Positions 1 through 64,000 of a stretch of DNA of 64,000 nt are shown here, piece by piece. The notes beneath the pieces are model-generated. The model was not told the DNA's origin, made no database searches, and worked only from the letters and a program-made list of their open reading frames with translations. Numbering within the stretch: position 1 is the stretch's first letter; each line of letters opens with the position of its first letter. Both the position numbers and the translations under genes were made by a program. The DNA is from Streptococcus suis (lineage in GTDB: Bacteria > Bacillota > Bacilli > Lactobacillales > Streptococcaceae), in assembly GCA_002831545.1 (NCBI GenBank), contig CP025095.1, positions 1-64,000 of the forward strand, given 5' to 3'.

Positions 1-100
1 AAACTTTTCTTAACAGTGTGGATTTTTAAAATTATCTGTGGAAAACTTTTGTTTTTTATGGTACACTATTCTAACGAATATAATGTGAAAGGGGGAAAAT
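1..100 (+). promoter_or_regulatory. dnaA upstream region with DnaA-box-like sites
   Basis: Two sites resemble the reverse complement of the DnaA box TTATCCACA: TGTGGATTT at 17-25 and TGTGGAAAA at 37-45. A strong ribosome binding site (GGGGG, 91-95) precedes the dnaA ATG at 101. Sites like these in front of dnaA usually serve both origin function and DnaA autoregulation. The window begins here, so sequence further upstream is not visible. Confidence 0.7.
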
Positions 101-1474
101 ATGAACCAAGAACAACTTTTTTGGCAACGATTTATTGAATTAGCAAAGGGAAATTTTAAGCCATCTATTTATGATTTTTATGTCGCTGATGCAAAATTAC
201 TCGGAATCAACCAGCAAGTTGCCAATATTTTCTTAAATCGTCCATTTAAAAAAGATTTCTGGGAAAAAAACTTCGAAGAGTTAATGATTGCCGCTAGTTT
301 TGAAATCTACGGAGAGCCTCTTGCCATCCAATATCAATTTACAGAGGATGAACAGGAGATTAAGAACACTACAAACGCAAGAAGTTCAGTGGTTCACCAG
401 GTACAGACACCTGAATCAGCTACTCCTCAAGAAACTTTTAAACCGGTTCATTCTGATATAAAATCCCAGTACACCTTTGCTAATTTTGTACAAGGAGACA
501 ATAATCACTGGGCAAAGGCTGCAGCTTTAGCTGTATCTGATAACCTAGGTGAGCTCTACAATCCATTATTCATTTTTGGTGGTCCTGGTCTTGGAAAAAC
601 TCATATTTTAAATGCGATTGGAAATAAGGTTCTAGCCGATAATCCCCAGGCAAGAATAAAATATGTCTCATCGGAAACATTCATCAATGAATTTTTAGAA
701 CACCTCCGTCTCAATGATATGGAAAGTTTCAAAAAAACCTATCGCAATCTGGACTTACTTCTAATTGATGACATTCAGTCTCTCCGTAATAAAGCAACAA
801 CACAGGAAGAATTTTTCCATACTTTTAATGCGCTTCATGAAAAAAATAAGCAGATTGTACTCACAAGCGACCGTAATCCCGATCACTTAGACAATTTGGA
901 AGAAAGACTAGTAACACGTTTCAAATGGGGGTTAACCAGTGAAATCACTCCACCTGATTTTGAAACACGTATCGCAATTTTACGTAACAAGTGCGAGAAC
1001 CTGCCTTACAACTTTACAAATGAGACGCTATCCTATCTAGCTGGGCAATTTGATTCGAACGTACGTGACCTTGAAGGTGCCTTAAAAGATATCCATTTGA
1101 TAGCCACTATGCGTCAACTGTCTGAGATAAGTGTCGAGGTTGCTGCTGAGGCTATTCGATCAAGAAAACAAACAAATCCACAAAATATGGTTATTCCTAT
1201 TGAGAAAATCCAAACCGAAGTGGGAAATTTCTACGGTGTCAGCTTGAAAGAATTAAAGGGTTCTAAGCGTGTTCAACATATCGTTCACGCGCGACAAGTT
1301 GCTATGTTTTTAGCACGTGAAATGACAGACAATTCCCTTCCAAAAATTGGGAAAGAATTTGGTAATCGAGACCATACAACCGTTATGCATGCATACAATA
1401 AAATAAAAACTCTCCTCTTGGATGATGAGAATTTAGAAATAGAGATTACCAGTATAAAAAATAAACTTCGTTAA
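101..1474 (+). CDS. dnaA: Chromosomal replication initiator DnaA
   Basis: DnaA binds DnaA boxes at oriC, oligomerises with ATP and melts the origin so that the helicase can load. The 457-residue product has the usual four-part form. There is an N-terminal helicase-interaction domain, a variable linker (about 85-120), and an AAA+ core with Walker A GGPGLGKT near residue 160 and Walker B LLLIDDIQ near 225. The C-terminal DNA-binding domain carries the signature [13 protein letters not shown]. Length is normal for streptococci. It lies first in the window, followed by a DnaA-box-rich gap and dnaN, which is the classic Firmicute origin layout. Confidence 0.98.
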
Positions 1475-1627
1475 CCTGTGTATAACTTTTCAAAAAAGCT
1501 CTGTTTTTTCCACAAGTTGTGAACAAGTTAATTTCCGCAGTTTTATTGGTCTTTCATCACTTTTCCACAGAATACACAGAGACTACTATTACTATTAACC
1601 TTATAGATAATAAATAAAGGAGAATCC
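1475..1627. other. oriC: DnaA-box cluster between dnaA and dnaN
   Basis: This AT-rich gap contains several near matches to TTATCCACA or its complement: TGTGTATAA at 1477-1485, TTTTCCACA at 1506-1514, a degenerate TTGTGAACA at 1517-1525 and TTTTCCACA again at 1561-1569. The cluster between dnaA and dnaN fits the replication origin of Gram-positive bacteria. An AGGAG ribosome binding site for dnaN lies at 1618-1622. Which sites are functional cannot be read from sequence alone. Confidence 0.85.
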
Positions 1628-2764
1628 ATGATTCAATTTTCTATTAATAAAAATATATTTCTACAAGCACTTAGTATTACTAAACGGGCAATCAGTACAA
1701 AAAATGCTATTCCAATTCTTTCAACAGTAAAAATTACAGTAACTAGTGAAGGAATCACTTTAACTGGTTCAAATGGACAAATCTCGATTGAACATTTTAT
1801 TTCTATTCAAGATGAAAATGCAGGACTTTTGATCAGTTCTCCAGGTTCCATTCTCTTAGAAGCTGGTTTCTTTATTAATGTCGTATCCAGTATGCCGGAT
1901 TTAGTCCTTGACTTCAATGAAATTGAACAAAAGCAAATCGTTTTGACAAGTGGTAAGTCTGAAATCACATTAAAGGGAAAAGAAGCAGAACAGTATCCTC
2001 GTTTACAGGAAGTTCCAACTTCAAAACCATTGGTGTTAGAAACAAAAGTATTAAAACAAACAATTAATGAAACAGCATTTGCAGCTTCTACACAAGAAAG
2101 TCGTCCTATTCTTACGGGTGTTCATTTTGTTTTAACAGAAAATAAAAATCTAAAAACTGTTGCAACAGATTCACACCGTATGAGCCAACGGAAATTGGTC
2201 CTTGATACCTCTGGTGATGATTTTAATGTTGTTATTCCAAGTCGTTCTCTCCGTGAATTTACTGCAGTTTTTACAGATGATATTGAAACAGTAGAAGTCT
2301 TCTTTTCAAATAATCAAATCCTTTTTAGAAGCGAGCATATTAGCTTCTATACACGCTTATTAGAAGGTACCTACCCTGATACAGACCGCTTAATTCCAAC
2401 TGAGTTTAAAACAACTGCAATTTTTGATACTGCAAATCTTCGTCACTCGATGGAGCGTGCTCGTCTTCTTTCAAATGCAACCCAAAATGGTACAGTAAAA
2501 CTAGAAATTGCTAATAATGTTGTATCGGCCCATGTAAATTCTCCAGAAGTTGGACGTGTGAATGAGGAATTAGATACTGTAGAAGTATCAGGTGAAGATT
2601 TAGTAATCAGCTTTAACCCAACTTACTTGATAGAAGCATTGAAAGCCACAACTAGTGAACAAGTGAAAATTAGCTTTATCTCTTCTGTCCGTCCATTTAC
2701 ATTGATTCCAAATAATGAAGGTGAAGATTTTATTCAATTGGTTACACCAGTTCGTACCAACTAA
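1628..2764 (+). CDS. dnaN: DNA polymerase III sliding clamp, beta subunit
   Basis: The ring-shaped clamp holds DNA polymerase III on its template and recruits repair and regulatory proteins. The 378 residues match the three-domain beta-clamp family in length. The N-terminal MIQFSINKNIFLQALSITKR and the internal ATDSHRMSQRKL are typical. The C-terminus FIQLVTPVRTN corresponds to the conserved end that closes the peptide-binding pocket. It follows dnaA across the oriC spacer and has a good ribosome binding site. No irregularity is seen. Confidence 0.97.
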   Translation: MIQFSINKNIFLQALSITKRAISTKNAIPILSTVKITVTSEGITLTGSNGQISIEHFISIQDENAGLLISSPGSILLEAGFFINVVSSMPDLVLDFNEIEQKQIVLTSGKSEITLKGKEAEQYPRLQEVPTSKPLVLETKVLKQTINETAFAASTQESRPILTGVHFVLTENKNLKTVATDSHRMSQRKLVLDTSGDDFNVVIPSRSLREFTAVFTDDIETVEVFFSNNQILFRSEHISFYTRLLEGTYPDTDRLIPTEFKTTAIFDTANLRHSMERARLLSNATQNGTVKLEIANNVVSAHVNSPEVGRVNEELDTVEVSGEDLVISFNPTYLIEALKATTSEQVKISFISSVRPFTLIPNNEGEDFIQLVTPVRTN

Positions 2765-2773
2765 ATAATATTA

Positions 2774-2950
2774 AGGAGGCTGGGCAAAAAGACCAACCTC
2801 GCTTCTCAGGGTTCGTGTCAACATCTCAGCGCAGTGGTTGATTGGCAGATTTGTTCGTGTTTTACACTCCAAATCTGACCTAATCAACTGTGCGGGGGCG
2901 GGAAGACGAACTCTTTTTTTGACCAGTCGAGTTCTTTCCCGCTCCCTTTA
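2774..2950. repeat. Intergenic element with two consecutive large inverted repeats
   Basis: Two imperfect palindromes lie back to back after dnaN. In the first, arms at about 2833-2857 and 2874-2897 pair around CGCAGTGGTTGATT and its near complement AATCAACTGTGCG. In the second, GCGGGAA..GAACTC pairs with GAGTTCTTTCCCGC (about 2893-2946). The left edge GGCTGGGCAAAAA resembles the left edge of the element at 42118. It could act as a bidirectional terminator between dnaN and the lipid kinase gene, or be a mobile intergenic repeat. Confidence 0.6.
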
Positions 2951-3007
2951 TGTTATACTAAAAAATAGCACTGAGCTTATTTTTATATATTTAGTGATGG
3001 GGAATAA

Positions 3008-3889
3008 ATGACGTTATATATATTAGCTAATCCTAATGCTGGTAGCCATACTGCTGAACATATCATATTCAAAATAAAAGAAAGTTATCCACAGCTTGCA
3101 GTTAACATTTTTATGACAGTTGGTCCTGAGGATGAAAAAAGGCAAATAGAGGCTATTTTAAAGGAGTTTGTCAGTAGTGAGGACCAATTAATGATTTTAG
3201 GTGGAGACGGCACACTATCTAAAGCGTTGCGTTTTTGGCCAGCTAGTCTACCGTTTGCTTATTATCCAACAGGATCTGGAAATGATTTTGCTAAGGCAAT
3301 GAATATAACATCGCTCTATAGAAGTGTAGATGCCATTTTAGAGGGAAAAACAAGTCGGATATATGTTTTAAACAGTTCATACGGAACGGTTGTAAACAGT
3401 ATGGATTTTGGCTTTGCAGCTCAAGTTATCAATGGTTCGACGAATTCAATTTTGAAAAAAATTCTGAACAAGGTAAAACTTGGGAAGTTAACTTATCTAT
3501 TCTTTGGTATTAAAACATTATTTTCAAAACAAGCTATAAACTTAGAATTAACTCTTGATGAAAAATCTTATCAGTTAGCTAATCTCTTTTTTATTTCTGT
3601 AGCAAATAGTCTTTATTTTGGTGGAGGAATCATGATATGGCCAACAGCAAGTGCTAAAAAGAAGGAAGTAGATATTGCTTACTTCAAAAATGGAAATTTC
3701 TACCAACGTCTACAATCATTGTTAGCCTTATTAACGAAGAGGCATGAATCTTCTCATACAATTCAGCATTTAACAGGGGTAGATGTAGTTTTAAAATCAA
3801 AAGAAAAATTGTTATTGCAAATAGATGGAGAGACATGCACTGCAAATGAGGTAACGTTAACCTATCAGGAAAGAAGTATGTATCTTTAA
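3008..3889 (+). CDS. Diacylglycerol/lipid kinase family protein (YegS/DagK type)
   Basis: This is a predicted cytosolic or peripheral-membrane kinase that phosphorylates diacylglycerol or a related lipid with ATP. The 293-residue length fits the family. The N-terminus ILANPNAGSH is the usual nucleotide-side entry motif, the GGDGTL signature lies near residue 66, and YYPTGSGNDFAKAM follows near 90. A TATACT -10 box at 2954-2959 could serve it. It sits nine bases before a DUF951 gene, suggesting co-transcription. The exact lipid substrate cannot be deduced. Confidence 0.85.
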   Translation: MTLYILANPNAGSHTAEHIIFKIKESYPQLAVNIFMTVGPEDEKRQIEAILKEFVSSEDQLMILGGDGTLSKALRFWPASLPFAYYPTGSGNDFAKAMNITSLYRSVDAILEGKTSRIYVLNSSYGTVVNSMDFGFAAQVINGSTNSILKKILNKVKLGKLTYLFFGIKTLFSKQAINLELTLDEKSYQLANLFFISVANSLYFGGGIMIWPTASAKKKEVDIAYFKNGNFYQRLQSLLALLTKRHESSHTIQHLTGVDVVLKSKEKLLLQIDGETCTANEVTLTYQERSMYL

Positions 3890-3898
3890 GGAGGAAGT

Positions 3899-4102
3899 AT
3901 GTATCAATTAGGAACCTTTGTCGAAATGAAAAAGCCCCATGCCTGTGTCATCAAATCGACCGGCAAGAAGGCAAATAAGTGGGAGGTTATCCGTCTAGGA
4001 GCGGATATTAAAATCCGCTGTAGTAACTGTGACCATGTTGTTATGATGAGCCGATATGATTTTGAACGAAAAATGAAACAAGTTCTGCCGAGTGAAGCCT
4101 AG
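3899..4102 (+). CDS. DUF951 family small protein
   Basis: This 67-residue protein matches the short DUF951 family, which is conserved near dnaN and ychF in streptococci and other Firmicutes. A hydrophilic core carries K/R-rich stretches and the motif KIRCSNCDHVVMMSRYDFERK. The CxxC pair suggests a metal or nucleic-acid contact, but no function is established. The ribosome binding site AAGGAGG lies right at the end of the upstream lipid kinase gene, so the two are probably translated from one transcript. No signal peptide or membrane segment is seen. Confidence 0.8.
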   Translation: MYQLGTFVEMKKPHACVIKSTGKKANKWEVIRLGADIKIRCSNCDHVVMMSRYDFERKMKQVLPSEA

Positions 4103-4103
4103 T

Positions 4104-4200
4104 TGACAGTTTGCAACTGCTGGTTGCGATTTTTTCCTAAAAATTGCTAGTCAACTGTTCCTTTCTAAGCTATAATAGACTTATAAAAAAGAGGAGGATA
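4104..4200 (+). promoter_or_regulatory. Terminator-like hairpin and promoter with inverted AGTTGAC half-sites
   Basis: A short hairpin, GCAAC-TGCT-GGTTGC followed by T residues (about 4111-4136), can end the upstream transcript. Two inverted half-sites, AGTTGAC near 4102-4108 and GTCAACT near 4150-4156, flank it. A promoter with TAGTCA (4148-4153), 17 bp and TATAAT (4171-4176) leads to the XRE-type gene. One half-site overlaps the -35 hexamer, so it could be an autoregulatory operator. That is inference. Confidence 0.5.
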
Positions 4201-4205
4201 TAATC

Positions 4206-4565
4206 ATGAAGCAGTTAGCACAGCAGATCAAGAATCTACGCACAACCAAGAACCTATCTCAAGATGAGTTGGCAGAGAAACTCTATATTTCCCGTCAGGC
4301 TGTTTCAAAGTGGGAAAATGGCGAAGCAACGCCAGATATTGACAAACTGGTTCAGCTGGCAGAAATCTTTGGTGTTAGTCTGGATTATCTGGTTTTAGGG
4401 AAAGAACCTGAGAAGGAAATTGTGGTGGAACAACGAGGAAAAATGAATGGTTGGGAATATTTGTACGAAGAATCCAAACGACCTCTTACAAGAGGAGATG
4501 TTGTCGTTCTCATTTTTTTTGCAGTTATATTTTTAGGTGGATTATTCATTAAGCATTATTTTTAA
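4206..4565 (+). CDS. XRE-family helix-turn-helix regulator with C-terminal membrane segment
   Basis: The 119 residues begin with a clear lambda-repressor-like domain (about 1-65: LSQDELAEKLYISRQAVSKW then DIDKLVQLAEIFGVSLDYLV). A charged linker follows, and then one hydrophobic segment near the end (VVVLIFFAVIFLGGLFI, about 98-114). This architecture of a DNA-binding head tethered to the membrane is common in Firmicutes, but its targets are unknown. It has its own promoter, with inverted half-sites nearby that could be its operator, and a strong terminator directly after it, so it is monocistronic. Confidence 0.85.
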   Translation: MKQLAQQIKNLRTTKNLSQDELAEKLYISRQAVSKWENGEATPDIDKLVQLAEIFGVSLDYLVLGKEPEKEIVVEQRGKMNGWEYLYEESKRPLTRGDVVVLIFFAVIFLGGLFIKHYF

Positions 4566-4567
4566 CG

Positions 4568-4612
4568 AAGCTTGCCAAACAGCAAGCTTTTTCTCTACTT
4601 TTCTGCTATAAT
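4568..4612 (+). terminator. Rho-independent terminator, then ychF -10 box
   Basis: AAGCTTGC (4568-4575) pairs perfectly with GCAAGCTT (4582-4589) around a six-base loop and is followed by T-rich sequence. It terminates the XRE gene. A consensus -10 TATAAT lies immediately after it at 4607-4612 and fits a promoter for ychF, whose ATG is at 4650. Confidence 0.85.
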
Positions 4613-4649
4613 AGTCATGATTGAATTTTTAATTGGAGAGTAAAAAAAC

Positions 4650-5765
4650 ATGGCTTTAACAGCAGGAATCGTCGGTTTGCCAAACGTTGGTAAATCAACC
4701 CTATTTAACGCAATTACCAAAGCAGGAGCAGAAGCTGCAAACTACCCTTTCGCAACCATTGATCCAAACGTCGGCATGGTGGAAGTGCCTGATGAGCGTT
4801 TGCAGAAGTTGACGGAGCTCATCACCCCTAAAAAGACAGTTCCAACCACTTTTGAATTTACCGATATTGCCGGTATCGTAAAAGGTGCCTCTAAAGGTGA
4901 AGGACTTGGAAATAAATTCTTGGCCAATATTCGAGAGGTTGACGCCATTGTCCACGTGGTGCGTGCCTTTGATGATGAAAATGTCATGCGTGAACAAGGC
5001 CGTGATGATGCTTTTGTGGATCCAATCGCAGATATTGATACTATTAACCTAGAATTGATTTTGGCGGACCTAGAGAGCATCAACAAGCGTTATGCGCGTG
5101 TAGAAAAAATGGCCCGTACTCAAAAAGACAAGGATTCTGTGGCAGAATTTGCAGTCCTTGAAAAAATCAAACCTGTCCTAGAAGACGGAAAATCTGCTCG
5201 TACAGTTAACTTCACCGATGAAGAACAAAAAATCGTTAAGCAACTCTTCCTCCTGACCACTAAACCAGTCCTCTATGTTGCCAACGTCGATGAAGACAAG
5301 GTAGCAGATCCTGAGTCTATCAGTTATGTTCAGCAAATCCGTGACTTTGCAGCGACGGAAAATGCAGAAGTAGTGGTGATTTCTGCACGTGCTGAAGAAG
5401 AAATATCAGAACTTGACGATGAAGACAAGGGTGAGTTTTTGGAAGCTCTCGGTTTAACAGAATCTGGTGTGGACAAATTGACCCGTGCAGCCTACCACTT
5501 GCTTGGCCTTGGAACTTACTTTACCGCAGGGGAAAAAGAAGTGCGTGCTTGGACCTTCAAACGTGGCATGAAAGCTCCTCAGTGTGCGGGTATTATCCAT
5601 TCAGATTTTGAAAAAGGCTTTATCCGTGCCGTCACCATGTCCTATGATGATTTGATTCAATACGGCTCTGAAAAGGCTGTTAAGGAAGCTGGACGCCTTC
5701 GTGAAGAAGGAAAAGAGTATGTGGTTCAAGATGGGGACATCATGGAGTTCCGCTTTAACGTTTGA
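4650..5765 (+). CDS. ychF: Obg-like ATPase/GTPase YchF
   Basis: YchF is a universally conserved P-loop ATPase (OLA1 family) that associates with ribosomes and is implicated in stress responses. The 371-residue product has the G1 motif [15 protein letters not shown] at the N-terminus, the G3-like region [19 protein letters not shown] near 70, a coiled central insert, and a C-terminal TGS domain ending [15 protein letters not shown]. Length is normal. It has its own promoter and precedes pth, as in other streptococci. The stop codon coincides with the first bases of an inverted-repeat element. Confidence 0.96.
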
Positions 5766-5861
5766 TGGCTAAACTGTCCTTATTCTTCGTTGTTTTACCT
5801 TGCCATACCATCAGTATTGTCTGCGGTTTCAACGCCTAGACTAAGAACAGTTTATCGCATC
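5763..5861. repeat. Small inverted-repeat element at the ychF stop codon
   Basis: The left end GATGGCTAAACTGTCC (from 5764, overlapping the ychF TGA) and the right end, whose complement reads GATGCGATAAACTGTTC (ending about 5861), form imperfect terminal inverted repeats. The interior contains CTTCGTTGTTTTACCTTGCC and TGCGGTTTCAACGCCTAG. Closely similar interiors occur in the element at 60251, with different outer arms. I read it as a non-autonomous mobile-type intergenic repeat of about 100 bp. Confidence 0.6.
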
Positions 5862-5922
5862 AAAGAGGATGATTACTTGGTTGGAAAGCATTTTCCAGCC
5901 TTTTGGTATTTAAGGAGAAAAA

Positions 5923-6492
5923 ATGACACGATTGATCATCGGTCTGGGAAATCCCGGAGACCGCTATTTTGAAACAAAACATAACGTTGGCTTTATGCTG
6001 CTGGATAAGATTGCCAAGCGTGAAAATGTGACCTTTAGTCACGATAAGATTTTCCAAGCTGACATTGCCACAACCTTTATTGACGGTGAAAAAATTTACC
6101 TGGTTAAACCAACGACCTTTATGAATGAATCTGGTAAGGCTGTTCATGCCCTGATGGCTTATTATGGTCTGGATGCAACTGATATTTTAGTAGCTTATGA
6201 CGACTTGGACATGGCTGTTGGGAAGATCCGTTTCCGTCAAAAAGGATCAGCTGGTGGCCACAATGGTATCAAATCCATTGTCAAGCATATTGGAACACAG
6301 GAATTTGACCGTATCAAGATTGGTATTGGGCGTCCTAAAGGAAAAATGAGCGTTGTCAACCATGTCTTGTCTGGCTTTGATATAGAGGACCGTATTGAAA
6401 TCGACTTAGCACTAGATAAACTTGACAAGGCTGTCAACGTATATCTAGAAGAAGATGATTTTGATACCATTATGAGAAAGTTTAACGGCTAA
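5923..6492 (+). CDS. pth: Peptidyl-tRNA hydrolase
   Basis: Pth cleaves peptidyl-tRNAs that drop off the ribosome, recycling tRNA. The 189-residue protein shows the family N-terminus [20 protein letters not shown], with the catalytic His in KHNVG, then [10 protein letters not shown] with a substrate-binding Asn. [27 protein letters not shown] contains the catalytic Asp and the GGHNG loop. AAGGAG precedes the ATG. The gene overlaps the mfd start by one base (stop TAATG), so the two are translationally coupled, as in many Firmicutes. Confidence 0.97.
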
Positions 6493-9400
6493 TGAATATA
6501 CTAGATATACTTCACAAAAATAAGCAAATCAATCAGTGGCAGTCTGGATTAAACAAGTCAACTCGCCAACTATTATTAGGACTCACTGGAACCAGTAAGT
6601 CATTAGTCATGGCGACTGCCTATGATTGTTTGGCCGAAAAGATTATGATTGTGACTGCTACTCAAAATGATGCTGAGAAATTAGTTGCAGATTTAACAGC
6701 CATTATTGGAAGTGAGAATGTTTACAACTTTTTTACAGATGATAGTCCAATTGCGGAATTTGTCTTTGCATCAAAAGAACGAACTCAGTCAAGAATTGAT
6801 AGTTTGAATTTTTTGACCAATGCAACTCAATCAGGAATTTTAGTTGCTAGTATGGCTGCTTGTCGGGTCTTATTGCCGAGTCCTGAGACTTATAAAGGTT
6901 CTAAAATACAGCTTGAAGTTGGTCAAGAAATAGAAGTTGACAAACTTGTAAAGAATCTTGTCAACATCGGCTACAAAAAAGTGTCTCGTGTATTAACCCA
7001 GGGAGAATTTAGCCAACGAGGTGATATTCTAGATATTTTTGACATGCAAGCAGAAACTCCTTACCGAATAGAATTTTTTGGAGATGAGATTGATGGCATT
7101 CGTATCTTTGATGTCGACAGTCAAAAATCTTTAGAAAATCTAGACGAAATCTCGATTTCTCCAGCTTCCGATATCATTTTGTCTTCGGAAGACTATAGTA
7201 GAGCTAGCCAATACATTCAGACAGCTATTGAACAATCGACCCTAGAGGAGCAACAGTCTTACTTACGAGAAGTCTTAGCTGATATGCAGACGGAGTACCG
7301 GCATCCAGATTTGCATAAATTCTTGTTCTGTATCTATGAACAATCATGGACATTGTTGGATTACTTGCCAAAGAGTTCTCCCTTATTTTTAGATGATTTT
7401 CATAAAATTGCTGACAAGCAGGCTCAATTTGAAAAAGAATCAGCAGAGTTGTTGACAGATGATTTACAGAAGGGTAAATCAGTATCAAGTTTGAAATATT
7501 TTGCCTCAACTTACGCTGAATTGAGAAAATACAAACCTGCCACCTTCTTTTCAAGTTTTCAAAAAGGTTTAGGCAATGTAAAGTTTGATGCTCTTTATCA
7601 ATTTACTCAACATCCTATGCAGGAATTTTTCCACCAGATTCCACTGTTAAAAGATGAATTGACTCGATATGCGAAATCAAACAATACCGTTGTTATTCAA
7701 GCAAGTTCTGAAGCAAGTTTACAGACTTTGCAAAAATCTTTACAGGAGTATGATATTCAGCTACCTGCCTATCCAACGGATAAGTTAGTAGAAGGTCAGC
7801 AACAAGTGACCATTGGACAGCTAGCTTCTGGATTTCATTTGATGGATGAGAAGTTAGTTCTTATTACTGAAAAAGAGATTTTTAATAAAAAGATTAAGCG
7901 TAAGGTCCGTAGAACTAATATTTCTAATGCTGAGCGTATTAAGGACTATAGTGAGCTAGCTGTTGGTGACTATGTTGTTCACCATGTTCACGGGATAGGT
8001 CAGTATTTAGGGATAGAAACCATTGAAATATCAGGTATCCACCGTGACTATGTGACAGTTCAATATCAAAACTCCGATCGCATTTCCATTCCTGTAGAGC
8101 AGATTGATCTCCTTTCCAAATACTTAGCGTCCGATGGAAAAGCTCCAAAAGTTAATAAACTAAACGATGGCCGTTTCCAACGAACCAAGCAAAAAGTTCA
8201 GAAGCAGGTAGAGGATATTGCGGATGATTTGATTAAGCTTTATGCAGAGCGTAGCCAGTTGAAAGGCTTTGCCTTTTCACCGGACGATAACAATCAAGTT
8301 GAATTTGACAACTACTTTACACATGTGGAAACAGACGACCAACTCCGTTCCATCGATGAAATCAAAAAAGACATGGAAAAAGACTCTCCAATGGATCGTT
8401 TGCTGGTAGGAGATGTCGGCTTTGGTAAGACAGAGGTAGCTATGCGCGCTGCTTTCAAAGCTGTCAATGATGGCAAGCAAGTAGCTATTCTTGTACCTAC
8501 GACTGTTTTAGCCCAGCAACACTATGCTAATTTCCAAGAACGGTTTGCAGAATTTCCTGTCAATGTGGATGTTATGAGTCGTTTTAAAACAAAGGCAGAG
8601 CAGGAAAAAACACTTGAGAAGTTGAAAAAAGGCCAAGTTGACATCTTGATTGGTACCCATCGCCTTCTATCAAAAGATGTTGTTTTTGCTGATTTAGGTT
8701 TACTGGTTATTGACGAAGAGCAACGGTTTGGTGTCAAGCATAAGGAACGCTTGAAGGAACTGAAAAAGAAAATAGATGTCCTAACCTTGACTGCAACTCC
8801 GATTCCTCGGACATTGCAAATGTCCATGCTGGGAATCCGCGACTTATCAGTAATTGAGACTCCACCGACAAATCGCTATCCTGTACAAACTTATGTGATG
8901 GAAACAAATCCTTCCGTTATCCGAGATGCAATGCTTCGAGAGATAGATCGCGGAGGTCAGGTTTACTATCTTTACAATAAAGTTGACACCATTGAACAGA
9001 AAGTGTCTGAATTAAAAGAATTGGTTCCAGAAGCTACTATAGGATACGTTCATGGACAAATGTCGGAGATCCAATTAGAAAATACTCTATATGCCTTTGT
9101 AGAGGGTGAGTATGATATTCTAGTGACCACAACAATCATTGAAACCGGTGTTGATATTCCAAATGCTAATACACTGTTTATTGAAAATGCAGATCATATG
9201 GGACTGTCAACTCTTTATCAACTTAGAGGACGTGTTGGCCGTTCCAGTCGGATTGCCTATGCCTATCTCATGTACCGTCCAGACAAGTCCTTGACAGAAG
9301 TAGCTGAAAAACGTTTGGAGGCAATCAAGGGCTTTACAGAACTAGGATCAGGTTTCAAGATTGCTATGCAAGATTTGTCTATTCGTGGTGCGGGAAATAT

Positions 9401-9986
9401 TTTAGGTGCTGCTCAGTCAGGTTTTATTGATTCTGTGGGATATGAGATGTATTCACAATTGCTGGAACAAGCCATCTTGGAAAAACAAGGTAAGGCAACC
9501 CAACGTCAGAAGAGTAATTCAGAGGTCAATTTACAGATTGATGCCTATTTACCAAGTGATTATATTGGTGATCAGCGACAAAAAATTGAAATTTACAAGC
9601 GTATAAAGAATATTGACAGTCGTGTAAACTATCAAGAATTACAGGAAGAATTGATTGACCGTTTTGGAGAGTATCCTGATGTAGTAGCCTACTTGCTTGA
9701 AATTGGTCTATTGAAATCATTTTTAGACCAAGTTTTCTGTCATACAGTTCTTAGACGACAACATCAAGTGACAGTAACATTCGAACCTATGGCTGGTCAA
9801 ATTTTCCTAACGCAAGATTACTTTGAAGCTTTATCTGTGACAAATTTGAAAGCTCAGATAACAGAAAATAAAGGAAAACTAGCTGTTGTGTTTAACATTC
9901 AACAGAAAAAAGAATATGAAATATTAGAGGAATTGATTTCTTTTGCCGAAAAATTAAAAGAAATTAAAGCAAGGAAAGCAGAATAA
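6492..9986 (+). CDS. mfd: Transcription-repair coupling factor Mfd
   Basis: Mfd removes RNA polymerase stalled at DNA lesions and recruits the UvrA/UvrB excision machinery. At 1164 residues it has full length. There is a UvrB-like N-terminal module, an RNA-polymerase interaction domain (YVVHHVHGIGQYLG, about residue 500), and a RecG-like translocase. The translocase has Walker A GDVGFGKTEVAMRAA (about 640), DEEQRFGVKHKE and TATPIPRTLQM. A C-terminal regulatory domain with IEIYKRI follows. It overlaps pth by one base and precedes rqcP by 50 bp. Confidence 0.97.
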   Translation: MNILDILHKNKQINQWQSGLNKSTRQLLLGLTGTSKSLVMATAYDCLAEKIMIVTATQNDAEKLVADLTAIIGSENVYNFFTDDSPIAEFVFASKERTQSRIDSLNFLTNATQSGILVASMAACRVLLPSPETYKGSKIQLEVGQEIEVDKLVKNLVNIGYKKVSRVLTQGEFSQRGDILDIFDMQAETPYRIEFFGDEIDGIRIFDVDSQKSLENLDEISISPASDIILSSEDYSRASQYIQTAIEQSTLEEQQSYLREVLADMQTEYRHPDLHKFLFCIYEQSWTLLDYLPKSSPLFLDDFHKIADKQAQFEKESAELLTDDLQKGKSVSSLKYFASTYAELRKYKPATFFSSFQKGLGNVKFDALYQFTQHPMQEFFHQIPLLKDELTRYAKSNNTVVIQASSEASLQTLQKSLQEYDIQLPAYPTDKLVEGQQQVTIGQLASGFHLMDEKLVLITEKEIFNKKIKRKVRRTNISNAERIKDYSELAVGDYVVHHVHGIGQYLGIETIEISGIHRDYVTVQYQNSDRISIPVEQIDLLSKYLASDGKAPKVNKLNDGRFQRTKQKVQKQVEDIADDLIKLYAERSQLKGFAFSPDDNNQVEFDNYFTHVETDDQLRSIDEIKKDMEKDSPMDRLLVGDVGFGKTEVAMRAAFKAVNDGKQVAILVPTTVLAQQHYANFQERFAEFPVNVDVMSRFKTKAEQEKTLEKLKKGQVDILIGTHRLLSKDVVFADLGLLVIDEEQRFGVKHKERLKELKKKIDVLTLTATPIPRTLQMSMLGIRDLSVIETPPTNRYPVQTYVMETNPSVIRDAMLREIDRGGQVYYLYNKVDTIEQKVSELKELVPEATIGYVHGQMSEIQLENTLYAFVEGEYDILVTTTIIETGVDIPNANTLFIENADHMGLSTLYQLRGRVGRSSRIAYAYLMYRPDKSLTEVAEKRLEAIKGFTELGSGFKIAMQDLSIRGAGNILGAAQSGFIDSVGYEMYSQLLEQAILEKQGKATQRQKSNSEVNLQIDAYLPSDYIGDQRQKIEIYKRIKNIDSRVNYQELQEELIDRFGEYPDVVAYLLEIGLLKSFLDQVFCHTVLRRQHQVTVTFEPMAGQIFLTQDYFEALSVTNLKAQITENKGKLAVVFNIQQKKEYEILEELISFAEKLKEIKARKAE

Positions 9987-10035
9987 ATTTCTCAATTAAA
10001 TGAAAAAATGGTAAAATATATAGTTGAGGTAAAGT

Positions 10036-10308
10036 ATGAGACTAGATAAATATTTGAAAGTATCCCGCATTATCAAGCGTCGAACAGTTGCGAAGGAAGT
10101 TGCCGATAAAGGACGAATAAAAGTCAATGGGATTTTGGCGAAATCTTCAACAGATTTAAAAGTAAATGATCAGGTTGAAATCCAATTTGGTAATAAACTA
10201 CTCACTGTAAAAGTACTTGAAATGAAAGATTCGACTAAAAAAGAAGACGCACTGAAAATGTATGAAATTATCAGTGAAAAAAGGATAGAAAAAGATGAAG
10301 AAATCTAA
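10036..10308 (+). CDS. rqcP: S4-domain RNA-binding protein RqcP (YabO/Hsp15 type)
   Basis: This 90-residue protein consists of an S4 RNA-binding domain from residue 1 ([20 protein letters not shown], then GRIKVNG and [13 protein letters not shown]). In Firmicutes this family assists ribosome-associated quality control by stabilising P-site tRNA on 50S-peptidyl-tRNA complexes during C-terminal Ala tailing. Position next to mfd, pth and the divIC-like gene matches that family. Its 3' end overlaps the next gene by 14 bp, so the two are probably coupled. Confidence 0.9.
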
Positions 10309-10663
10309 AATTCTACAACTGAATAATGCCTTTATTCAGTCGGAGCGTAAAAAAACTCAGCATCAATTGGCAGAACGCCAACAAAAAAATCGTTTTATGG
10401 GTGCAATTCTCATTCTAGTTATCTTTCTTTTTATGTTGCCTGCCTATAATCTTGTTGGGACTTACACTAATATTCAGCAGCAGGAAAAGAAACTTGCTGA
10501 ATTGGAAAAAAATTACGAAGAACTGACCAAAGAACAGAAGCAGGAAGCAGAGATGGTTGCAAAATTGAAAAATGAGGAATACGCAGCAAAGTATGTTCGG
10601 GCTAAGTATCAATACTCTAAAGAAGGGGAATTTGTCTACAATATTCCAGGGTTACCAAAATGA
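10295..10663 (+). CDS. divIC: Septum formation initiator DivIC/FtsB family
   Basis: DivIC is a bitopic membrane component of the divisome that pairs with FtsL and DivIB/FtsQ to activate septal wall synthesis. The 122-residue protein has a basic cytoplasmic N-terminus, one transmembrane helix ([19 protein letters not shown], about 37-55), a coiled coil rich in Lys/Glu (60-92), and a short conserved end [25 protein letters not shown]. It overlaps rqcP at its 5' end and the following small gene at its 3' end (ATGA). Confidence 0.93.
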
Positions 10664-10773
10664 CCGAATCTATTTTTAAAATTGTAGAGCAATTTTTACA
10701 GCATTCTGATGAAAAATTAGAAGAGTTGAATCAAAAGAATAGAGAATTAAAGTTAGAAGAAAATGAATCGTAG
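10660..10773 (+). CDS. Small conserved-context acidic protein (37 aa), function unknown
   Basis: ATG at 10660 overlaps the divIC stop (ATGA), and the frame runs to TAG at 10771-10773. The product begins [14 protein letters not shown] and continues as a Glu/Lys-rich amphipathic helix ending LKLEENES. There is no membrane segment. Translational coupling to divIC and a position ahead of the serine hydrolase gene argue that it is real, since small ORFs at this spot are annotated in other streptococci. No function can be assigned. Confidence 0.65.
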   Translation: MTESIFKIVEQFLQHSDEKLEELNQKNRELKLEENES

Positions 10774-10785
10774 AAAGGAGGGAGT

Positions 10786-12066
10786 ATGCAGAAAAAACTG
10801 CTCGTATGGTTATTGCCAGTTTTATTTGGATGGCAGGTGGTCGATAGTACAGAAATACCATTTGAACTCACAGCGCAAGAAGAATACGAATTGACTCATA
10901 CTATCTATGATCAGTATTTTCAAACTATCCCTCAAAACCCAAATGTTTTTCAAACTGAGAATCTTTATTCGGATGAAGAACTGACTATAGCAGGTGGACA
11001 ATTACAGCCGAACCAACATTTTTCTATTACGGATGTTCTAGTCAATAGCAAAAAAGAATTGGTTTTCAAAATAGATGACAAGGGTTACATTCTTGCAAGT
11101 AGGCATCTACTATTTGATGATGTAATTGTTACAGAAACTACTGTTGAGCAAACTTATTGGACAAAAAAAGGTTTCACATTGTTAACCTCACCAATTGCTA
11201 ACGAAGCTACGGAAATAAAAAATGATTTACAACCCTATCAAGCTGTCATGGTTTCTAAAATTGTGACAACTTCCCTAGGTGATTTTGCCTATGTTACAGA
11301 TAAAGGTTGGATTGCAGTAAATAATCTTTCTAAAACGGATAATAGAGTAGAAGCTGTTCAAGAGTTGTTGACTAACAAATATCCCAAAGATACTATTGGT
11401 ATATATGTGAAACAATTGTCAACAGGTCAAACTGCAGGTGTAAATCAAGAGAAACTATTCTATTCTGCCAGCATTGCTAAGCTACCAATTCTTTATTACG
11501 TTCAAGAGCAACTGAATGCTGGGTACATTGATTTGACTACTAAAGTGAAATATACAGCCGAATCTATATCCTTCCCAGGAGCTTATGTTGCTGGAGGAAG
11601 TGGTTCACTGTCAAAAACTCCTGACAATAAAGATTATTCAGTGGAAGAATTGATCAATAAGACTGCTAAAGAGTCAGATAATGTAGCTAGTAATTTACTT
11701 TCTTATTATGTAGCTAATAAATTCGATTCCAATTTTTATCAAGTAATAACTGCTAAAACAGGTAGTGAGTGGAGTATGGTTACACGTGAAACTTCAGCTG
11801 AGATCGCAGGTAAAATGATGGAAGCCTTATATATTCAAAATGGCTATGTGCTAGAAAGTTTGTTATCTACTCAATTTGATAATCAACGTATTTCGAAAGA
11901 CATCTCAGTTCCAGTTGCTCATAAAATTGGCGATGCAGATGATGTCAAACACGATGTAGCGATTGTTTACGCAGAGTCTCCTTTTGTTTTATCTATTTTT
12001 ACAGATAAATCAAATTATGATGAGATTACACAAATTGCAAATGATATTTACGGGATTTTAAAGTAA
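10786..12066 (+). CDS. Secreted class A beta-lactamase-like serine hydrolase
   Basis: The 426-residue protein begins with a signal peptide (KKLLVWLLPVLFGWQVVDS), so it is exported. An N-terminal region of about 180 residues, probably SH3b-like, precedes a penicillin-recognising hydrolase fold. That fold has SIAK (SxxK nucleophile, near residue 229), SDN (near 299) and KIG in place of the KTG triad near the C-terminus. Such proteins sit between divIC and tilS throughout streptococci. Their role is presumably in wall metabolism, and antibiotic hydrolysis is not implied. The stop is directly followed by the tilS start. Confidence 0.85.
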   Translation: MQKKLLVWLLPVLFGWQVVDSTEIPFELTAQEEYELTHTIYDQYFQTIPQNPNVFQTENLYSDEELTIAGGQLQPNQHFSITDVLVNSKKELVFKIDDKGYILASRHLLFDDVIVTETTVEQTYWTKKGFTLLTSPIANEATEIKNDLQPYQAVMVSKIVTTSLGDFAYVTDKGWIAVNNLSKTDNRVEAVQELLTNKYPKDTIGIYVKQLSTGQTAGVNQEKLFYSASIAKLPILYYVQEQLNAGYIDLTTKVKYTAESISFPGAYVAGGSGSLSKTPDNKDYSVEELINKTAKESDNVASNLLSYYVANKFDSNFYQVITAKTGSEWSMVTRETSAEIAGKMMEALYIQNGYVLESLLSTQFDNQRISKDISVPVAHKIGDADDVKHDVAIVYAESPFVLSIFTDKSNYDEITQIANDIYGILK

Positions 12067-13335
12067 ATGAAAGATAGATTTTTAAAAGTGACACTGGATG
12101 GTCACTTTTTTGATAAACATAAGAAAGTACTAGTAGCCGTATCTGGTGGGTTAGATTCTATGAACCTATTCCATCTTTTATACGAATGCAAACAAGTGTT
12201 AGGGATTGAACTTGGAATTGCCCATATTAATCATGGACAGAGAGAAGAATCTGTCATTGAGGAAAAATATCTTAGACAGTTAGCAGAAGAAAGTAATGTT
12301 CCCTTTTATCTGTCCTATTTTGAAGGCGATTTTTCAGAAGAAGCGGCGCGAAAATGGCGTTATGGATTTTTTGCTACAATCATGGAGAAGGAAGGCTACA
12401 CTGCACTAGTGACAGCCCACCATGCAGATGATCAAGCAGAAACTGTCTTTATGCGATTGATTAGAGGAGGGCGTTTACGTCACTTATCAGCAATTCAACC
12501 GACTCAGCCTTTTGCAACAGGGGAACTTATTCGACCACTTTTATCTTTTAAAAAGGCAGATTTTGAAAAGCTATTTCATTTTGAAGATTGCAGCAATGCA
12601 GATTTCAAATATTTTCGAAATAGAGTCAGAAATGACTATTTACCAAAGTTAAAACAGGAAAATCCTAAAATCGAACTTACTCTCAATAATCTTGCAGTTG
12701 ATACAAATAATCTATTTCAAGCGCTAAGAGATTTGACACAGGATTTATCCGTTACAGATGTGATGAGCTTTCAACAACAGACACCTGCGGTACAAAGTTA
12801 TCTATTAGAGGAATATTTGGAAAAATTTCCTGATTTACAGCTCTCTCGTCCACAATTTAATGAAGTATTACACATCTTGCGTTCAAAAGCTAACTACTAT
12901 CATTTATTGAAAAATGATTACATGCTAGAAAAGGATTATCATCGTTTTCAAATTTATAAAATAGGACCAGAGACGGATAGTCAACCAGAAAAAATCATGA
13001 TAAAATCAGAGGGTATTTTTTCTTACGGTTCATATATTTTTTCTCTCAATCATCCTTTGGAAGAAGCGGATAGTATTTTATATTTTCCTACAGAAAATCC
13101 AATTGTAGTGAGGAGAAGGCAGGCTGGGGATACCATTTTAATAAACGGAGTAAATAAAAAACTCCGTCGTTGGTTTATTGATAATAAAATCTCACAGAAA
13201 GTTCGACAAAATGCGCTTATTATCGAGCAGAATGGAGAAATTTATGGAATTACGAATCTTGTTAGCAGTGATTTGAGTAAATCAGTAAAAAATGATATAA
13301 TAAAAGCTACCTTATATATAAAAATGAAAGAGTAG
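12067..13335 (+). CDS. tilS: tRNA(Ile)-lysidine synthase TilS
   Basis: TilS attaches lysine to C34 of tRNA-Ile2 (anticodon CAU), changing it to read AUA as isoleucine. The 422-residue protein has the PP-loop ATP-binding motif [12 protein letters not shown] near residue 24, then [10 protein letters not shown], and [20 protein letters not shown] near 115. The C-terminal TilS substrate-binding domain ends near [10 protein letters not shown] and [11 protein letters not shown]. The start directly abuts the upstream stop. A probable substrate tRNA lies in this same window at 23536-23609. Confidence 0.96.
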
Positions 13336-13342
13336 AACAACT

Positions 13343-13885
13343 ATGTTGGACAAAGATATTAAGAAAACTCTTGTTTCAGAAGAAGAAATCGTTGCAAAAT
13401 GCAAAGAACTCGGTCAAATTTTAGCAACAGACTATGCAGATAAGAATCCTATTCTTGTAGGAATTTTAAAAGGTTCTATCCCATTTATGGCAGAATTAAT
13501 GAAACATATTGATGCCCATGTAGAAACGGATTATATGGTTGTTTCTAGCTACCATGGCGGAACGGAGAGTAGCGGTACCGTTAAGATTATCAAGGATTTG
13601 GACAATAGTGTTGCAGGTCGACATATCATCTTCGTAGAGGATATTATTGACACTGGTCGCACATTAAAAGAATTGAAAGAACTCTTTGCTTTGCGTCAGG
13701 CAGCTTCTATTAAAATTGCCACTCTTCTTGATAAACCAGAAGGTCGTGTTGTTGAAATCGAGCCAGACTACACTTGCTTTACTATTCCAAATGAATTTGT
13801 AGTTGGATTTGGCTTAGATTATGATGAAAATTACCGTAATCTTCCTTATGTTGGTGTACTCAAAGAGGAAGTTTACACAAAATAG
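13343..13885 (+). CDS. hpt: Hypoxanthine-guanine phosphoribosyltransferase
   Basis: Hpt salvages hypoxanthine and guanine to IMP and GMP using PRPP. The 180 residues carry the type I PRTase signature [14 protein letters not shown] near 95, which binds PRPP. They also have the early loop [11 protein letters not shown] and the base-contacting region [22 protein letters not shown]. It stands between tilS and ftsH in the usual Firmicute order and is probably in one operon with both. Salvage through Hpt matters here because purD is interrupted later in the window. Confidence 0.97.
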
Positions 13886-13906
13886 AAAAAGGTTTCCTAC
13901 TATATT

Positions 13907-15880
13907 ATGAACAATCAACCAAATAAAGGATTTATAAAAAATCCTTTTCTCATTATTCTCGTTATTGCCACTATTGTTACAGCCTTTCAATTTTTTAACG
14001 CTGGTCAGCAAGTAGCAACTCAAGAAATCAGTTATTCACAAGTAGTAACTGAATTGAAAAATAATAATGTATCTGAAATTACTTATCAACCAAATTCAAG
14101 TGTTATTGAAATTACTGGTAAGTACAAAAAAGAACAGGAAGCTAAAGATGAGTTAGCTTCAACTATTAAGTTATTCCAAGTTTCTAGTAAAGTTAAGTAT
14201 AAAAACTTTAAATCACTAATTTTACCGTCAGAAACGAATTTGTCAGAGCTACAAGCTCTTGCAAATGAAAATGGAGTAAAGGTTACTATTAAACCTGAAA
14301 GTTCAAATGGACTTTGGTTAAATATCGTCTTTAATTTGTTACCGCTTATCATTGCTGGTGTATTCTTCATGATGATGATGAACCAGGGTGGTGGCGGAGC
14401 TCGAGGTGCCATGAATTTTGGGCGAAACAAGGCAAAAGCTCTTGAGCAAAGCAATATCAAAGTTCGTTTCTCAGATGTTGCAGGTGCAGAAGAAGAAAAA
14501 CAAGAATTAGTTGAAGTTGTTGAATTTTTGAAGGATCCAAAACGCTTTACTAAACTTGGAGCACGTATTCCAGCAGGTGTGCTACTAGAGGGGCCTCCAG
14601 GAACCGGTAAAACCTTGCTTGCCAAAGCAGTAGCAGGTGAAGCGGGTGTACCATTCTTCTCCATTTCTGGTTCAGATTTTGTTGAAATGTTTGTTGGTGT
14701 CGGTGCCAGCCGTGTTCGTTCATTATTTGAAGATGCAAAAAAAGCAGCGCCAGCCATTATTTTCATCGATGAAATCGATGCTGTCGGTCGCCAACGTGGT
14801 GTCGGCATGGGTGGCGGTAACGACGAACGTGAACAAACCCTCAACCAACTCTTAATTGAAATGGATGGTTTTGAAGGGAACGAAGGGATTATTGTCATTG
14901 CCGCAACCAACCGTAGTGATGTTTTAGACCCTGCCCTTCTTCGTCCAGGTCGTTTTGACCGTAAAGTATTGGTTGGTCGTCCGGATGTTAAAGGACGTGA
15001 AGCAATCCTTAAAGTTCATGCGAAGAATAAACCACTAGCAGCAGATGTAGATTTGAAATTAGTAGCACAACAAACACCAGGATTTGTTGGTGCAGATTTA
15101 GAGAATGTTCTTAACGAAGCAGCTCTAGTTGCTGCACGTCGAAACAAAACTGTCATCGATGCGTCAGATATCGACGAAGCGGAAGATCGTGTTATTGCAG
15201 GTCCGTCCAAGAAAGATCGTCAAGTCTCAGCTAAGGAACGAGAAATCGTTGCCTACCATGAAGCTGGTCATACGATTGTCGGCCTTGTCTTGTCAAATGC
15301 GCGTGAAGTTCATAAAGTTACTATTGTACCACGTGGCCGCGCAGGAGGTTACATGATTGCCCTTCCAAAAGAAGATCAAATGCTTCTATCTAAAGAAGAT
15401 ATGAAGGAGCAATTGGCTGGTCTTATGGGAGGACGTGTTGCGGAAGAAATTATTTTCAATACCCAAACAACTGGTGCCTCAAATGACTTTGAACAAGCAA
15501 CACAGATGGCGCGTGCTATGGTTGCTGAATATGGCATGAGTGACAAAATGGGACCAATGCAGTATGAGGGCAGTCATGCAATGTTTGGTGGCCAGACAAC
15601 TCATAAACACATTTCAGAACAAACTGCTTATGAATTAGATAATGAAGTACGTGATTTGTTAAATGAAGCTCGCAACAAAGCAGCTGAAATTATTCAGTCT
15701 AATCGCGAAACTCATAAACTAATCGCAGAAGCATTGCTCAAATACGAAACTCTTGATAGTGTTCAAATTAAATCTCTCTATGAAACAGGCAAAATGCCAG
15801 AGAATATTGAACGTGATGATGAAGATGTTCATCCCCTTTCTTATGAAGAGGTAAAAGAGAAAATTAATACGAAAGAGTAG
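13907..15880 (+). CDS. ftsH: ATP-dependent zinc metalloprotease FtsH
   Basis: FtsH is a membrane-anchored AAA+ protease that degrades misfolded membrane proteins and short-lived regulators. In its 657 residues there is an N-terminal transmembrane helix ([17 protein letters not shown], 13-29), an extracytoplasmic domain and a second helix ([20 protein letters not shown]). The AAA domain has Walker [13 protein letters not shown] and Walker [12 protein letters not shown], plus the second region of homology. The zinc protease site HEAGH lies near residue 450. Length is normal, and a terminator follows at about 15950. Confidence 0.97.
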
Positions 15881-15949
15881 TATAAAAATACTCTGGGCAA
15901 GACATTCCATAACGGATCTGCCCTCACTCTCAACCACTAAAATAACCAC

Positions 15950-15990
15950 AAAGCCTTTGCTAAGTACATAATCTTGGCGAGGGCTTTTTT
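15950..15990 (+). terminator. Rho-independent terminator after ftsH
   Basis: AAGCCTTTGCTA (15951-15962) can pair, with G-U wobbles, with TGGCGAGGGCTT (15975-15986), followed by a run of T. It ends the divIC-tilS-hpt-ftsH transcript. The stretch from here to 16161 shows no convincing gene. Confidence 0.75.
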
Positions 15991-16161
15991 ACATGATACA
16001 CATCAGAAACAGGGCATTTACAAGAAAAACGAATCAACAGTTATTTATCTCAATCTTAGAACTATACCAAATAACTCCCTTCTGAAGCAGAATGCAATGT
16101 TTGCCATAGAGTATCAATAGCAAATGTACTTTAAAAAAGAAAAATCAAATAAAGTATGCTA

Positions 16162-16201
16162 GACAAAAATGTCCTGTAGAAAGGCAGCACTTTTCGATAA
16201 A
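16162..16201 (+). promoter_or_regulatory. ComR box and -10 element of the comX promoter
   Basis: A perfect GACA-N4-TGTC palindrome (GACAAAAATGTC, 16162-16173) precedes comX. GATAAA at 16196-16201, 22 bp downstream, can serve as the -10 hexamer. In streptococci of the suis, mutans, bovis and pyogenes groups, ComR bound to the XIP pheromone recognises exactly this type of inverted repeat to switch on comX. comR and comS are not in this window. Confidence 0.8.
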
Positions 16202-16231
16202 CTTAAACCATCAACAAAAGGAGATTAAGAA

Positions 16232-16702
16232 ATGGAATTCGAAAAAGTGTACGCAAGCGTCAAAGGTATTGTAAACAAGGCTCGAAAAGAGTTTTACATT
16301 AAACTATGGGATCGAGATGATTGGGAACAAGAAGGAATGATGACCTTGTTTGAATTATTGGAAGCTCAACCGTGGCTAGTTGATGAACAAGTTCAATTAT
16401 ATTGTTATTTTAAAGTCAAGTTCAGAAATCGAATCAAGGATCGTATCCGCAAACAGGAAAGTCAAAAACGCAAGTTTGACCGTATGCCACATGAAGATAT
16501 TCACGAATTATCTCACGCAATACAATCACCGGGATTGATAAACGATGAACTATTAATGCTAAGAGGTGCCTTGAGAGATTATCGAAAAAATCTGAGTAAT
16601 GATCAACTTGATAAATACGAAAAATTAATTAGCGGACAATGTTTTAATGGTCGTCGTGAAATGATACGTGATTTACAAATTCATTTGAAAGACTTTCGCT
16701 AA
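16232..16702 (+). CDS. comX: Competence-specific sigma factor ComX (SigX)
   Basis: ComX directs RNA polymerase to late competence promoters (CIN/com boxes), turning on DNA uptake and recombination genes. The 156-residue protein shows sigma-70-like region 2 (RDDWEQEGMMTLFELL then LYCYFKVKFRNRIKDRIRKQ) and a short region-4-like tail. Size and location next to an rRNA operon match streptococcal comX. Expression should depend on the ComR box at 16162-16173. A good ribosome binding site (AAAGGAG) precedes the ATG. A terminator follows and separates it from the rRNA promoters. Confidence 0.93.
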   Translation: MEFEKVYASVKGIVNKARKEFYIKLWDRDDWEQEGMMTLFELLEAQPWLVDEQVQLYCYFKVKFRNRIKDRIRKQESQKRKFDRMPHEDIHELSHAIQSPGLINDELLMLRGALRDYRKNLSNDQLDKYEKLISGQCFNGRREMIRDLQIHLKDFR

Positions 16703-16733
16703 AGCTAGTCACTAACATTATGTTAATCGAATT

Positions 16734-16780
16734 AAGAAATTGGGCAGAAGCACCATAAAAAGTTCTGTTCAGTTTCTTTT
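16734..16780 (+). terminator. Terminator after comX
   Basis: AAGAAATTGGGCAGAA (from 16734) pairs, with wobbles, with TTCTGTTCAGTTTCTT (ending about 16778), followed by T residues. It insulates competence transcription from the rRNA operon. Between here and 16869 I see no gene. Confidence 0.65.
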
Positions 16781-16869
16781 TATATAGGTTATAGCACAGG
16801 AAGAAGGAATAGGAGAAAAAACAAAGTATCTACATAGAACTTTTAGTGTAAAAAATCCCAAAAACCCGG

Positions 16870-17078
16870 TTGACAAAGTATATAAGTCGTGATAGAATAA
16901 TTGAGTTGTCTCTTGAGGGGCTAGTTAACAGAGGAACGAAAAAAAGTTTCGAAAAAGTGTTGACAAGACCATCAGAAGATGATAGAATAATCGAGTTATC
17001 TCTTGCGGGACTAGTTAACAGAAGAACGAAAAAAAGTTTCAAAAAAGTGTTGACAAAGTTCATAAGAAATGATAAACT
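16870..17078 (+). promoter_or_regulatory. Triple tandem rRNA promoters, exact 90-bp period
   Basis: Three promoters lie in direct repeat: TTGACA 16870-16875 with TAGAAT 16893-16898; TTGACA 16960-16965 with TAGAAT 16983-16988; TTGACA 17050-17055 with TAAACT 17073-17078. Every spacer is 17 bp and successive promoters are exactly 90 bp apart. The repeated unit also carries GGAACGAAAAAAAGTTTC-like sequence between promoters. The leader down to the 16S start at about 17232 includes no gene; small ORFs here are by-products of the repeat. Confidence 0.9.
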
Positions 17079-17231
17079 AAGATAGTTGTCGCAAGAGCGA
17101 TGAACAAGACCTTTGAAAATTAAAGAAGACGAACCAAACGTGCAGGGTGATTTATCTAAGGATAAATCGTCAATGACAAAACAAAACAATAAAACGGAAA
17201 GCTAGCAATAGCTTGAGTTTGAATCAAAACT

Positions 17232-18786
<1,555 letters not shown>

Positions 18787-18833
18787 AAATGGAAACCTGT
18801 ACGTCAGTCTTCTTTAATTTTGAGAGGTCTTGT

Positions 18834-18925
18834 GGGGCCTTAGCTCAGCTAAGCGAAACCTTTAGGTTGAAGCTTTGTCGAAACTAGCGGAGCTAGTGCA
18901 CGACAGGGGCCAGCGTCTCAAAAAT
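18834..18925 (+). other. Truncated tRNA-Ala 5' fragment and hairpins in the 16S-23S spacer
   Basis: GGGGCCTTAGCTCAGCT at 18834-18850 is identical over 17 nt to the first 17 nt of the complete tRNA-Ala gene at 18976. It then diverges into sequence with short stems (AACC/GGTT, TGTCG/CGACA, CTAGC/GCTAG). No anticodon or T arm follows, so it cannot be a tRNA. It looks like the scar of a partial duplication inside the spacer. Confidence 0.75.
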
Positions 18926-18975
18926 GATATTATATCGAAACAATTAAATACGTTAACAGGTACATAAAAATGTAC

Positions 18976-19048
18976 GGGGCCTTAGCTCAGCTGGGAGAGC
19001 GCCTGCTTTGCACGCAGGAGGTCAGCGGTTCGATCCCGCTAGGCTCCA
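18976..19048 (+). tRNA. tRNA-Ala (TGC), inside the rRNA spacer
   Basis: A 73-nt cloverleaf with acceptor GGGGCCT/AGGCTCC, discriminator A, and anticodon TGC in CTTTGCACG. No CCA is encoded. It lies between 16S and 23S as in other streptococcal rRNA operons. Confidence 0.97.
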
Positions 19049-19355
19049 TTATCTAGAATACAGAGTAACCTAGATAACTAAGATAACTGAATACGAACCT
19101 AAACTTCCTAGGAATAAGTCAAAACCACCTAGTGTCTAAAGACACGTCGTTGGTTATCTCCTTATTCTACGAAAGTTTTGCGACAAGTCGCATCGGTTCT
19201 TAATATCTTAGAACTTGTCCATTGAAAATTGAATATCTATCAAACATTCCTGATGTATCTGAAAGGATACATTAAGAAATAGTAACAAGAAAATAAACCG
19301 AAAACGCTGTGAATATTTAATGAGTTTTCTAGTTTAGAAAAAAACTAGTAATTAA

Positions 19356-22260
<2,905 letters not shown>

Positions 22261-22463
22261 AATAAGTAATGAGAACGTTAAGAAAAGCGTATGATTTTAG
22301 GAAATCAACGCGGAAGTCGGTTAGACTTCAAGGCGATTTATCTAAATCACTAGCTTTTTAGTTCGAATACAATTACTTATTAAAACTAGAGTCGATATTG
22401 ACAAGCGATCGGTTTCTTGTTAGAATATAGATATTCAATTTTGAGTTGACAAGACTCAGTAGT

Positions 22464-22580
22464 TAAGTGACGATAGCCTAGGAGATACACCTGTTCCCAT
22501 ACCGAACACAGCAGTTAAGCCCTAGAACGCCTGAAGTAGTTGGGGGTTGCCCCCTGTTAGATACGGTAGTCGCTTAGCAA
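22464..22580 (+). rRNA. rrf: 5S ribosomal RNA
   Basis: A segment of about 116 nt follows 23S and contains the conserved CCGAACACAGCAGTTAAGCC (near 22502). The terminal stem is AAGTGACGATAGCC with its 3' partner near GTAGTCGCTTAGC. It directly precedes the tRNA cluster. Confidence 0.95.
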
Positions 22581-22583
22581 ATT

Positions 22584-22656
22584 GGGAGTTTAGCTCAGCT
22601 GGGAGAGCATCTGCCTTACAAGCAGAGGGTCAGCGGTTCGATCCCGTTAACTCCCA
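22584..22656 (+). tRNA. tRNA-Val (TAC)
   Basis: 73 nt; acceptor GGGAGTT/AACTCCC, discriminator A, anticodon loop CTTACAA. First tRNA after 5S, separated from it by a few bases. Confidence 0.96.
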
Positions 22657-22658
22657 TA

Positions 22659-22731
22659 GGTCCCGTAGTGTAGCGGTTATCACGTCGCCCTGTCACGGCG
22701 AAGATCGCGGGTTCGATTCCCGTCGGGACCG
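22659..22731 (+). tRNA. tRNA-Asp (GTC)
   Basis: 73 nt; acceptor GGTCCCG/CGGGACC, discriminator G, anticodon GTC in CTGTCAC. It lies two bases after tRNA-Val. Confidence 0.96.
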
Positions 22732-22795
22732 TTCAAATAGTCTGGGAGACTATTTGAAGTTGGAGATAGAGCAAACGGAGTTTGCTTCATATTTT
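22732..22795 (+). other. Spacer hairpin between tRNA-Asp and tRNA-Lys
   Basis: A perfect 12-bp stem, TTCAAATAGTCT (22732-22743) with AGACTATTTGAA (22747-22758), has a GGG loop. A second short stem, GCAAAC/GTTTGC, follows near 22781-22785. There is no T run, so this looks like an RNA-processing or inserted palindromic unit rather than a terminator. Confidence 0.6.
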
Positions 22796-22796
22796 C

Positions 22797-22869
22797 GACT
22801 CGTTAGCTCAGTTGGTAGAGCAATTGACTTTTAATCAATGGGTCGCTGGTTCGAGCCCAGCACGAGTCA
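22797..22869 (+). tRNA. tRNA-Lys (TTT)
   Basis: 73 nt; acceptor GACTCGT/ACGAGTC, anticodon loop CTTTTAA reading TTT, discriminator A. Confidence 0.96.
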
Positions 22870-22872
22870 TAT

Positions 22873-22954
22873 GCGGGTTTGGCGGAATTGGCAGACGCAC
22901 CAGATTTAGGATCTGGCGCTTTCGGGCGTGGGGGTTCAAGTCCCTTAACCCGCA
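22873..22954 (+). tRNA. tRNA-Leu (TAG)
   Basis: 82 nt with the long variable arm of class II tRNAs; acceptor GCGGGTT/AACCCGC, anticodon TAG in TTTAGGA. Confidence 0.95.
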
Positions 22955-22972
22955 TAGGAGAAATATAATTTA

Positions 22973-23045
22973 GCCGGCTTAGCTCAGTTGGTAGAGCATC
23001 TGATTTGTAATCAGAGGGTCGCGTGTTCAAGTCATGTAGCCGGCA
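22973..23045 (+). tRNA. tRNA-Thr (TGT)
   Basis: 73 nt; acceptor GCCGGCT/AGCCGGC, anticodon TGT in TTTGTAA, discriminator A. Confidence 0.95.
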
Positions 23046-23057
23046 TTAGGAAAGATT

Positions 23058-23129
23058 GCGAACGTAGTTCAGTGGTAGAACACCACCTTGCCAAGGTGGG
23101 GGTCGCGGGTTCGAATCCCGTCGTTCGCT
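23058..23129 (+). tRNA. tRNA-Gly (GCC)
   Basis: 72 nt; acceptor GCGAACG/CGTTCGC, anticodon GCC in TTGCCAA, discriminator T. Confidence 0.95.
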
Positions 23130-23136
23130 TTGAGAG

Positions 23137-23220
23137 GCCGGGGTGGCGGAACTGGCAGACGCACAGGACTTAAAATCCTGCGATGGCAACATCGTACCGG
23201 TTCGATTCCGGTCCTCGGCA
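23137..23220 (+). tRNA. tRNA-Leu (TAA)
   Basis: About 84 nt, class II with a long variable arm; starts GCCGGGG and ends CCTCGGC-A; anticodon TAA in CTTAAAA. Confidence 0.94.
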
Positions 23221-23238
23221 TGAAGATTATAATAGTTA

Positions 23239-23312
23239 GCACCCTTAGCTCAACTGGATAGAGTACCTGACTACGAATCAGGCGGTTAGAGGTTCGACTC
23301 CTCTAGGGTGCA
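23239..23312 (+). tRNA. tRNA-Arg (ACG)
   Basis: 74 nt; acceptor GCACCCT/AGGGTGC, anticodon ACG in CTACGAA (A34 is expected to become inosine), discriminator A. Confidence 0.95.
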
Positions 23313-23359
23313 TCACTCGCTTAATGGAGACGTTAGGGGAGCTTTATTTTTAATAGTAT

Positions 23360-23433
23360 CGGGAAGTAGCTCAGCTTGGTAGAGTACTTGGTTTGGGACC
23401 AAGGTGTCGCAGGTTCGAATCCTGTCTTCCCGA
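23360..23433 (+). tRNA. tRNA-Pro (TGG)
   Basis: 74 nt; acceptor CGGGAAG/CTTCCCG, anticodon TGG in TTTGGGA, discriminator A. Confidence 0.95.
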
Positions 23434-23445
23434 TTATATTATTTT

Positions 23446-23519
23446 GGCGGTGTAGCTCAGCTGGCTAGAGCGTCCGGTTCATACCCGGGAGGTCGGGGGT
23501 TCGATCCCCTTCGCCGCTA
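23446..23519 (+). tRNA. tRNA-Met (CAT), elongator
   Basis: 74 nt; GGCGGTG acceptor pairs with CGCCGCT using wobbles. Anticodon CAT in TTCATAC. The body resembles the elongator Met tRNA of Bacillus, and the first acceptor pair is intact (G-U), unlike the initiator at 23716. Confidence 0.85.
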
Positions 23520-23535
23520 TATATTCTTGTTTGCT

Positions 23536-23609
23536 GGACCTTTAGCTCAGCTGGTTAGAGCTCTCGGCTCATAACCGAGCGGTCGTAGGTTCAAGTCCTA
23601 CAAGGTCCA
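23536..23609 (+). tRNA. tRNA with CAT anticodon, probably tRNA-Ile2 (lysidine-modified)
   Basis: 74 nt; acceptor GGACCTT/AAGGTCC, anticodon loop CTCATAA. Automatic tools usually call it Met. The GGACCTTTAGCTCAG start and CTCATAA loop match bacterial AUA-reading tRNA-Ile2 genes, which need TilS (encoded at 12067) for lysidine at C34. The identity is inferred from resemblance to known Ile2 genes. Confidence 0.7.
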
Positions 23610-23615
23610 TATATT

Positions 23616-23705
23616 GGAGGATTACCCAAGTCCGGCTGAAGGGAACGGTCTTGAAAACCGTCAGGCGTGTAAAAGCGTGCGTGGGTTCGAATCCCACATC
23701 CTCCT
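23616..23705 (+). tRNA. tRNA-Ser (TGA)
   Basis: About 90 nt, class II; acceptor GGAGGAT/ATCCTCC, anticodon TGA in CTTGAAA, long variable arm. Confidence 0.94.
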
Positions 23706-23715
23706 TTTCTACTAC

Positions 23716-23789
<74 letters not shown>

Positions 23790-23804
23790 TTTCTTTAAGA
23801 ATTT

Positions 23805-23877
23805 GGCTCGGTAGCTCAGTTGGTAGAGCAATGGATTGAAGCTCCATGTGTCGGCGGTTCGATTCCGTCTCGCGCCA
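23805..23877 (+). tRNA. tRNA-Phe (GAA)
   Basis: 73 nt; anticodon GAA in TTGAAGC. The acceptor GGCTCGG against TCGCGCC leaves one T-C mismatch at the fourth pair. I believe other streptococcal tRNA-Phe genes share this feature, so it is not by itself a defect. Confidence 0.92.
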
Positions 23878-23908
23878 TTAATTTAACTTTGTCCAAGTTT
23901 ATTATCTT

Positions 23909-23982
<74 letters not shown>

Positions 23983-23994
23983 TATTATATTGAT

Positions 23995-24082
23995 GGAGAA
24001 TTACTCAAGAGGCTGAAGAGGACGGTTTGCTAAATCGTTAGGTCGGGTAACTGGCGCAAGGGTTCGAATCCCTTATTCTCCG
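23995..24082 (+). tRNA. tRNA-Ser (GCT)
   Basis: 88 nt, class II; acceptor GGAGAAT/ATTCTCC, anticodon GCT in TTGCTAA, discriminator G. Last tRNA of the cluster. Confidence 0.95.
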
Positions 24083-24087
24083 TAGTG

Positions 24088-24119
24088 AACGAGATTATCG
24101 CTTGATATTCTCGTTTTAT
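24088..24119 (+). terminator. Terminator of the rRNA-tRNA operon
   Basis: AACGAGATTATC (24088-24099) pairs with GATATTCTCGTT (24104-24115) with one mismatch and runs into a T-rich tract. It follows the last tRNA and precedes mreC. Confidence 0.85.
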
Positions 24120-24151
24120 TGTATCTTGGTAAGGGGCTATGAGGGTCTATT

Positions 24152-24988
24152 ATGAATAAATTTTCAAAATTAGTAGTAGTTGTTTCTATCTTTTTATTAC
24201 TGTCATTTTCTCTTTTGTTTGTGACTTTCTCTAAGGGGTTACAGGTACCATATTTAAATAATATCGTTAGGGTTGTTGTAACGCCAATTCAATCGGTTAT
24301 TTCAGTGCCTACTAGATTTTTTTCTGAGCAGAAAGATGTCTTGACAGATTTGATGAACGCTTACGAGGAAAATAAACAATTAAAGGAAGCTATTATGAGC
24401 CTTGAAGGGATGGCTGCTGAAAATACTAGCTTGAAAGAAGAGAATGCATCGCTTCGTAGCAGTTTAGGTGTGGTATCTGATTTTCCTGAAAAACAACTTA
24501 TTCCAGGATCAGTTTTGGTGAGGACTCCTTCAGCGTGGTCGGAGCATATTGCAATTAATATTGGTGAGACTAGTGGTGTGACATCTAATGCACTTGTGGT
24601 TGCTAATGGTGGATTAGTTGGCATCGTGAGTTCATTGAGTTCAGATTCGGCGGTTGTTACCTTATTTACGAATTCGGATGAATTCACGAAGTTGCCTGTG
24701 AAAATTTCTGTTGATTCTAAAGAAATTTATGGTATTTTATCGGGCTATGATGCAGATACAAATAGTTTTATCATTAATCAGTTGAACTCAGCTGATGAAA
24801 TTGCAGTGGGTAGCAATGTTGTAACGAGTGATTTGGCTGGTGCGACTTCGGCAAATATCCAAATTGGTAAAGTTTTATCGGTTAAATCAAATAGTAACAG
24901 TTTAAATAGAGAAGTATATGTTGAGCCGACAGCTAGTTTTTCAAATATTTATTCGGTTTTAGTGGTAGGTCAAACAAATGCGCAATAA
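24152..24988 (+). CDS. mreC: Rod-shape-determining / peripheral wall synthesis protein MreC
   Basis: MreC is a bitopic membrane protein that organises peripheral peptidoglycan synthesis in ovoid cocci even though MreB is absent. The 278 residues show an N-terminal membrane helix ([20 protein letters not shown], 7-26), a coiled coil (about 68-103, EENKQLKEAIMSLEGMAAEN) and a beta-rich MreC domain (PGSVLVRTPSAWSEHIAIN). Its 3' end overlaps mreD by 11 bp. No mreB is next to it, as expected for Streptococcus. Confidence 0.95.
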   Translation: MNKFSKLVVVVSIFLLLSFSLLFVTFSKGLQVPYLNNIVRVVVTPIQSVISVPTRFFSEQKDVLTDLMNAYEENKQLKEAIMSLEGMAAENTSLKEENASLRSSLGVVSDFPEKQLIPGSVLVRTPSAWSEHIAINIGETSGVTSNALVVANGGLVGIVSSLSSDSAVVTLFTNSDEFTKLPVKISVDSKEIYGILSGYDADTNSFIINQLNSADEIAVGSNVVTSDLAGATSANIQIGKVLSVKSNSNSLNREVYVEPTASFSNIYSVLVVGQTNAQ

Positions 24989-25493
24989 AATGATAGAAAT
25001 ATTCATGTTTCCCATCTTGTTCTTTATTTTATTACTTGATGGACAGATTTCAACGTTGGTAACAAATTGGTCGGTCGGATTATTTACTATTTCAAGTCAT
25101 TTGGTACTTATGTTAGCTATTTTTTATGCTAACTATGTATCTCTTGGTTTTTCATTATTCATATTTACTTTGCTAGGTTTGGTATATGATATTAGTTATC
25201 TTAATCTGATTGGTATTGCTACTACAACTCTTCCTTTAGTTTTATATTGCATCTATTTCTTCTTTCAAGGTGCTGTCAGCAAGCGAGGAATTAATATTTT
25301 GATTTTACTAGTAGCTATTTTTCAATTTGAATTTATTAGTTACTCATTTGCTCGCATTTTTCATATAACAAACTTGTCTGTGTTTATCTTTGTTTTTAAT
25401 AAATTACTTCCAAGTCTACTATTCAATTTGGTCTTATTTTTCGTACTACAACCGTCATTTGAGCGTTTATTTGGAATAACAAACAAGACATAG
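24978..25493 (+). CDS. mreD: Membrane protein MreD
   Basis: MreD is an integral membrane partner of MreC in peripheral wall growth. The 171-residue protein is almost entirely hydrophobic, with about five helices (for example FMFPILFFILLLDGQIS, LVLMLAIFYANYVSLG and ILILLVAIFQFEFISYSF), as in the family. The start overlaps the mreC end, giving tight coupling. A terminator directly after it also contains a WalR-like site for the next gene. Confidence 0.93.
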   Translation: MRNKMIEIFMFPILFFILLLDGQISTLVTNWSVGLFTISSHLVLMLAIFYANYVSLGFSLFIFTLLGLVYDISYLNLIGIATTTLPLVLYCIYFFFQGAVSKRGINILILLVAIFQFEFISYSFARIFHITNLSVFIFVFNKLLPSLLFNLVLFFVLQPSFERLFGITNKT

Positions 25494-25496
25494 AAA

Positions 25497-25540
25497 TGTA
25501 ATAATTGCGTAATATACTTACGCAATTTTTTTGATAAAAT
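25497..25540 (+). promoter_or_regulatory. mreCD terminator overlapping a WalR-like box and the pcsB promoter
   Basis: AATTGCGTAA (25503-25512) pairs perfectly with TTACGCAATT (25518-25527) and is followed by T residues, forming a terminator. The same bases contain TGTAAT-N5-CGTAAT (25497-25513), one base from the WalR (VicR) consensus TGTWAH-N5-TGTWAH. A -10 box TAAAAT follows at 25535-25540. WalR is known to activate pcsB in streptococci, so the overlap is plausible and compact. Confidence 0.7.
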
Positions 25541-25577
25541 GAGAGAGTCAGAAAGTATAGAGGAGTTATGTTCGGAT

Positions 25578-26819
25578 ATGAAGAAAAAAATCTTGGCTAC
25601 AATTATGTTAAGTACAGTCGTTCTATCTAATGCTAATTATGTAGCTGTGATTAGTGCGAATGATGTAGATAGTCAGATTGCAGCAAAAAATCAACAGATT
25701 AGTGAGTTGACAGCACAACAAGCTGAAGCTCAACAACAAGTTGATGCTATTCAAGGACAAGTTGATGCAATTGTTAGTGAACAGGCGAAATTAACAGAAG
25801 AAAATACTCGTTTGGAAGCAGAATCGCAGGCATTGGCGGCAGATATTGAGCGTTTGTCAGCTGATATTGTGTCACGTGATGGTGCTTTAAAAGAGCAGGC
25901 GCGTAGTGCTCAAGTTGATGGCTCTGCTTCAAGCTATATTAATACAATTTTAGATTCAAAATCAATCGTTGATGCTGTTTCTCGTGTTAATGCAATGCGT
26001 GAGATTGTTTCAGCTAATAACCGTATGTTGGAACAACAAAAAGCTGATAAGGAAGCAATTGCTGAAAAACAAAAGGCAAACCAAGAGGCAATCACTACTT
26101 TGGCAGCTAATCGCCAAAAATTGGAAGATGACGCCCAAGTATTGCAAGTGCGTCAGGCTGAATTGGAAGCTGCTAAGTTAAATTTGGCTGTGCAGAAAGC
26201 TACTGCTGAAGATGAGAAAAATTCATTGTTGGCGCAAAAGGCAGCTGCAGAAGAAGCAGCTCGTCAAGCGGCAGCTCGTCAAGCGGAGTATCAAGCACAA
26301 CAGGCAGCTCTAGCACAGCAACAAGTAGCCTCAGTATCAGCACCAGTCGTGTCAACGCCAGTAGAAACTACAGTGACTGAAACGGTTGCGACAGTATCAC
26401 AATCTACACCAACGGTAAGCACACCTACAACGTCTATATCATCAGGTTCAGGTAGTTCAGCGGCAGCAAATAATGCGCGTTATGACGCTTCATCTTACCC
26501 AATTGGTGAGTGTACTTGGGGAGTTAAATCTCAACTTTCATGGGTTGGTCCTTACTGGGGAGATGCTAAACAGTGGTTAGCATCAGCACGTGCTGAAGGT
26601 TTTAGTACAGGTTCTACTCCACAAGTAGGTGCGATTGCTGTTTGGACAGGTGGTTATTATGGGCACGTAGCGGTTGTTACGGCTGTTCAATCTTCAACAA
26701 GTATCCAAGTTGTTGAATCAAACTACATGGGTCGTCGTTATATTGGTAACCACCGTGGTTGGTTTAATCCTACAACTACATCTGAAGGTGCAGTTTACTA
26801 CATTTACCCTCCATATTAA
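25578..26819 (+). CDS. pcsB: Cell-division peptidoglycan hydrolase PcsB (CHAP domain)
   Basis: PcsB is a secreted hydrolase or scaffold that splits septal peptidoglycan with FtsE/FtsX. I start it at ATG 25578, which begins the signal peptide [20 protein letters not shown]; an in-frame ATG at 25539 falls in the -10 box. The protein (413 aa) has a long coiled coil (about 35-235, rich in Gln/Ala/Glu) and a Pro/Thr/Ser/Val linker. The C-terminal CHAP domain has catalytic Cys in GECTWG and His in YYGHVAVV. A WalR-like site lies in its promoter, and a perfect terminator follows. Confidence 0.94.
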
Positions 26820-26828
26820 GAAATTTTC

Positions 26829-26860
26829 AAATAGAGCGTGTGGATTTGCGCTCTATTTTT
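26829..26860 (+). terminator. Terminator after pcsB
   Basis: AAATAGAGCG (26829-26838) pairs perfectly with CGCTCTATTT (26849-26858), then T residues follow. It separates pcsB from prs. Confidence 0.9.
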
Positions 26861-26921
26861 GTTTGAAAAATGAAGGAAAAAGGGTTAAAATAGTAAAGGT
26901 AGAAATATATAGGAGGCTGTC

Positions 26922-27890
26922 ATGGCGTTTACTGACTTAAAATTGTTCGCTCTTTCGTCAAATCAGAAGTTAGCTGAACAGGTGTCGAAAAAAATAGGAA
27001 TTCCTCTAGGAAAATCAAGTGTTCGTCAATTTTCAGATGGTGAGATTCAGGTAAATATTGAGGAATCCATTCGTGGAACTCACGTGTATATTCTTCAATC
27101 CACTAGCTCACCAGTTAATGATAATTTAATGGAGATTTTGATTATGGTCGATGCTCTTAAACGTGCATCCGCTGAATCAGTAAACGTTGTAATGCCTTAC
27201 TATGGCTATGCACGTCAGGATCGTAAAGCTCGTGCTCGTGAGCCAATCACTTCAAAATTGGTGGCTAATATGTTGCAGATAGCGGGGGTCAATCGTTTGT
27301 TGACAATTGATTTGCATGCTGCGCAGATTCAGGGATTCTTCGATATTCCTGTTGATCATTTGATGGGTGCTCCATTGATTGCGGATTATTTTGAGCGTCG
27401 TGGTATGGTAGGTGATGGCTATGTTGTTGTATCACCTGACCATGGTGGTGTGACACGTGCCCGTAAGTTAGCACAGTTCTTGAAGACACCGATTGCTATT
27501 ATTGATAAACGCCGTAGTGTTGATAAGATGAATACATCAGAAGTGATGAACATTATTGGCGATATTAAGGATAAAACTTGTATATTGATTGATGATATGA
27601 TTGATACTGCGGGTACCATCTGTCATGCAGCGGATGCTTTGGCAGATGCAGGGGCAACAGCTGTTTATGCTTCATGTACGCACCCAGTATTGTCAGGGCC
27701 TGCTATGGATAACATTAGTAAGTCAGCAATTAAGAAATTGGTTGTTCTTGATACAATTGAAATTGCAGAAGATCGCTTAATCGATAAAATCGAACATATT
27801 TCAACGGCAGAATTATTAGCGGAAGCGATTATTCGTATTCATGAAAAACGTCCTTTGTCACCTTTGTTTGAGGCAAGTCGTGTTAAATAG
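26922..27890 (+). CDS. prs: Ribose-phosphate pyrophosphokinase (PRPP synthetase)
   Basis: Prs makes PRPP from ribose 5-phosphate and ATP. PRPP feeds the purine genes later in this window as well as the Hpt reaction. The 322 residues show [19 protein letters not shown] (ATP flap), the Mg site [11 protein letters not shown], and the PRPP loop [12 protein letters not shown] near 223. A strong ribosome binding site (AGGAGG) precedes the ATG at 26922. The gene was followed originally by a hairpin terminator that is now duplicated around an insertion sequence. Confidence 0.96.
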
Positions 27891-27894
27891 GTAT

Positions 27895-27917
27895 GAGAAG
27901 AGTCAAATGACTCTTCT
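27895..27917 (+). terminator. prs terminator hairpin, left copy of an IS target duplication
   Basis: AGAAGAGTCA pairs with TGACTCTTCT around AA. The same 23 bases occur at 29455-29477, just past the right end of the insertion sequence, where they run into TTTTTT. The insertion duplicated the whole stem-loop. The left copy has lost its T run, so it may terminate less well. Confidence 0.85.
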
Positions 27918-27918
27918 C

Positions 27919-29454
27919 AGACTGAAGACAAAGTCCTTAGAATTGATTTTCTAAGGGCTTTTCTTCGTATTTAGGAGTATAATATAAGAAAAAGGACTTA
28001 TGAGGTTCTCCTATGCTACACAAAGAAAAACCTGACTATAACCGCAATCAGTACGGTTTCTATACCCTTGACCAGCTTGTGCCTGCAGATCATTTCCTGC
28101 GCCAAGTGGAAGCTGTGATTGACTTCGACTTCATTTATGACCTAGTAGAAGATACCTATTCGTCTGATAATGGTCGTCCTAGTCTTGACCCTGTCATGTT
28201 AGTTAAAATTCCTCTGATTCAGTGCTTTTATGGTATTCGTTCCATGCGTCAGACCATCAAGGATATTGAAGTGAATACTGCCTATCGCTGGTTTCTTGGT
28301 TTAACCCTAGATGACAAGGTGCCTCACTTCACGACATACGACAAAAATTATTCCCGTCGCTTTCAAGAGAAAGGGTTGATTGAGTCCATTTTCACGCATA
28401 TTCTTGGGCTGTGTATCAATGCAGGCCTAATTGACCCGACGGAGATTTTCATAGACGGAACTCATATTAAAGCTGCGGCCAATAATCGTAAGTTTATCAA
28501 CCAAGAGGTGGAAAAGCAGGCCAAATTCATGAGTGAACAGCTGGAAATCGAAATTAATCAAGATCGGGTAAAGCACGGAAAAAAGCCGCTCGGGCCCGCC
28601 AAAGAGCCAGAGCCCATCGCTAAGAAAATCTCCACAACCGACCCAGAAAGTGGCTGGTTCCACAAAGGTGATCATAAGGAAGTTTTCGCTTATTCTGCCC
28701 AAGTTGCCTGTGATAAGTATGGCTGGGCACTTGCTTATAGTGTTGAGGCTGGTAATATCCATGACAGTCAGGCTTTTCCTGCACTTTTCGCCAAGCTTGA
28801 ACCCTTGAAACCAGAGTATATCATTGCGGATTCGGGCTATAAAACTCCCAGTATTGCCAAGTTTCTAATTGATAAGGAAATCACTCCTGTCCTTCCCTAC
28901 ACCCGTCCCCGTGGGAAGAAGGGTCAACTTCGTCCTAAAGATTTTGTCTATGACGAACACTTCGATTGTGTCCTGTGTCCTGAACATCAGGCCTTGACCT
29001 ATCGCACGACTACCCGAGAAGGCTACCGAGAATACAAAAGTGATCCTGCAATTTGTGCCAACTGTCCCCTATTATCAGTATGTACGACCAGTAAGAACCA
29101 TCAAAAAGTTGTCACGCGGCATATTTGGAAGGAGTATTTGGAACAGTGCGAGGATATTCGTCATCAAAGAGGGATGAAGGAGCTCTACCAACATCGGAAA
29201 GAGACGATTGAACGGCTATTTGGCACAGCCAAGGAATACCATAATCTGCGCTACACGAGGGAAAAAGGCAAGTCCAAAATGGAGGATAAGATTGGACTGA
29301 CTTTGGCGTGCTTAAATCTCAAAAAACTAGTTAAAAGGATGGCAAGAAGGCCTTTTTATTTTGTCCAGATGGGGTGGTTTCAGCATTAAAACAGCCATTT
29401 TTCTCTAAAAACAGTAAAAAAGACAAACACCAAAACGATGTTTGTCTGCAATCT
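27919..29454. mobile_element. IS1182-family insertion sequence, 1536 bp
   Basis: The ends match as imperfect inverted repeats: left AGACTGAAGACAAAG (from 27919), and right end complement AGATTGCAGACAAAC (ending 29454), with 12 of 15 identical. A 23-bp direct repeat flanks it (27895-27917 and 29455-29477). It contains one transposase gene and a perfect hairpin AGACAAACA/TGTTTGTCT near the right end. It looks intact and potentially active. Confidence 0.85.
28013..29389 (+). CDS. IS1182 family transposase
   Basis: A 458-residue DDE transposase. The N-terminal DUF772-type domain contains NQYGFYTLDQLVPADHFLRQ and RPSLDPVMLVKIPLIQCFYG. The catalytic core has FIDGTHIKAAANN (first Asp) and YIIADSGYKTPS (second Asp). 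A Cys-rich stretch with CVLCPEHQALTYR and CANCPLLSVC follows, and then RKETIERLFGTAKEYHNLRY with the Glu. Full length, with no frameshift seen. It is transcribed in the same direction as prs. Confidence 0.92.
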   Translation: MLHKEKPDYNRNQYGFYTLDQLVPADHFLRQVEAVIDFDFIYDLVEDTYSSDNGRPSLDPVMLVKIPLIQCFYGIRSMRQTIKDIEVNTAYRWFLGLTLDDKVPHFTTYDKNYSRRFQEKGLIESIFTHILGLCINAGLIDPTEIFIDGTHIKAAANNRKFINQEVEKQAKFMSEQLEIEINQDRVKHGKKPLGPAKEPEPIAKKISTTDPESGWFHKGDHKEVFAYSAQVACDKYGWALAYSVEAGNIHDSQAFPALFAKLEPLKPEYIIADSGYKTPSIAKFLIDKEITPVLPYTRPRGKKGQLRPKDFVYDEHFDCVLCPEHQALTYRTTTREGYREYKSDPAICANCPLLSVCTTSKNHQKVVTRHIWKEYLEQCEDIRHQRGMKELYQHRKETIERLFGTAKEYHNLRYTREKGKSKMEDKIGLTLACLNLKKLVKRMARRPFYFVQMGWFQH

Positions 29455-29477
29455 GAGAAGAGTCAAATGACTCTTCT
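29455..29477 (+). terminator. Right copy of the duplicated prs terminator hairpin
   Basis: The 23 bases are identical to 27895-27917 and are followed by TTTTTT, so this copy keeps the complete terminator signature. It would insulate the aminotransferase gene from IS transcription. Confidence 0.85.
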
Positions 29478-29536
29478 TTTTTACATTTATTTTCAAAATG
29501 TATTATAATAGTTTTATATGTTTTTGAGGTGGCAGA

Positions 29537-30715
29537 ATGGATTTATTAAATCGTTTTAATAAGAATTTGAATCGGATTGAGGTTTCGATGATTCGTCAGT
29601 TTGATCAGTCTATTTCGGATGTTCCCGGGATTTTGAAACTAACATTGGGAGAGCCTGATTTTACAACGCCTGACCATGTTAAAGAAGCGGCTAAGGCTGC
29701 TATCGATGCTAACAAGAGTTATTATACTGGAATGGCTGGTCTTTTGGAGTTGCGTCAGGCAGCAGCTGAGTTTGTGGCTGAAAAATATAATTTACACTAC
29801 AATCCAGAAAATGAAATCCTCTCTACAATCGGTGCGACAGAAGCTCTGTCAGCGAGTTTAGTTGCTATTTTGGAGGCTGGGGATACAGTTCTTCTGCCTG
29901 CCCCTGCCTATCCTGGTTATGAACCGATTGTCAATATGGTGGGAGCAGATATCGTTGAAATCGATACGACGGCAAATGATTTTGTGTTGACACCTGAGAT
30001 GTTGGAAGAGGCGATTATTGAGCAGGGGGATAAGCTAAAAGCTGTCATTCTCAACTATCCTGCCAATCCAACAGGTGTTACCTACTCACGTGAGCAGATT
30101 CAGGCTTTTGCGGATGTCTTGCGTAAGTATCCTGTCTTTGTCCTATCAGATGAGGTATATGCGGAGTTGACTTACACTGGTCAGCCTCATACTTCGATTG
30201 CGGAGTTTTTGCCAGAACAGACCATTTTGATTCAGGGATTGTCCAAGTCTCATGCCATGACAGGTTGGCGGATTGGCTTGATTATGAGTCAGGCTCCCAT
30301 CATCGCTCAAATTATCAAGAGCCACCAGTATCTTGTGACAGCGGCGTCAACTGCTATGCAGTATGGTGCGGTTGAGGCCTTGAAAAACGGTAAGGATGAC
30401 GCTCTTCCGATGCGGGCGGAGTACGTCAAGCGTAGGGATTACATCATCGAGAAGATGGCGGACTTGGGCTTTAAAATTATCAAGCCTGATGGAGCATTTT
30501 ACATCTTTGCAAAAATTCCTGCGGGTTACAATCAAGATTCCTTTAGCTTCTTGCAGGACTTTGCGAGGAAGAAAGCAGTGGCCTTTATTCCAGGTGCGGC
30601 CTTTGGTCAGTATGGTGAGGGCTATGTGCGGATTTCCTATGCAGCAAGTATGGAGACCATTCAGACGGCTATGGCTCGCTTGAAAGAGTATCTAGAAGAA
30701 AATGGAACGAATTGA
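29537..30715 (+). CDS. PLP-dependent class I/II aminotransferase (AraT-like)
   Basis: This 392-residue fold-type I aminotransferase probably acts on aromatic or branched amino acids. It has the substrate region [18 protein letters not shown], the cofactor motif [10 protein letters not shown], Asp/Tyr in [12 protein letters not shown], the PLP lysine in [14 protein letters not shown] near residue 236, and the conserved Arg in [14 protein letters not shown]. It overlaps recO by 14 bp, as in other streptococci, where this gene is often named araT. Substrate choice cannot be settled from sequence. Confidence 0.9.
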
Positions 30716-31484
30716 AACCAGAGGATTAGTCCTTTATAATCGGAATTTTCGGGAAGATGATAAGCTGGTCAAGATTTTTACGGAGAAGGCTGGCAAGCGA
30801 ATGTTTTTCGTGAAACATGCCTCTAAGTCCAAGCTGGTAGCTTCTATCCAGCCTTTGACCTACGCGGATTTTATCGTTAAAATCAATGATGATGGTCTGT
30901 CTTATATCGAAGATTTTCATCAGGTACAGCCCTTTAAGAATATTAACGGTGATATTTTCAAGCTTAGCTATGCTACCTATATCTTGGCCTTGGCCGATGC
31001 GGCCTTGCAGGACAAGGTCTATGACCCAGCTCTCTTTGCTTTTTTGGTCAAGACCTTGGACTTGATGGAGTCAGGTTTGGACTACGAAGTTCTGACCAAT
31101 ATCTTTGAAATTCAGCTCTTGGGTCGATTTGGGATCAGTCTGAATTTTCACGAGTGTGCTTTTTGTCATCGGGTTGGTCTGCCTTTTGATTATTCTTACA
31201 AGTATAGCGGTGTCTTGTGTCCGCAACACTATCAACAAGATGAGCGACGGGCTTATCTGGACCCTAATGTTCCCTATCTACTTGATCAATTTCAGGCTAT
31301 TTCCTTTGATGAGCTAGAAACCATTTCCATCAAGCCTGAGATGAAGCGAAAATTACGGCTTTTTATTGACCAGTTGTACGAGGAATATGTGGGGATTCAC
31401 TTGAAATCAAAGAAATTTATAGATGATTTGTCTTCTTGGGGGCAGATTATGAAACCAAGAACAGAAAATGAGGAAACAGAATGA
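30702..31484 (+). CDS. recO: DNA repair protein RecO
   Basis: RecO works with RecR and RecF to load RecA on SSB-coated gaps. The 260-residue protein begins with the OB-fold ([20 protein letters not shown]). A helical middle is followed by a zinc-finger-like segment with [19 protein letters not shown] and VLCPQH near residue 150. It overlaps the aminotransferase at the start and plsX by four bases (ATGA) at the end, so it belongs to one transcription unit. Confidence 0.95.
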
Positions 31485-32488
31485 AACGTATTGCAGTAGA
31501 TGCTATGGGTGGGGACCACGCCCCTCAGGCAGTGGTAGAAGGTGTCAATCAAGCCTTGGCTGCCTTTCCAGACATTGACATTCAACTTTATGGTGATGAG
31601 GCTAAAATCAAGCAGTATTTGACAGCGACAGAGCGTGTCAGCATCGTCCATACGACGGAGAAAATCAATTCAGATGATGAGCCTGTCAAGGCGATTCGTC
31701 GGAAAAAAGAGGCTTCGATGGTCCTAGCGACCAAGGCTGTCAAGGATGGTCAGGCAGATGCGGTCTTATCGGCTGGAAATACAGGGGCTCTGTTGGCGGC
31801 AGGCGTCTTTGTCGTCGGTCGCATCAAGAACATCGACCGTCCAGGTCTTATGTCCACTCTTCCTACTATGGACGGTAAGGGATTTGATATGATGGATTTG
31901 GGGGCAAATGCTGAAAATACAGCCCATCACCTCTATCAGTATGGTATTCTTGGCTCATTTTACGCGGAGCACGTGCGTGGTGTCAAACAACCTCGTGTGG
32001 GACTTTTGAACAACGGTACGGAAGATACCAAGGGCACGCCAGTTCACCAAGAAGCCTATAAACTCTTGGCGGAAGACAAGTCAATCAACTTTATCGGCAA
32101 TGTGGAGGCGCGTGAGTTGCTCAACAGCGTGGCGGATGTGGTTGTGACGGATGGTTTCACGGGAAACGCTGTGCTGAAAACCATTGAGGGAACTGCAAAA
32201 TCCATCGTTGCCCAGTTGACAGGCTCTATCAAAAATGGCGGTCTGCGTGCTAAATTGGGTGGTTTGTTAGTCAAGCCGACTCTTAAAAAGGCATTGGGGG
32301 CTATGGATTATAAAACAGCAGGTGGTGCTGTTTTGCTTGGTCTGAAAGCACCTGTCATCAAGGCTCACGGCTCTAGCGATGCCCAGGCGATTTTCTATAC
32401 CATCAAGCAGACGCGTTCTATCTTGGAGGCTGGCATTGTTGAAAAATCGGTGGAGAAATTTTCAGTAGTGGAGGAGAGTCATGACTAG
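31481..32488 (+). CDS. plsX: Phosphate acyltransferase PlsX
   Basis: PlsX converts acyl-ACP to acyl-phosphate, the donor for PlsY in phospholipid synthesis. The 335 residues contain the N-terminal [51 protein letters not shown], and [13 protein letters not shown]. It overlaps recO upstream and acpP downstream by 8 bp. Pairing with an acyl carrier protein gene is functionally logical and common in streptococci. Confidence 0.96.
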
Positions 32489-32729
32489 AGAGCAGGTCTA
32501 TCAGCGGGTTGTTGAATTGATTCAAGATGAAAAGGGTGAGGATTTTAAAGTTCAACCTGAGTCGACTTTGGCTGATAATATCGCAGCGGATTCGGTGGAA
32601 ATCATGGAATTTGTTTTGACTTTGGAAGACGAGTTTGGTGTCGATATTCCTGATGCGGCCATTGAACGCTTTGAAACCCTATCTGATATTGTGGATTTTA
32701 TTTATGAAGAATTACAGAAACGTTCGTAG
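32481..32729 (+). CDS. acpP: Acyl carrier protein
   Basis: This 82-residue acidic four-helix protein has the phosphopantetheine-attachment serine in [10 protein letters not shown] near residue 38 and the end [11 protein letters not shown]. Such second ACPs next to plsX are usual in streptococci, separate from the ACP of the fab cluster, and may supply PlsX. It overlaps the plsX stop by 8 bp. A terminator overlaps its stop codon. Confidence 0.92.
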
Positions 32730-32746
32730 TTTACGGGCGTTTTTCT
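32718..32746 (+). terminator. Terminator overlapping the acpP stop codon
   Basis: AAACG..CGTA (32718-32728) pairs with TACG..CGTTT (32732-32742) and runs into T residues. The acpP TAG (32727-32729) lies in the stem-loop. Confidence 0.75.
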
Positions 32747-32782
32747 TTATTTTTTTACAAAATACCGTTAAATACTTTTTTA

Positions 32783-32846
32783 CACGAATGTTATGTGATA
32801 GAATAAACGAAAAGACTAGAATATTTTATGAAAGGCGAACATTTTA
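32783..32846 (+). promoter_or_regulatory. purC promoter region with PurBox-like sites
   Basis: A -10 like TAGAAT lies at 32799-32804 with TTTACA a little upstream at 32779-32784 (short spacing). GGCGAACATTTT around 32834-32845 resembles the PurBox core CGAACWWT bound by PurR-type activators in lactic bacteria. CGAATGTT at 32785-32792 is a weaker candidate. The former is very close to the ATG at 32847. Confidence 0.45.
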
Positions 32847-33554
32847 ATGAAAACAGACCTTCTCTATTTAGGAAAAGCCAAAGACATCTACGCTACGGCT
32901 GACAGCGACCAGATTGTTGCAGTTTACAAGGACCAGGCAACGGCTTTTAATGGTGGCAAGAAAGAACAGATTACTGGCAAGGGGCGACTTAATAATCTGA
33001 TTTCCTCTTTGATTTTTGAAAAGTTGAATGAAGCGGGAGTCAAGACGCATTTTATCAAGCACTTGTCGGATACGGAGCAGTTGAATAAGAAGGTGGAGAT
33101 TATTCCTCTCGAGGTTGTTTTGCGAAATGTGACAGCTGGGTCTTTCTCAAAACGCTTTGGGGTGGAAGAAGGGATTGCCTTATCTACTCCTATCGTGGAA
33201 TTTTACTATAAAAAAGATGAGTTGGACGATCCTTTTATCAACGATGAACACATTGCCTTTCTAGAACTGGCTAGTCAGGACCAAATCGCCTATATCAAGG
33301 AAGAAACAAGACGAATCAATGGGTTCTTGAAGGACTTGTTTGCTCAGATTGGGCTGAATTTGGTGGATTTCAAGCTAGAATTTGGGGTTGATTCGTCTGG
33401 TCAGATTTTATTGGCGGATGAGTTTTCTCCTGATAATTGTCGTTTGTGGGATGCGGATGGCAACCATCTCGACAAGGATGTTTTCCGTCGGGGTCTCGGG
33501 GAGTTGACCGAGGTTTACGAGGTCGTATTGGCAAAGTTACAAGAAGTGAAATAA
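32847..33554 (+). CDS. purC: Phosphoribosylaminoimidazole-succinocarboxamide synthase
   Basis: PurC joins aspartate to CAIR to give SAICAR in de novo purine synthesis. The 235-residue protein has [21 protein letters not shown] at the N-terminus, the family signature [18 protein letters not shown] near 90, and the metal or substrate segment [17 protein letters not shown] near 190. It is the first gene of the pur operon, with PurBox-like sequence upstream, and purL starts 12 bp after its stop. Confidence 0.97.
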
Positions 33555-33566
33555 GGATTGGAAGAT

Positions 33567-36500
33567 ATGGCGAAGCGGATTTTTGTTGAGAAGAAGGCGG
33601 ATTTTCAGATTAAGGCGGAGGCTCTTCGTAAGGAGTTGACTCATAATTTACAGTTGACAAGTTTGACGAGTGTACGTCTGGTGCAGGTTTATGATGTCTT
33701 CCATCTGGAGGATGACTTGCTGGAGCAAGCTATTAAGCATATCTTTACCGAGCAGGTGACGGACAAGGTCTTGTCGGAAGCTGAGCTTGATTTGGAGGAG
33801 GTTGCTTATTTTGCGATTGAGGCTCTTCCTGGGCAGTTTGACCAGCGGGCTGCCAGCAGTCAGGAGGCCCTTCTCTTATTGGGCAGTCGTCAGGAGGTGC
33901 GTGTCAATACAGGTCAGCTCTATATCTTGAATGGCGATGTGCAGGAAGAAGAGTTAGCTGCTATCAAGAACTATTTGCTGAATCCTGTGGATTCGCGTTT
34001 CAAGGATTTGGATGCTCCTTTGGTGGCTCAGGAGTTTTCGGTGTCAGATACTGTCATTCCAAGCTTGGACTTGTTTGATAGCTACGGGGCAAAGGAATTT
34101 GCGTCTTACAAGCGTGAGGCTGGTTTGGCCATGGAAGTGGAAGACCTGCTCTTCATTCAGGATTACTTCAAGTCAATTGGTCGAGTGCCAACTGAGACAG
34201 AACTCAAGGTCTTGGATACTTACTGGAGTGACCACTGCCGCCATACGACATTTGAGACAGAACTTAGGTCTATTGATTTTTCAGCTTCAAAATTCCACAA
34301 GCAACTGCAGGCGACTTATGACAAGTATCTGGCAATGCGGACAGAATTAGGTCGAACAGACAAGCCTCAGACTTTGATGGATATGGCGACCATTTTTGGT
34401 CGCTATGAGCGAGCAAATGGTCGTCTGGATGACATGGAAGTGTCAGATGAAATCAATGCCTGCTCGGTAGAAATCGAAGTGGATGTGGATGGCGTGAAAG
34501 AGCCGTGGCTCCTCATGTTCAAGAATGAAACCCATAACCACCCAACAGAAATCGAACCTTTCGGTGGTGCCGCAACCTGTATCGGCGGAGCCATTCGTGA
34601 TCCTTTGTCAGGTCGTTCCTATGTTTATCAGGCCATGCGAATTTCAGGTGCGGGCGATATTACCCAACCTCTGACGGCTACTCGCTCAGGGAAATTGCCA
34701 CAGCAAATCATTTCAAAAACAGCGGCACATGGTTATTCTTCTTATGGAAATCAAATCGGTCTTGCGACCACTTATGTGCGTGAATATTTCCACCCAGGTT
34801 TTGTCGCAAAACGCATGGAACTAGGTGCCGTTGTTGGTGCTGCTCCAAAGGAAAATGTGGTCCGTGAAAAACCAGTCGCAGGCGATGTGGTCATCTTGTT
34901 AGGAGGCAAAACAGGTCGCGACGGTATCGGTGGGGCAACAGGATCGTCCAAGGTACAGACAGTCGAGTCTGTGGAAACGGCTGGTGCGGAAGTCCAAAAA
35001 GGAAATGCTATTGAAGAACGTAAAATTCAGCGTTTGTTCCGCAATGGTACCGTTACTCGCCTCATTAAAAAATCCAATGACTTCGGTGCAGGCGGTGTCT
35101 GCGTAGCCATTGGTGAATTGGCGGACGGCTTGGAAATTGACTTGGACAAGGTTCCACTCAAGTATGCAGGCTTGAACGGAACGGAAATCGCCATTTCTGA
35201 ATCGCAAGAGCGGATGAGTGTCGTTATCCGTCCTCAAGATGTCGATACCTTCATCGCAGCCTGCCGTCAGGAAAATATCCATGCGGTTGTTGTAGCCAAA
35301 GTGACTGAAAAACCAAATCTAGTCATGACTTGGAATGGTCAAACCATTGTTGATTTGGAACGTTCTTTCCTTGATACAAATGGTGTTCGTGTAGTAGTTG
35401 ATGCAAAAGTAGTTGACAATGCTGTCAACTTGCCGGAAACACGTACAACATCTGCTGAAACGCTACAAGAGGACTTGAAAGACCTTCTATCAGACCTCAA
35501 CCATGCTAGTCAAAAAGGTTTGCAGACTATCTTTGACTCATCTGTTGGTCGCTCAACGGTCAACCACCCACTCGGAGGTCGTCACCAATTGACACCGACA
35601 GAAAGTTCGGTGCAGAAACTACCTGTCCAACAGGGTGTGACGACAACGGCATCCGTCATGGCTCAGGGTTACCATCCTTATCTGGCAGACTGGTCCCCTT
35701 ACCACGGGGCTGCCTATGCGGTCATCGAAGCAACGGCTCGCTTGGTGGCAACAGGGGCTAACTGGTCCAAGGCTCGCTTCTCCTATCAGGAGTATTTCCA
35801 GCGGATGGACAAGCAGGCAGAGCGTTTCGGTCAGCCAGTAGCGGCACTTCTGGGCTCTATCGAGGCTCAGATTCAGCTCGGTTTGCCGTCTATCGGTGGT
35901 AAGGACTCTATGTCTGGTACCTTTGAGGACTTGACAGTTCCGCCGACCTTGGTTGCCTTTGGTGTGACAACAGCAGACAGCCGCAAGGTTCTCTCACCTG
36001 AGTTCAAGGCGGCTGGCGAGCACATTTACTACTTACCAGGTCAGATTTTATCAGAAGATATTGATTTTGCCTTGATCAAGTCTAATTTTGAGACTTTTGA
36101 AAAATGGCAAAGCGATTATGTGATTACGGCTGCTAGTGCAGTCAAGTATGGTGGTGTTCTAGAAAGCCTAGCCCTCATGTCCTTTGGTAACCAAATCGGT
36201 GCAGAAATCGAGCTTGCTGACCTTGAAACCAGCTTGACAGGTCAGCTTGGCGGCTTTATCTTCACATCGCAAGAAGACATTCCAGATGCTGTGAAAATCG
36301 GTCAAACTACTACAGACTTTACACTGGTTGTCAATGGTGTCAACTTAGCTGGACAGGAACTACAAGCTGCCTTTGAAGGCAAACTAGAAGAAGTTTACCC
36401 AACAGAATTTGAACAGGCTACAGACTTACAGGATGTTCCTGCAATTACCAGTTCAGCAGTTATACAAGCCAAGGAAAGAGTTGATGTTCCGCTTGTTTAC

Positions 36501-37286
36501 ATCCCAGTCTTTCCAGGAACCAACTCAGAATATGATTCTGCCAAGGCCTTTGAACAGGCTGGTGCAAAAGTCAATCTTGTTCCATTTGTGACTTTAGATG
36601 CAGCAAGCATTGAAAACTCGGTTGACACCATGGTTGACAATATTGACAAGGCTAATATTCTATTCTTTGCAGGTGGATTCTCCGCTGCGGATGAGCCAGA
36701 CGGGTCTGCTAAGTTTATCGTGACCATCTTACGAAATGCTAAGGTCCGCTCTGCTATTGACCAATTTATCGAAAAAGGTGGCCTCATCATCGGTATCTGT
36801 AACGGTTTCCAAGCTCTTGTCAAATCGGGCTTGCTACCTTATGGAAACTTTGAGGAGGCGGGAGAAAGCAGTCCGACTCTCTTTTATAACGATGCTAACC
36901 AACACGTTGCCAAAATGGTGGAAACGCGGATTGCCAATGTCAATTCACCGTGGTTAGCAGGTGTCCAAGTCGGTGATATCCATGCTACTCCAGTTTCTCA
37001 CGGGGAAGGGAAATTCGTGGTGACGGACGAGGAGTTCGCTACCTTGCGTGACAGTGGGCAGATTTTCAGCCAATACGTTGACTTTGCAGGTCAGCCGAGC
37101 ATGGACTCTAAGTACAATCCAAATGGTTCTAGCCATGCCATTGAGGGCATTACCAGTCGCAACGGACAAATCATCGGGAAAATGGGGCATTCGGAGCGTT
37201 ACGAGGACGGTCTTTTCCAAAACATTCCAGGTAAGAAAGACCAAGGGCTCTTTGTCTCAGCAGTTCGCTATTTTACAGGAAAATAA
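33567..37286 (+). CDS. purL: Phosphoribosylformylglycinamidine synthase (single-chain PurL)
   Basis: This enzyme converts FGAR to FGAM with glutamine and ATP. At about 1239 residues from ATG 33567 it is the large fused type, with synthetase and glutaminase in one chain, as in streptococci and proteobacteria. Synthetase motifs include [20 protein letters not shown] and [17 protein letters not shown]. The C-terminal class I amidotransferase has [13 protein letters not shown] with the nucleophile Cys, and SHGEGKF with His. A TTG nine bases upstream (33558) is a less likely start. purF begins three bases after its stop. Confidence 0.97.
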
Positions 37287-37288
37287 CT

Positions 37289-38743
37289 ATGACATACGAA
37301 GTTAAATCACTCAACGAAGAATGCGGTGTTTTCGGCATTTGGGGACATCCGCAGGCTGCTCAGGTGACCTATTTTGGCCTCCACAGTTTGCAGCACCGTG
37401 GGCAAGAAGGAGCAGGGATTTTAGCCAATGATGGCGGACAGTTGCGTCGCCATCGCGGAACAGGCCTGATTGCAGAAGTCTTCAAAAATCCAGCAGATTT
37501 AGAAGCCTTGACAGGAACGGCTGCTATTGGTCATGTTCGTTATGCAACCTCAGGTTCAGCATCTATCCATAATATCCAGCCCTTTCTCTTTGATTTTTCA
37601 GATATGCAGGTGGGTTTGGCACATAATGGAAATTTGACCAATGCAGTCAGTTTGAAGGCTGAACTTGAAAAAAATGGTTCCATTTTCTCTTCTTCTTCTG
37701 ATACAGAAATCCTCATGCATTTGATTCGCCGTAGTCACAATCCGGATTTCATAGGAAAAATTAAGGAAGCTCTTAACACTGTCAAGGGTGGCTTTGCATA
37801 CTTGATTATGTTGGAAGACAAATTGGTTGCAGCTCTAGACCCTAATGGTTTCCGTCCACTTTCAATAGGCAAAATGAAAAATGGTGCCTGGGTAGTTGCC
37901 AGCGAAACTTGTGCTTTTGAAGTAGTGGGGGCTGACTGGGTGCGAGATGTGGAGCCTGGTGAAATTGTCGTCATTGATGATTCAGGAATTCAATATGATA
38001 GCTATACAAGAGATACGCAACTGGCTGTTTGCTCTATGGAGTATGTCTATTTTGCCCGACCGGACTCGGTTATTCATGGTGTCAATGTCCACACGGCTCG
38101 TAAAAATATGGGTCGTCGTTTGGCCCAGGAATTTCAACATGAAGCGGATATCGTGGTTGGTGTGCCAAACTCCTCCCTATCTGCGGCTATGGGATTTGCA
38201 GAGGAATCTGGTTTGCCAAATGAAATGGGGCTAATTAAAAACCAATATACCCAGCGGACCTTTATTCAACCAACCCAGGAATTGCGGGAGCAGGGTGTGC
38301 GCATGAAGTTGTCAGCTGTTTCAAGTGTTGTCAAAGGCAAGCGCGTGGTCATGATTGACGACTCTATTGTTCGCGGTACAACTAGCCGCCGCATTGTCCA
38401 GCTTCTTCGTGATGCAGGGGCAAAAGAAGTCCATGTGGCTATCGGCAGCCCAGAACTCAAGTACCCGTGTTTCTATGGAATTGATATTCAGACCCGTCGG
38501 GAGCTGATTTCAGCCAATCATACGGTTGAAGAAGTCTGTGAGATCATCGGGGCAGACAGTCTGACCTACCTTTCTCTTGAGGGGATGATTGAAGCCATCG
38601 GCATCGAAACCGATGCGCCAAAAGGCGGGCTCTGTGTAGCCTACTTTGACGGCGAATTTCCAACCCCTCTTTATGACTATGAGGAAGAATATCTCCGTAG
38701 CCTAGAAGAGAAAACGAGTTTCTACATTGAAAATGTCAAGTAA
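37289..38743 (+). CDS. purF: Amidophosphoribosyltransferase PurF
   Basis: PurF commits PRPP to purine synthesis by forming 5-phosphoribosylamine from PRPP and glutamine. The 484 residues start with a short propeptide before the Ntn-type nucleophile in [27 protein letters not shown] and the PRTase loop [16 protein letters not shown] near 350 follow. The propeptide [11 protein letters not shown] would be removed to expose the Cys. Its product is the substrate of PurD, which is interrupted in this window. Confidence 0.97.
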
Positions 38744-38798
38744 AGACAGAGGTGTCAACGTTACTTGACAGACCTGTAAACTGTTGAAAGGAATCAAA

Positions 38799-39821
38799 AT
38801 GACAAATAAAAATGCCTACGCCCAATCGGGCGTTGACGTCGAAGCGGGATATGAAGTTGTCGAACGCATCAAGAAGCATGTGGCTCGGACAGAACGCTTG
38901 GGTGTTATGGGAGCCCTCGGTGGTTTTGGCGGGATGTTTGATCTAACCAAACTGGATGTCAAAGAGCCAGTCTTGGTATCAGGAACAGACGGCGTGGGAA
39001 CCAAGCTCATGCTAGCGATCCAGTACGACAAGCACGACACCATTGGTCAGGACTGCGTGGCCATGTGTGTCAACGACATCATTGCAGCGGGTGCGGAGCC
39101 ACTTTACTTCCTTGACTACATTGCGACTGGAAAAAATGAGCCAGCCAAGCTGGAGCAGGTGGTTGCAGGTGTTGCGGAAGGCTGTGTCCAGGCTGGTTGC
39201 GGCTTGATTGGCGGTGAAACGGCTGAAATGCCTGGTATGTACGGCAAGGATGACTATGACCTGGCTGGTTTTGCTGTCGGTATTGCGGAGAAGTCCCAGA
39301 TCATCGACGGTAGCACGGTCCAGGAGGGCGACATTCTTCTTGGTTTGGCCTCAAGCGGTATCCACTCCAACGGCTATTCCCTTGTCCGTCGCGTGTTTGC
39401 GGATGTTTCTGGGGACGCTCTGTTGCCAGAGCTCAATGGCAGAGCTCTGAAGGATGTTCTCTTAGAGCCGACCCGTATCTATGTCCAGCAGGTATTGCCT
39501 CTGGTAAAAGCAGGCCTAGTCAACGGCATTGCCCACATCACAGGCGGCGGCTTCATCGAAAATATTCCCCGTATGTTTGCGGACAACCTAGCCGCTGAGA
39601 TTGAAGAAGACAAGATTCCAGTCCTTCCAATCTTTACAGCCCTTGAAAAATACGGAAAGATCAAACATGAAGAAATGTTTGAAATCTTCAATATGGGAAT
39701 CGGATTGGTCCTGGCAGTCAGTCCAGACAAGGTTGACAGTGTCTGTCAACTAGTTGACGAGGAAGTTTACACTATCGGCCGCGTTATCACTAAGGAAGAT
39801 AAGAGTGTAGTCATCAAATGA
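38799..39821 (+). CDS. purM: Phosphoribosylformylglycinamidine cyclo-ligase
   Basis: PurM closes the imidazole ring, converting FGAM to AIR. From ATG 38799, which has GAAAGGAATC upstream, the protein is 340 residues. It contains [52 protein letters not shown], and [11 protein letters not shown]. An in-frame TTG at 38784 lacks a proper ribosome binding site. It overlaps purN by 4 bp (ATGA), so both are coupled. Confidence 0.97.
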
Positions 39822-40375
39822 AACGAATAGCAGTGTTTGCATCAGGCAACGGCTCCAATTTCCAAGTCATCGCAAAACAGTTTGAAGTGGTTTTTGTCTT
39901 TTCAGACTGCAGAAACGCCTATGTCTTGGAACGAGCTGAAAAACTAGGTGTACCAACCTTTACTTTTGAACTCAAAGAGTTTTCAGATAAGCAGGCCTAC
40001 GAAGAAGCACTCATCCAACTCTTAGACCAGCATCAGATTGACTTGGTGATCTTGGCAGGCTATATGAAGATTGTGGGACCAACCCTGCTGGCTCAGTACG
40101 AAGGTCGTATCATTAATATCCACCCAGCCTACTTGCCGGAATTTCCAGGTGCTCATGGGATTGAAGATGCCTGGCAGGCTGGTGTATCTGAAAGTGGCGT
40201 AACAGTCCACTGGGTGGATAGTGGTATTGACACAGGACAAATTATTCAGCAAGTTCGAGTGCCTAGACTAGCCGATGATACCTTGGAAACCTTTGAAGCA
40301 AGAATACATGAAGCGGAGTACCAACTCTATCCAGCGGTTTTGGAGGAGTTTGGGGCGAAAAGAAGAGTGTTATGA
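39818..40375 (+). CDS. purN: Phosphoribosylglycinamide formyltransferase PurN
   Basis: PurN transfers the formyl group of 10-formyl-THF to GAR. The 185 residues show the N-terminal phosphate loop [13 protein letters not shown], then [20 protein letters not shown] with catalytic Asn and His near 107, and [15 protein letters not shown] with the Asp. It overlaps purM at the 5' end and a small membrane-protein gene at the 3' end (ATGA). Its substrate GAR is made by PurD. Confidence 0.97.
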
Positions 40376-40530
40376 TAAAGAAAGTCATTTCATTTATTTT
40401 GGTATTTGTTTTGGCAGCTCTGCTGTTTAATAGCCTTATTTTTGTAAACTTAGAAAATCCAGCCCGTTTGATTCTGGCTTATGGTCTATCCTTGATTTTA
40501 TCAGGATTCCTCATGACCCAAATCAAGTAG
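40372..40530 (+). CDS. Small two-helix membrane protein inside the pur operon (52 aa)
   Basis: The ATG at 40372 overlaps the purN stop (TATGA), and the frame ends at TAG 40528-40530. The product has two hydrophobic helices, ISFILVFVLAALLFNSLIFV and LILAYGLSLILSGFLM, joined by NLENPARL. The start overlap and the 24-bp gap to purH imply co-expression with purine genes. I do not recognise it. It could be a membrane-anchored accessory protein, or unrelated cargo. Confidence 0.65.
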   Translation: MIKKVISFILVFVLAALLFNSLIFVNLENPARLILAYGLSLILSGFLMTQIK

Positions 40531-40554
40531 TTCTGGTAAGGAAAAGGAGAAAAT

Positions 40555-42102
40555 ATGACAAAACGCGCACTGATTAGCGTATCAGATAAGAATGGCATCG
40601 TAGAACTTGCCCAAGAATTGACGAAACTTGGTTGGGAGATTATCTCAACTGGCGGTACCAAGGCAGCCTTGGATCAGGCTGGAGTGACTACTATTGCCAT
40701 AGACGATGTGACCGGTTTTCCTGAGATGATGGACGGCCGTGTCAAGACCCTGCACCCCAAAATCCACGGGGGTTTGCTGGCTCGTCGGGATTTGGACAGC
40801 CACTTGCAAGCAGCCAACGACCATGAAATTGGCCTGATTGACTTGGTGGTGGTAAATCTTTATCCCTTCAAAGAGACTATTTTGCGTTCAGATGTGACCT
40901 ACGACTTGGCGGTGGAGAACATCGACATCGGCGGACCGTCTATGCTTCGTTCAGCAGCCAAAAACCACGCTAGCGTAACCGTTGTGGTGGATCCAGCAGA
41001 TTATCCGACGGTTTTAGGGGAAATAGCAGAGCAGGGTCAGACGACCTACCCAACGCGTCAGCGGTTGGCAGCTAAGGTTTTCCGTCATACCGCAGCTTAT
41101 GATGCCCTAATAGCAGATTATTTTACCAAGCAGGTAGGCGAAGATAAGCCTGAAAAATTAACGATTACTTATGATCTTAATCAGCCCATGCGTTACGGAG
41201 AAAATCCTCAGCAACATGCGGATTTCTACCAAAATGCCCTTCCGACAGCTTACTCGATTGCAGCTGCTAAACAGCTAAACGGTAAGGAGCTGTCTTTCAA
41301 TAACATTCGTGATGCGGATGCGGCTATCCGTATTATCCGTGATTTCAAGGACCGTCCAACTGTTGTGGCTCTCAAACACATGAACCCTTGCGGTATCGGA
41401 CAGGCAGAGACTATTGAGCAGGCTTGGGATTATGCCCATGAGGCTGACCCAGTATCCATTTTCGGAGGCATCGTCGTGCTGAACAGAGAAGTGGATGCTG
41501 CGACGGCTGAAAAGATGCACCCGATTTTCTTAGAAATCATCATCGCACCGAGTTACTCGGCAGAAGCGCTAGCTATTTTGACCAATAAAAAGAAAAATCT
41601 TCGGATTTTGGAGTTGGTCTTTGACGCACAGGATGCAAGCGAAGTGGAAAAAGAGTTCACAGGCGTTGTCGGCGGGCTTTTGGTGCAGGATCAGGACGTG
41701 GTGGTGGAAAGCCCAGAGGACTGGCAGGTGGTGACCGAGCGTCAACCGTCCGAGCAAGAGTGGACAGCTATGGAGTTCGCTTGGAAGTCCTCCAAGTATG
41801 TCAAGTCCAACGGCATCATTATCACCAATGACAAGATGACCTTGGGCGTGGGACCGGGGCAAACCAACCGCGTGGCGTCCGTCCGTATCGCTATCGAGCA
41901 AGCCAAGGAGCGTTTGGATGGAGCCGTATTGGCGTCGGATGCCTTCTTCCCATTTGCAGATAACGTGGAAGAAATTGCAGCCGCAGGTATCAAGGCTATT
42001 ATCCAGCCGGGTGGCTCTGTCCGTGACCAAGACTCCATTGACATGGCCAACAAGTACGGCTTGACCATGGTCTTTACGGGTGTAAGACATTTTAGACATT
42101 GA
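40555..42102 (+). CDS. purH: Bifunctional AICAR formyltransferase / IMP cyclohydrolase
   Basis: PurH performs the last two steps to IMP. The 515-residue protein has the IMP cyclohydrolase domain first ([19 protein letters not shown], then [19 protein letters not shown]). The AICAR transformylase follows, with [28 protein letters not shown] and [18 protein letters not shown] near the end. Length is normal. It ends this part of the pur operon, with a terminator-like hairpin about 110 bp downstream. Confidence 0.97.
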
Positions 42103-42117
42103 GAGACTATATCTAGA

Positions 42118-42298
42118 GACTGGGAAAAACTGAGATAGGCTTCCTTCTAATGAGCATGAATCTTACGAAATTGGCTAAGAAATTAGTCCAAGAGAGTATA
42201 AACAGAAAGAAAAACACAGACAGTTTGGCTGAATTTCATCTGAAGCAGCTCAATTTGTCTGTGTATTTTTTAGTTATTGGCTAGTTTTTACCCAGCCT
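42118..42298. repeat. Inverted-repeat element with internal terminator after purH
   Basis: GACTGGGAAAAAC at the left is mirrored by GTTTTTACCCAGCC at the right (about 42281-42297), giving imperfect terminal inverted repeats about 180 bp apart. Inside, ACACAGACA (42214-42222) pairs with TGTCTGTGT (42256-42264), followed by T residues, which would terminate purH transcription. The right edge GCCTCGCTTC recalls the element after dnaN. The truncated ATPase stub begins just past the right edge. Confidence 0.6.
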
Positions 42299-42305
42299 CG
42301 CTTCA

Positions 42306-42443
42306 ATGACTGAAATGTTTATTGAAGAAGAGAAATTAGATTTACTTCAAGAGTTTGTCAAAGACCAAAAAATCAGAGATTATCATATTACAGATGCCAG
42401 TTTAGCGGATATATTATTATTGGATAAGGAGACATCAAGGTGA
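42306..42443 (+). pseudogene. C-terminal stub of an ABC transporter ATPase (45 codons)
   Basis: An open frame from ATG 42306 to TGA 42441-42443 encodes 45 residues, with LDLLQEFVKDQKIRDYHITD followed by ASLADILLLDKE. This resembles the tail of NatA-type ABC ATPases, where a DxSLxDIxL-like stretch ends the protein. It overlaps the start of the ABC-2 permease gene at 42440, exactly where a partner ATPase would end. The first ~85% of the gene, including Walker motifs, is missing. I infer a deletion bounded by the repeat to its left. Confidence 0.6.
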
Positions 42444-43216
42444 ATGTATTAGCTTATACAATAGCAGAATTTAGGAGACGAAAATCATATAGGGTGAGTA
42501 CTATTTTGACAATTCTTGGTGCCTTTTTGGTTGTAGCCATTCAGATTTCGGTTTGGACCAGTGTAGTCACTGAAAACACATCATCTCAACTCGTTCTATA
42601 TGCAGTAATTTCTAGGATGATGTTCATTCTTTTTCCAGATCATCGTACCGCCTCCATTATTTCAGAGATGATTCAAAAAGGTGATACGGCAGTCTATTTT
42701 TTAAGACCCCATAGTTTTATGGGGATGCATTTTTTTAGACAAGTAGGTTCATTTGTTTATGATTTGATTTTTGTAGTCACTCCCTTGACGTTTGCTCTTG
42801 TCTTTTATTCATTCGTTACAGGAATATCTCTTGTTCCTGAAATGGTGCTATCATTTATCATGTCGGCTCTATTAGGTCTATTGATTTCGTTTTTATTTGG
42901 CTATCTCTTGGGGCTTTTATCTATCCGTTTTAATCAGATTTTAGGTGTTTTAGAATTTTACGATGCCTTGTTGATGCTTTTTGGTGGATCAGTATTACCT
43001 ATTAGCTTTTTTCCAGAAATGTTGCAAAAACTTATTGTTTTAACTCCTTTCTATGCTATGTTATCAGTTCCTTCATCTATTTTATCGGCTTTATTACCAG
43101 CTCAATATGTTTTAAACCAATTGTGCTTACAGATGTTTTGGGTTCTCCTTCTGGCTTTATTTATTTCTATGTATCAGAAGAAGCTATTTAAAGTGATGAA
43201 CTATTATGGAGGTTAG
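42440..43216 (+). CDS. ABC-2 family transporter permease, subunit 1
   Basis: The 258-residue integral membrane protein has about six helices (for example VSTILTILGAFLVVAIQISV, VLSFIMSALLGLLISFLFGY and QMFWVLLLALFISMY). It fits the ABC-2 membrane family that comes as two unequal permeases plus one ATPase. The GTG start at 42440 overlaps the end of the ATPase stub. It is followed directly by a second permease of similar size. Without the ATPase it is probably not functional unless another ATPase substitutes. Substrate unknown. Confidence 0.8.
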   Translation: MNVLAYTIAEFRRRKSYRVSTILTILGAFLVVAIQISVWTSVVTENTSSQLVLYAVISRMMFILFPDHRTASIISEMIQKGDTAVYFLRPHSFMGMHFFRQVGSFVYDLIFVVTPLTFALVFYSFVTGISLVPEMVLSFIMSALLGLLISFLFGYLLGLLSIRFNQILGVLEFYDALLMLFGGSVLPISFFPEMLQKLIVLTPFYAMLSVPSSILSALLPAQYVLNQLCLQMFWVLLLALFISMYQKKLFKVMNYYGG

Positions 43217-43218
43217 TG

Positions 43219-44004
43219 ATGACAAGATATTTTTACTTGTATATTCATTTTATGAAACTTCAATGGAAGAGGTATATCCAATATAGAGAAGATGCCGTCA
43301 TTGGAATAATAGGCTATAGCGTGAACACTGTTATCTCAATCTATGTTTTAAAAGTATTTTTAGATAATCTATCAAATTTTCCTGGATGGTCTACAAATGA
43401 GTTAGTACTCTTGTTTGGATTTGTAACAATGGCCAGAGCTGGCTGGAATTTCATTTTCATCAACACCTTATTTATTGGAGATTATGTCAGAGAAGGAACA
43501 TTTGATGTCTTATTACTTAGGCCAGTAAACACCCTATTACTCATCATTTTTTCAAAGATAGATTTTGAAAGTATTGGCGAATTTTGTATTGGTCTGATAA
43601 TATTTTGGATGGCACTGCTTACAGAATTTGAAACGTTATCTGCTTGGTTTATACTGAAAATCATCCTTTTACTAATAGGTAGTATTTTATGTTACGCAGC
43701 AATCCACCTCTTCGTTAACTCATTAACATTTTTTATCAAAGATGTGTATTCCATTAACTTTATTGTTTGGAGACTGGATGAAACAACTCGCTATCCAAAT
43801 AGTATTTATCCTAGCTGGTTATCAATATTATTATGGTTCATTCCATATGCATTTATTGGATATTTCCCACTGATGTCAATAACAAAATCATTACCTCTCT
43901 TAGCAGATTTAGGGACTATTTCTGCTGGCTATATCATATTTTTACTTGTTTATAAGATTGTTTGGAAATTTAGTATTAGTCGTTATCATAGTTATAGGCA
44001 GTAA
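43219..44004 (+). CDS. ABC-2 family transporter permease, subunit 2
   Basis: This 261-residue polytopic protein begins MTRYFYLYIHFMKLQWKRYI with the basic segment RYIQYREDAVIG before the first helix, as is typical for the second permease of this family. Membrane segments include AVIGIIGYSVNTVISIYVL, FILKIILLLIGSILCYAAIH and LGTISAGYIIFLLVYKIV. The preferred start is ATG 43219 with GGAGG upstream; GTG 43216 is also possible. It works with the preceding permease. No ATPase gene lies downstream either. Confidence 0.8.
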   Translation: MTRYFYLYIHFMKLQWKRYIQYREDAVIGIIGYSVNTVISIYVLKVFLDNLSNFPGWSTNELVLLFGFVTMARAGWNFIFINTLFIGDYVREGTFDVLLLRPVNTLLLIIFSKIDFESIGEFCIGLIIFWMALLTEFETLSAWFILKIILLLIGSILCYAAIHLFVNSLTFFIKDVYSINFIVWRLDETTRYPNSIYPSWLSILLWFIPYAFIGYFPLMSITKSLPLLADLGTISAGYIIFLLVYKIVWKFSISRYHSYRQ

Positions 44005-44782
44005 ATTTAGGGATTTATTTTGGAATCGGAGAAAATAAGAATAACATAATGATTTATGACTATCTGTGTTGCAACATTCCTCAGATTCTAGTATAATGGT
44101 GCGTGAAACCAGAAGTCTACAGATAGCTATTCAGTCGGTCTTTTATTGCTTTGACGCATGAAGATTTCCAGCAGGTTTTTAGTTTATCAGTTATCAAGCT
44201 AAAAGACTAGGAACAGTTAGCTAATTGCGACTCTAGCCAGTGAGATAGGTTTTGTTTATTTTTGCTGTGCTTGCAAGAGGATTCTATATCATATCCCATG
44301 TGTAGCGGGATCAACAAGATTTTTGAAACTGTGGAAGGGGGAATGTACCATCTAACAAAAAGGTGTGTGAATTGTCAGTCAGTAGTTGGTATTATTGCGA
44401 TACAATCGCTATACTGAGATTTGGCATAGATTTTGAGAATAGGTACTGGGAGCTACACCTGGTCTTGAAATAGGAACTGATGGTATAAAGGTAAATTGGA
44501 ACTCTGTAATCTTTTAATATTGGATTAGAGAGATTTTTTAATATGCGTATTATAGTCCTTCAGTTTTACTTTAATGGTTTAACCAAGTGCTAGCTCAACT
44601 GCCAACCATCTTTCGTTCAAGGTGGGCTACTGAAACAAACTGACCACTTAATCAAAATCAGACTATCTTTCGCAGAGGAAATTTGGGATAGCTTGCACGC
44701 AATTCATTTCTTTTTTCTAAATGCACGTGAGGCCGAAAATGTTTGCTTTTGATTTTTCTATAAAATATTAAGGAAGTATTAT
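44005..44782. other. 778-bp intergenic region with an isolated strong promoter
   Basis: I find no credible gene on either strand. A well-formed promoter, TTGCAA (44069-44074), 17 bp, TATAAT (44092-44097), is flanked by inverted CTATCTGT (44060-44067) and ACAGATAG (44119-44126). Nothing is translated for nearly 700 bp after it. The rest is AT-rich without long repeats. It may be a long leader of the protease gene, a small RNA, or remains of a decayed insertion. The protease gene has its own ribosome binding site (AAGGAAG) before 44783. Confidence 0.5.
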
Positions 44783-47700
44783 ATGAAACAAAATTCTGGA
44801 CAGACCGTTCATCGCTTTTCTTTGAGAAAAACATCGTTTGGACTAGTATCTGCTACCATTGCTAGTCTTTTTATGCTGTTTTCATTTTCTTCAGAAAGAC
44901 AGGTATTTGCTGAAGATAGTGCCAAAACAGTGCATTATCGCTATATTGCCGAAGATGAATTAACAGCGTCAGAAAAGCAATTAATCGTAAATGAATTACC
45001 GAAATTAGTAGAAGAAAGTGACAATGCCTATTACTTGATTTATAAGCCAAAGCAGTCAGTATCAGAGGGGATTTTGCCCGCTACTGGTGATGAATGGTTT
45101 GGGCAAGTAACAGGAGCACTTGTTGGAGCAGGGTTGCTGATTTTGGCTATCCGTAAAGGTCGTAAGGGGAAAAAAGAGTTTGCGGGATTGTTCATTTTAG
45201 GGGCGACAGGCTCATTGTTATTAGCACCTCCTGCCTTTTCTTTAACCAATCAAACCTTGGCTCGATTTAATCAGGAATTATCTATCAGTGTAGGTGAACA
45301 ATTGCCAGAACCGATGACTATTGAGGGCTATAGATATATTGGTTACATAAAGGAAGGTAAGAGTGATGAAATAGTAAAACCGATTCATCCTAACTCTTAT
45401 TTACCGGGTACAGACAATGCTGTCAATCCAGATAAACCAAGTTTGGCAGTTGAGCATGTAGATAGTGTTCAAACTGAACCCGTCGCTTATGAAACCCAAG
45501 AAGTTCCGAATAACGAACTCCTAGCCGGTGAGACAGTTGTCAGCCAAGAAGGAGTTGACGGCGTACGCACCATTGTCACCCGTCGCTATACTGTCGATGG
45601 TCAGGTTGTTAAGACCGAGGAGATTTCGAACACGATAACGACCCCAGCTACTCCAAGAATCGTTCAAGTCGGTACCAAGGTCGTAGAGGAAGTCGCAAAG
45701 GACGCTCCAAGTCATGAACTGCCAAGCCTAGATATTGTGGAAAGTGATACAAGCTATACTGAACCCGTCGCTTATGAAACCCAAGAGGTTCCGAACAGTG
45801 AACTCCTAGCCGGTGAGACGGTTGTCAGTCAAGAAGGCGTTGACGGCGAGCGTACCATTGTCACCCGTAGCTATACTGTTGATGGTCAGGTTGTTAAGAC
45901 CGAGGAAATTTCGAACACGATAACGACCCCAGCTACTCCAAGAATCGTTCAAGTCGGTACTAAGGTCGTAGAGGAAGTTCCAAAGGATGCCCCAAGCCAT
46001 GAACTGCCAAGCCTAGATATTGTGGAAAGTGATACAAGCTATACTGAAGCCGTCGCTTATGATACCCTTGAGATCCCTAATAGCGAACTCCTAGCCGGTG
46101 AGATGGTTGTCAGCCAAGAAGGAGTAGAGGGCGTACGTACCATTGTCACCCGTAGCTATACTGTTGATGGTCAGGTTGTTAAGACCGAGGAAATTTCGAA
46201 CACGATAACGACCCCAGCTACTCCAAGAATCGTTCAAGTCGGTACTAAGGTCGTAGAGGAAGTTCCAAAGGATGCCCCAAGCCATGAACTGCCAAGCCTA
46301 GATATTGTAGAACGTGACACGCCCCGTACTGAACCCGTCGCCTATGAAACCCAAGAAGTTCCGAATAGCGAACTCCTAGCTGGTGAGATGGTTGTCAGCC
46401 AAGAAGGCGTTGACGGCGAGCGTACCATTGTCACACGCAGCTATACTGTCGATGGTCAGGTTGTTAAGACCGAGGAAATTTCGAATGAAATTACTACAGA
46501 TCCAAGACCAAAGATTGTCCAAGTCGGTACTAAGGTCGTAGAGGAAGTTCCGAAGGATGCCCCAAGTCTCGAACTGCCAAGCCTAGATATTGTAGAACGT
46601 GATACGACCCGTACCGAACCCGTCGCCTATGAAACCCAAGAGGTCCCGAACAGCGAACTCCTGGCAGGTGAGACATTTGTCAGCCAAGAGGGAGTAGAGG
46701 GCGTACGTACCATTATCATCCGTAGCTATATTATTGATGGTCAGGTTGTTAAGACCGAGGAAATTTCGAATGAAATTACTACAGATCCAAGACCAAAGAT
46801 TATCCAAGTCGGTACTAAGGTAAAAGAAATACCAACAATTACAATCACTTCTATTGCAGAAGATGAAAATGCAAAATCGGCAGAGGCTAGTTTTGAATTA
46901 TCAGATAGAACTCAATCTTACATTTCAGCGGTTGCTCAGCTCTATCAGGGAGACCAGCTTGTAAGAGAAATTCCAATTACAGATGTGACTGCACCTCTCG
47001 CATTGACAGGTTTGGATTACTATACAGACTATAGTCTAAAAACAATTGTTACCTATAACGTAGGCAAGGGACCAGAGACAAAACTGCAAGAAAGTACACA
47101 AGATTTCCGCTTGGATTATAAGAAGATTGAAATTAAGGATATCGACCAAGTGGAGTTATATGGTCTTGACAATGGTCATTATCGCCGTCAATTGTCATTA
47201 ACTAGCGAATCGGTCAATTTGGACAACTACTTTGTAAAAATCAAATCAGATCGTTTCAAAGAATTACTTCTTCCAATCTCCAAAATTGAAGAAGTAGAGA
47301 TAGATGGTCAAATCAAGTATAAATTGACTGTTGAAACTGATGAACTGGTTCAGGACACAGGAAACCAATACAATAAAAATTATAGTTTTTATGTGGACAA
47401 ACGAGTAGAAAGCCAGAACGGTGTATACACTTCTTTCAAAGAATTGTTAACAGCAATAGAAAACGACCCAGCAGGAACCTACACACTTGGTGCAGATATG
47501 ACTGCTGACGAAGTTGACTTAGCTACAGATGCCCTCTCTTATGTTACATCTACCTTTACAGGTCGTTTGAATGGTGCTCATAATGGCAAATCGTACGCTA
47601 TCTATAACCTTATTCAGCCACTATTTAATATCATCAAAAATGCTACGGTTGAGAATGTAGACTTGATTGACGTTGCGATTACTTCTAAGACAGAAAAAGT

Positions 47701-50700
47701 CGGTGCACTTGCTAAAACAGCAACTGGAAGTCAGATAAGGAACGTTTCAGTAGAAGGTAGTCTTTCAGCTCCTACAAGTATCGGAGGGCTTGTCTATCTC
47801 GCAAATGGTGCAACTAAGATTACGAATAGTTCCTTTAAAGGTCAGCTTGTAGCAATAGGAACCAATTCAGGAGGTTCAAATATCGGAGGAATTGCAGGCT
47901 GGGCAAAGGACAACCATACTACGCTCAGTCAAGTACAAGCTGATGTAGCCATAACTCTCTCTGCTAAGAATAATAACTACCGAGCAGGAGCTCTAGTAGG
48001 ACACATCCAAAATAGTGCTCGTTTGCAAGACGGAGTAGCCAAGGGAACAATTGTAAACTTGACAACAGCTGGTCAGGTCGGCGGAGTAGTTGGTTCAACC
48101 TGGAGTTCTGGAGTTGTAAATAATGTTGTCAGCAGCGTACAGGTAACCAATGGTAAGCGAGTTCATGGAGATACCGCCTATGGTTCGGCCCCTATTACCA
48201 ATACATTTGTTACTGGTTCGGCTAGCGGAGCTGCAGATAAGTGGAGTACTCAAATTTCTGAAACTGAAGCGGCAAGTAAAATTGCAGCCATGGGAATTAC
48301 TGCTACGGTAGCAGATAGTCTGAACAACCAAGCTAAGAATTTGTATAGTGTGGATTATAGCTTGCTAGATAAAGCAACTTCTGAACGTGCTATAGCCTAT
48401 GCTAACATGGAAAAACTGTTACCATTCTATAATAAAGAATATATTGTTTACCTAGCTAACAAGATGGACTTGACAGATAAATTAGCTCAAACGAGATTAT
48501 TAGATGTTGTTCCAATGGTTGGTAATCAAATTGTAACAGATCCAAATAGTCAGAAACGCGCTATTAATCGTATCATGCTTCACTACGCTGACAATACGGT
48601 TGCTTATTTGGATGTTGCTTTCAAGGAAGATTTTGTAAATAACCATGTATCTGATTACACAATTGTAGGAACGGATTTACTCTATACTCCAGAAACATTC
48701 TTATCAAACTACGACGGAATGGTTCATCGCCTTACAAATGATATTTCAAGTTTGGTATTTAACTCTGATAAAGTGAAAGCGGTGTTGGGAATTGTAGAGC
48801 CTACGACACCACCAACAGAAAACGAGTTGAAGAACTGGGCATCGGATTTGGGAGTTCCATCAACTACTGAACAAAAACCATTGTGGGCACTGTATTTGGA
48901 AGATAGTTTCAATAGTGTACGTGATCATCTCGCGGAAGATTTACGGAAAGTGTTGGCTTCTGATAAAGCTATCAATAGCCTAGGTGCATCGGTTGAGAAT
49001 TATCTAGTTCAGAAGATTTCTCAAAATAAAGAAGCATTAGTGCTGGGTCTTGCATATCTGAAACGTTGGTATAATATTGATTTCGGCGATTTAAATACTC
49101 GAGATTTGACTATATTTAAACAAGACTTCTTTGGTAATCAAGCGACCTCTACATTAGATGTTATTATTGCTTTGGGGAATTCTGGATATGACAGTCTTCG
49201 TCCAAAGAATAACGTTCAGACCTATGCTAACTCTTTACAGTTAGCAAAAGGAAAAGCTACTTTATTTGACTACCTATCAAGCTACCGTCAATTGTTCTTA
49301 CCAGATAAAACCAATAATGAGTGGTTGAAAGATACAAGTAAGGCCTATATTGTGGAAATGGCTTCGAATGTTGAAGAAGCTGCTAAGAAGCAAGCACAAG
49401 CAACACCGGATAGTCGCTATGCCTTGGGTGTGTATGACCGTATTACGAAGTCAAACTGGGCTCATCAAAACATGCTCCTTCCTCTTCTCACTCTACCAGA
49501 TGAAAGCATGTATATTATTTCTACCATGTCAACTCTATCGTTCGGTGCTTACGACCGTTACTTGTATGATTCCGCTTCTAATGGTATGAAATTTGAGGAT
49601 TATATGCATCAGATTGTTGACAGAGCAGCTGTTTGGCAACGAGATCATTTTGATTATTGGTACAGTATTTTGTCTGAAGAATCACGTGAAAAACTATTCC
49701 AGTCAGTCTTGAATTATGATGGATTTAATTTCCGTGACTCAGCAAGTAAGGCTACTTGGAAGAGTCTTCAAAATACGGAGCGTTCTTCTATTGCTAACTT
49801 CTTTGGTCCAGTAGGTAAATGGTATGCAGCGAATGGATCAGGTGCGTATGCAACAGGTTCTTTAACGCATTTTGTTGTTGATAGAATGCTAGACCAGTAT
49901 GGTACTTCTGTCTTCACTCACGAGATGGTTCATAACTTTGATGGAGGAATTTATTTCGAAGGAAATGGTCGTCGTCAAGGTTTAGGTGCGGAATTATTTG
50001 CTCTTGGTCTATTGCAAGTTCCAAATGGTAATCAGGCACGTTCATTAGGAATTAATACTGTTTACTCTGGAAATGAAGACTCTATAACCCGCTATCATGC
50101 TGCTAACCCTGCACAGCGTTATAAAAATGTAGCAGATTTAAATACCTACGTTCACAATATGTTTGATGTCATCTATTTGCTAGACTATTTAGAAGCTAAG
50201 TCTGTTTTGAAGCAAAGCGATACTGTCAAGCAGAAATGGTATAGGGTCATTGATAATTACTATATCAAGGATAAAGAAAAGAACACGCATGCAGGAAATA
50301 CAATCCGTCAGCTGACAATTGAGGAAGCTGCAAAACTGAATACCATCAATGATTTGGTTGACAACAGCATTATCAACCGTCGTGAATATTGGGACACGCA
50401 TGCTGGCTTAACTCGTAATGGTTATTATACCGTAAGTCTCTTTTCTCCAGTTTATTCCGCCTTATCTAATCCAAATGGCTCTCCGGGAGATTTCATGTTC
50501 CGTCGTATGGCCTATGAATTGATGGCAGAAAAGGGCTATGTAGAGGGCTTCATTCCTTATGTATCTAATCAACTTGGTAAAGAAGCGGAAGCGGCTGGGG
50601 AACTTGTGTATGATGGTTGGTTTAGACGAAATGTTGGGCTCATCACAGATGACAGAGTCTTTAAACATATTTTTAAAGATGAGTATGCTGATTGGGCAAC

Positions 50701-50983
50701 ATTTAAGAAAGCTATGTACCAAAATCGTATTAATCAACTTGACAACTTGGTTGACTTCACAATGACCTACGAATTGGATAAGCCAAACTCAACAAAACAA
50801 GTTATGATTAGCTCCTTTGCAGATTTAGAAAAGCTTATGGATGAAGCTGTGGCTCAAGATATGAAGAGCATTGATATCGTACTTGCTCACAATGAGTCAA
50901 GTTGGGTCAATGTCCTCAAACAACGGATTTATAATGCTCTTTTGAGAAATACGGATGATTTCAGAACTTCTATTTTTAAATAG
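44783..50983 (+). CDS. Surface zinc metalloprotease, peptidase M26 / Zmp family
   Basis: This is a 2066-residue wall-associated protease of the IgA1-protease/ZmpB/ZmpC type. A YSIRK-like signal (FSLRKTSFGLVSATIASLF) is followed by LPATG at residues 98-102 and membrane helices, the N-terminal sorting arrangement peculiar to this family. Five G5-like repeats of 95 residues follow (about 232-690). A GLUG-rich, M26-type central region lies around 900-1140. The catalytic HEMVH is at 1713-1717, with the third zinc ligand Glu at 1737. Family members cut immunoglobulins or mucins; the substrate here is unknown. It is intact and monocistronic. Confidence 0.93.
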   Translation: MKQNSGQTVHRFSLRKTSFGLVSATIASLFMLFSFSSERQVFAEDSAKTVHYRYIAEDELTASEKQLIVNELPKLVEESDNAYYLIYKPKQSVSEGILPATGDEWFGQVTGALVGAGLLILAIRKGRKGKKEFAGLFILGATGSLLLAPPAFSLTNQTLARFNQELSISVGEQLPEPMTIEGYRYIGYIKEGKSDEIVKPIHPNSYLPGTDNAVNPDKPSLAVEHVDSVQTEPVAYETQEVPNNELLAGETVVSQEGVDGVRTIVTRRYTVDGQVVKTEEISNTITTPATPRIVQVGTKVVEEVAKDAPSHELPSLDIVESDTSYTEPVAYETQEVPNSELLAGETVVSQEGVDGERTIVTRSYTVDGQVVKTEEISNTITTPATPRIVQVGTKVVEEVPKDAPSHELPSLDIVESDTSYTEAVAYDTLEIPNSELLAGEMVVSQEGVEGVRTIVTRSYTVDGQVVKTEEISNTITTPATPRIVQVGTKVVEEVPKDAPSHELPSLDIVERDTPRTEPVAYETQEVPNSELLAGEMVVSQEGVDGERTIVTRSYTVDGQVVKTEEISNEITTDPRPKIVQVGTKVVEEVPKDAPSLELPSLDIVERDTTRTEPVAYETQEVPNSELLAGETFVSQEGVEGVRTIIIRSYIIDGQVVKTEEISNEITTDPRPKIIQVGTKVKEIPTITITSIAEDENAKSAEASFELSDRTQSYISAVAQLYQGDQLVREIPITDVTAPLALTGLDYYTDYSLKTIVTYNVGKGPETKLQESTQDFRLDYKKIEIKDIDQVELYGLDNGHYRRQLSLTSESVNLDNYFVKIKSDRFKELLLPISKIEEVEIDGQIKYKLTVETDELVQDTGNQYNKNYSFYVDKRVESQNGVYTSFKELLTAIENDPAGTYTLGADMTADEVDLATDALSYVTSTFTGRLNGAHNGKSYAIYNLIQPLFNIIKNATVENVDLIDVAITSKTEKVGALAKTATGSQIRNVSVEGSLSAPTSIGGLVYLANGATKITNSSFKGQLVAIGTNSGGSNIGGIAGWAKDNHTTLSQVQADVAITLSAKNNNYRAGALVGHIQNSARLQDGVAKGTIVNLTTAGQVGGVVGSTWSSGVVNNVVSSVQVTNGKRVHGDTAYGSAPITNTFVTGSASGAADKWSTQISETEAASKIAAMGITATVADSLNNQAKNLYSVDYSLLDKATSERAIAYANMEKLLPFYNKEYIVYLANKMDLTDKLAQTRLLDVVPMVGNQIVTDPNSQKRAINRIMLHYADNTVAYLDVAFKEDFVNNHVSDYTIVGTDLLYTPETFLSNYDGMVHRLTNDISSLVFNSDKVKAVLGIVEPTTPPTENELKNWASDLGVPSTTEQKPLWALYLEDSFNSVRDHLAEDLRKVLASDKAINSLGASVENYLVQKISQNKEALVLGLAYLKRWYNIDFGDLNTRDLTIFKQDFFGNQATSTLDVIIALGNSGYDSLRPKNNVQTYANSLQLAKGKATLFDYLSSYRQLFLPDKTNNEWLKDTSKAYIVEMASNVEEAAKKQAQATPDSRYALGVYDRITKSNWAHQNMLLPLLTLPDESMYIISTMSTLSFGAYDRYLYDSASNGMKFEDYMHQIVDRAAVWQRDHFDYWYSILSEESREKLFQSVLNYDGFNFRDSASKATWKSLQNTERSSIANFFGPVGKWYAANGSGAYATGSLTHFVVDRMLDQYGTSVFTHEMVHNFDGGIYFEGNGRRQGLGAELFALGLLQVPNGNQARSLGINTVYSGNEDSITRYHAANPAQRYKNVADLNTYVHNMFDVIYLLDYLEAKSVLKQSDTVKQKWYRVIDNYYIKDKEKNTHAGNTIRQLTIEEAAKLNTINDLVDNSIINRREYWDTHAGLTRNGYYTVSLFSPVYSALSNPNGSPGDFMFRRMAYELMAEKGYVEGFIPYVSNQLGKEAEAAGELVYDGWFRRNVGLITDDRVFKHIFKDEYADWATFKKAMYQNRINQLDNLVDFTMTYELDKPNSTKQVMISSFADLEKLMDEAVAQDMKSIDIVLAHNESSWVNVLKQRIYNALLRNTDDFRTSIFK
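45476..46845 (+). repeat. Five in-frame 285-bp repeats encoding G5-like domains
   Basis: The unit starts near 45476, 45761, 46046, 46331 and 46616, an exact 285-bp period (95 residues). Each encodes a variant of VAYETQEVPNSELLAGE, then VSQEGVDGERTIVTRSYTVD and RIVQVGTKV. Units 1-3 end with a TPATPRIVQ-type junction; units 4-5 have DPRPKIVQ. High DNA identity between units suggests recent recombination and probable copy-number variation between strains. Confidence 0.93.
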
Positions 50984-51117
50984 TATGAGAAGAAGGAGCG
51001 AACTGGTTATATGGTAAATGGTTCCGCCCCTATCGTTCTAGGACTGTAAAGTTATCTGTAAGTCGTTACTTGCAAACCAAGACTCTAGATAACAGCATGC
51101 TGTCAAGTGGATATATC

Positions 51118-51547
51118 GTCATTTAGTTTTTCTTTTATTACTTCGACGACTGAAAAGCTCCATTGGAGGTTTTCAGCCTACCACCTGTCATTAAAAGGGT
51201 GGTAGTTTGAAACGTCGTTTCCTTATTTCCAAGTTCAAACACTCCACTGGAGTGTTTGAACTTGCCTTGCCTGATTTTGTAAAAGTGACTTGCTTTGCAA
51301 GTATTATCTCCCACCTTGCACAGTCCATTGACTGTGCAAGCAATCTGGGGGATACGAATAGTCCAGTGGACTATTCGTACCTGAGCCTGAAAACAAAAAA
51401 GCGAAGTACATCAGCTGGCCACCTAGAAATAAAAAAGCATTGAGTTATGCCTGCGACTGTTGAAGCGAACTTGGTTCGCACTATCTCCAGCCTTCAGAGG
51501 ATCCCCCAAATCTTTGAAGCGAGTACTAAAAGTAAATTAAAAGACTA
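51118..51547. repeat. 430-bp composite repeat with inverted ends and a chain of hairpins
   Basis: The left end GTCATTTAGTTTTTCTTTTA (51118) and the right end, whose complement reads TAGTCTTTTAGTTTACTTTT-like (ending about 51547), form terminal inverted repeats. They match the ends of the 100-bp element at 60251. Inside are at least seven hairpins: 51150-51176, 51178-51205, 51231-51263 (perfect, 16-bp arms), 51288-51302, 51315-51340, 51353-51379 (perfect, 13-bp arms) and 51465-51479. Four share a CCANTG(G) centre. No gene is credible here. Confidence 0.65.
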
Positions 51548-51576
51548 TAAATATGACAAAAGCGGCTGTTCCAGTC

Positions 51577-51620
51577 ACGACCTTGTCCCTACTTGTTTAG
51601 GAGGGATAAGGTCGTTTTTT
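51577..51620 (+). terminator. Strong terminator-like hairpin
   Basis: ACGACCTTGTCCCT (from 51577) pairs with AGGGATAAGGTCGT (with one wobble), followed by TTTTTT. It can end transcription coming from the protease gene side, before the IS110 fragment on the other strand. Confidence 0.8.
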
Positions 51621-51679
51621 ATACAGCGGACAGTTTTGAAGAATCCATAGGCTAGCTATTCTCGATACACTGCGAATAC

Positions 51680-52030
51680 CTAAAGTAGACCAATCCGTGT
51701 CCATTTGGCTATCCAGTGAGCATCCTTCTTGTCGGTTTTCTGACCTGGAATAGCCTTCATGTGTGCTGGTTGAGCGAGTATCAACTTGAAGTCATCACAG
51801 AGAGCGTGCCAGACAGGTCGCCAATAAACACCTGTGCTTTCCATACCAACAGCTTCCACACGAAATTGACCGAGAAAATTGTGGCAAGCACGTAGGACTT
51901 TAGTCGTTGTATCAAATGTAGCCATCTCACGCTTTGGACGAGTTGAGGTGAGTGGTCCATGTAGGATACAGACGACAATATTGGCTTGATGGACATCAAT
52001 ACCTGCACAAGATTGATAGAGAACATCCAT
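51680..52030 (-). pseudogene. IS110-family transposase, N-terminal fragment
   Basis: Reading on the minus strand, the 116-residue frame contains the N-terminal RuvC-like DEDD core: AGIDVHQANIVVCIL (first Asp), VEAVGMESTGVYWRPVWHAL (Glu), LILAQPAHMKAIPGQKTDKK with DAHWIAK (Asp pair). It stops shortly after that, whereas full IS110 transposases are about 330-420 residues and end in a C-terminal IS116/110/902 domain, absent here. It is therefore a truncated, inactive remnant between the protease gene and purD. Confidence 0.9.
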
Positions 52031-53279
<1,249 letters not shown>

Positions 53280-53350
53280 TAACAAGGTATCTATCTAATC
53301 ACTCCCTCCTCCTGTATACTGTTATAAAAAACAAAACTGGAGGATTTATT

Positions 53351-53536
53351 ATGTCACACCCCATCGTCCCATTGACTATTCCCCTATCTCGCCGCTTTGA
53401 GAAGAAAGGCAGAAATGATATTCTGATGAAAATTCGTCTCGGAAAAGTGGAAGTCACATTCTTTCACTCTATCAACCAAAAAATATTAGAAACAATCTTG
53501 GATAAGGTACTGCACTATGACCATCCGACTCAGTGA
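53351..53536 (+). CDS. IS66 family accessory protein, TnpA-like
   Basis: A 60-residue basic protein (IVPLTIPLSRRFEKKGRNDI, ending LDKVLHYDHPTQ) is encoded just inside the left end of the element, with AACTGGAGGA upstream as ribosome binding site. Its position, size and 20-bp overlap with tnpB match the first accessory gene of IS66-type elements in streptococci. It is shorter than proteobacterial TnpA and its biochemical role is unknown. Confidence 0.7.
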   Translation: MSHPIVPLTIPLSRRFEKKGRNDILMKIRLGKVEVTFFHSINQKILETILDKVLHYDHPTQ

Positions 53537-53867
53537 TTTAGGTCAAGTCTACTTGGTTTGCGGTAAAACGGACATGCGTCAAGGGATTGATTCTCTCGCC
53601 TACCTTGTCAAAAGTCAATTCAATCTGGATCCCTTTTCAGGTCAGGTCTATCTCTTCTGCGGAGGTCGAAAAGACCGATTCAAAGCTCTTTACTGGGACG
53701 GACAAGGATTTTGGTTATTGTATAAACGTTTTGAGAATGGAAAATTGACCTGGCCAAACAATGAAGAAGAGGTCAAGGCTCTAACTTCCGAGCAGGTGGA
53801 CTGGCTCATGAAAGGATTTTCTATCAATCCAAAAATAAATCTTTCAAAAAGTCGTGATTTCTATTGA
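53517..53867 (+). CDS. tnpB: IS66 family accessory protein TnpB
   Basis: The 116-residue protein has the IS66 Orf2 signature: VYLVCGKTDMRQGIDSLAYL, then FCGGRKDRFKALYWDGQGFW, and LYKRFENGKLTWP. It is needed with TnpA and TnpC for IS66 transposition, but its mechanism is unresolved. It overlaps the upstream tnpA-like gene. A hairpin (GATTTC/GAAATC near its stop) separates it from tnpC. Confidence 0.92.
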   Translation: MTIRLSDLGQVYLVCGKTDMRQGIDSLAYLVKSQFNLDPFSGQVYLFCGGRKDRFKALYWDGQGFWLLYKRFENGKLTWPNNEEEVKALTSEQVDWLMKGFSINPKINLSKSRDFY

Positions 53868-53917
53868 AATCATGGCTTTTCTTTGTGTATAATGAGATAA
53901 AAAGAAGGAGATTGGTT

Positions 53918-55430
53918 ATGTCATCACTAGAAAAAATTATTGAAACACAGTCAAAAACGATAGATATGATGGCTAATGAACTTACCCTCCTTCGTGAACA
54001 GATTGAGTATCTGAGACAGAAACTCTACGGAAAATCATCAGAGAAGGTTGTGTATCAACCCGGTCAGCTGAGCTTGTTTGGGGAGGAAATTCTCCCTGAA
54101 GAAGAAGCTGACTTACCCAGTTGAAACAGAAACGATTACCTATAAACGCAAGAAAGCTAAGGGAGTTCGTCAGGCTATTTTCAGCCAATTCACTCCAGAG
54201 ATAGTGCATCACGAATTGCAAGGCGAAGATTGTACCTGTCCAGACTGTCATGGTCAATTAAAGGAGATTGGTTCAACTGTTCAACGACAAGAGTTGGTCT
54301 TCATTCCTGCACAATTAAAGCGGATTGACCATGTTCAACACGCATACAAGTGTCAGGCATGTAGTCAGAAGAATCTGAGCGATAAGATTATCAAGGCTCC
54401 CATTCCTAAGGCACCTTTGGCACACAGCTTGGGTTCAGCCTCTATCATTGCCCACACCATTCACCAGAAGTTCAATCTGAAGGTGCCCAATTACCGTCAG
54501 GAAGAGGATTGGAACAAGCTCGGTCTGCCCATCAGTCGCAAGGAAATAGCCAATTGGCACATCAAGTCTAGTCAGTATTATTTCGAACCGATTTATAACC
54601 TGTTGCACGAGAAATTGTTGGAGCAGCCTATTCTCCATGCGGATGAAACCTCCTACAAGGTCTTAGAAAATGATAGCCAGTTGACCTTCTACTGGACTTT
54701 CTTGTCTGGGAAGCATGAGAAAAAGGGCATCACCCTCTATCATCATGACAAACGACGGAGTGGCTTGGTTGTGGAGGAAGTTCTTGGGGACTATGCGGGC
54801 TATGTACATTGTGACATGTGGTCAGCCTATCGGCAGTTAGACAAGGCTCAGCTGGTTGGCTGTTGGGCTCATGTCAGAAGAAAATTCTTTGAGGCGACTC
54901 CTAAGAAGACAGACAAGACTTCTTTAGGAGCCAAGGGCTTAGCCTATTGCGACCGCCTGTTTGCCTTGGAGAATGACTGGACTGACTTGTCTACTGAGGA
55001 GCGGCTGCATAAACGGCAGACAGAGTTGGCTCCCTTGATGGACGAGTTCTTTGATTGGTGTCGCAATCAGGCTGTCTTGCCAGGTTCCAAATTGGGCACT
55101 GCAATAGAGTATAGCCTCAAATACGAAACCACCTTCCGAACCGTTCTCTCGGATGGCGATTTAGTCCTGTCCAACAATATGGCTGAGAGGGCTATGAAGA
55201 CCTTGGTGATGGGACGTAAAAATTGGCTGTTCTCTCAAAGCTTTGAGGGGGCCAAGTCGACAGCTATCATTTTGAGTCTTTTAGAAACTGCTAAACGACA
55301 CGGTCTTGATGCAGAGAAATATATGACCTATCTTCTAGAACACTTACCTAACGAAGAGACGCTCGCAAAAAAAGAAGTTCTGGAGGCTTATTTACCATGG
55401 GCTGAAAATATTCAAGAAAAGTGCAAATAG
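53918..55430 (+). pseudogene. tnpC: IS66 transposase TnpC, frameshifted near 54110-54122
   Basis: Frame one (ATG 53918, ribosome binding site AAGGAG) encodes the N-terminal coiled coil TIDMMANELTLLREQIEYLR and KLYGKSSEKVV, and stops at TGA 54122-54124. The remainder continues in the +1 frame to 55430 with the zinc-binding CTCPDCHGQL, DHVQHAYKCQACSQK, the DDE core HADETSYKVLEND, VHCDMWSAYRQLD, and SNNMAERAMKTLVMGRKNWL. The junction lies in the GAAGAAGAAGCTGAC stretch. It is either an inactivating indel, a sequencing error, or a slippage site. Confidence 0.85.
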
Positions 55431-55503
55431 AAAAAGGTTCCAGAGTCGACAGGACTTTGGAACCTTTTCAATATACCTTGTTATTGGGCGGTTACAGAAC
55501 ATT

Positions 55504-55839
55504 GACGACATTCTCCACAAACGCCCGACACAGCTGACTTGGCTGGATAGTGGCGTGACGCTGGGCGTAGTCGTGGCATCAAACGGCTACCCTCTGGACT
55601 ACGAAAAAGGTGTAGAGTTACCAGCGAAGACCGAGGGCGACATCACGACTTACTATGCAGGGGCTCGTTTTGCGGACAATAGCAGAGCACTGCTATCAAA
55701 CGGCGGTCGGGTCTATATGTTAGTCACCACAGCAGACACCGTACAAGAAGCCCAGGAAAAAATTTACGCGGAGCTGAAAAATCAAGATACGACAGGCCTC
55801 TTTTATCGGACAGATATTGGAAGTAAAGCTGTTAAATAA
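55504..55839 (+). pseudogene. purD: purD 3' part (111 codons)
   Basis: Directly after the 8-bp duplication the frame encodes DDILHKRPTQLTWLDSGVTL, GVVVASNGYPLDYEKG, AGARFADNSRALLSNGGRVY and ends KNQDTTGLFYRTDIGSKAVK. This is the conserved C-terminal lobe of PurD. A GTG at 55555 could start an internal fragment, but alone it lacks the ATP-grasp core. It precedes purE by 27 bp, so purE and purK downstream depend on readthrough or a new promoter. Confidence 0.93.
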
Positions 55840-55866
55840 TTTGGCATAAGAAAAGGAAGTGCAAAT

Positions 55867-56355
55867 ATGAACATTCCAATTTCCATCATCATGGGGTCTA
55901 GTTCCGACTGGAAAACCATGAAAAAAGCAGCCGATGTGCTGGACAAATTTGGCGTAGCCTACGAAAAGAAAGTGGTCTCTGCCCACCGCACCCCAGACCT
56001 CATGTTCCGTCACGCCGAAGAGGCGCGTGGTCGTGGCATCAAGGTTATTATCGCAGGAGCGGGTGGTGCGGCTCATTTGCCAGGTATGGTGGCAGCTAAG
56101 ACAACCTTGCCTGTTATCGGTGTCCCTGTCCAATCTCGTGCCCTCAGCGGTGTGGATTCGCTCTATTCTATCGTGCAGATGCCGGGTGGCGTCCCTGTTG
56201 CGACTATGGCGATCGGCGAAGCAGGTGCCACCAACGCAGCCTTGACCGCTCTTCGCATTCTCTCCATTGAGGATGAAAACATTGCAGCTCAGCTGACAGA
56301 CTTTGCCAAGGAACAAGAAAACATTGCGGAGGCGATGACAGATGATCTCATCTAA
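55867..56355 (+). CDS. purE: N5-carboxyaminoimidazole ribonucleotide mutase PurE
   Basis: PurE isomerises N5-CAIR to CAIR. The 162 residues include the nucleotide loop [29 protein letters not shown] with the catalytic His, and the glycine-rich [14 protein letters not shown]. The class I bacterial form is expected because purK follows. AAAGGAAG precedes the ATG. It overlaps purK by 14 bp, which keeps the two coupled. Confidence 0.97.
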
Positions 56356-57415
56356 GACAATCGGAATTATCGGCGGCGGTCAGCTGGGGCAGATGATGGC
56401 TATTTCCGCCATTTACATGGGGCACAAGGTGATCACGCTGGATCCTGCGGCGGACTGCCCAGCCTCCAAGGTCAGCGAGGTTATCGTCGCTCCCTATCAC
56501 GATGTGGCAGCCCTCAAGCAGTTGGCGGAGCGGTGCGATGTCCTGACCTACGAGTTTGAAAATGTCGATGCCGACGGACTGGACGCGGTCATCAAGGACG
56601 GCCAGCTCCCTCAAGGGACAGATCTCCTCCGCATTTCTCAAAACCGTATTTTTGAGAAGGATTTTTTGGCAAAAAAAGCTGGCGTGCAAGTCGCCCCCTA
56701 CAAAGTCGTCACATCTAGCCTAGACCTAGAAGGTCTGGACCTCAGCAAAAACTACGTTTTGAAGACAGCCACTGGGGGCTATGATGGACATGGCCAGAAG
56801 GTCATTCGAGAAGAGGCGGACTTGGTAGAGGCTAGTCAGTTAGCTAACTCTGCCGAGTGTGTTTTGGAAGAGTTTGTGCATTTCGACCTAGAAATCTCCG
56901 TCCTTGTATCTGGCAACGGCTCCGACTATACCGTCTTTCCTGTGCAGGAAAATATCCACCGCAATAATATTCTTTACAAGACCATTGTGCCTGCCCGTAT
57001 TTCAGATGAACTTGCTGAAAAAGCCAAAAACATGGCCCTGCAAATCGCAGATAAGCTCCATTTGGCAGGCACCCTCTGTGTTGAAATGTTTGTGGCAGGG
57101 CAAGAAATTCTTGTGAATGAAATTGCCCCTCGTCCTCATAATTCAGGGCATTATTCTATTGAAGCCTGTGATTTTTCACAGTTTGACACCCATATTCGAG
57201 GCATTCTAGGGGAGCCTCTGCCCTCTATCCGCCTGCTTTCTCCAGCCGTCATGATTAACGTCCTCGGACAAGATATGGAAGCAGTCCAAACCTTTCTTCA
57301 AGAAAACCCTAGCGCCCACCTCCACCTCTATGGTAAAATAGAAGCAAAACACAACCGCAAGATGGGACACGTGACGGTGTTGGGGGAAGACGTTGATGGT
57401 GTGGAGGAGTTTTAG
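56342..57415 (+). CDS. purK: N5-carboxyaminoimidazole ribonucleotide synthase PurK
   Basis: PurK makes N5-CAIR from AIR, bicarbonate and ATP. The 357-residue ATP-grasp protein begins [15 protein letters not shown] and has [18 protein letters not shown] and [17 protein letters not shown]. The metal-binding motif [17 protein letters not shown] lies near 260. Length is slightly short but within family range. It overlaps purE and is followed by about 110 bp without features and then a 26-codon open frame. Confidence 0.96.
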
Positions 57416-57524
57416 GAAGGAGTAGAACTTAGTAATTAAGTGCGACCGTGCACTAATTGATAATGGGGAAGAAAAGCACTTGCTTTTAAATATTATATAG
57501 ATTATTTATAAAGGATGAAAATAA

Positions 57525-57605
57525 ATGGAAATGGATTTTTTTAATACTAACAACAACACTTTAAAAACGGATAGTTTAGAAATAAACAAAATATTCTGGC
57601 AATGA
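57525..57605 (+). CDS. Short leader-like ORF (26 aa), doubtful
   Basis: ATG 57525 to TGA 57603-57605 encodes an Asn-rich peptide starting MEMDFFNTNNN and ending INKIFWQ. An AAAGGATG sequence near 57511 could be its ribosome binding site. Its stop overlaps the next start (ATGA at 57602), so it may couple translation of the downstream gene or be a displaced N-terminus of it. It has no recognised homologue. Confidence 0.35.
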   Translation: MEMDFFNTNNNTLKTDSLEINKIFWQ

Positions 57606-58387
57606 GAAATAACACTATTCAAATAAATAACATTTCTATGATGAGTAATTCGGAATTGAAGTTTCAAGTTACAATCAGAGAAATAGTGGCTATTTTATTC
57701 TTCTTCTCTCTTCTGTTTATAGATTTCATACCAAAGATTATACCAATGATTGTTTTAGCTGTGTTAGGATATAACATTTATCAGAGATATCAAAAGCATT
57801 TAAAAGATAAGTACTTCATTGAATTTAATCTTGGGTCAAGTAAGAATTATTATTTATTTTTTGAAGACAAAAATTTTAGGGATGAAGTTTCGGATGTAAT
57901 AAAGAAGTCGTTTAATCTTAAGGGGCAGACGACTTATATTGACATAAAAAACCAAAATATCAACAGCGGTTCGGGTACTCAAGAAGTAATAGAAGATAAA
58001 ACGGTACATGAAACTAATATTGCTGGAAACGATAACATTGTTGGTACTAATTTTGGACAAGGGAATACGATCTCAATCAAGGGTGATGCAGTATCTAATT
58101 CCAACATTACTGAGAATGCAAAGATATCCAATTCTAATTTAGAAACTAACAAAAGTTTGCCCTGGGAAGCAGTAACAGCTGATTTAAATCGTCTAATCAA
58201 TGAAAAGGCTTTTTCAGATGAACTAAGAAATGTTTTTTCAGAATTGCTAGACGCTAGTAAAGAAAAGAACTTTGATAACTTTAATTCAGTTGTCAAAGAA
58301 AATGAAAAATGGTTTGATAACTCTTTTGTAAAGGATGTCATGTCATCTACTTTATCTAATATAATTTCAGGAATACTTTTGATGTAA
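57602..58387 (+). CDS. Two-helix membrane protein, unknown function (DUF6232-like N-terminus)
   Basis: The 261-residue protein has a short N-terminal part, two membrane helices (IVAILFFFSLLFIDFIPKII, then PMIVLAVLGYNIYQRY), and a beta-type segment IEFNLGSSKNYYLFFEDKNF that recalls DUF6232. A middle stretch with repeated Asn/Gly-Asn patterns (NIAGNDNIVGTNFGQGNTIS) resembles a solenoid. The C-terminal domain is helical (LINEKAFSDELRNVFSELLD). Its DNA is markedly AT-rich compared with purK and purB around it, which suggests acquisition. Function unknown; such layouts occur near defence genes, but nothing here proves that role. Confidence 0.55.
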   Translation: MRNNTIQINNISMMSNSELKFQVTIREIVAILFFFSLLFIDFIPKIIPMIVLAVLGYNIYQRYQKHLKDKYFIEFNLGSSKNYYLFFEDKNFRDEVSDVIKKSFNLKGQTTYIDIKNQNINSGSGTQEVIEDKTVHETNIAGNDNIVGTNFGQGNTISIKGDAVSNSNITENAKISNSNLETNKSLPWEAVTADLNRLINEKAFSDELRNVFSELLDASKEKNFDNFNSVVKENEKWFDNSFVKDVMSSTLSNIISGILLM

Positions 58388-58666
58388 ATCAAAAGGGTAA
58401 AAACTTAAAAGATGTTATAAATATAAAGAAATTTTTGCTAGTCTTTTCATAAGTATTAAACGAAAATTATGAGGAGCTTGTCTTTATAACGGCTTGGCAA
58501 AGTTGAATAATAAAAAAGAATCTAGAGTTATTTATATATAGACAACGACCTAGATTTTGATAACAACAATCATTACGGTTATTTCATTAATCGGACTATA
58601 GAAAAAGTTGTTGTCTTGAAAAGGTGTTTAAGAATCATAAGTAAGATAAGAGGTAGAGAACTAAGT

Positions 58667-59959
58667 ATGATCAATCGTTATTCCCGTCCAGAGATGGCGG
58701 CTATTTGGAGTGAAGAGAACAAGTACAAGGCTTGGTTGGAGGTGGAAATCCTCGCTGATGAGGCCTGGGCTGAGTTGGGTGAGATTCCCAAAGAAGATGT
58801 GGCCTTGATTCGTGAGAAGGCGACTTTTGACATCGACCGCATTTTAGAGATTGAAGAGGAAACCCGTCACGATGTGGTGGCCTTCACACGTGCGGTTTCG
58901 GAAAGTCTTGGTGAGGAACGCAAGTGGGTCCACTATGGTCTGACTTCGACCGATGTGGTAGATACGGCTTACGGCTACCTCTACAAGCAGGCCAACGACA
59001 TCATCCGTCGCGACCTTGAAAACTTTACCACTATCATCGCCGACAAGGCGCGTGAACACAAGTACACCATCATGATGGGGCGGACCCACGGTGTCCATGC
59101 GGAGCCAACGACCTTCGGTCTTAAATTGGCGACTTGGTATAGCGAAATGAAACGCAACATGGGGCGTTTCGATGTAGCGGCCAAGGGTGTCGAGGCTGGT
59201 AAAATTTCAGGAGCGGTTGGAAACTTTGCTAACATTCCTCCATTTGTGGAAGAGTATGTTTGTGGTAAATTGGGCATTCGTCCGCAGGAAATTTCTACCC
59301 AGGTCCTTCCTCGTGACCTCCACGCAGAATATTTCTCAGCCCTAGCCTTGATTGCAACGTCTATCGAGCGTATGGCGACAGAAATCCGTGGGCTACAAAA
59401 ATCTGAACAACGTGAAGTCGAAGAGTATTTCGCCAAAGGCCAAAAAGGCAGCTCTGCTATGCCCCATAAACGTAACCCTATCGGCTCTGAAAATATGACC
59501 GGTCTGGCTCGCGTGGTGCGTGGTCACTTGGTGACGGCTTTTGAGAATGTGGCTCTCTGGCACGAACGTGATATTTCCCACTCGTCAGCGGAGCGGATTA
59601 TCACGCCGGATACGACTATCCTCATCAACTATATGCTCAACCGTTTTGGCAATATCGTTAAGAACTTGACGGTCTTCCCTGAAAATATGAAACGCAATAT
59701 GGAGTCAACCTTTGGCTTGATTTACAGCCAGCGTGTCATGCTCAGTTTGATTGAAAAAGGCATGACCCGTGAGGAAGCCTATGATTTGGTGCAACCAAAA
59801 ACAGCACAGTCTTGGGATAATCAAGTGGACTTCAAGCCCCTTCTCGAAGCGGATGAGCGCGTGACTGCTAAACTCAGCCAGGAAGAAATCGATGAACTCT
59901 TCAACCCAGACTACTATGCTAAGCGGGTAGATGATATCTTTGAACGACTTGGATTATAA
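58667..59959 (+). CDS. purB: Adenylosuccinate lyase
   Basis: PurB acts twice in purine metabolism: SAICAR to AICAR and adenylosuccinate to AMP. From ATG 58667 ([20 protein letters not shown]) it is 430 residues, the usual length. A TTG 51 bp upstream adds an unconserved tail. Motifs include [44 protein letters not shown], and the fumarase signature [20 protein letters not shown] with the flexible catalytic loop near 265. A terminator follows. Confidence 0.97.
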
Positions 59960-59960
59960 A

Positions 59961-60000
59961 AAATTAAAATTCTTTGGATTTTCCAGAGAATTTTTTTATT
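59961..60000 (+). terminator. Terminator after purB
   Basis: AAAATTCT..GGA (from 59966) pairs with TCC..AGAATTTT (59981-59993) and enters a T run. It ends the purB transcript ahead of the repeat region. Confidence 0.65.
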
Positions 60001-60069
60001 TATTTGCGAATAAATAGGTGAAGGGGAAAACAAGCTCCTTCCGAAGACAATCATTCGTGGATAAAAATA

Positions 60070-60173
60070 ATACTCTTCGAAAATCGAAATCAGACGTTGT
60101 TGACTTGATTTGATGAACTTCAGTTCTATCTGCATCTGCGTCGCCTAGTCTGATTTTGATTTTCATTGAGTAT
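60070..60173. repeat. RUP-like 104-bp inverted-repeat element
   Basis: ATACTCTTCGAAAATCGAAA (60070) mirrors the right end TTTTGATTTTCATTGAGTAT (to 60173), with TA at both outer edges as for Tc1/IS630-type targets. The end sequences closely resemble a widespread pneumococcal intergenic repeat (RUP type). I assign this from memory of its ends and cannot verify it. It sits in the first gap of the 85-bp repeat array. Confidence 0.65.
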
Positions 60174-60250
60174 AACTTATTTTTTACAAAAGTTTACGAA
60201 TAGATAAGTGTAGGGGAAAACAAGCTCACAACTTATTCAAAAAAAGTATC

Positions 60251-60350
60251 GTCATTTAGTTTTTCTTTTATTACTTCGTTAACTTGCCTTGCCTAACTCT
60301 AGTTATGCCTGCGGCTCGTTGCCTAGTACTAAAAGTAAACTAAAAGACTA
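60251..60350. repeat. 100-bp inverted-repeat element (short form of the 51118 element)
   Basis: The left end GTCATTTAGTTTTTCTTTTA and right end TACTAAAAGTAAACTAAAAG with ACTA (to 60350) are inverted repeats identical or nearly so to those of the 430-bp element at 51118-51547. The interior AACTTGCCTTGCC and AGTTATGCCTGCGGC is also shared with that element and with 5763-5861. It occupies the second gap of the 85-bp array. Confidence 0.7.
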
Positions 60351-60502
60351 TAAAAAATTTTTTTAAAAAATGCAAACGATTTGCGAATAAGTAAGTGAGA
60401 GGGAAAACACCCCCTCTAGGAGATACACACTTGAAAAAAATAAATCATTTTCAAAATGATTTACGAATAAACAAGTGTAGGAAAAATGAAAGGAGAAGAA
60501 GG

Positions 60503-60595
60503 ATGAAAAAGAAGTTCAAGATTGTAAACAAACGTACAACGATTGACCTCGGGATTATTAAGTATAGCTACCGTCGTGGTCGCCATACTTTGTAA
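60503..60595 (+). CDS. Cationic peptide A1 (30 aa)
   Basis: ATG 60503 with AGAAGG upstream encodes MKKKFKIVNKRTTIDLG followed by IIKYSYRRGRHTL, then TAA. Estimated net charge is about +9 (6 Lys, 4 Arg, 1 Asp). There is no signal peptide, no double-glycine leader and no membrane helix. Alternating polar and hydrophobic residues in the middle suggest a beta-strand or hairpin. It is the first of five tandem genes and belongs to type A with the ending RRGRHTL. Function unproven; a leaderless antimicrobial peptide is the leading guess. Confidence 0.75.
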   Translation: MKKKFKIVNKRTTIDLGIIKYSYRRGRHTL

Positions 60596-60648
60596 ACAGG
60601 GTAATAAATTATATTTTTTGTAAATTTTTAAAGTAAAAGGAGTAAAAA

Positions 60649-60741
60649 ATGAAAAAAACATTCAAAAAATCAAGTAAACGTGCAACAATTCGTCTAGGAA
60701 ACCTTACTATCAGCTACCGTTACCCACGCTTTACTTTGTAA
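60649..60741 (+). CDS. Cationic peptide B1 (30 aa)
   Basis: ATG 60649 is preceded by AAAAGGAGTAAAAA. The product is MKKTFKKSSKRATIRLGNLT and ISYRYPRFTL, with about +9 net charge (5 Lys, 4 Arg, no acidic residue). It is related to type A by the frame KRxTIxLGxxxxxYRxxRxTL but differs in the middle and end. It is 53 bp after A1 and 15 bp before A2. No cysteines are present, so neither disulfides nor lanthionines are expected. Confidence 0.75.
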   Translation: MKKTFKKSSKRATIRLGNLTISYRYPRFTL

Positions 60742-60756
60742 GAGGAGGAGATAAAA

Positions 60757-60846
60757 ATGGGAAAATTCTTTAAGAAAAATAAACGTATCACTATTGATCT
60801 AGGTATTATTAAATATACTTATCGTCGCGGTCGTCACACTTTGTAA
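60757..60846 (+). CDS. Cationic peptide A2 (29 aa)
   Basis: ATG 60757 has a strong AGAGGAGGAG ribosome binding site. The product is MGKFFKKNKRITIDLG and IIKYTYRRGRHTL, one residue shorter than A1 because the basic N-terminus is rearranged. The last 18 residues differ from A1 at only one position (T for S). It lies 15 bp after B1, so B and A are probably made in a fixed ratio from one mRNA. Confidence 0.77.
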   Translation: MGKFFKKNKRITIDLGIIKYTYRRGRHTL

Positions 60847-60898
60847 ACAGAGTAATAAATTATATTTTTGTAAATTTTTAAAGTAAAAGGAGTAAAAA

Positions 60899-60991
60899 AT
60901 GAAAAAAACATTCAAAAAATCAAGCAAACGTGCAACAATTCGTCTAGGAAACCTTACTATCAGCTACCGTTACCCACGCTTTACTTTGTAA
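60899..60991 (+). CDS. Cationic peptide B2 (30 aa), identical to B1
   Basis: This is the second copy of the type B gene, exactly 250 bp downstream of B1, with one synonymous change (AGT to AGC). The product starts MKKTFKKSSKRATIRLGNLT and ends RYPRFTL, the same as B1. The upstream AAAGGAGTAAAAA is also copied. Protein identity with a silent difference implies that the peptide sequence is under selection or that the duplication is recent. Confidence 0.77.
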   Translation: MKKTFKKSSKRATIRLGNLTISYRYPRFTL

Positions 60992-61006
60992 GAGGAGGAG
61001 ATAAAA

Positions 61007-61096
61007 ATGGGAAAATTCTTTAAGAAAAATCAGCGCATCACTATTGATCTAGGTATTATTAAATATACTTATCGTCGCGGTCGTCACACTTTGTAA
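61007..61096 (+). CDS. Cationic peptide A3 (29 aa)
   Basis: ATG 61007, 250 bp after A2 with the same AGAGGAGGAG ribosome binding site. It encodes MGKFFKKNQRITIDLG and IIKYTYRRGRHTL, differing from A2 by one residue (Gln for Lys at position 9). It is the last peptide gene; six bases after its stop a strong hairpin region begins that separates the peptide genes from the transporter genes. Confidence 0.77.
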   Translation: MGKFFKKNQRITIDLGIIKYTYRRGRHTL

Positions 61097-61101
61097 AGAA
61101 A

Positions 61102-61180
61102 CTTATTGATAGCTAATATTGTTTAGCTATCAATAAGATGGGTATTATGGGTTAATGCCTATCTTATTGATAAAAAGGAG
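61102..61180 (+). promoter_or_regulatory. Alternative-hairpin leader between peptide genes and transporter operon
   Basis: Segment 1 (61102-61116, CTTATTGATAGCTAA) pairs perfectly with segment 2 (61123-61137). The 3' part of segment 2 (61129-61139, ATCAATAAGAT) also pairs perfectly with segment 3 (61161-61171, ATCTTATTGAT), which touches the AAGGAG ribosome binding site at 61175-61180. The two foldings exclude each other. This can modulate mRNA processing, partial termination or translation of the permease gene, and probably helps make more peptide than transporter. The function is inferred. Confidence 0.6.
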
Positions 61181-61185
61181 ATAAA

Positions 61186-61914
61186 ATGAATATGTTTCGG
61201 TCAATTTTTAAGTCGGTGATACATCGAAGGGATGTTGCTTTGTTCTATGCTTTTGCTGGTTTACCAATCTTAGTTCCTATACTGTCCAAATTTTTGGTAG
61301 GCGTAAAGGCTGAATATACGGATAATTTTTTAGATTTTCTAGGAGCAGCATTGTCAACACAGGATGGGATAGTGTTACCAACATTGTTGTTATCCTTGAT
61401 AATTTCCGCAGTTTTTAGGGATGAGATTGATAGTGGCATTCTATTTTTATACAAAGATTTGAATAGAACCCGACTTTTTAATGCAAAAATCATTAGTTTA
61501 GTGGTGATGTATGCCTCTTATGTCCTTCTAACAGTGCTGACAAGTGCAATTGCCTATTTTGGTTTCTTGAATACTTTTGGAAAGGTAATATCGAATGATT
61601 GGAGTAATGTACAGTCCACTTTGCTATCTATTTTTGCAACAATCTCCATCAATATTATCGGTGTTTTATTGGTTGCCATGGTTTCTATTAAAGCCAAATC
61701 CTTACAGGCAGTTCTAGCAGGAGTTTTTTGGTCGCTATTTACAACAACTGCACCATTTCTGATTGGAGTTCGTTATGTCGTACCAAATGGCTATGCTCAG
61801 ATGAGTTTTAATCAGCCACTGCTTGCATGGTCCTTGGTAGTAGCTATAACGATATTTTATATTGTTGCTACCTATCTTAAAGGTCGTTCGAACTTTGAAA
61901 AGTTGGAATTTTAG
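61186..61914 (+). CDS. ABC-2 type transporter permease
   Basis: The 242-residue protein has about six membrane helices: AGLPILVPILSKFLVGV, VLPTLLLSLIISAVF, IISLVVMYASYVLLTVLTSA, LLSIFATISINIIGVLLVAM, a further segment around AVLAGVFWSLFTTTAPFLIG, and LLAWSLVVAITIFYIVATYL. The cytoplasmic loop RDEIDSGILFLYKDLNRTRLF is typical of ABC-2 permeases of bacteriocin and antibiotic exporters. It follows the peptide genes by 90 bp of structured RNA. An ATPase candidate is 1 kb downstream in the same operon. Confidence 0.8.
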   Translation: MNMFRSIFKSVIHRRDVALFYAFAGLPILVPILSKFLVGVKAEYTDNFLDFLGAALSTQDGIVLPTLLLSLIISAVFRDEIDSGILFLYKDLNRTRLFNAKIISLVVMYASYVLLTVLTSAIAYFGFLNTFGKVISNDWSNVQSTLLSIFATISINIIGVLLVAMVSIKAKSLQAVLAGVFWSLFTTTAPFLIGVRYVVPNGYAQMSFNQPLLAWSLVVAITIFYIVATYLKGRSNFEKLEF

Positions 61915-61923
61915 AGGTATGTT

Positions 61924-62502
61924 ATGGTAATTCGTTATATGAGACCAGTTGCCTTATCCATTGCTTTGATTATTTTAGCATCAATTTCTTATCTTCTGGC
62001 AACATCTTTGGTTTTATTTAGCTCCAGTCAATTTTTACAGCTAGCCTACCTATTTTCTATTATGGTTGGAATGCCAGTAGGGTTTATTCTACTTCCATCT
62101 ATGTTAACCAAACGTTACCAGCTTTGTCAGGAGCTATCGGAAGTGAAGTTCAGTTGGAAAAGCTTCGTTTTGCTGGCTATTGCAATTTTCTTGGTCAATT
62201 TCTGGTTTATTCAGAGTGATGAGTATGTGAATCAATTTATTATTGCGACTTGTGAAGAATTCTTGTTCCGTTATCTTATCTATCGTATTCTAAAAAGTGA
62301 ATACCCTACTTGGCTATCTATGTTGGTCGCTTCTCTCTTGTTTGGAGTTCTGCTACACATGAATTATCCCTTGCTGGATAATCTATTAATCCGAACTCCA
62401 CTAGGTTTATTGTTCTCTGTGTTAGCTACTCGTTTTGGTTTGCAGTATGCTATCGGAGGACATTGGTTATACAATCTGTTAGTTTCGAGATTTCCATTTT
62501 AA
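61924..62502 (+). CDS. CPBP-family intramembrane metalloprotease (CAAX/Abi)
   Basis: A 192-residue polytopic protein with the CPBP motifs: EEFLFRYLIYRIL (EExxxR, near residue 111), LLFGVLLHMNYP with a His, and YAIGGHWLYNLLV with the last His. Such proteins are common next to bacteriocin genes, where some are shown to confer self-immunity; others process prenylated or peptide substrates. It is 9 bp after the permease stop and runs up to the next small membrane gene, so it is in the same operon. Confidence 0.85.
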   Translation: MVIRYMRPVALSIALIILASISYLLATSLVLFSSSQFLQLAYLFSIMVGMPVGFILLPSMLTKRYQLCQELSEVKFSWKSFVLLAIAIFLVNFWFIQSDEYVNQFIIATCEEFLFRYLIYRILKSEYPTWLSMLVASLLFGVLLHMNYPLLDNLLIRTPLGLLFSVLATRFGLQYAIGGHWLYNLLVSRFPF

Positions 62503-62513
62503 TTGTGAGGGTC

Positions 62514-62945
62514 ATGATGATATTTATTCTATTATTGAGTCTATTTTATATTTGTTTGACAGTTGCTAGTTCGCAACTATTGCTAAGTCTCTCTGTTCCT
62601 GTTTTATTGTTGTTGACTTATTTGCTACCGCCCATTGTCAATTCAATCTGTATGGGATTACAAAAGACTGAGTCTTGGAAAGCATGGTCAGCGGGCATTT
62701 TTCCAACAATGTCAATGATATTTTATGCCGCTTTTGCCTACCTTACGAGTAGCAATGGTCAGTGGGCTCAGTTTGCTCAACTGCATACAGTTTCAGATGA
62801 TGTCATGAGTGTCGAGCTGGCAGGAGAATTGTTAGTTCCATCACAAATGCTATTTGTTGCCGTACTATATTATGGTGCAGCTATTGCCACTTATTTTATT
62901 CAGCAGGCAGGTCGTAAGAAAGAAAAAGGAGTTACTTATGCTTAA
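62514..62945 (+). CDS. Small polytopic membrane protein, unknown
   Basis: From ATG 62514 (MMIFILLLSLFYICLTVASS) the product is 143 residues with about four hydrophobic stretches, including LLLSLSVPVLLLLTYLLPPI, the AGIFPTMSMIFYAAFAYL region and PSQMLFVAVLYYGAAIATYF, and a basic tail. GAGGG lies before the start. An upstream in-frame start at 62463 would overlap the protease gene. It overlaps the ATPase gene by 8 bp. It may be an accessory permease subunit or immunity component; I do not recognise it. Confidence 0.65.
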   Translation: MMIFILLLSLFYICLTVASSQLLLSLSVPVLLLLTYLLPPIVNSICMGLQKTESWKAWSAGIFPTMSMIFYAAFAYLTSSNGQWAQFAQLHTVSDDVMSVELAGELLVPSQMLFVAVLYYGAAIATYFIQQAGRKKEKGVTYA

Positions 62946-63810
62946 AATCAATCATTTATCAAAACAGTTTGCAGGAAACGAATTTTACTCACTAAAAGAT
63001 GTGAGTTTGGAGATCAATAAGGGCGAGATAGTTGGTCTGATTGGGAAAAACGGAGCTGGAAAATCCACACTCATGAAACTAATGGCTAAGTCCCTAAAAC
63101 CAAGTTCGGGAACCATTACATATAAGGGTACGGATATTTTTAGTCAGGATAATTTGTTAGCAGACTTTGGAATTATGATCGATCCAGTCTTCTATCCAGA
63201 AATGACTGTTATGGACAACCTCAAGTTTTATTTGGACTTGCATGGGAAAAAAGACCTCTATCCAAATATTGAGAAGACTTTGAAATTGGTAGAATTATGG
63301 GAAGCTCGCAATCGGAAACCCAAGGGATTCTCGTTTGGTATGAAACAACGGACTGCTTTGGCGATTGCCTTGGTTGCGGAGCCAGATTTCCTTATCTTAG
63401 ATGAGCCTTTTGTGGGCTTGGACCCGATTGGTGTTCAGAAATTGATTGATATCTTGAAGCAGTGGTCTAGTGAGCGACAAATTTCCATGCTGATTTCGAG
63501 TCACCAACTAGGTGAGTTGGAGGCCTTGTGCAGCCGCTATGTCTATATCGAATCGGGAGAATTGGCAGAGGCTTTTGAAGGCAAATCTCATCCAAGTGTG
63601 CTCGTGCAGTTGGACACAACTAAAAACCTAGATTCTGTAGAGGCTTTGCTCAATGACCATGTGGTGCTAGAGGGGGAAGTGCTAGAGATTTCCACTGCCA
63701 CGCCTACAAGTGAGCTAAATCAGATTTTTGGTGTGTTGGCTCGTCAAGAATTGATTGTGAAATTAGAAGTGAAAGAGAATCACTTGAAAGAAATCTTTAC
63801 GAAAGGGTAG
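62938..63810 (+). CDS. ABC transporter ATP-binding protein
   Basis: From ATG 62938 with AAAGGAG upstream the protein is 290 residues. It has Walker A GLIGKNGAGKSTLMKL near 40, a signature FSFGMKQRTALAIALVAEP, Walker B DFLILDEPFVGLDP near 160, and the H-loop MLISSHQLGELEALC. The signature LSGGQ is replaced by FSFGM, which is usual for NatA/CcmA-type exporters and drug or peptide extrusion systems. It energises the permeases encoded on both sides. A C-terminal extension of about 80 residues follows. Confidence 0.92.
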   Translation: MLKINHLSKQFAGNEFYSLKDVSLEINKGEIVGLIGKNGAGKSTLMKLMAKSLKPSSGTITYKGTDIFSQDNLLADFGIMIDPVFYPEMTVMDNLKFYLDLHGKKDLYPNIEKTLKLVELWEARNRKPKGFSFGMKQRTALAIALVAEPDFLILDEPFVGLDPIGVQKLIDILKQWSSERQISMLISSHQLGELEALCSRYVYIESGELAEAFEGKSHPSVLVQLDTTKNLDSVEALLNDHVVLEGEVLEISTATPTSELNQIFGVLARQELIVKLEVKENHLKEIFTKG

Positions 63811-63815
63811 TGAGT

Positions 63816-64000
63816 ATGAAACAGATTTTTCCAGCTGTCTTTAGAACGATTTGGAAGCGAAAGGAGACGCAGATTTATCTCCTGTTCACTTTGTTTCCTT
63901 TTATCTATCTAGTCACTTCATTTATTGAAGGGTCGAATTTTATGCAGATTCATGCTGGTGAGGGCTATAAAGTCAGCCTTGTTGCCTTTACGAATATGAT
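63816..64000 (+). CDS. Membrane protein (ABC permease), partial at window end
   Basis: ATG 63816 opens a frame that continues past the window. The visible 61 residues contain the first membrane helix IYLLFTLFPFIYLVTSF after a basic start (AVFRTIWKRKETQ), then an extracytoplasmic-looking stretch with IHAGEGYKVSLVAFTNM. Its position 5 bp after the ATPase stop suggests a second permease of the same transporter. The remainder of the gene and anything downstream cannot be seen. Confidence 0.65.
   Translation, partial: MKQIFPAVFRTIWKRKETQIYLLFTLFPFIYLVTSFIEGSNFMQIHAGEGYKVSLVAFTNM

Follow-up and report, generated by a model that had tools for sequence, protein, structure and literature searches.

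A peptide array and its membrane-protein operon in Streptococcus suis: a candidate multi-peptide leaderless bacteriocin-like system

Organization of the locus

The window, as the term is used here, is the whole 64,000-nucleotide stretch that was analysed (positions 1 to 64,000 of contig CP025095.1); the chromosome to which it belongs is 2.72 Mb long and in one contig. Downstream of purB and ahead of a membrane-protein operon, the window carries an array of five small ORFs on the plus strand, namely peptide 1 (60503..60595; type A, 30 aa, net charge +9), peptide 2 (60649..60741; type B, 30 aa, +9), peptide 3 (60757..60846; type A, 29 aa, +8), peptide 4 (60899..60991; type B, 30 aa, +9) and peptide 5 (61007..61096; type A, 29 aa, +7), where net charge is K+R-D-E. 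By reading, a Shine-Dalgarno-like sequence (AGGAG, GGAG or AAGG) lies a few bases 5' of each, and peptide 1 has an alternative in-frame GTG start upstream at 60395 that would give 66 aa. An earlier note on this DNA had described five consecutive small ORFs with ribosome-binding sites of their own, arranged A-B-A-B-A and encoding peptides with no Cys, leader or signal peptide; all of this was confirmed, the last point by reading. The charges given there (near +9 or +10) were a little too high for peptides that are indeed strongly basic, and the shared motif KRxTIxLGxxxxxYRxxRxTL was found in peptides 1 to 4, peptide 5 having QR for KR. Because peptides 2 and 4 are identical and peptides 3 and 5 differ by one residue, the five peptides are not five independent observations; the repeat spacing of 250 bp, together with these near-identical pairs, points to recent duplication.

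A terminator-like hairpin (59966-59994) stands just after purB, and between purB and peptide 1 (60003-60480) there are four imperfect repeats of about 30 bp with the core RCGAATARNNARGTG, followed by AGGGGAAAACA or a similar sequence. The RCGAATARNNARGTG core also occurs elsewhere in the chromosome at 0-1 mismatch. Further upstream, at 52341-53867, a purD-like frame with only GARS_N and GARS_A is followed by an IS66 Orf2-like gene, and purD looks interrupted by insertion.

The operon begins with permease A (61186..61914, plus strand; 242 aa), which is ABC-2-like by similarity; it has no Pfam or NCBIfam match itself, resembles permease B, and has a relative that matches PF12730 below cut-off. 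It is followed, all on the plus strand, by a CPBP (Rce1-like) intramembrane protease (61924..62502; 192 aa; PF02517, 42.2 bits, cut-off 22.4), an MsaC-family membrane protein (62514..62945; 143 aa; NF038270, 128.3 bits, cut-off 45), an ABC ATPase (62938..63810; 290 aa; PF00005) and permease B (63810..64000, running on to chromosome position 64589; 259 aa). Outside the window lie a half ABC exporter (64592-66304; 570 aa), a MerR-type gene (66625-67899; 424 aa) and then ruvB. From permease A to the exporter, each of the six genes shares 89-100% identity with its counterpart in locus L039. The CPBP protein has EEFLFR (EExxxR) and HWLYN (HxxxN), and FxxxH was not found in it at the canonical spacing, the sequence there reading FGVLLH; the catalytic motifs were present in 25 of 26 CPBP proteins or pieces. 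For the ATPase, the best NCBIfam match was TIGR03740 (164.7 bits, cut-off 309.75), with PmtC NF047568 also among the better ones (133.9 bits, cut-off 375), and both scores are far below the cut-offs. The ABC-2 permease, CPBP protease and ATPase that were said to follow the array directly are thus all present; the MsaC gene (62514) and an RNA element (61102-61175), treated below, had gone unlisted.

Extent and sequence of the peptide family

A profile of the five peptides, run on 284 Streptococcus genomes, matched 160 of them at E<=1, mostly noise by score, and 15, including the window genome, at E<=0.005, the threshold used for the linkage count. The 14 other genomes at this threshold all have the same operon downstream of the array, running from permease A through CPBP, MsaC and the ATPase to permease B, with MsaC verified by NF038270 in each, so that the linkage of peptide genes to the transporter, which the earlier note had proposed to check across streptococcal genomes, held throughout. 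The ABC exporter is also present in 13 of the 14 and is absent beside the S. sinensis array. The next-ranked match (genome G150, locus L051; E 0.008) has no such operon alongside.

Starting from MsaC, the NF038270 search gave 28 loci in 27 of the 284 genomes, and family peptides were found in 24 of these loci, on the same strand and within 7 kb of the ATPase; among the 24, L082 has its peptide several kb upstream and L088 has a peptide with no start codon at the usual place. Three of the four loci without a peptide (L083, L084 and L092) have damaged or missing genes, and the fourth, L085 of S. devriesei, looks whole, with the operon present and no recognisable peptide. MsaC was found in 10 of 395 genomes sampled across the order, three of the 10 being outside the genus Streptococcus. 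An ATPase scan of named genomes returned 50 loci, 42 with at least 63% identity, and added peptide relatives in Bombilactobacillus and an uncultured Lachnospiraceae genome; a tblastn search of plasmids added one on a Staphylococcus simulans plasmid. This census describes the genomes searched here, and the family is under-sampled beyond them.

The family consists of basic peptides of 26-31 residues, with 1-8 copies per locus, frequently arranged in tandem. Among 35 aligned members, three positions never vary (Met1, an Arg and a Gly), and a single Tyr position reaches 90% or more. By eye there are two branches: the window type, KR(N)T...GRHSI/TL, and a W type ending in ..Y(K/R)GKxFxW. The 35 peptides matched no NCBIfam family and only four Pfam families, one peptide each, none of them convincing; the best, DUF4236 (PF14020; E 0.0077), is a weak lead. 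Neither the peptide profile nor the MsaC profile had a sequence match in the PDB. In the open-access literature, no published account was found for the peptide letters RRGRHTL or TYTRGRHS, and nothing was recognisable as this peptide system by title or start of abstract. AlphaFold2, run with 35 rows, predicted three short strands (12-15, 20-24 and 27-29) at a mean pLDDT of 68 and a pTM of 0.26, and a fold search with this model gave no match at E<=0.001. At most, this model hints at a fold of the hairpin kind; the beta-prone character ascribed to the peptides earlier is weakly supported by these strands, at such low confidence values.

Selection on the peptide frames

Substitutions were counted on minimum spanning trees for 58 equal-length related copies in 11 groups, singletons and some copies being excluded. 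There were 98.8 synonymous and 58.2 nonsynonymous changes, for an expected synonymous fraction of 0.21; the binomial P of about 1e-29 is optimistic, as transition bias and gene conversion were not modelled. Synonymous change was favoured at P<0.05 in eight of the 11 groups. Window type B (3 synonymous, 4 nonsynonymous) and the first W-type peptide (1 and 4) did not reach this level, the latter showing no purifying selection, and a third group had no changes. The earlier note had proposed to compare synonymous with nonsynonymous change, and by this comparison the frames are kept as protein. We conclude that the short basic peptides evolve as proteins, under purifying selection. This rules out chance ORFs and, together with conservation in other species, identifies the five peptide ORFs as real genes.

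An RNA element between the array and the transporter genes

Between peptide 5 and permease A lies a structured RNA element on the plus strand (61102..61175). Its three arms pair into two hairpins, which overlap in part of arm 2. The segment 61094-61190 folds with -30.8 kcal/mol (z -6.6), and four relatives have z values of -5.9 to -7.6. In 12 distinct rows, one of them with N for arm 1, 92.9% of the cells of hairpin I are paired and 5 of its 9 pairs changed on both sides; for hairpin II the values are 97.8% and 9 of 15. The arms were picked by eye, which favours the share of paired cells, the both-side changes being less open to such bias. These both-side counts were reached in none of 500 shuffles for either hairpin, and slid versions fall off; the number of further pair types of hairpin I was not above that of the shuffles (341/500). 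Column 16 of arm 2 changes with both of its partners in two lineages.

An RNA model built from 13 sequences (R1) had matches in 19 of 284 genomes at E<=0.01 with strict filters, 18 at this locus and one elsewhere. Of the 18, 13 were themselves used to build the model and five are closely related to these, so this result speaks for confinement to the locus and is not an independent discovery. The off-locus match (genome G194; E 0.001) lies between unrelated genes, one of them ftsX-like, and was taken as an ordinary hairpin; another weak match (31.7 bits) at L148 is far from the peptide there. Among 32 loci searched again, the element was absent from eight loci of the permease A-ATPase-permease B kind (trio loci) and from the vicinity of the peptides in eight W-type or more distant loci; it was also absent from L080, whose peptide is of the KRxT (window) type. 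A known RNA family was rejected for 61102-61175, the only two Rfam matches (E 0.5 and 0.76) being far below gathering scores. No intrinsic terminator was found there on the plus strand, and on the minus strand one terminator-like hairpin covers hairpin I. In short, comparison of these rows establishes an undescribed, covarying RNA element at the array-transporter junction, and its position suggests a role in peptide versus transporter dosage.

Gene association and peptide-less loci

The locus survey gave 75 ATPase loci, of which 58 were non-redundant after removal of 17 duplicates (L151, which has no ATPase, was set aside). CPBP and/or MsaC are present in all 28 peptide-bearing loci of this set. 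Of the 30 peptide-less ones, 25 have neither by profile, L092 among them holding a broken MsaC. Peptides in the loci examined therefore occur only with CPBP and/or MsaC beside the ATPase operon. The exporter tally of the same survey was left unused, because an unrelated ABC gene beside S. sinensis was counted as well.

Among 16 trio loci whose gene order was compared, 11 had a response-regulator-sized and a kinase-sized gene just upstream; the peptide-less loci behind such a pair are L095, L098, L099, L102, L104, L107, L110, L113, L114, L127 and L134. LytTR was found in the pair of L110, on which alone Pfam was run. A profile built from the MsaC loci found no short ORF of the peptide family before permease A in these trio loci, although, given its origin, it may have missed a peptide there. 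The ATPase occurs at E<=1e-70 in 52 of 284 Streptococcus genomes, 27 with MsaC, 25 without and none with both kinds; since chance predicts about 2.4 genomes with both, the exclusion does not reach significance on its own (8 candidates were scored per genome). The ATPase tree (52 rows) requires eight changes of peptide state, at least four of which are forced by well-supported branches. Our reading is that there are two kinds of locus, one that may be a producer cassette with immunity and one that may serve protection alone, the peptide-less trio loci being candidates for stand-alone immunity.

Exchange of peptide types at the purB-ruvB site

The purB-ruvB site of the S. suis group holds window-type operons in some members and W-type operons in others. 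Compared with the window, the W-type operon L087 has 32% identity in permease A, 37% in CPBP, 24% in MsaC, 65% in the ATPase and 28% in permease B, values that are the lowest or about the lowest of the loci compared. Its exporter, at 67%, is above the 44-61% of ten other comparable loci of other types, and its MerR gene is 70% identical; no value could be had for L080, L088 and L089, whose genes are split. What varies with the peptide type is the set of genes that would be expected to recognise the peptide, and the exporter and regulator stay with the site. Of the arguments for a toxin-immunity relation, this joint exchange of peptide type with permeases, CPBP and MsaC is the strongest.

The exchange also bears on the proposal that the peptides are secreted to act on targets other than competitors (as surfactants, in biofilms or on a host). 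Staphylococcal phenol-soluble modulins are short, tandem, leaderless peptides, amphipathic helices by structure, and the Pmt ATPase and permease export them and protect the cell. The array resembles them in that tandem short peptides adjoin an ATPase and two permeases, and PmtC is among the better NCBIfam models for the ATPase, which nevertheless stays below its cut-off (133.9 against 375 bits). The family peptides, however, are strongly basic and strand-prone, and a toxin-immunity pair agrees better with the swapping of peptide and permease types at a single site and with the trio loci that have no peptide, which makes a modulin-like function unlikely. That the peptides are intracellular micropeptides that bind nucleic acid or regulate, merely sharing an operon with the transporter, would agree with their richness in Lys and Arg and with the PHROG dsDNA-binding match of one member (E 0.053, at chance level for 35 members). 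Against this, the peptides go with membrane-protein genes in 28 of 28 loci and are exchanged together with permeases, and we regard it as very improbable.

Regulation

In front of the arrays of S. cristatus and S. sinensis there is a ComR-type gene (PF18710), and the array of genome G035 has one beside it. Dyads of the GACAT-ATGTC type stand upstream of the arrays of S. cristatus (two, GACAT-TGTC) and G035 (several). A double Trp is a hallmark of the pheromone XIP, and in S. cristatus an ORF MFKFFNLLGFIGGWWG, XIP-like by eye in having it, lies with the two dyads between the ComR-type gene and the array. In S. salivarius, ComR-type regulators drive bacteriocin genes (PMC6703854); the ComR-type gene and dyads at the S. 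cristatus and G035 arrays are alike in this respect, and the arrangement was not seen at the array of the window. There, neither a ComR-type gene nor dyads nor an XIP-like ORF were found nearby by reading and by the dyad search, and ComR control of this array was rejected as it has no dyad near it. A ComR-type system probably switches on the locus in some relatives; for the window array, the MerR-type gene is a candidate regulator.

These regulators raise the alternative that the array itself encodes a pheromone, exported, trimmed by CPBP and sensed. Quorum-type regulators near some relatives and a CPBP gene that is always or nearly always there would suit such a role. By reading, however, a distinct XIP-like ORF with a double Trp already adjoins the ComR-type gene of S. 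cristatus; up to eight near-identical copies and charges of +6 to +10 are unusual for a pheromone, and no sensor is common to the loci examined. A signalling function is thus quite unlikely.

Two further small ORFs occur before the array site in genomes G248 and G139 and in the metagenome genome G219 (L044:7303-7491, L045:7116-7297 and L083:4245-4410), one with TGNKNFPRDGCK and the other with ADD near the N-terminus; they are possibly signals or extra components, and by reading the window array has no such pair. Downstream of ruvB in the window's chromosome (70024-73950; L006), four similar ComR-like genes stand in a row, the first recognised by Pfam PF18710 and the other three by sequence.

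Relation to known systems and proposed mechanism

Aureocin A70 and garvicin KS are multi-peptide leaderless bacteriocins, in which several small cationic leaderless peptides are encoded in a row with ABC genes alongside. The array has the same layout: its peptides are short and cationic (26-31 aa in the family, +7 to +9 in the window), by reading have neither leader nor signal, and are linked to ABC genes of putative export or immunity function in 14 of 14 genomes. It differs in that no shared sequence family was found (0 NCBIfam families for 35 peptides, no convincing Pfam match) and in the additional CPBP, MsaC and permease trio. The leaderless peptides of the aureocin A53/A70 kind are helical with a saposin-like fold, whereas strands are predicted here, at the low confidence of the AlphaFold2 model (pLDDT 68, pTM 0.26). 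The combination of a single ATPase and a pair of permeases of about 250 aa recalls LanFEG lantibiotic immunity, and TIGR03740, the best NCBIfam match of the ATPase, describes a lantibiotic protection ABC ATPase; however, its score is below the cut-off (164.7 against 309.75 bits), and the operon has no lanthipeptide precursor or modifying enzyme. CPBP/Abi proteins occur in bacteriocin loci, and here too a CPBP gene with conserved EExxxR accompanies small cationic peptides, its putative role being immunity or processing.

The explanation that we consider probable is a multi-peptide leaderless bacteriocin-like system with peptide-specific immunity. The peptides would be made nearly mature, be exported by the half ABC exporter, the permease trio or both, and have the envelope of related bacteria as their target. 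In its LanFEG-like layout, the trio of permease A, ATPase and permease B would together with CPBP and MsaC protect the producer by recognising its own peptide type; alternatively, CPBP may trim the peptide. The RNA element may set the ratio of peptide to transporter expression, by protection of a 3' end, by processing or by exchange between the overlapping hairpins, and in some relatives a ComR-type system may switch the locus on.

The leaderless bacteriocin-like interpretation of the earlier note is in part supported, by the exchange of types with permeases, CPBP and MsaC, by the ComR-type genes beside three relatives and by the peptide-less trio loci. In the strict sense of active as translated, leaderless is a candidate property, since a CPBP protease with EExxxR is usually present and may trim the peptides. 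The points against this interpretation are the lack of an exporter at the S. sinensis array and of a ComR dyad at that of the window, one peptide group without purifying selection, the S. devriesei operon L085 without a peptide, L080 without the RNA element and the L088 peptide without a start codon at the usual place. The observation was right, and its interpretation is likely in kind; the system is broader and more clearly delimited than a single window could reveal. More tentatively, it is possible that these loci form a new class of strand-forming multi-peptide bacteriocins in streptococci, Bombilactobacillus, a Staphylococcus plasmid and an uncultured Lachnospiraceae genome, with peptide-specific immunity through trio, CPBP and MsaC; in the streptococcal loci of the KRxT type, a dedicated RNA with two competing hairpins would set the expression of the peptides apart from that of immunity.

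If the bacteriocin-like reading is right, a peptide family with no Pfam or NCBIfam model has a part in how streptococci of pigs, humans and other animals compete. Trio loci that stand alone would then give protection without production, and the RNA element would offer a testable example of dosage control, of peptide against immunity, inside one operon. The family peptides are short enough for synthesis and testing.

The Msa family and plasmid relatives

The window protein is a clear member of the NCBIfam "Msa family membrane protein" (NF038270), a model that names one gene and on which no paper was found in the open-access literature. S. aureus msaC has been reported as a non-coding RNA (PMC4229872). 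On the S. simulans plasmid, a gene named Msa family membrane protein lies beside CPBP and the ATPase. This mobilizable plasmid (NZ_CP094708.1; L148:4824) encodes the family peptide MLDALLKLLSLDQVNLGIVKYQYKGKKHNW, which has no gene in the (incomplete) annotation table and is followed by CPBP, the Msa family protein, the ATPase and a permease-like gene. On the S. epidermidis SEI plasmid NZ_CP009047.1 (L147:7779), a short basic ORF MFKSLFSSSKPGCVSIKPFGVGVSYCYKSKNKRHRT, with no match to the peptide profile, precedes a CPBP gene and lies near an ATPase and a permease related to those of the window.
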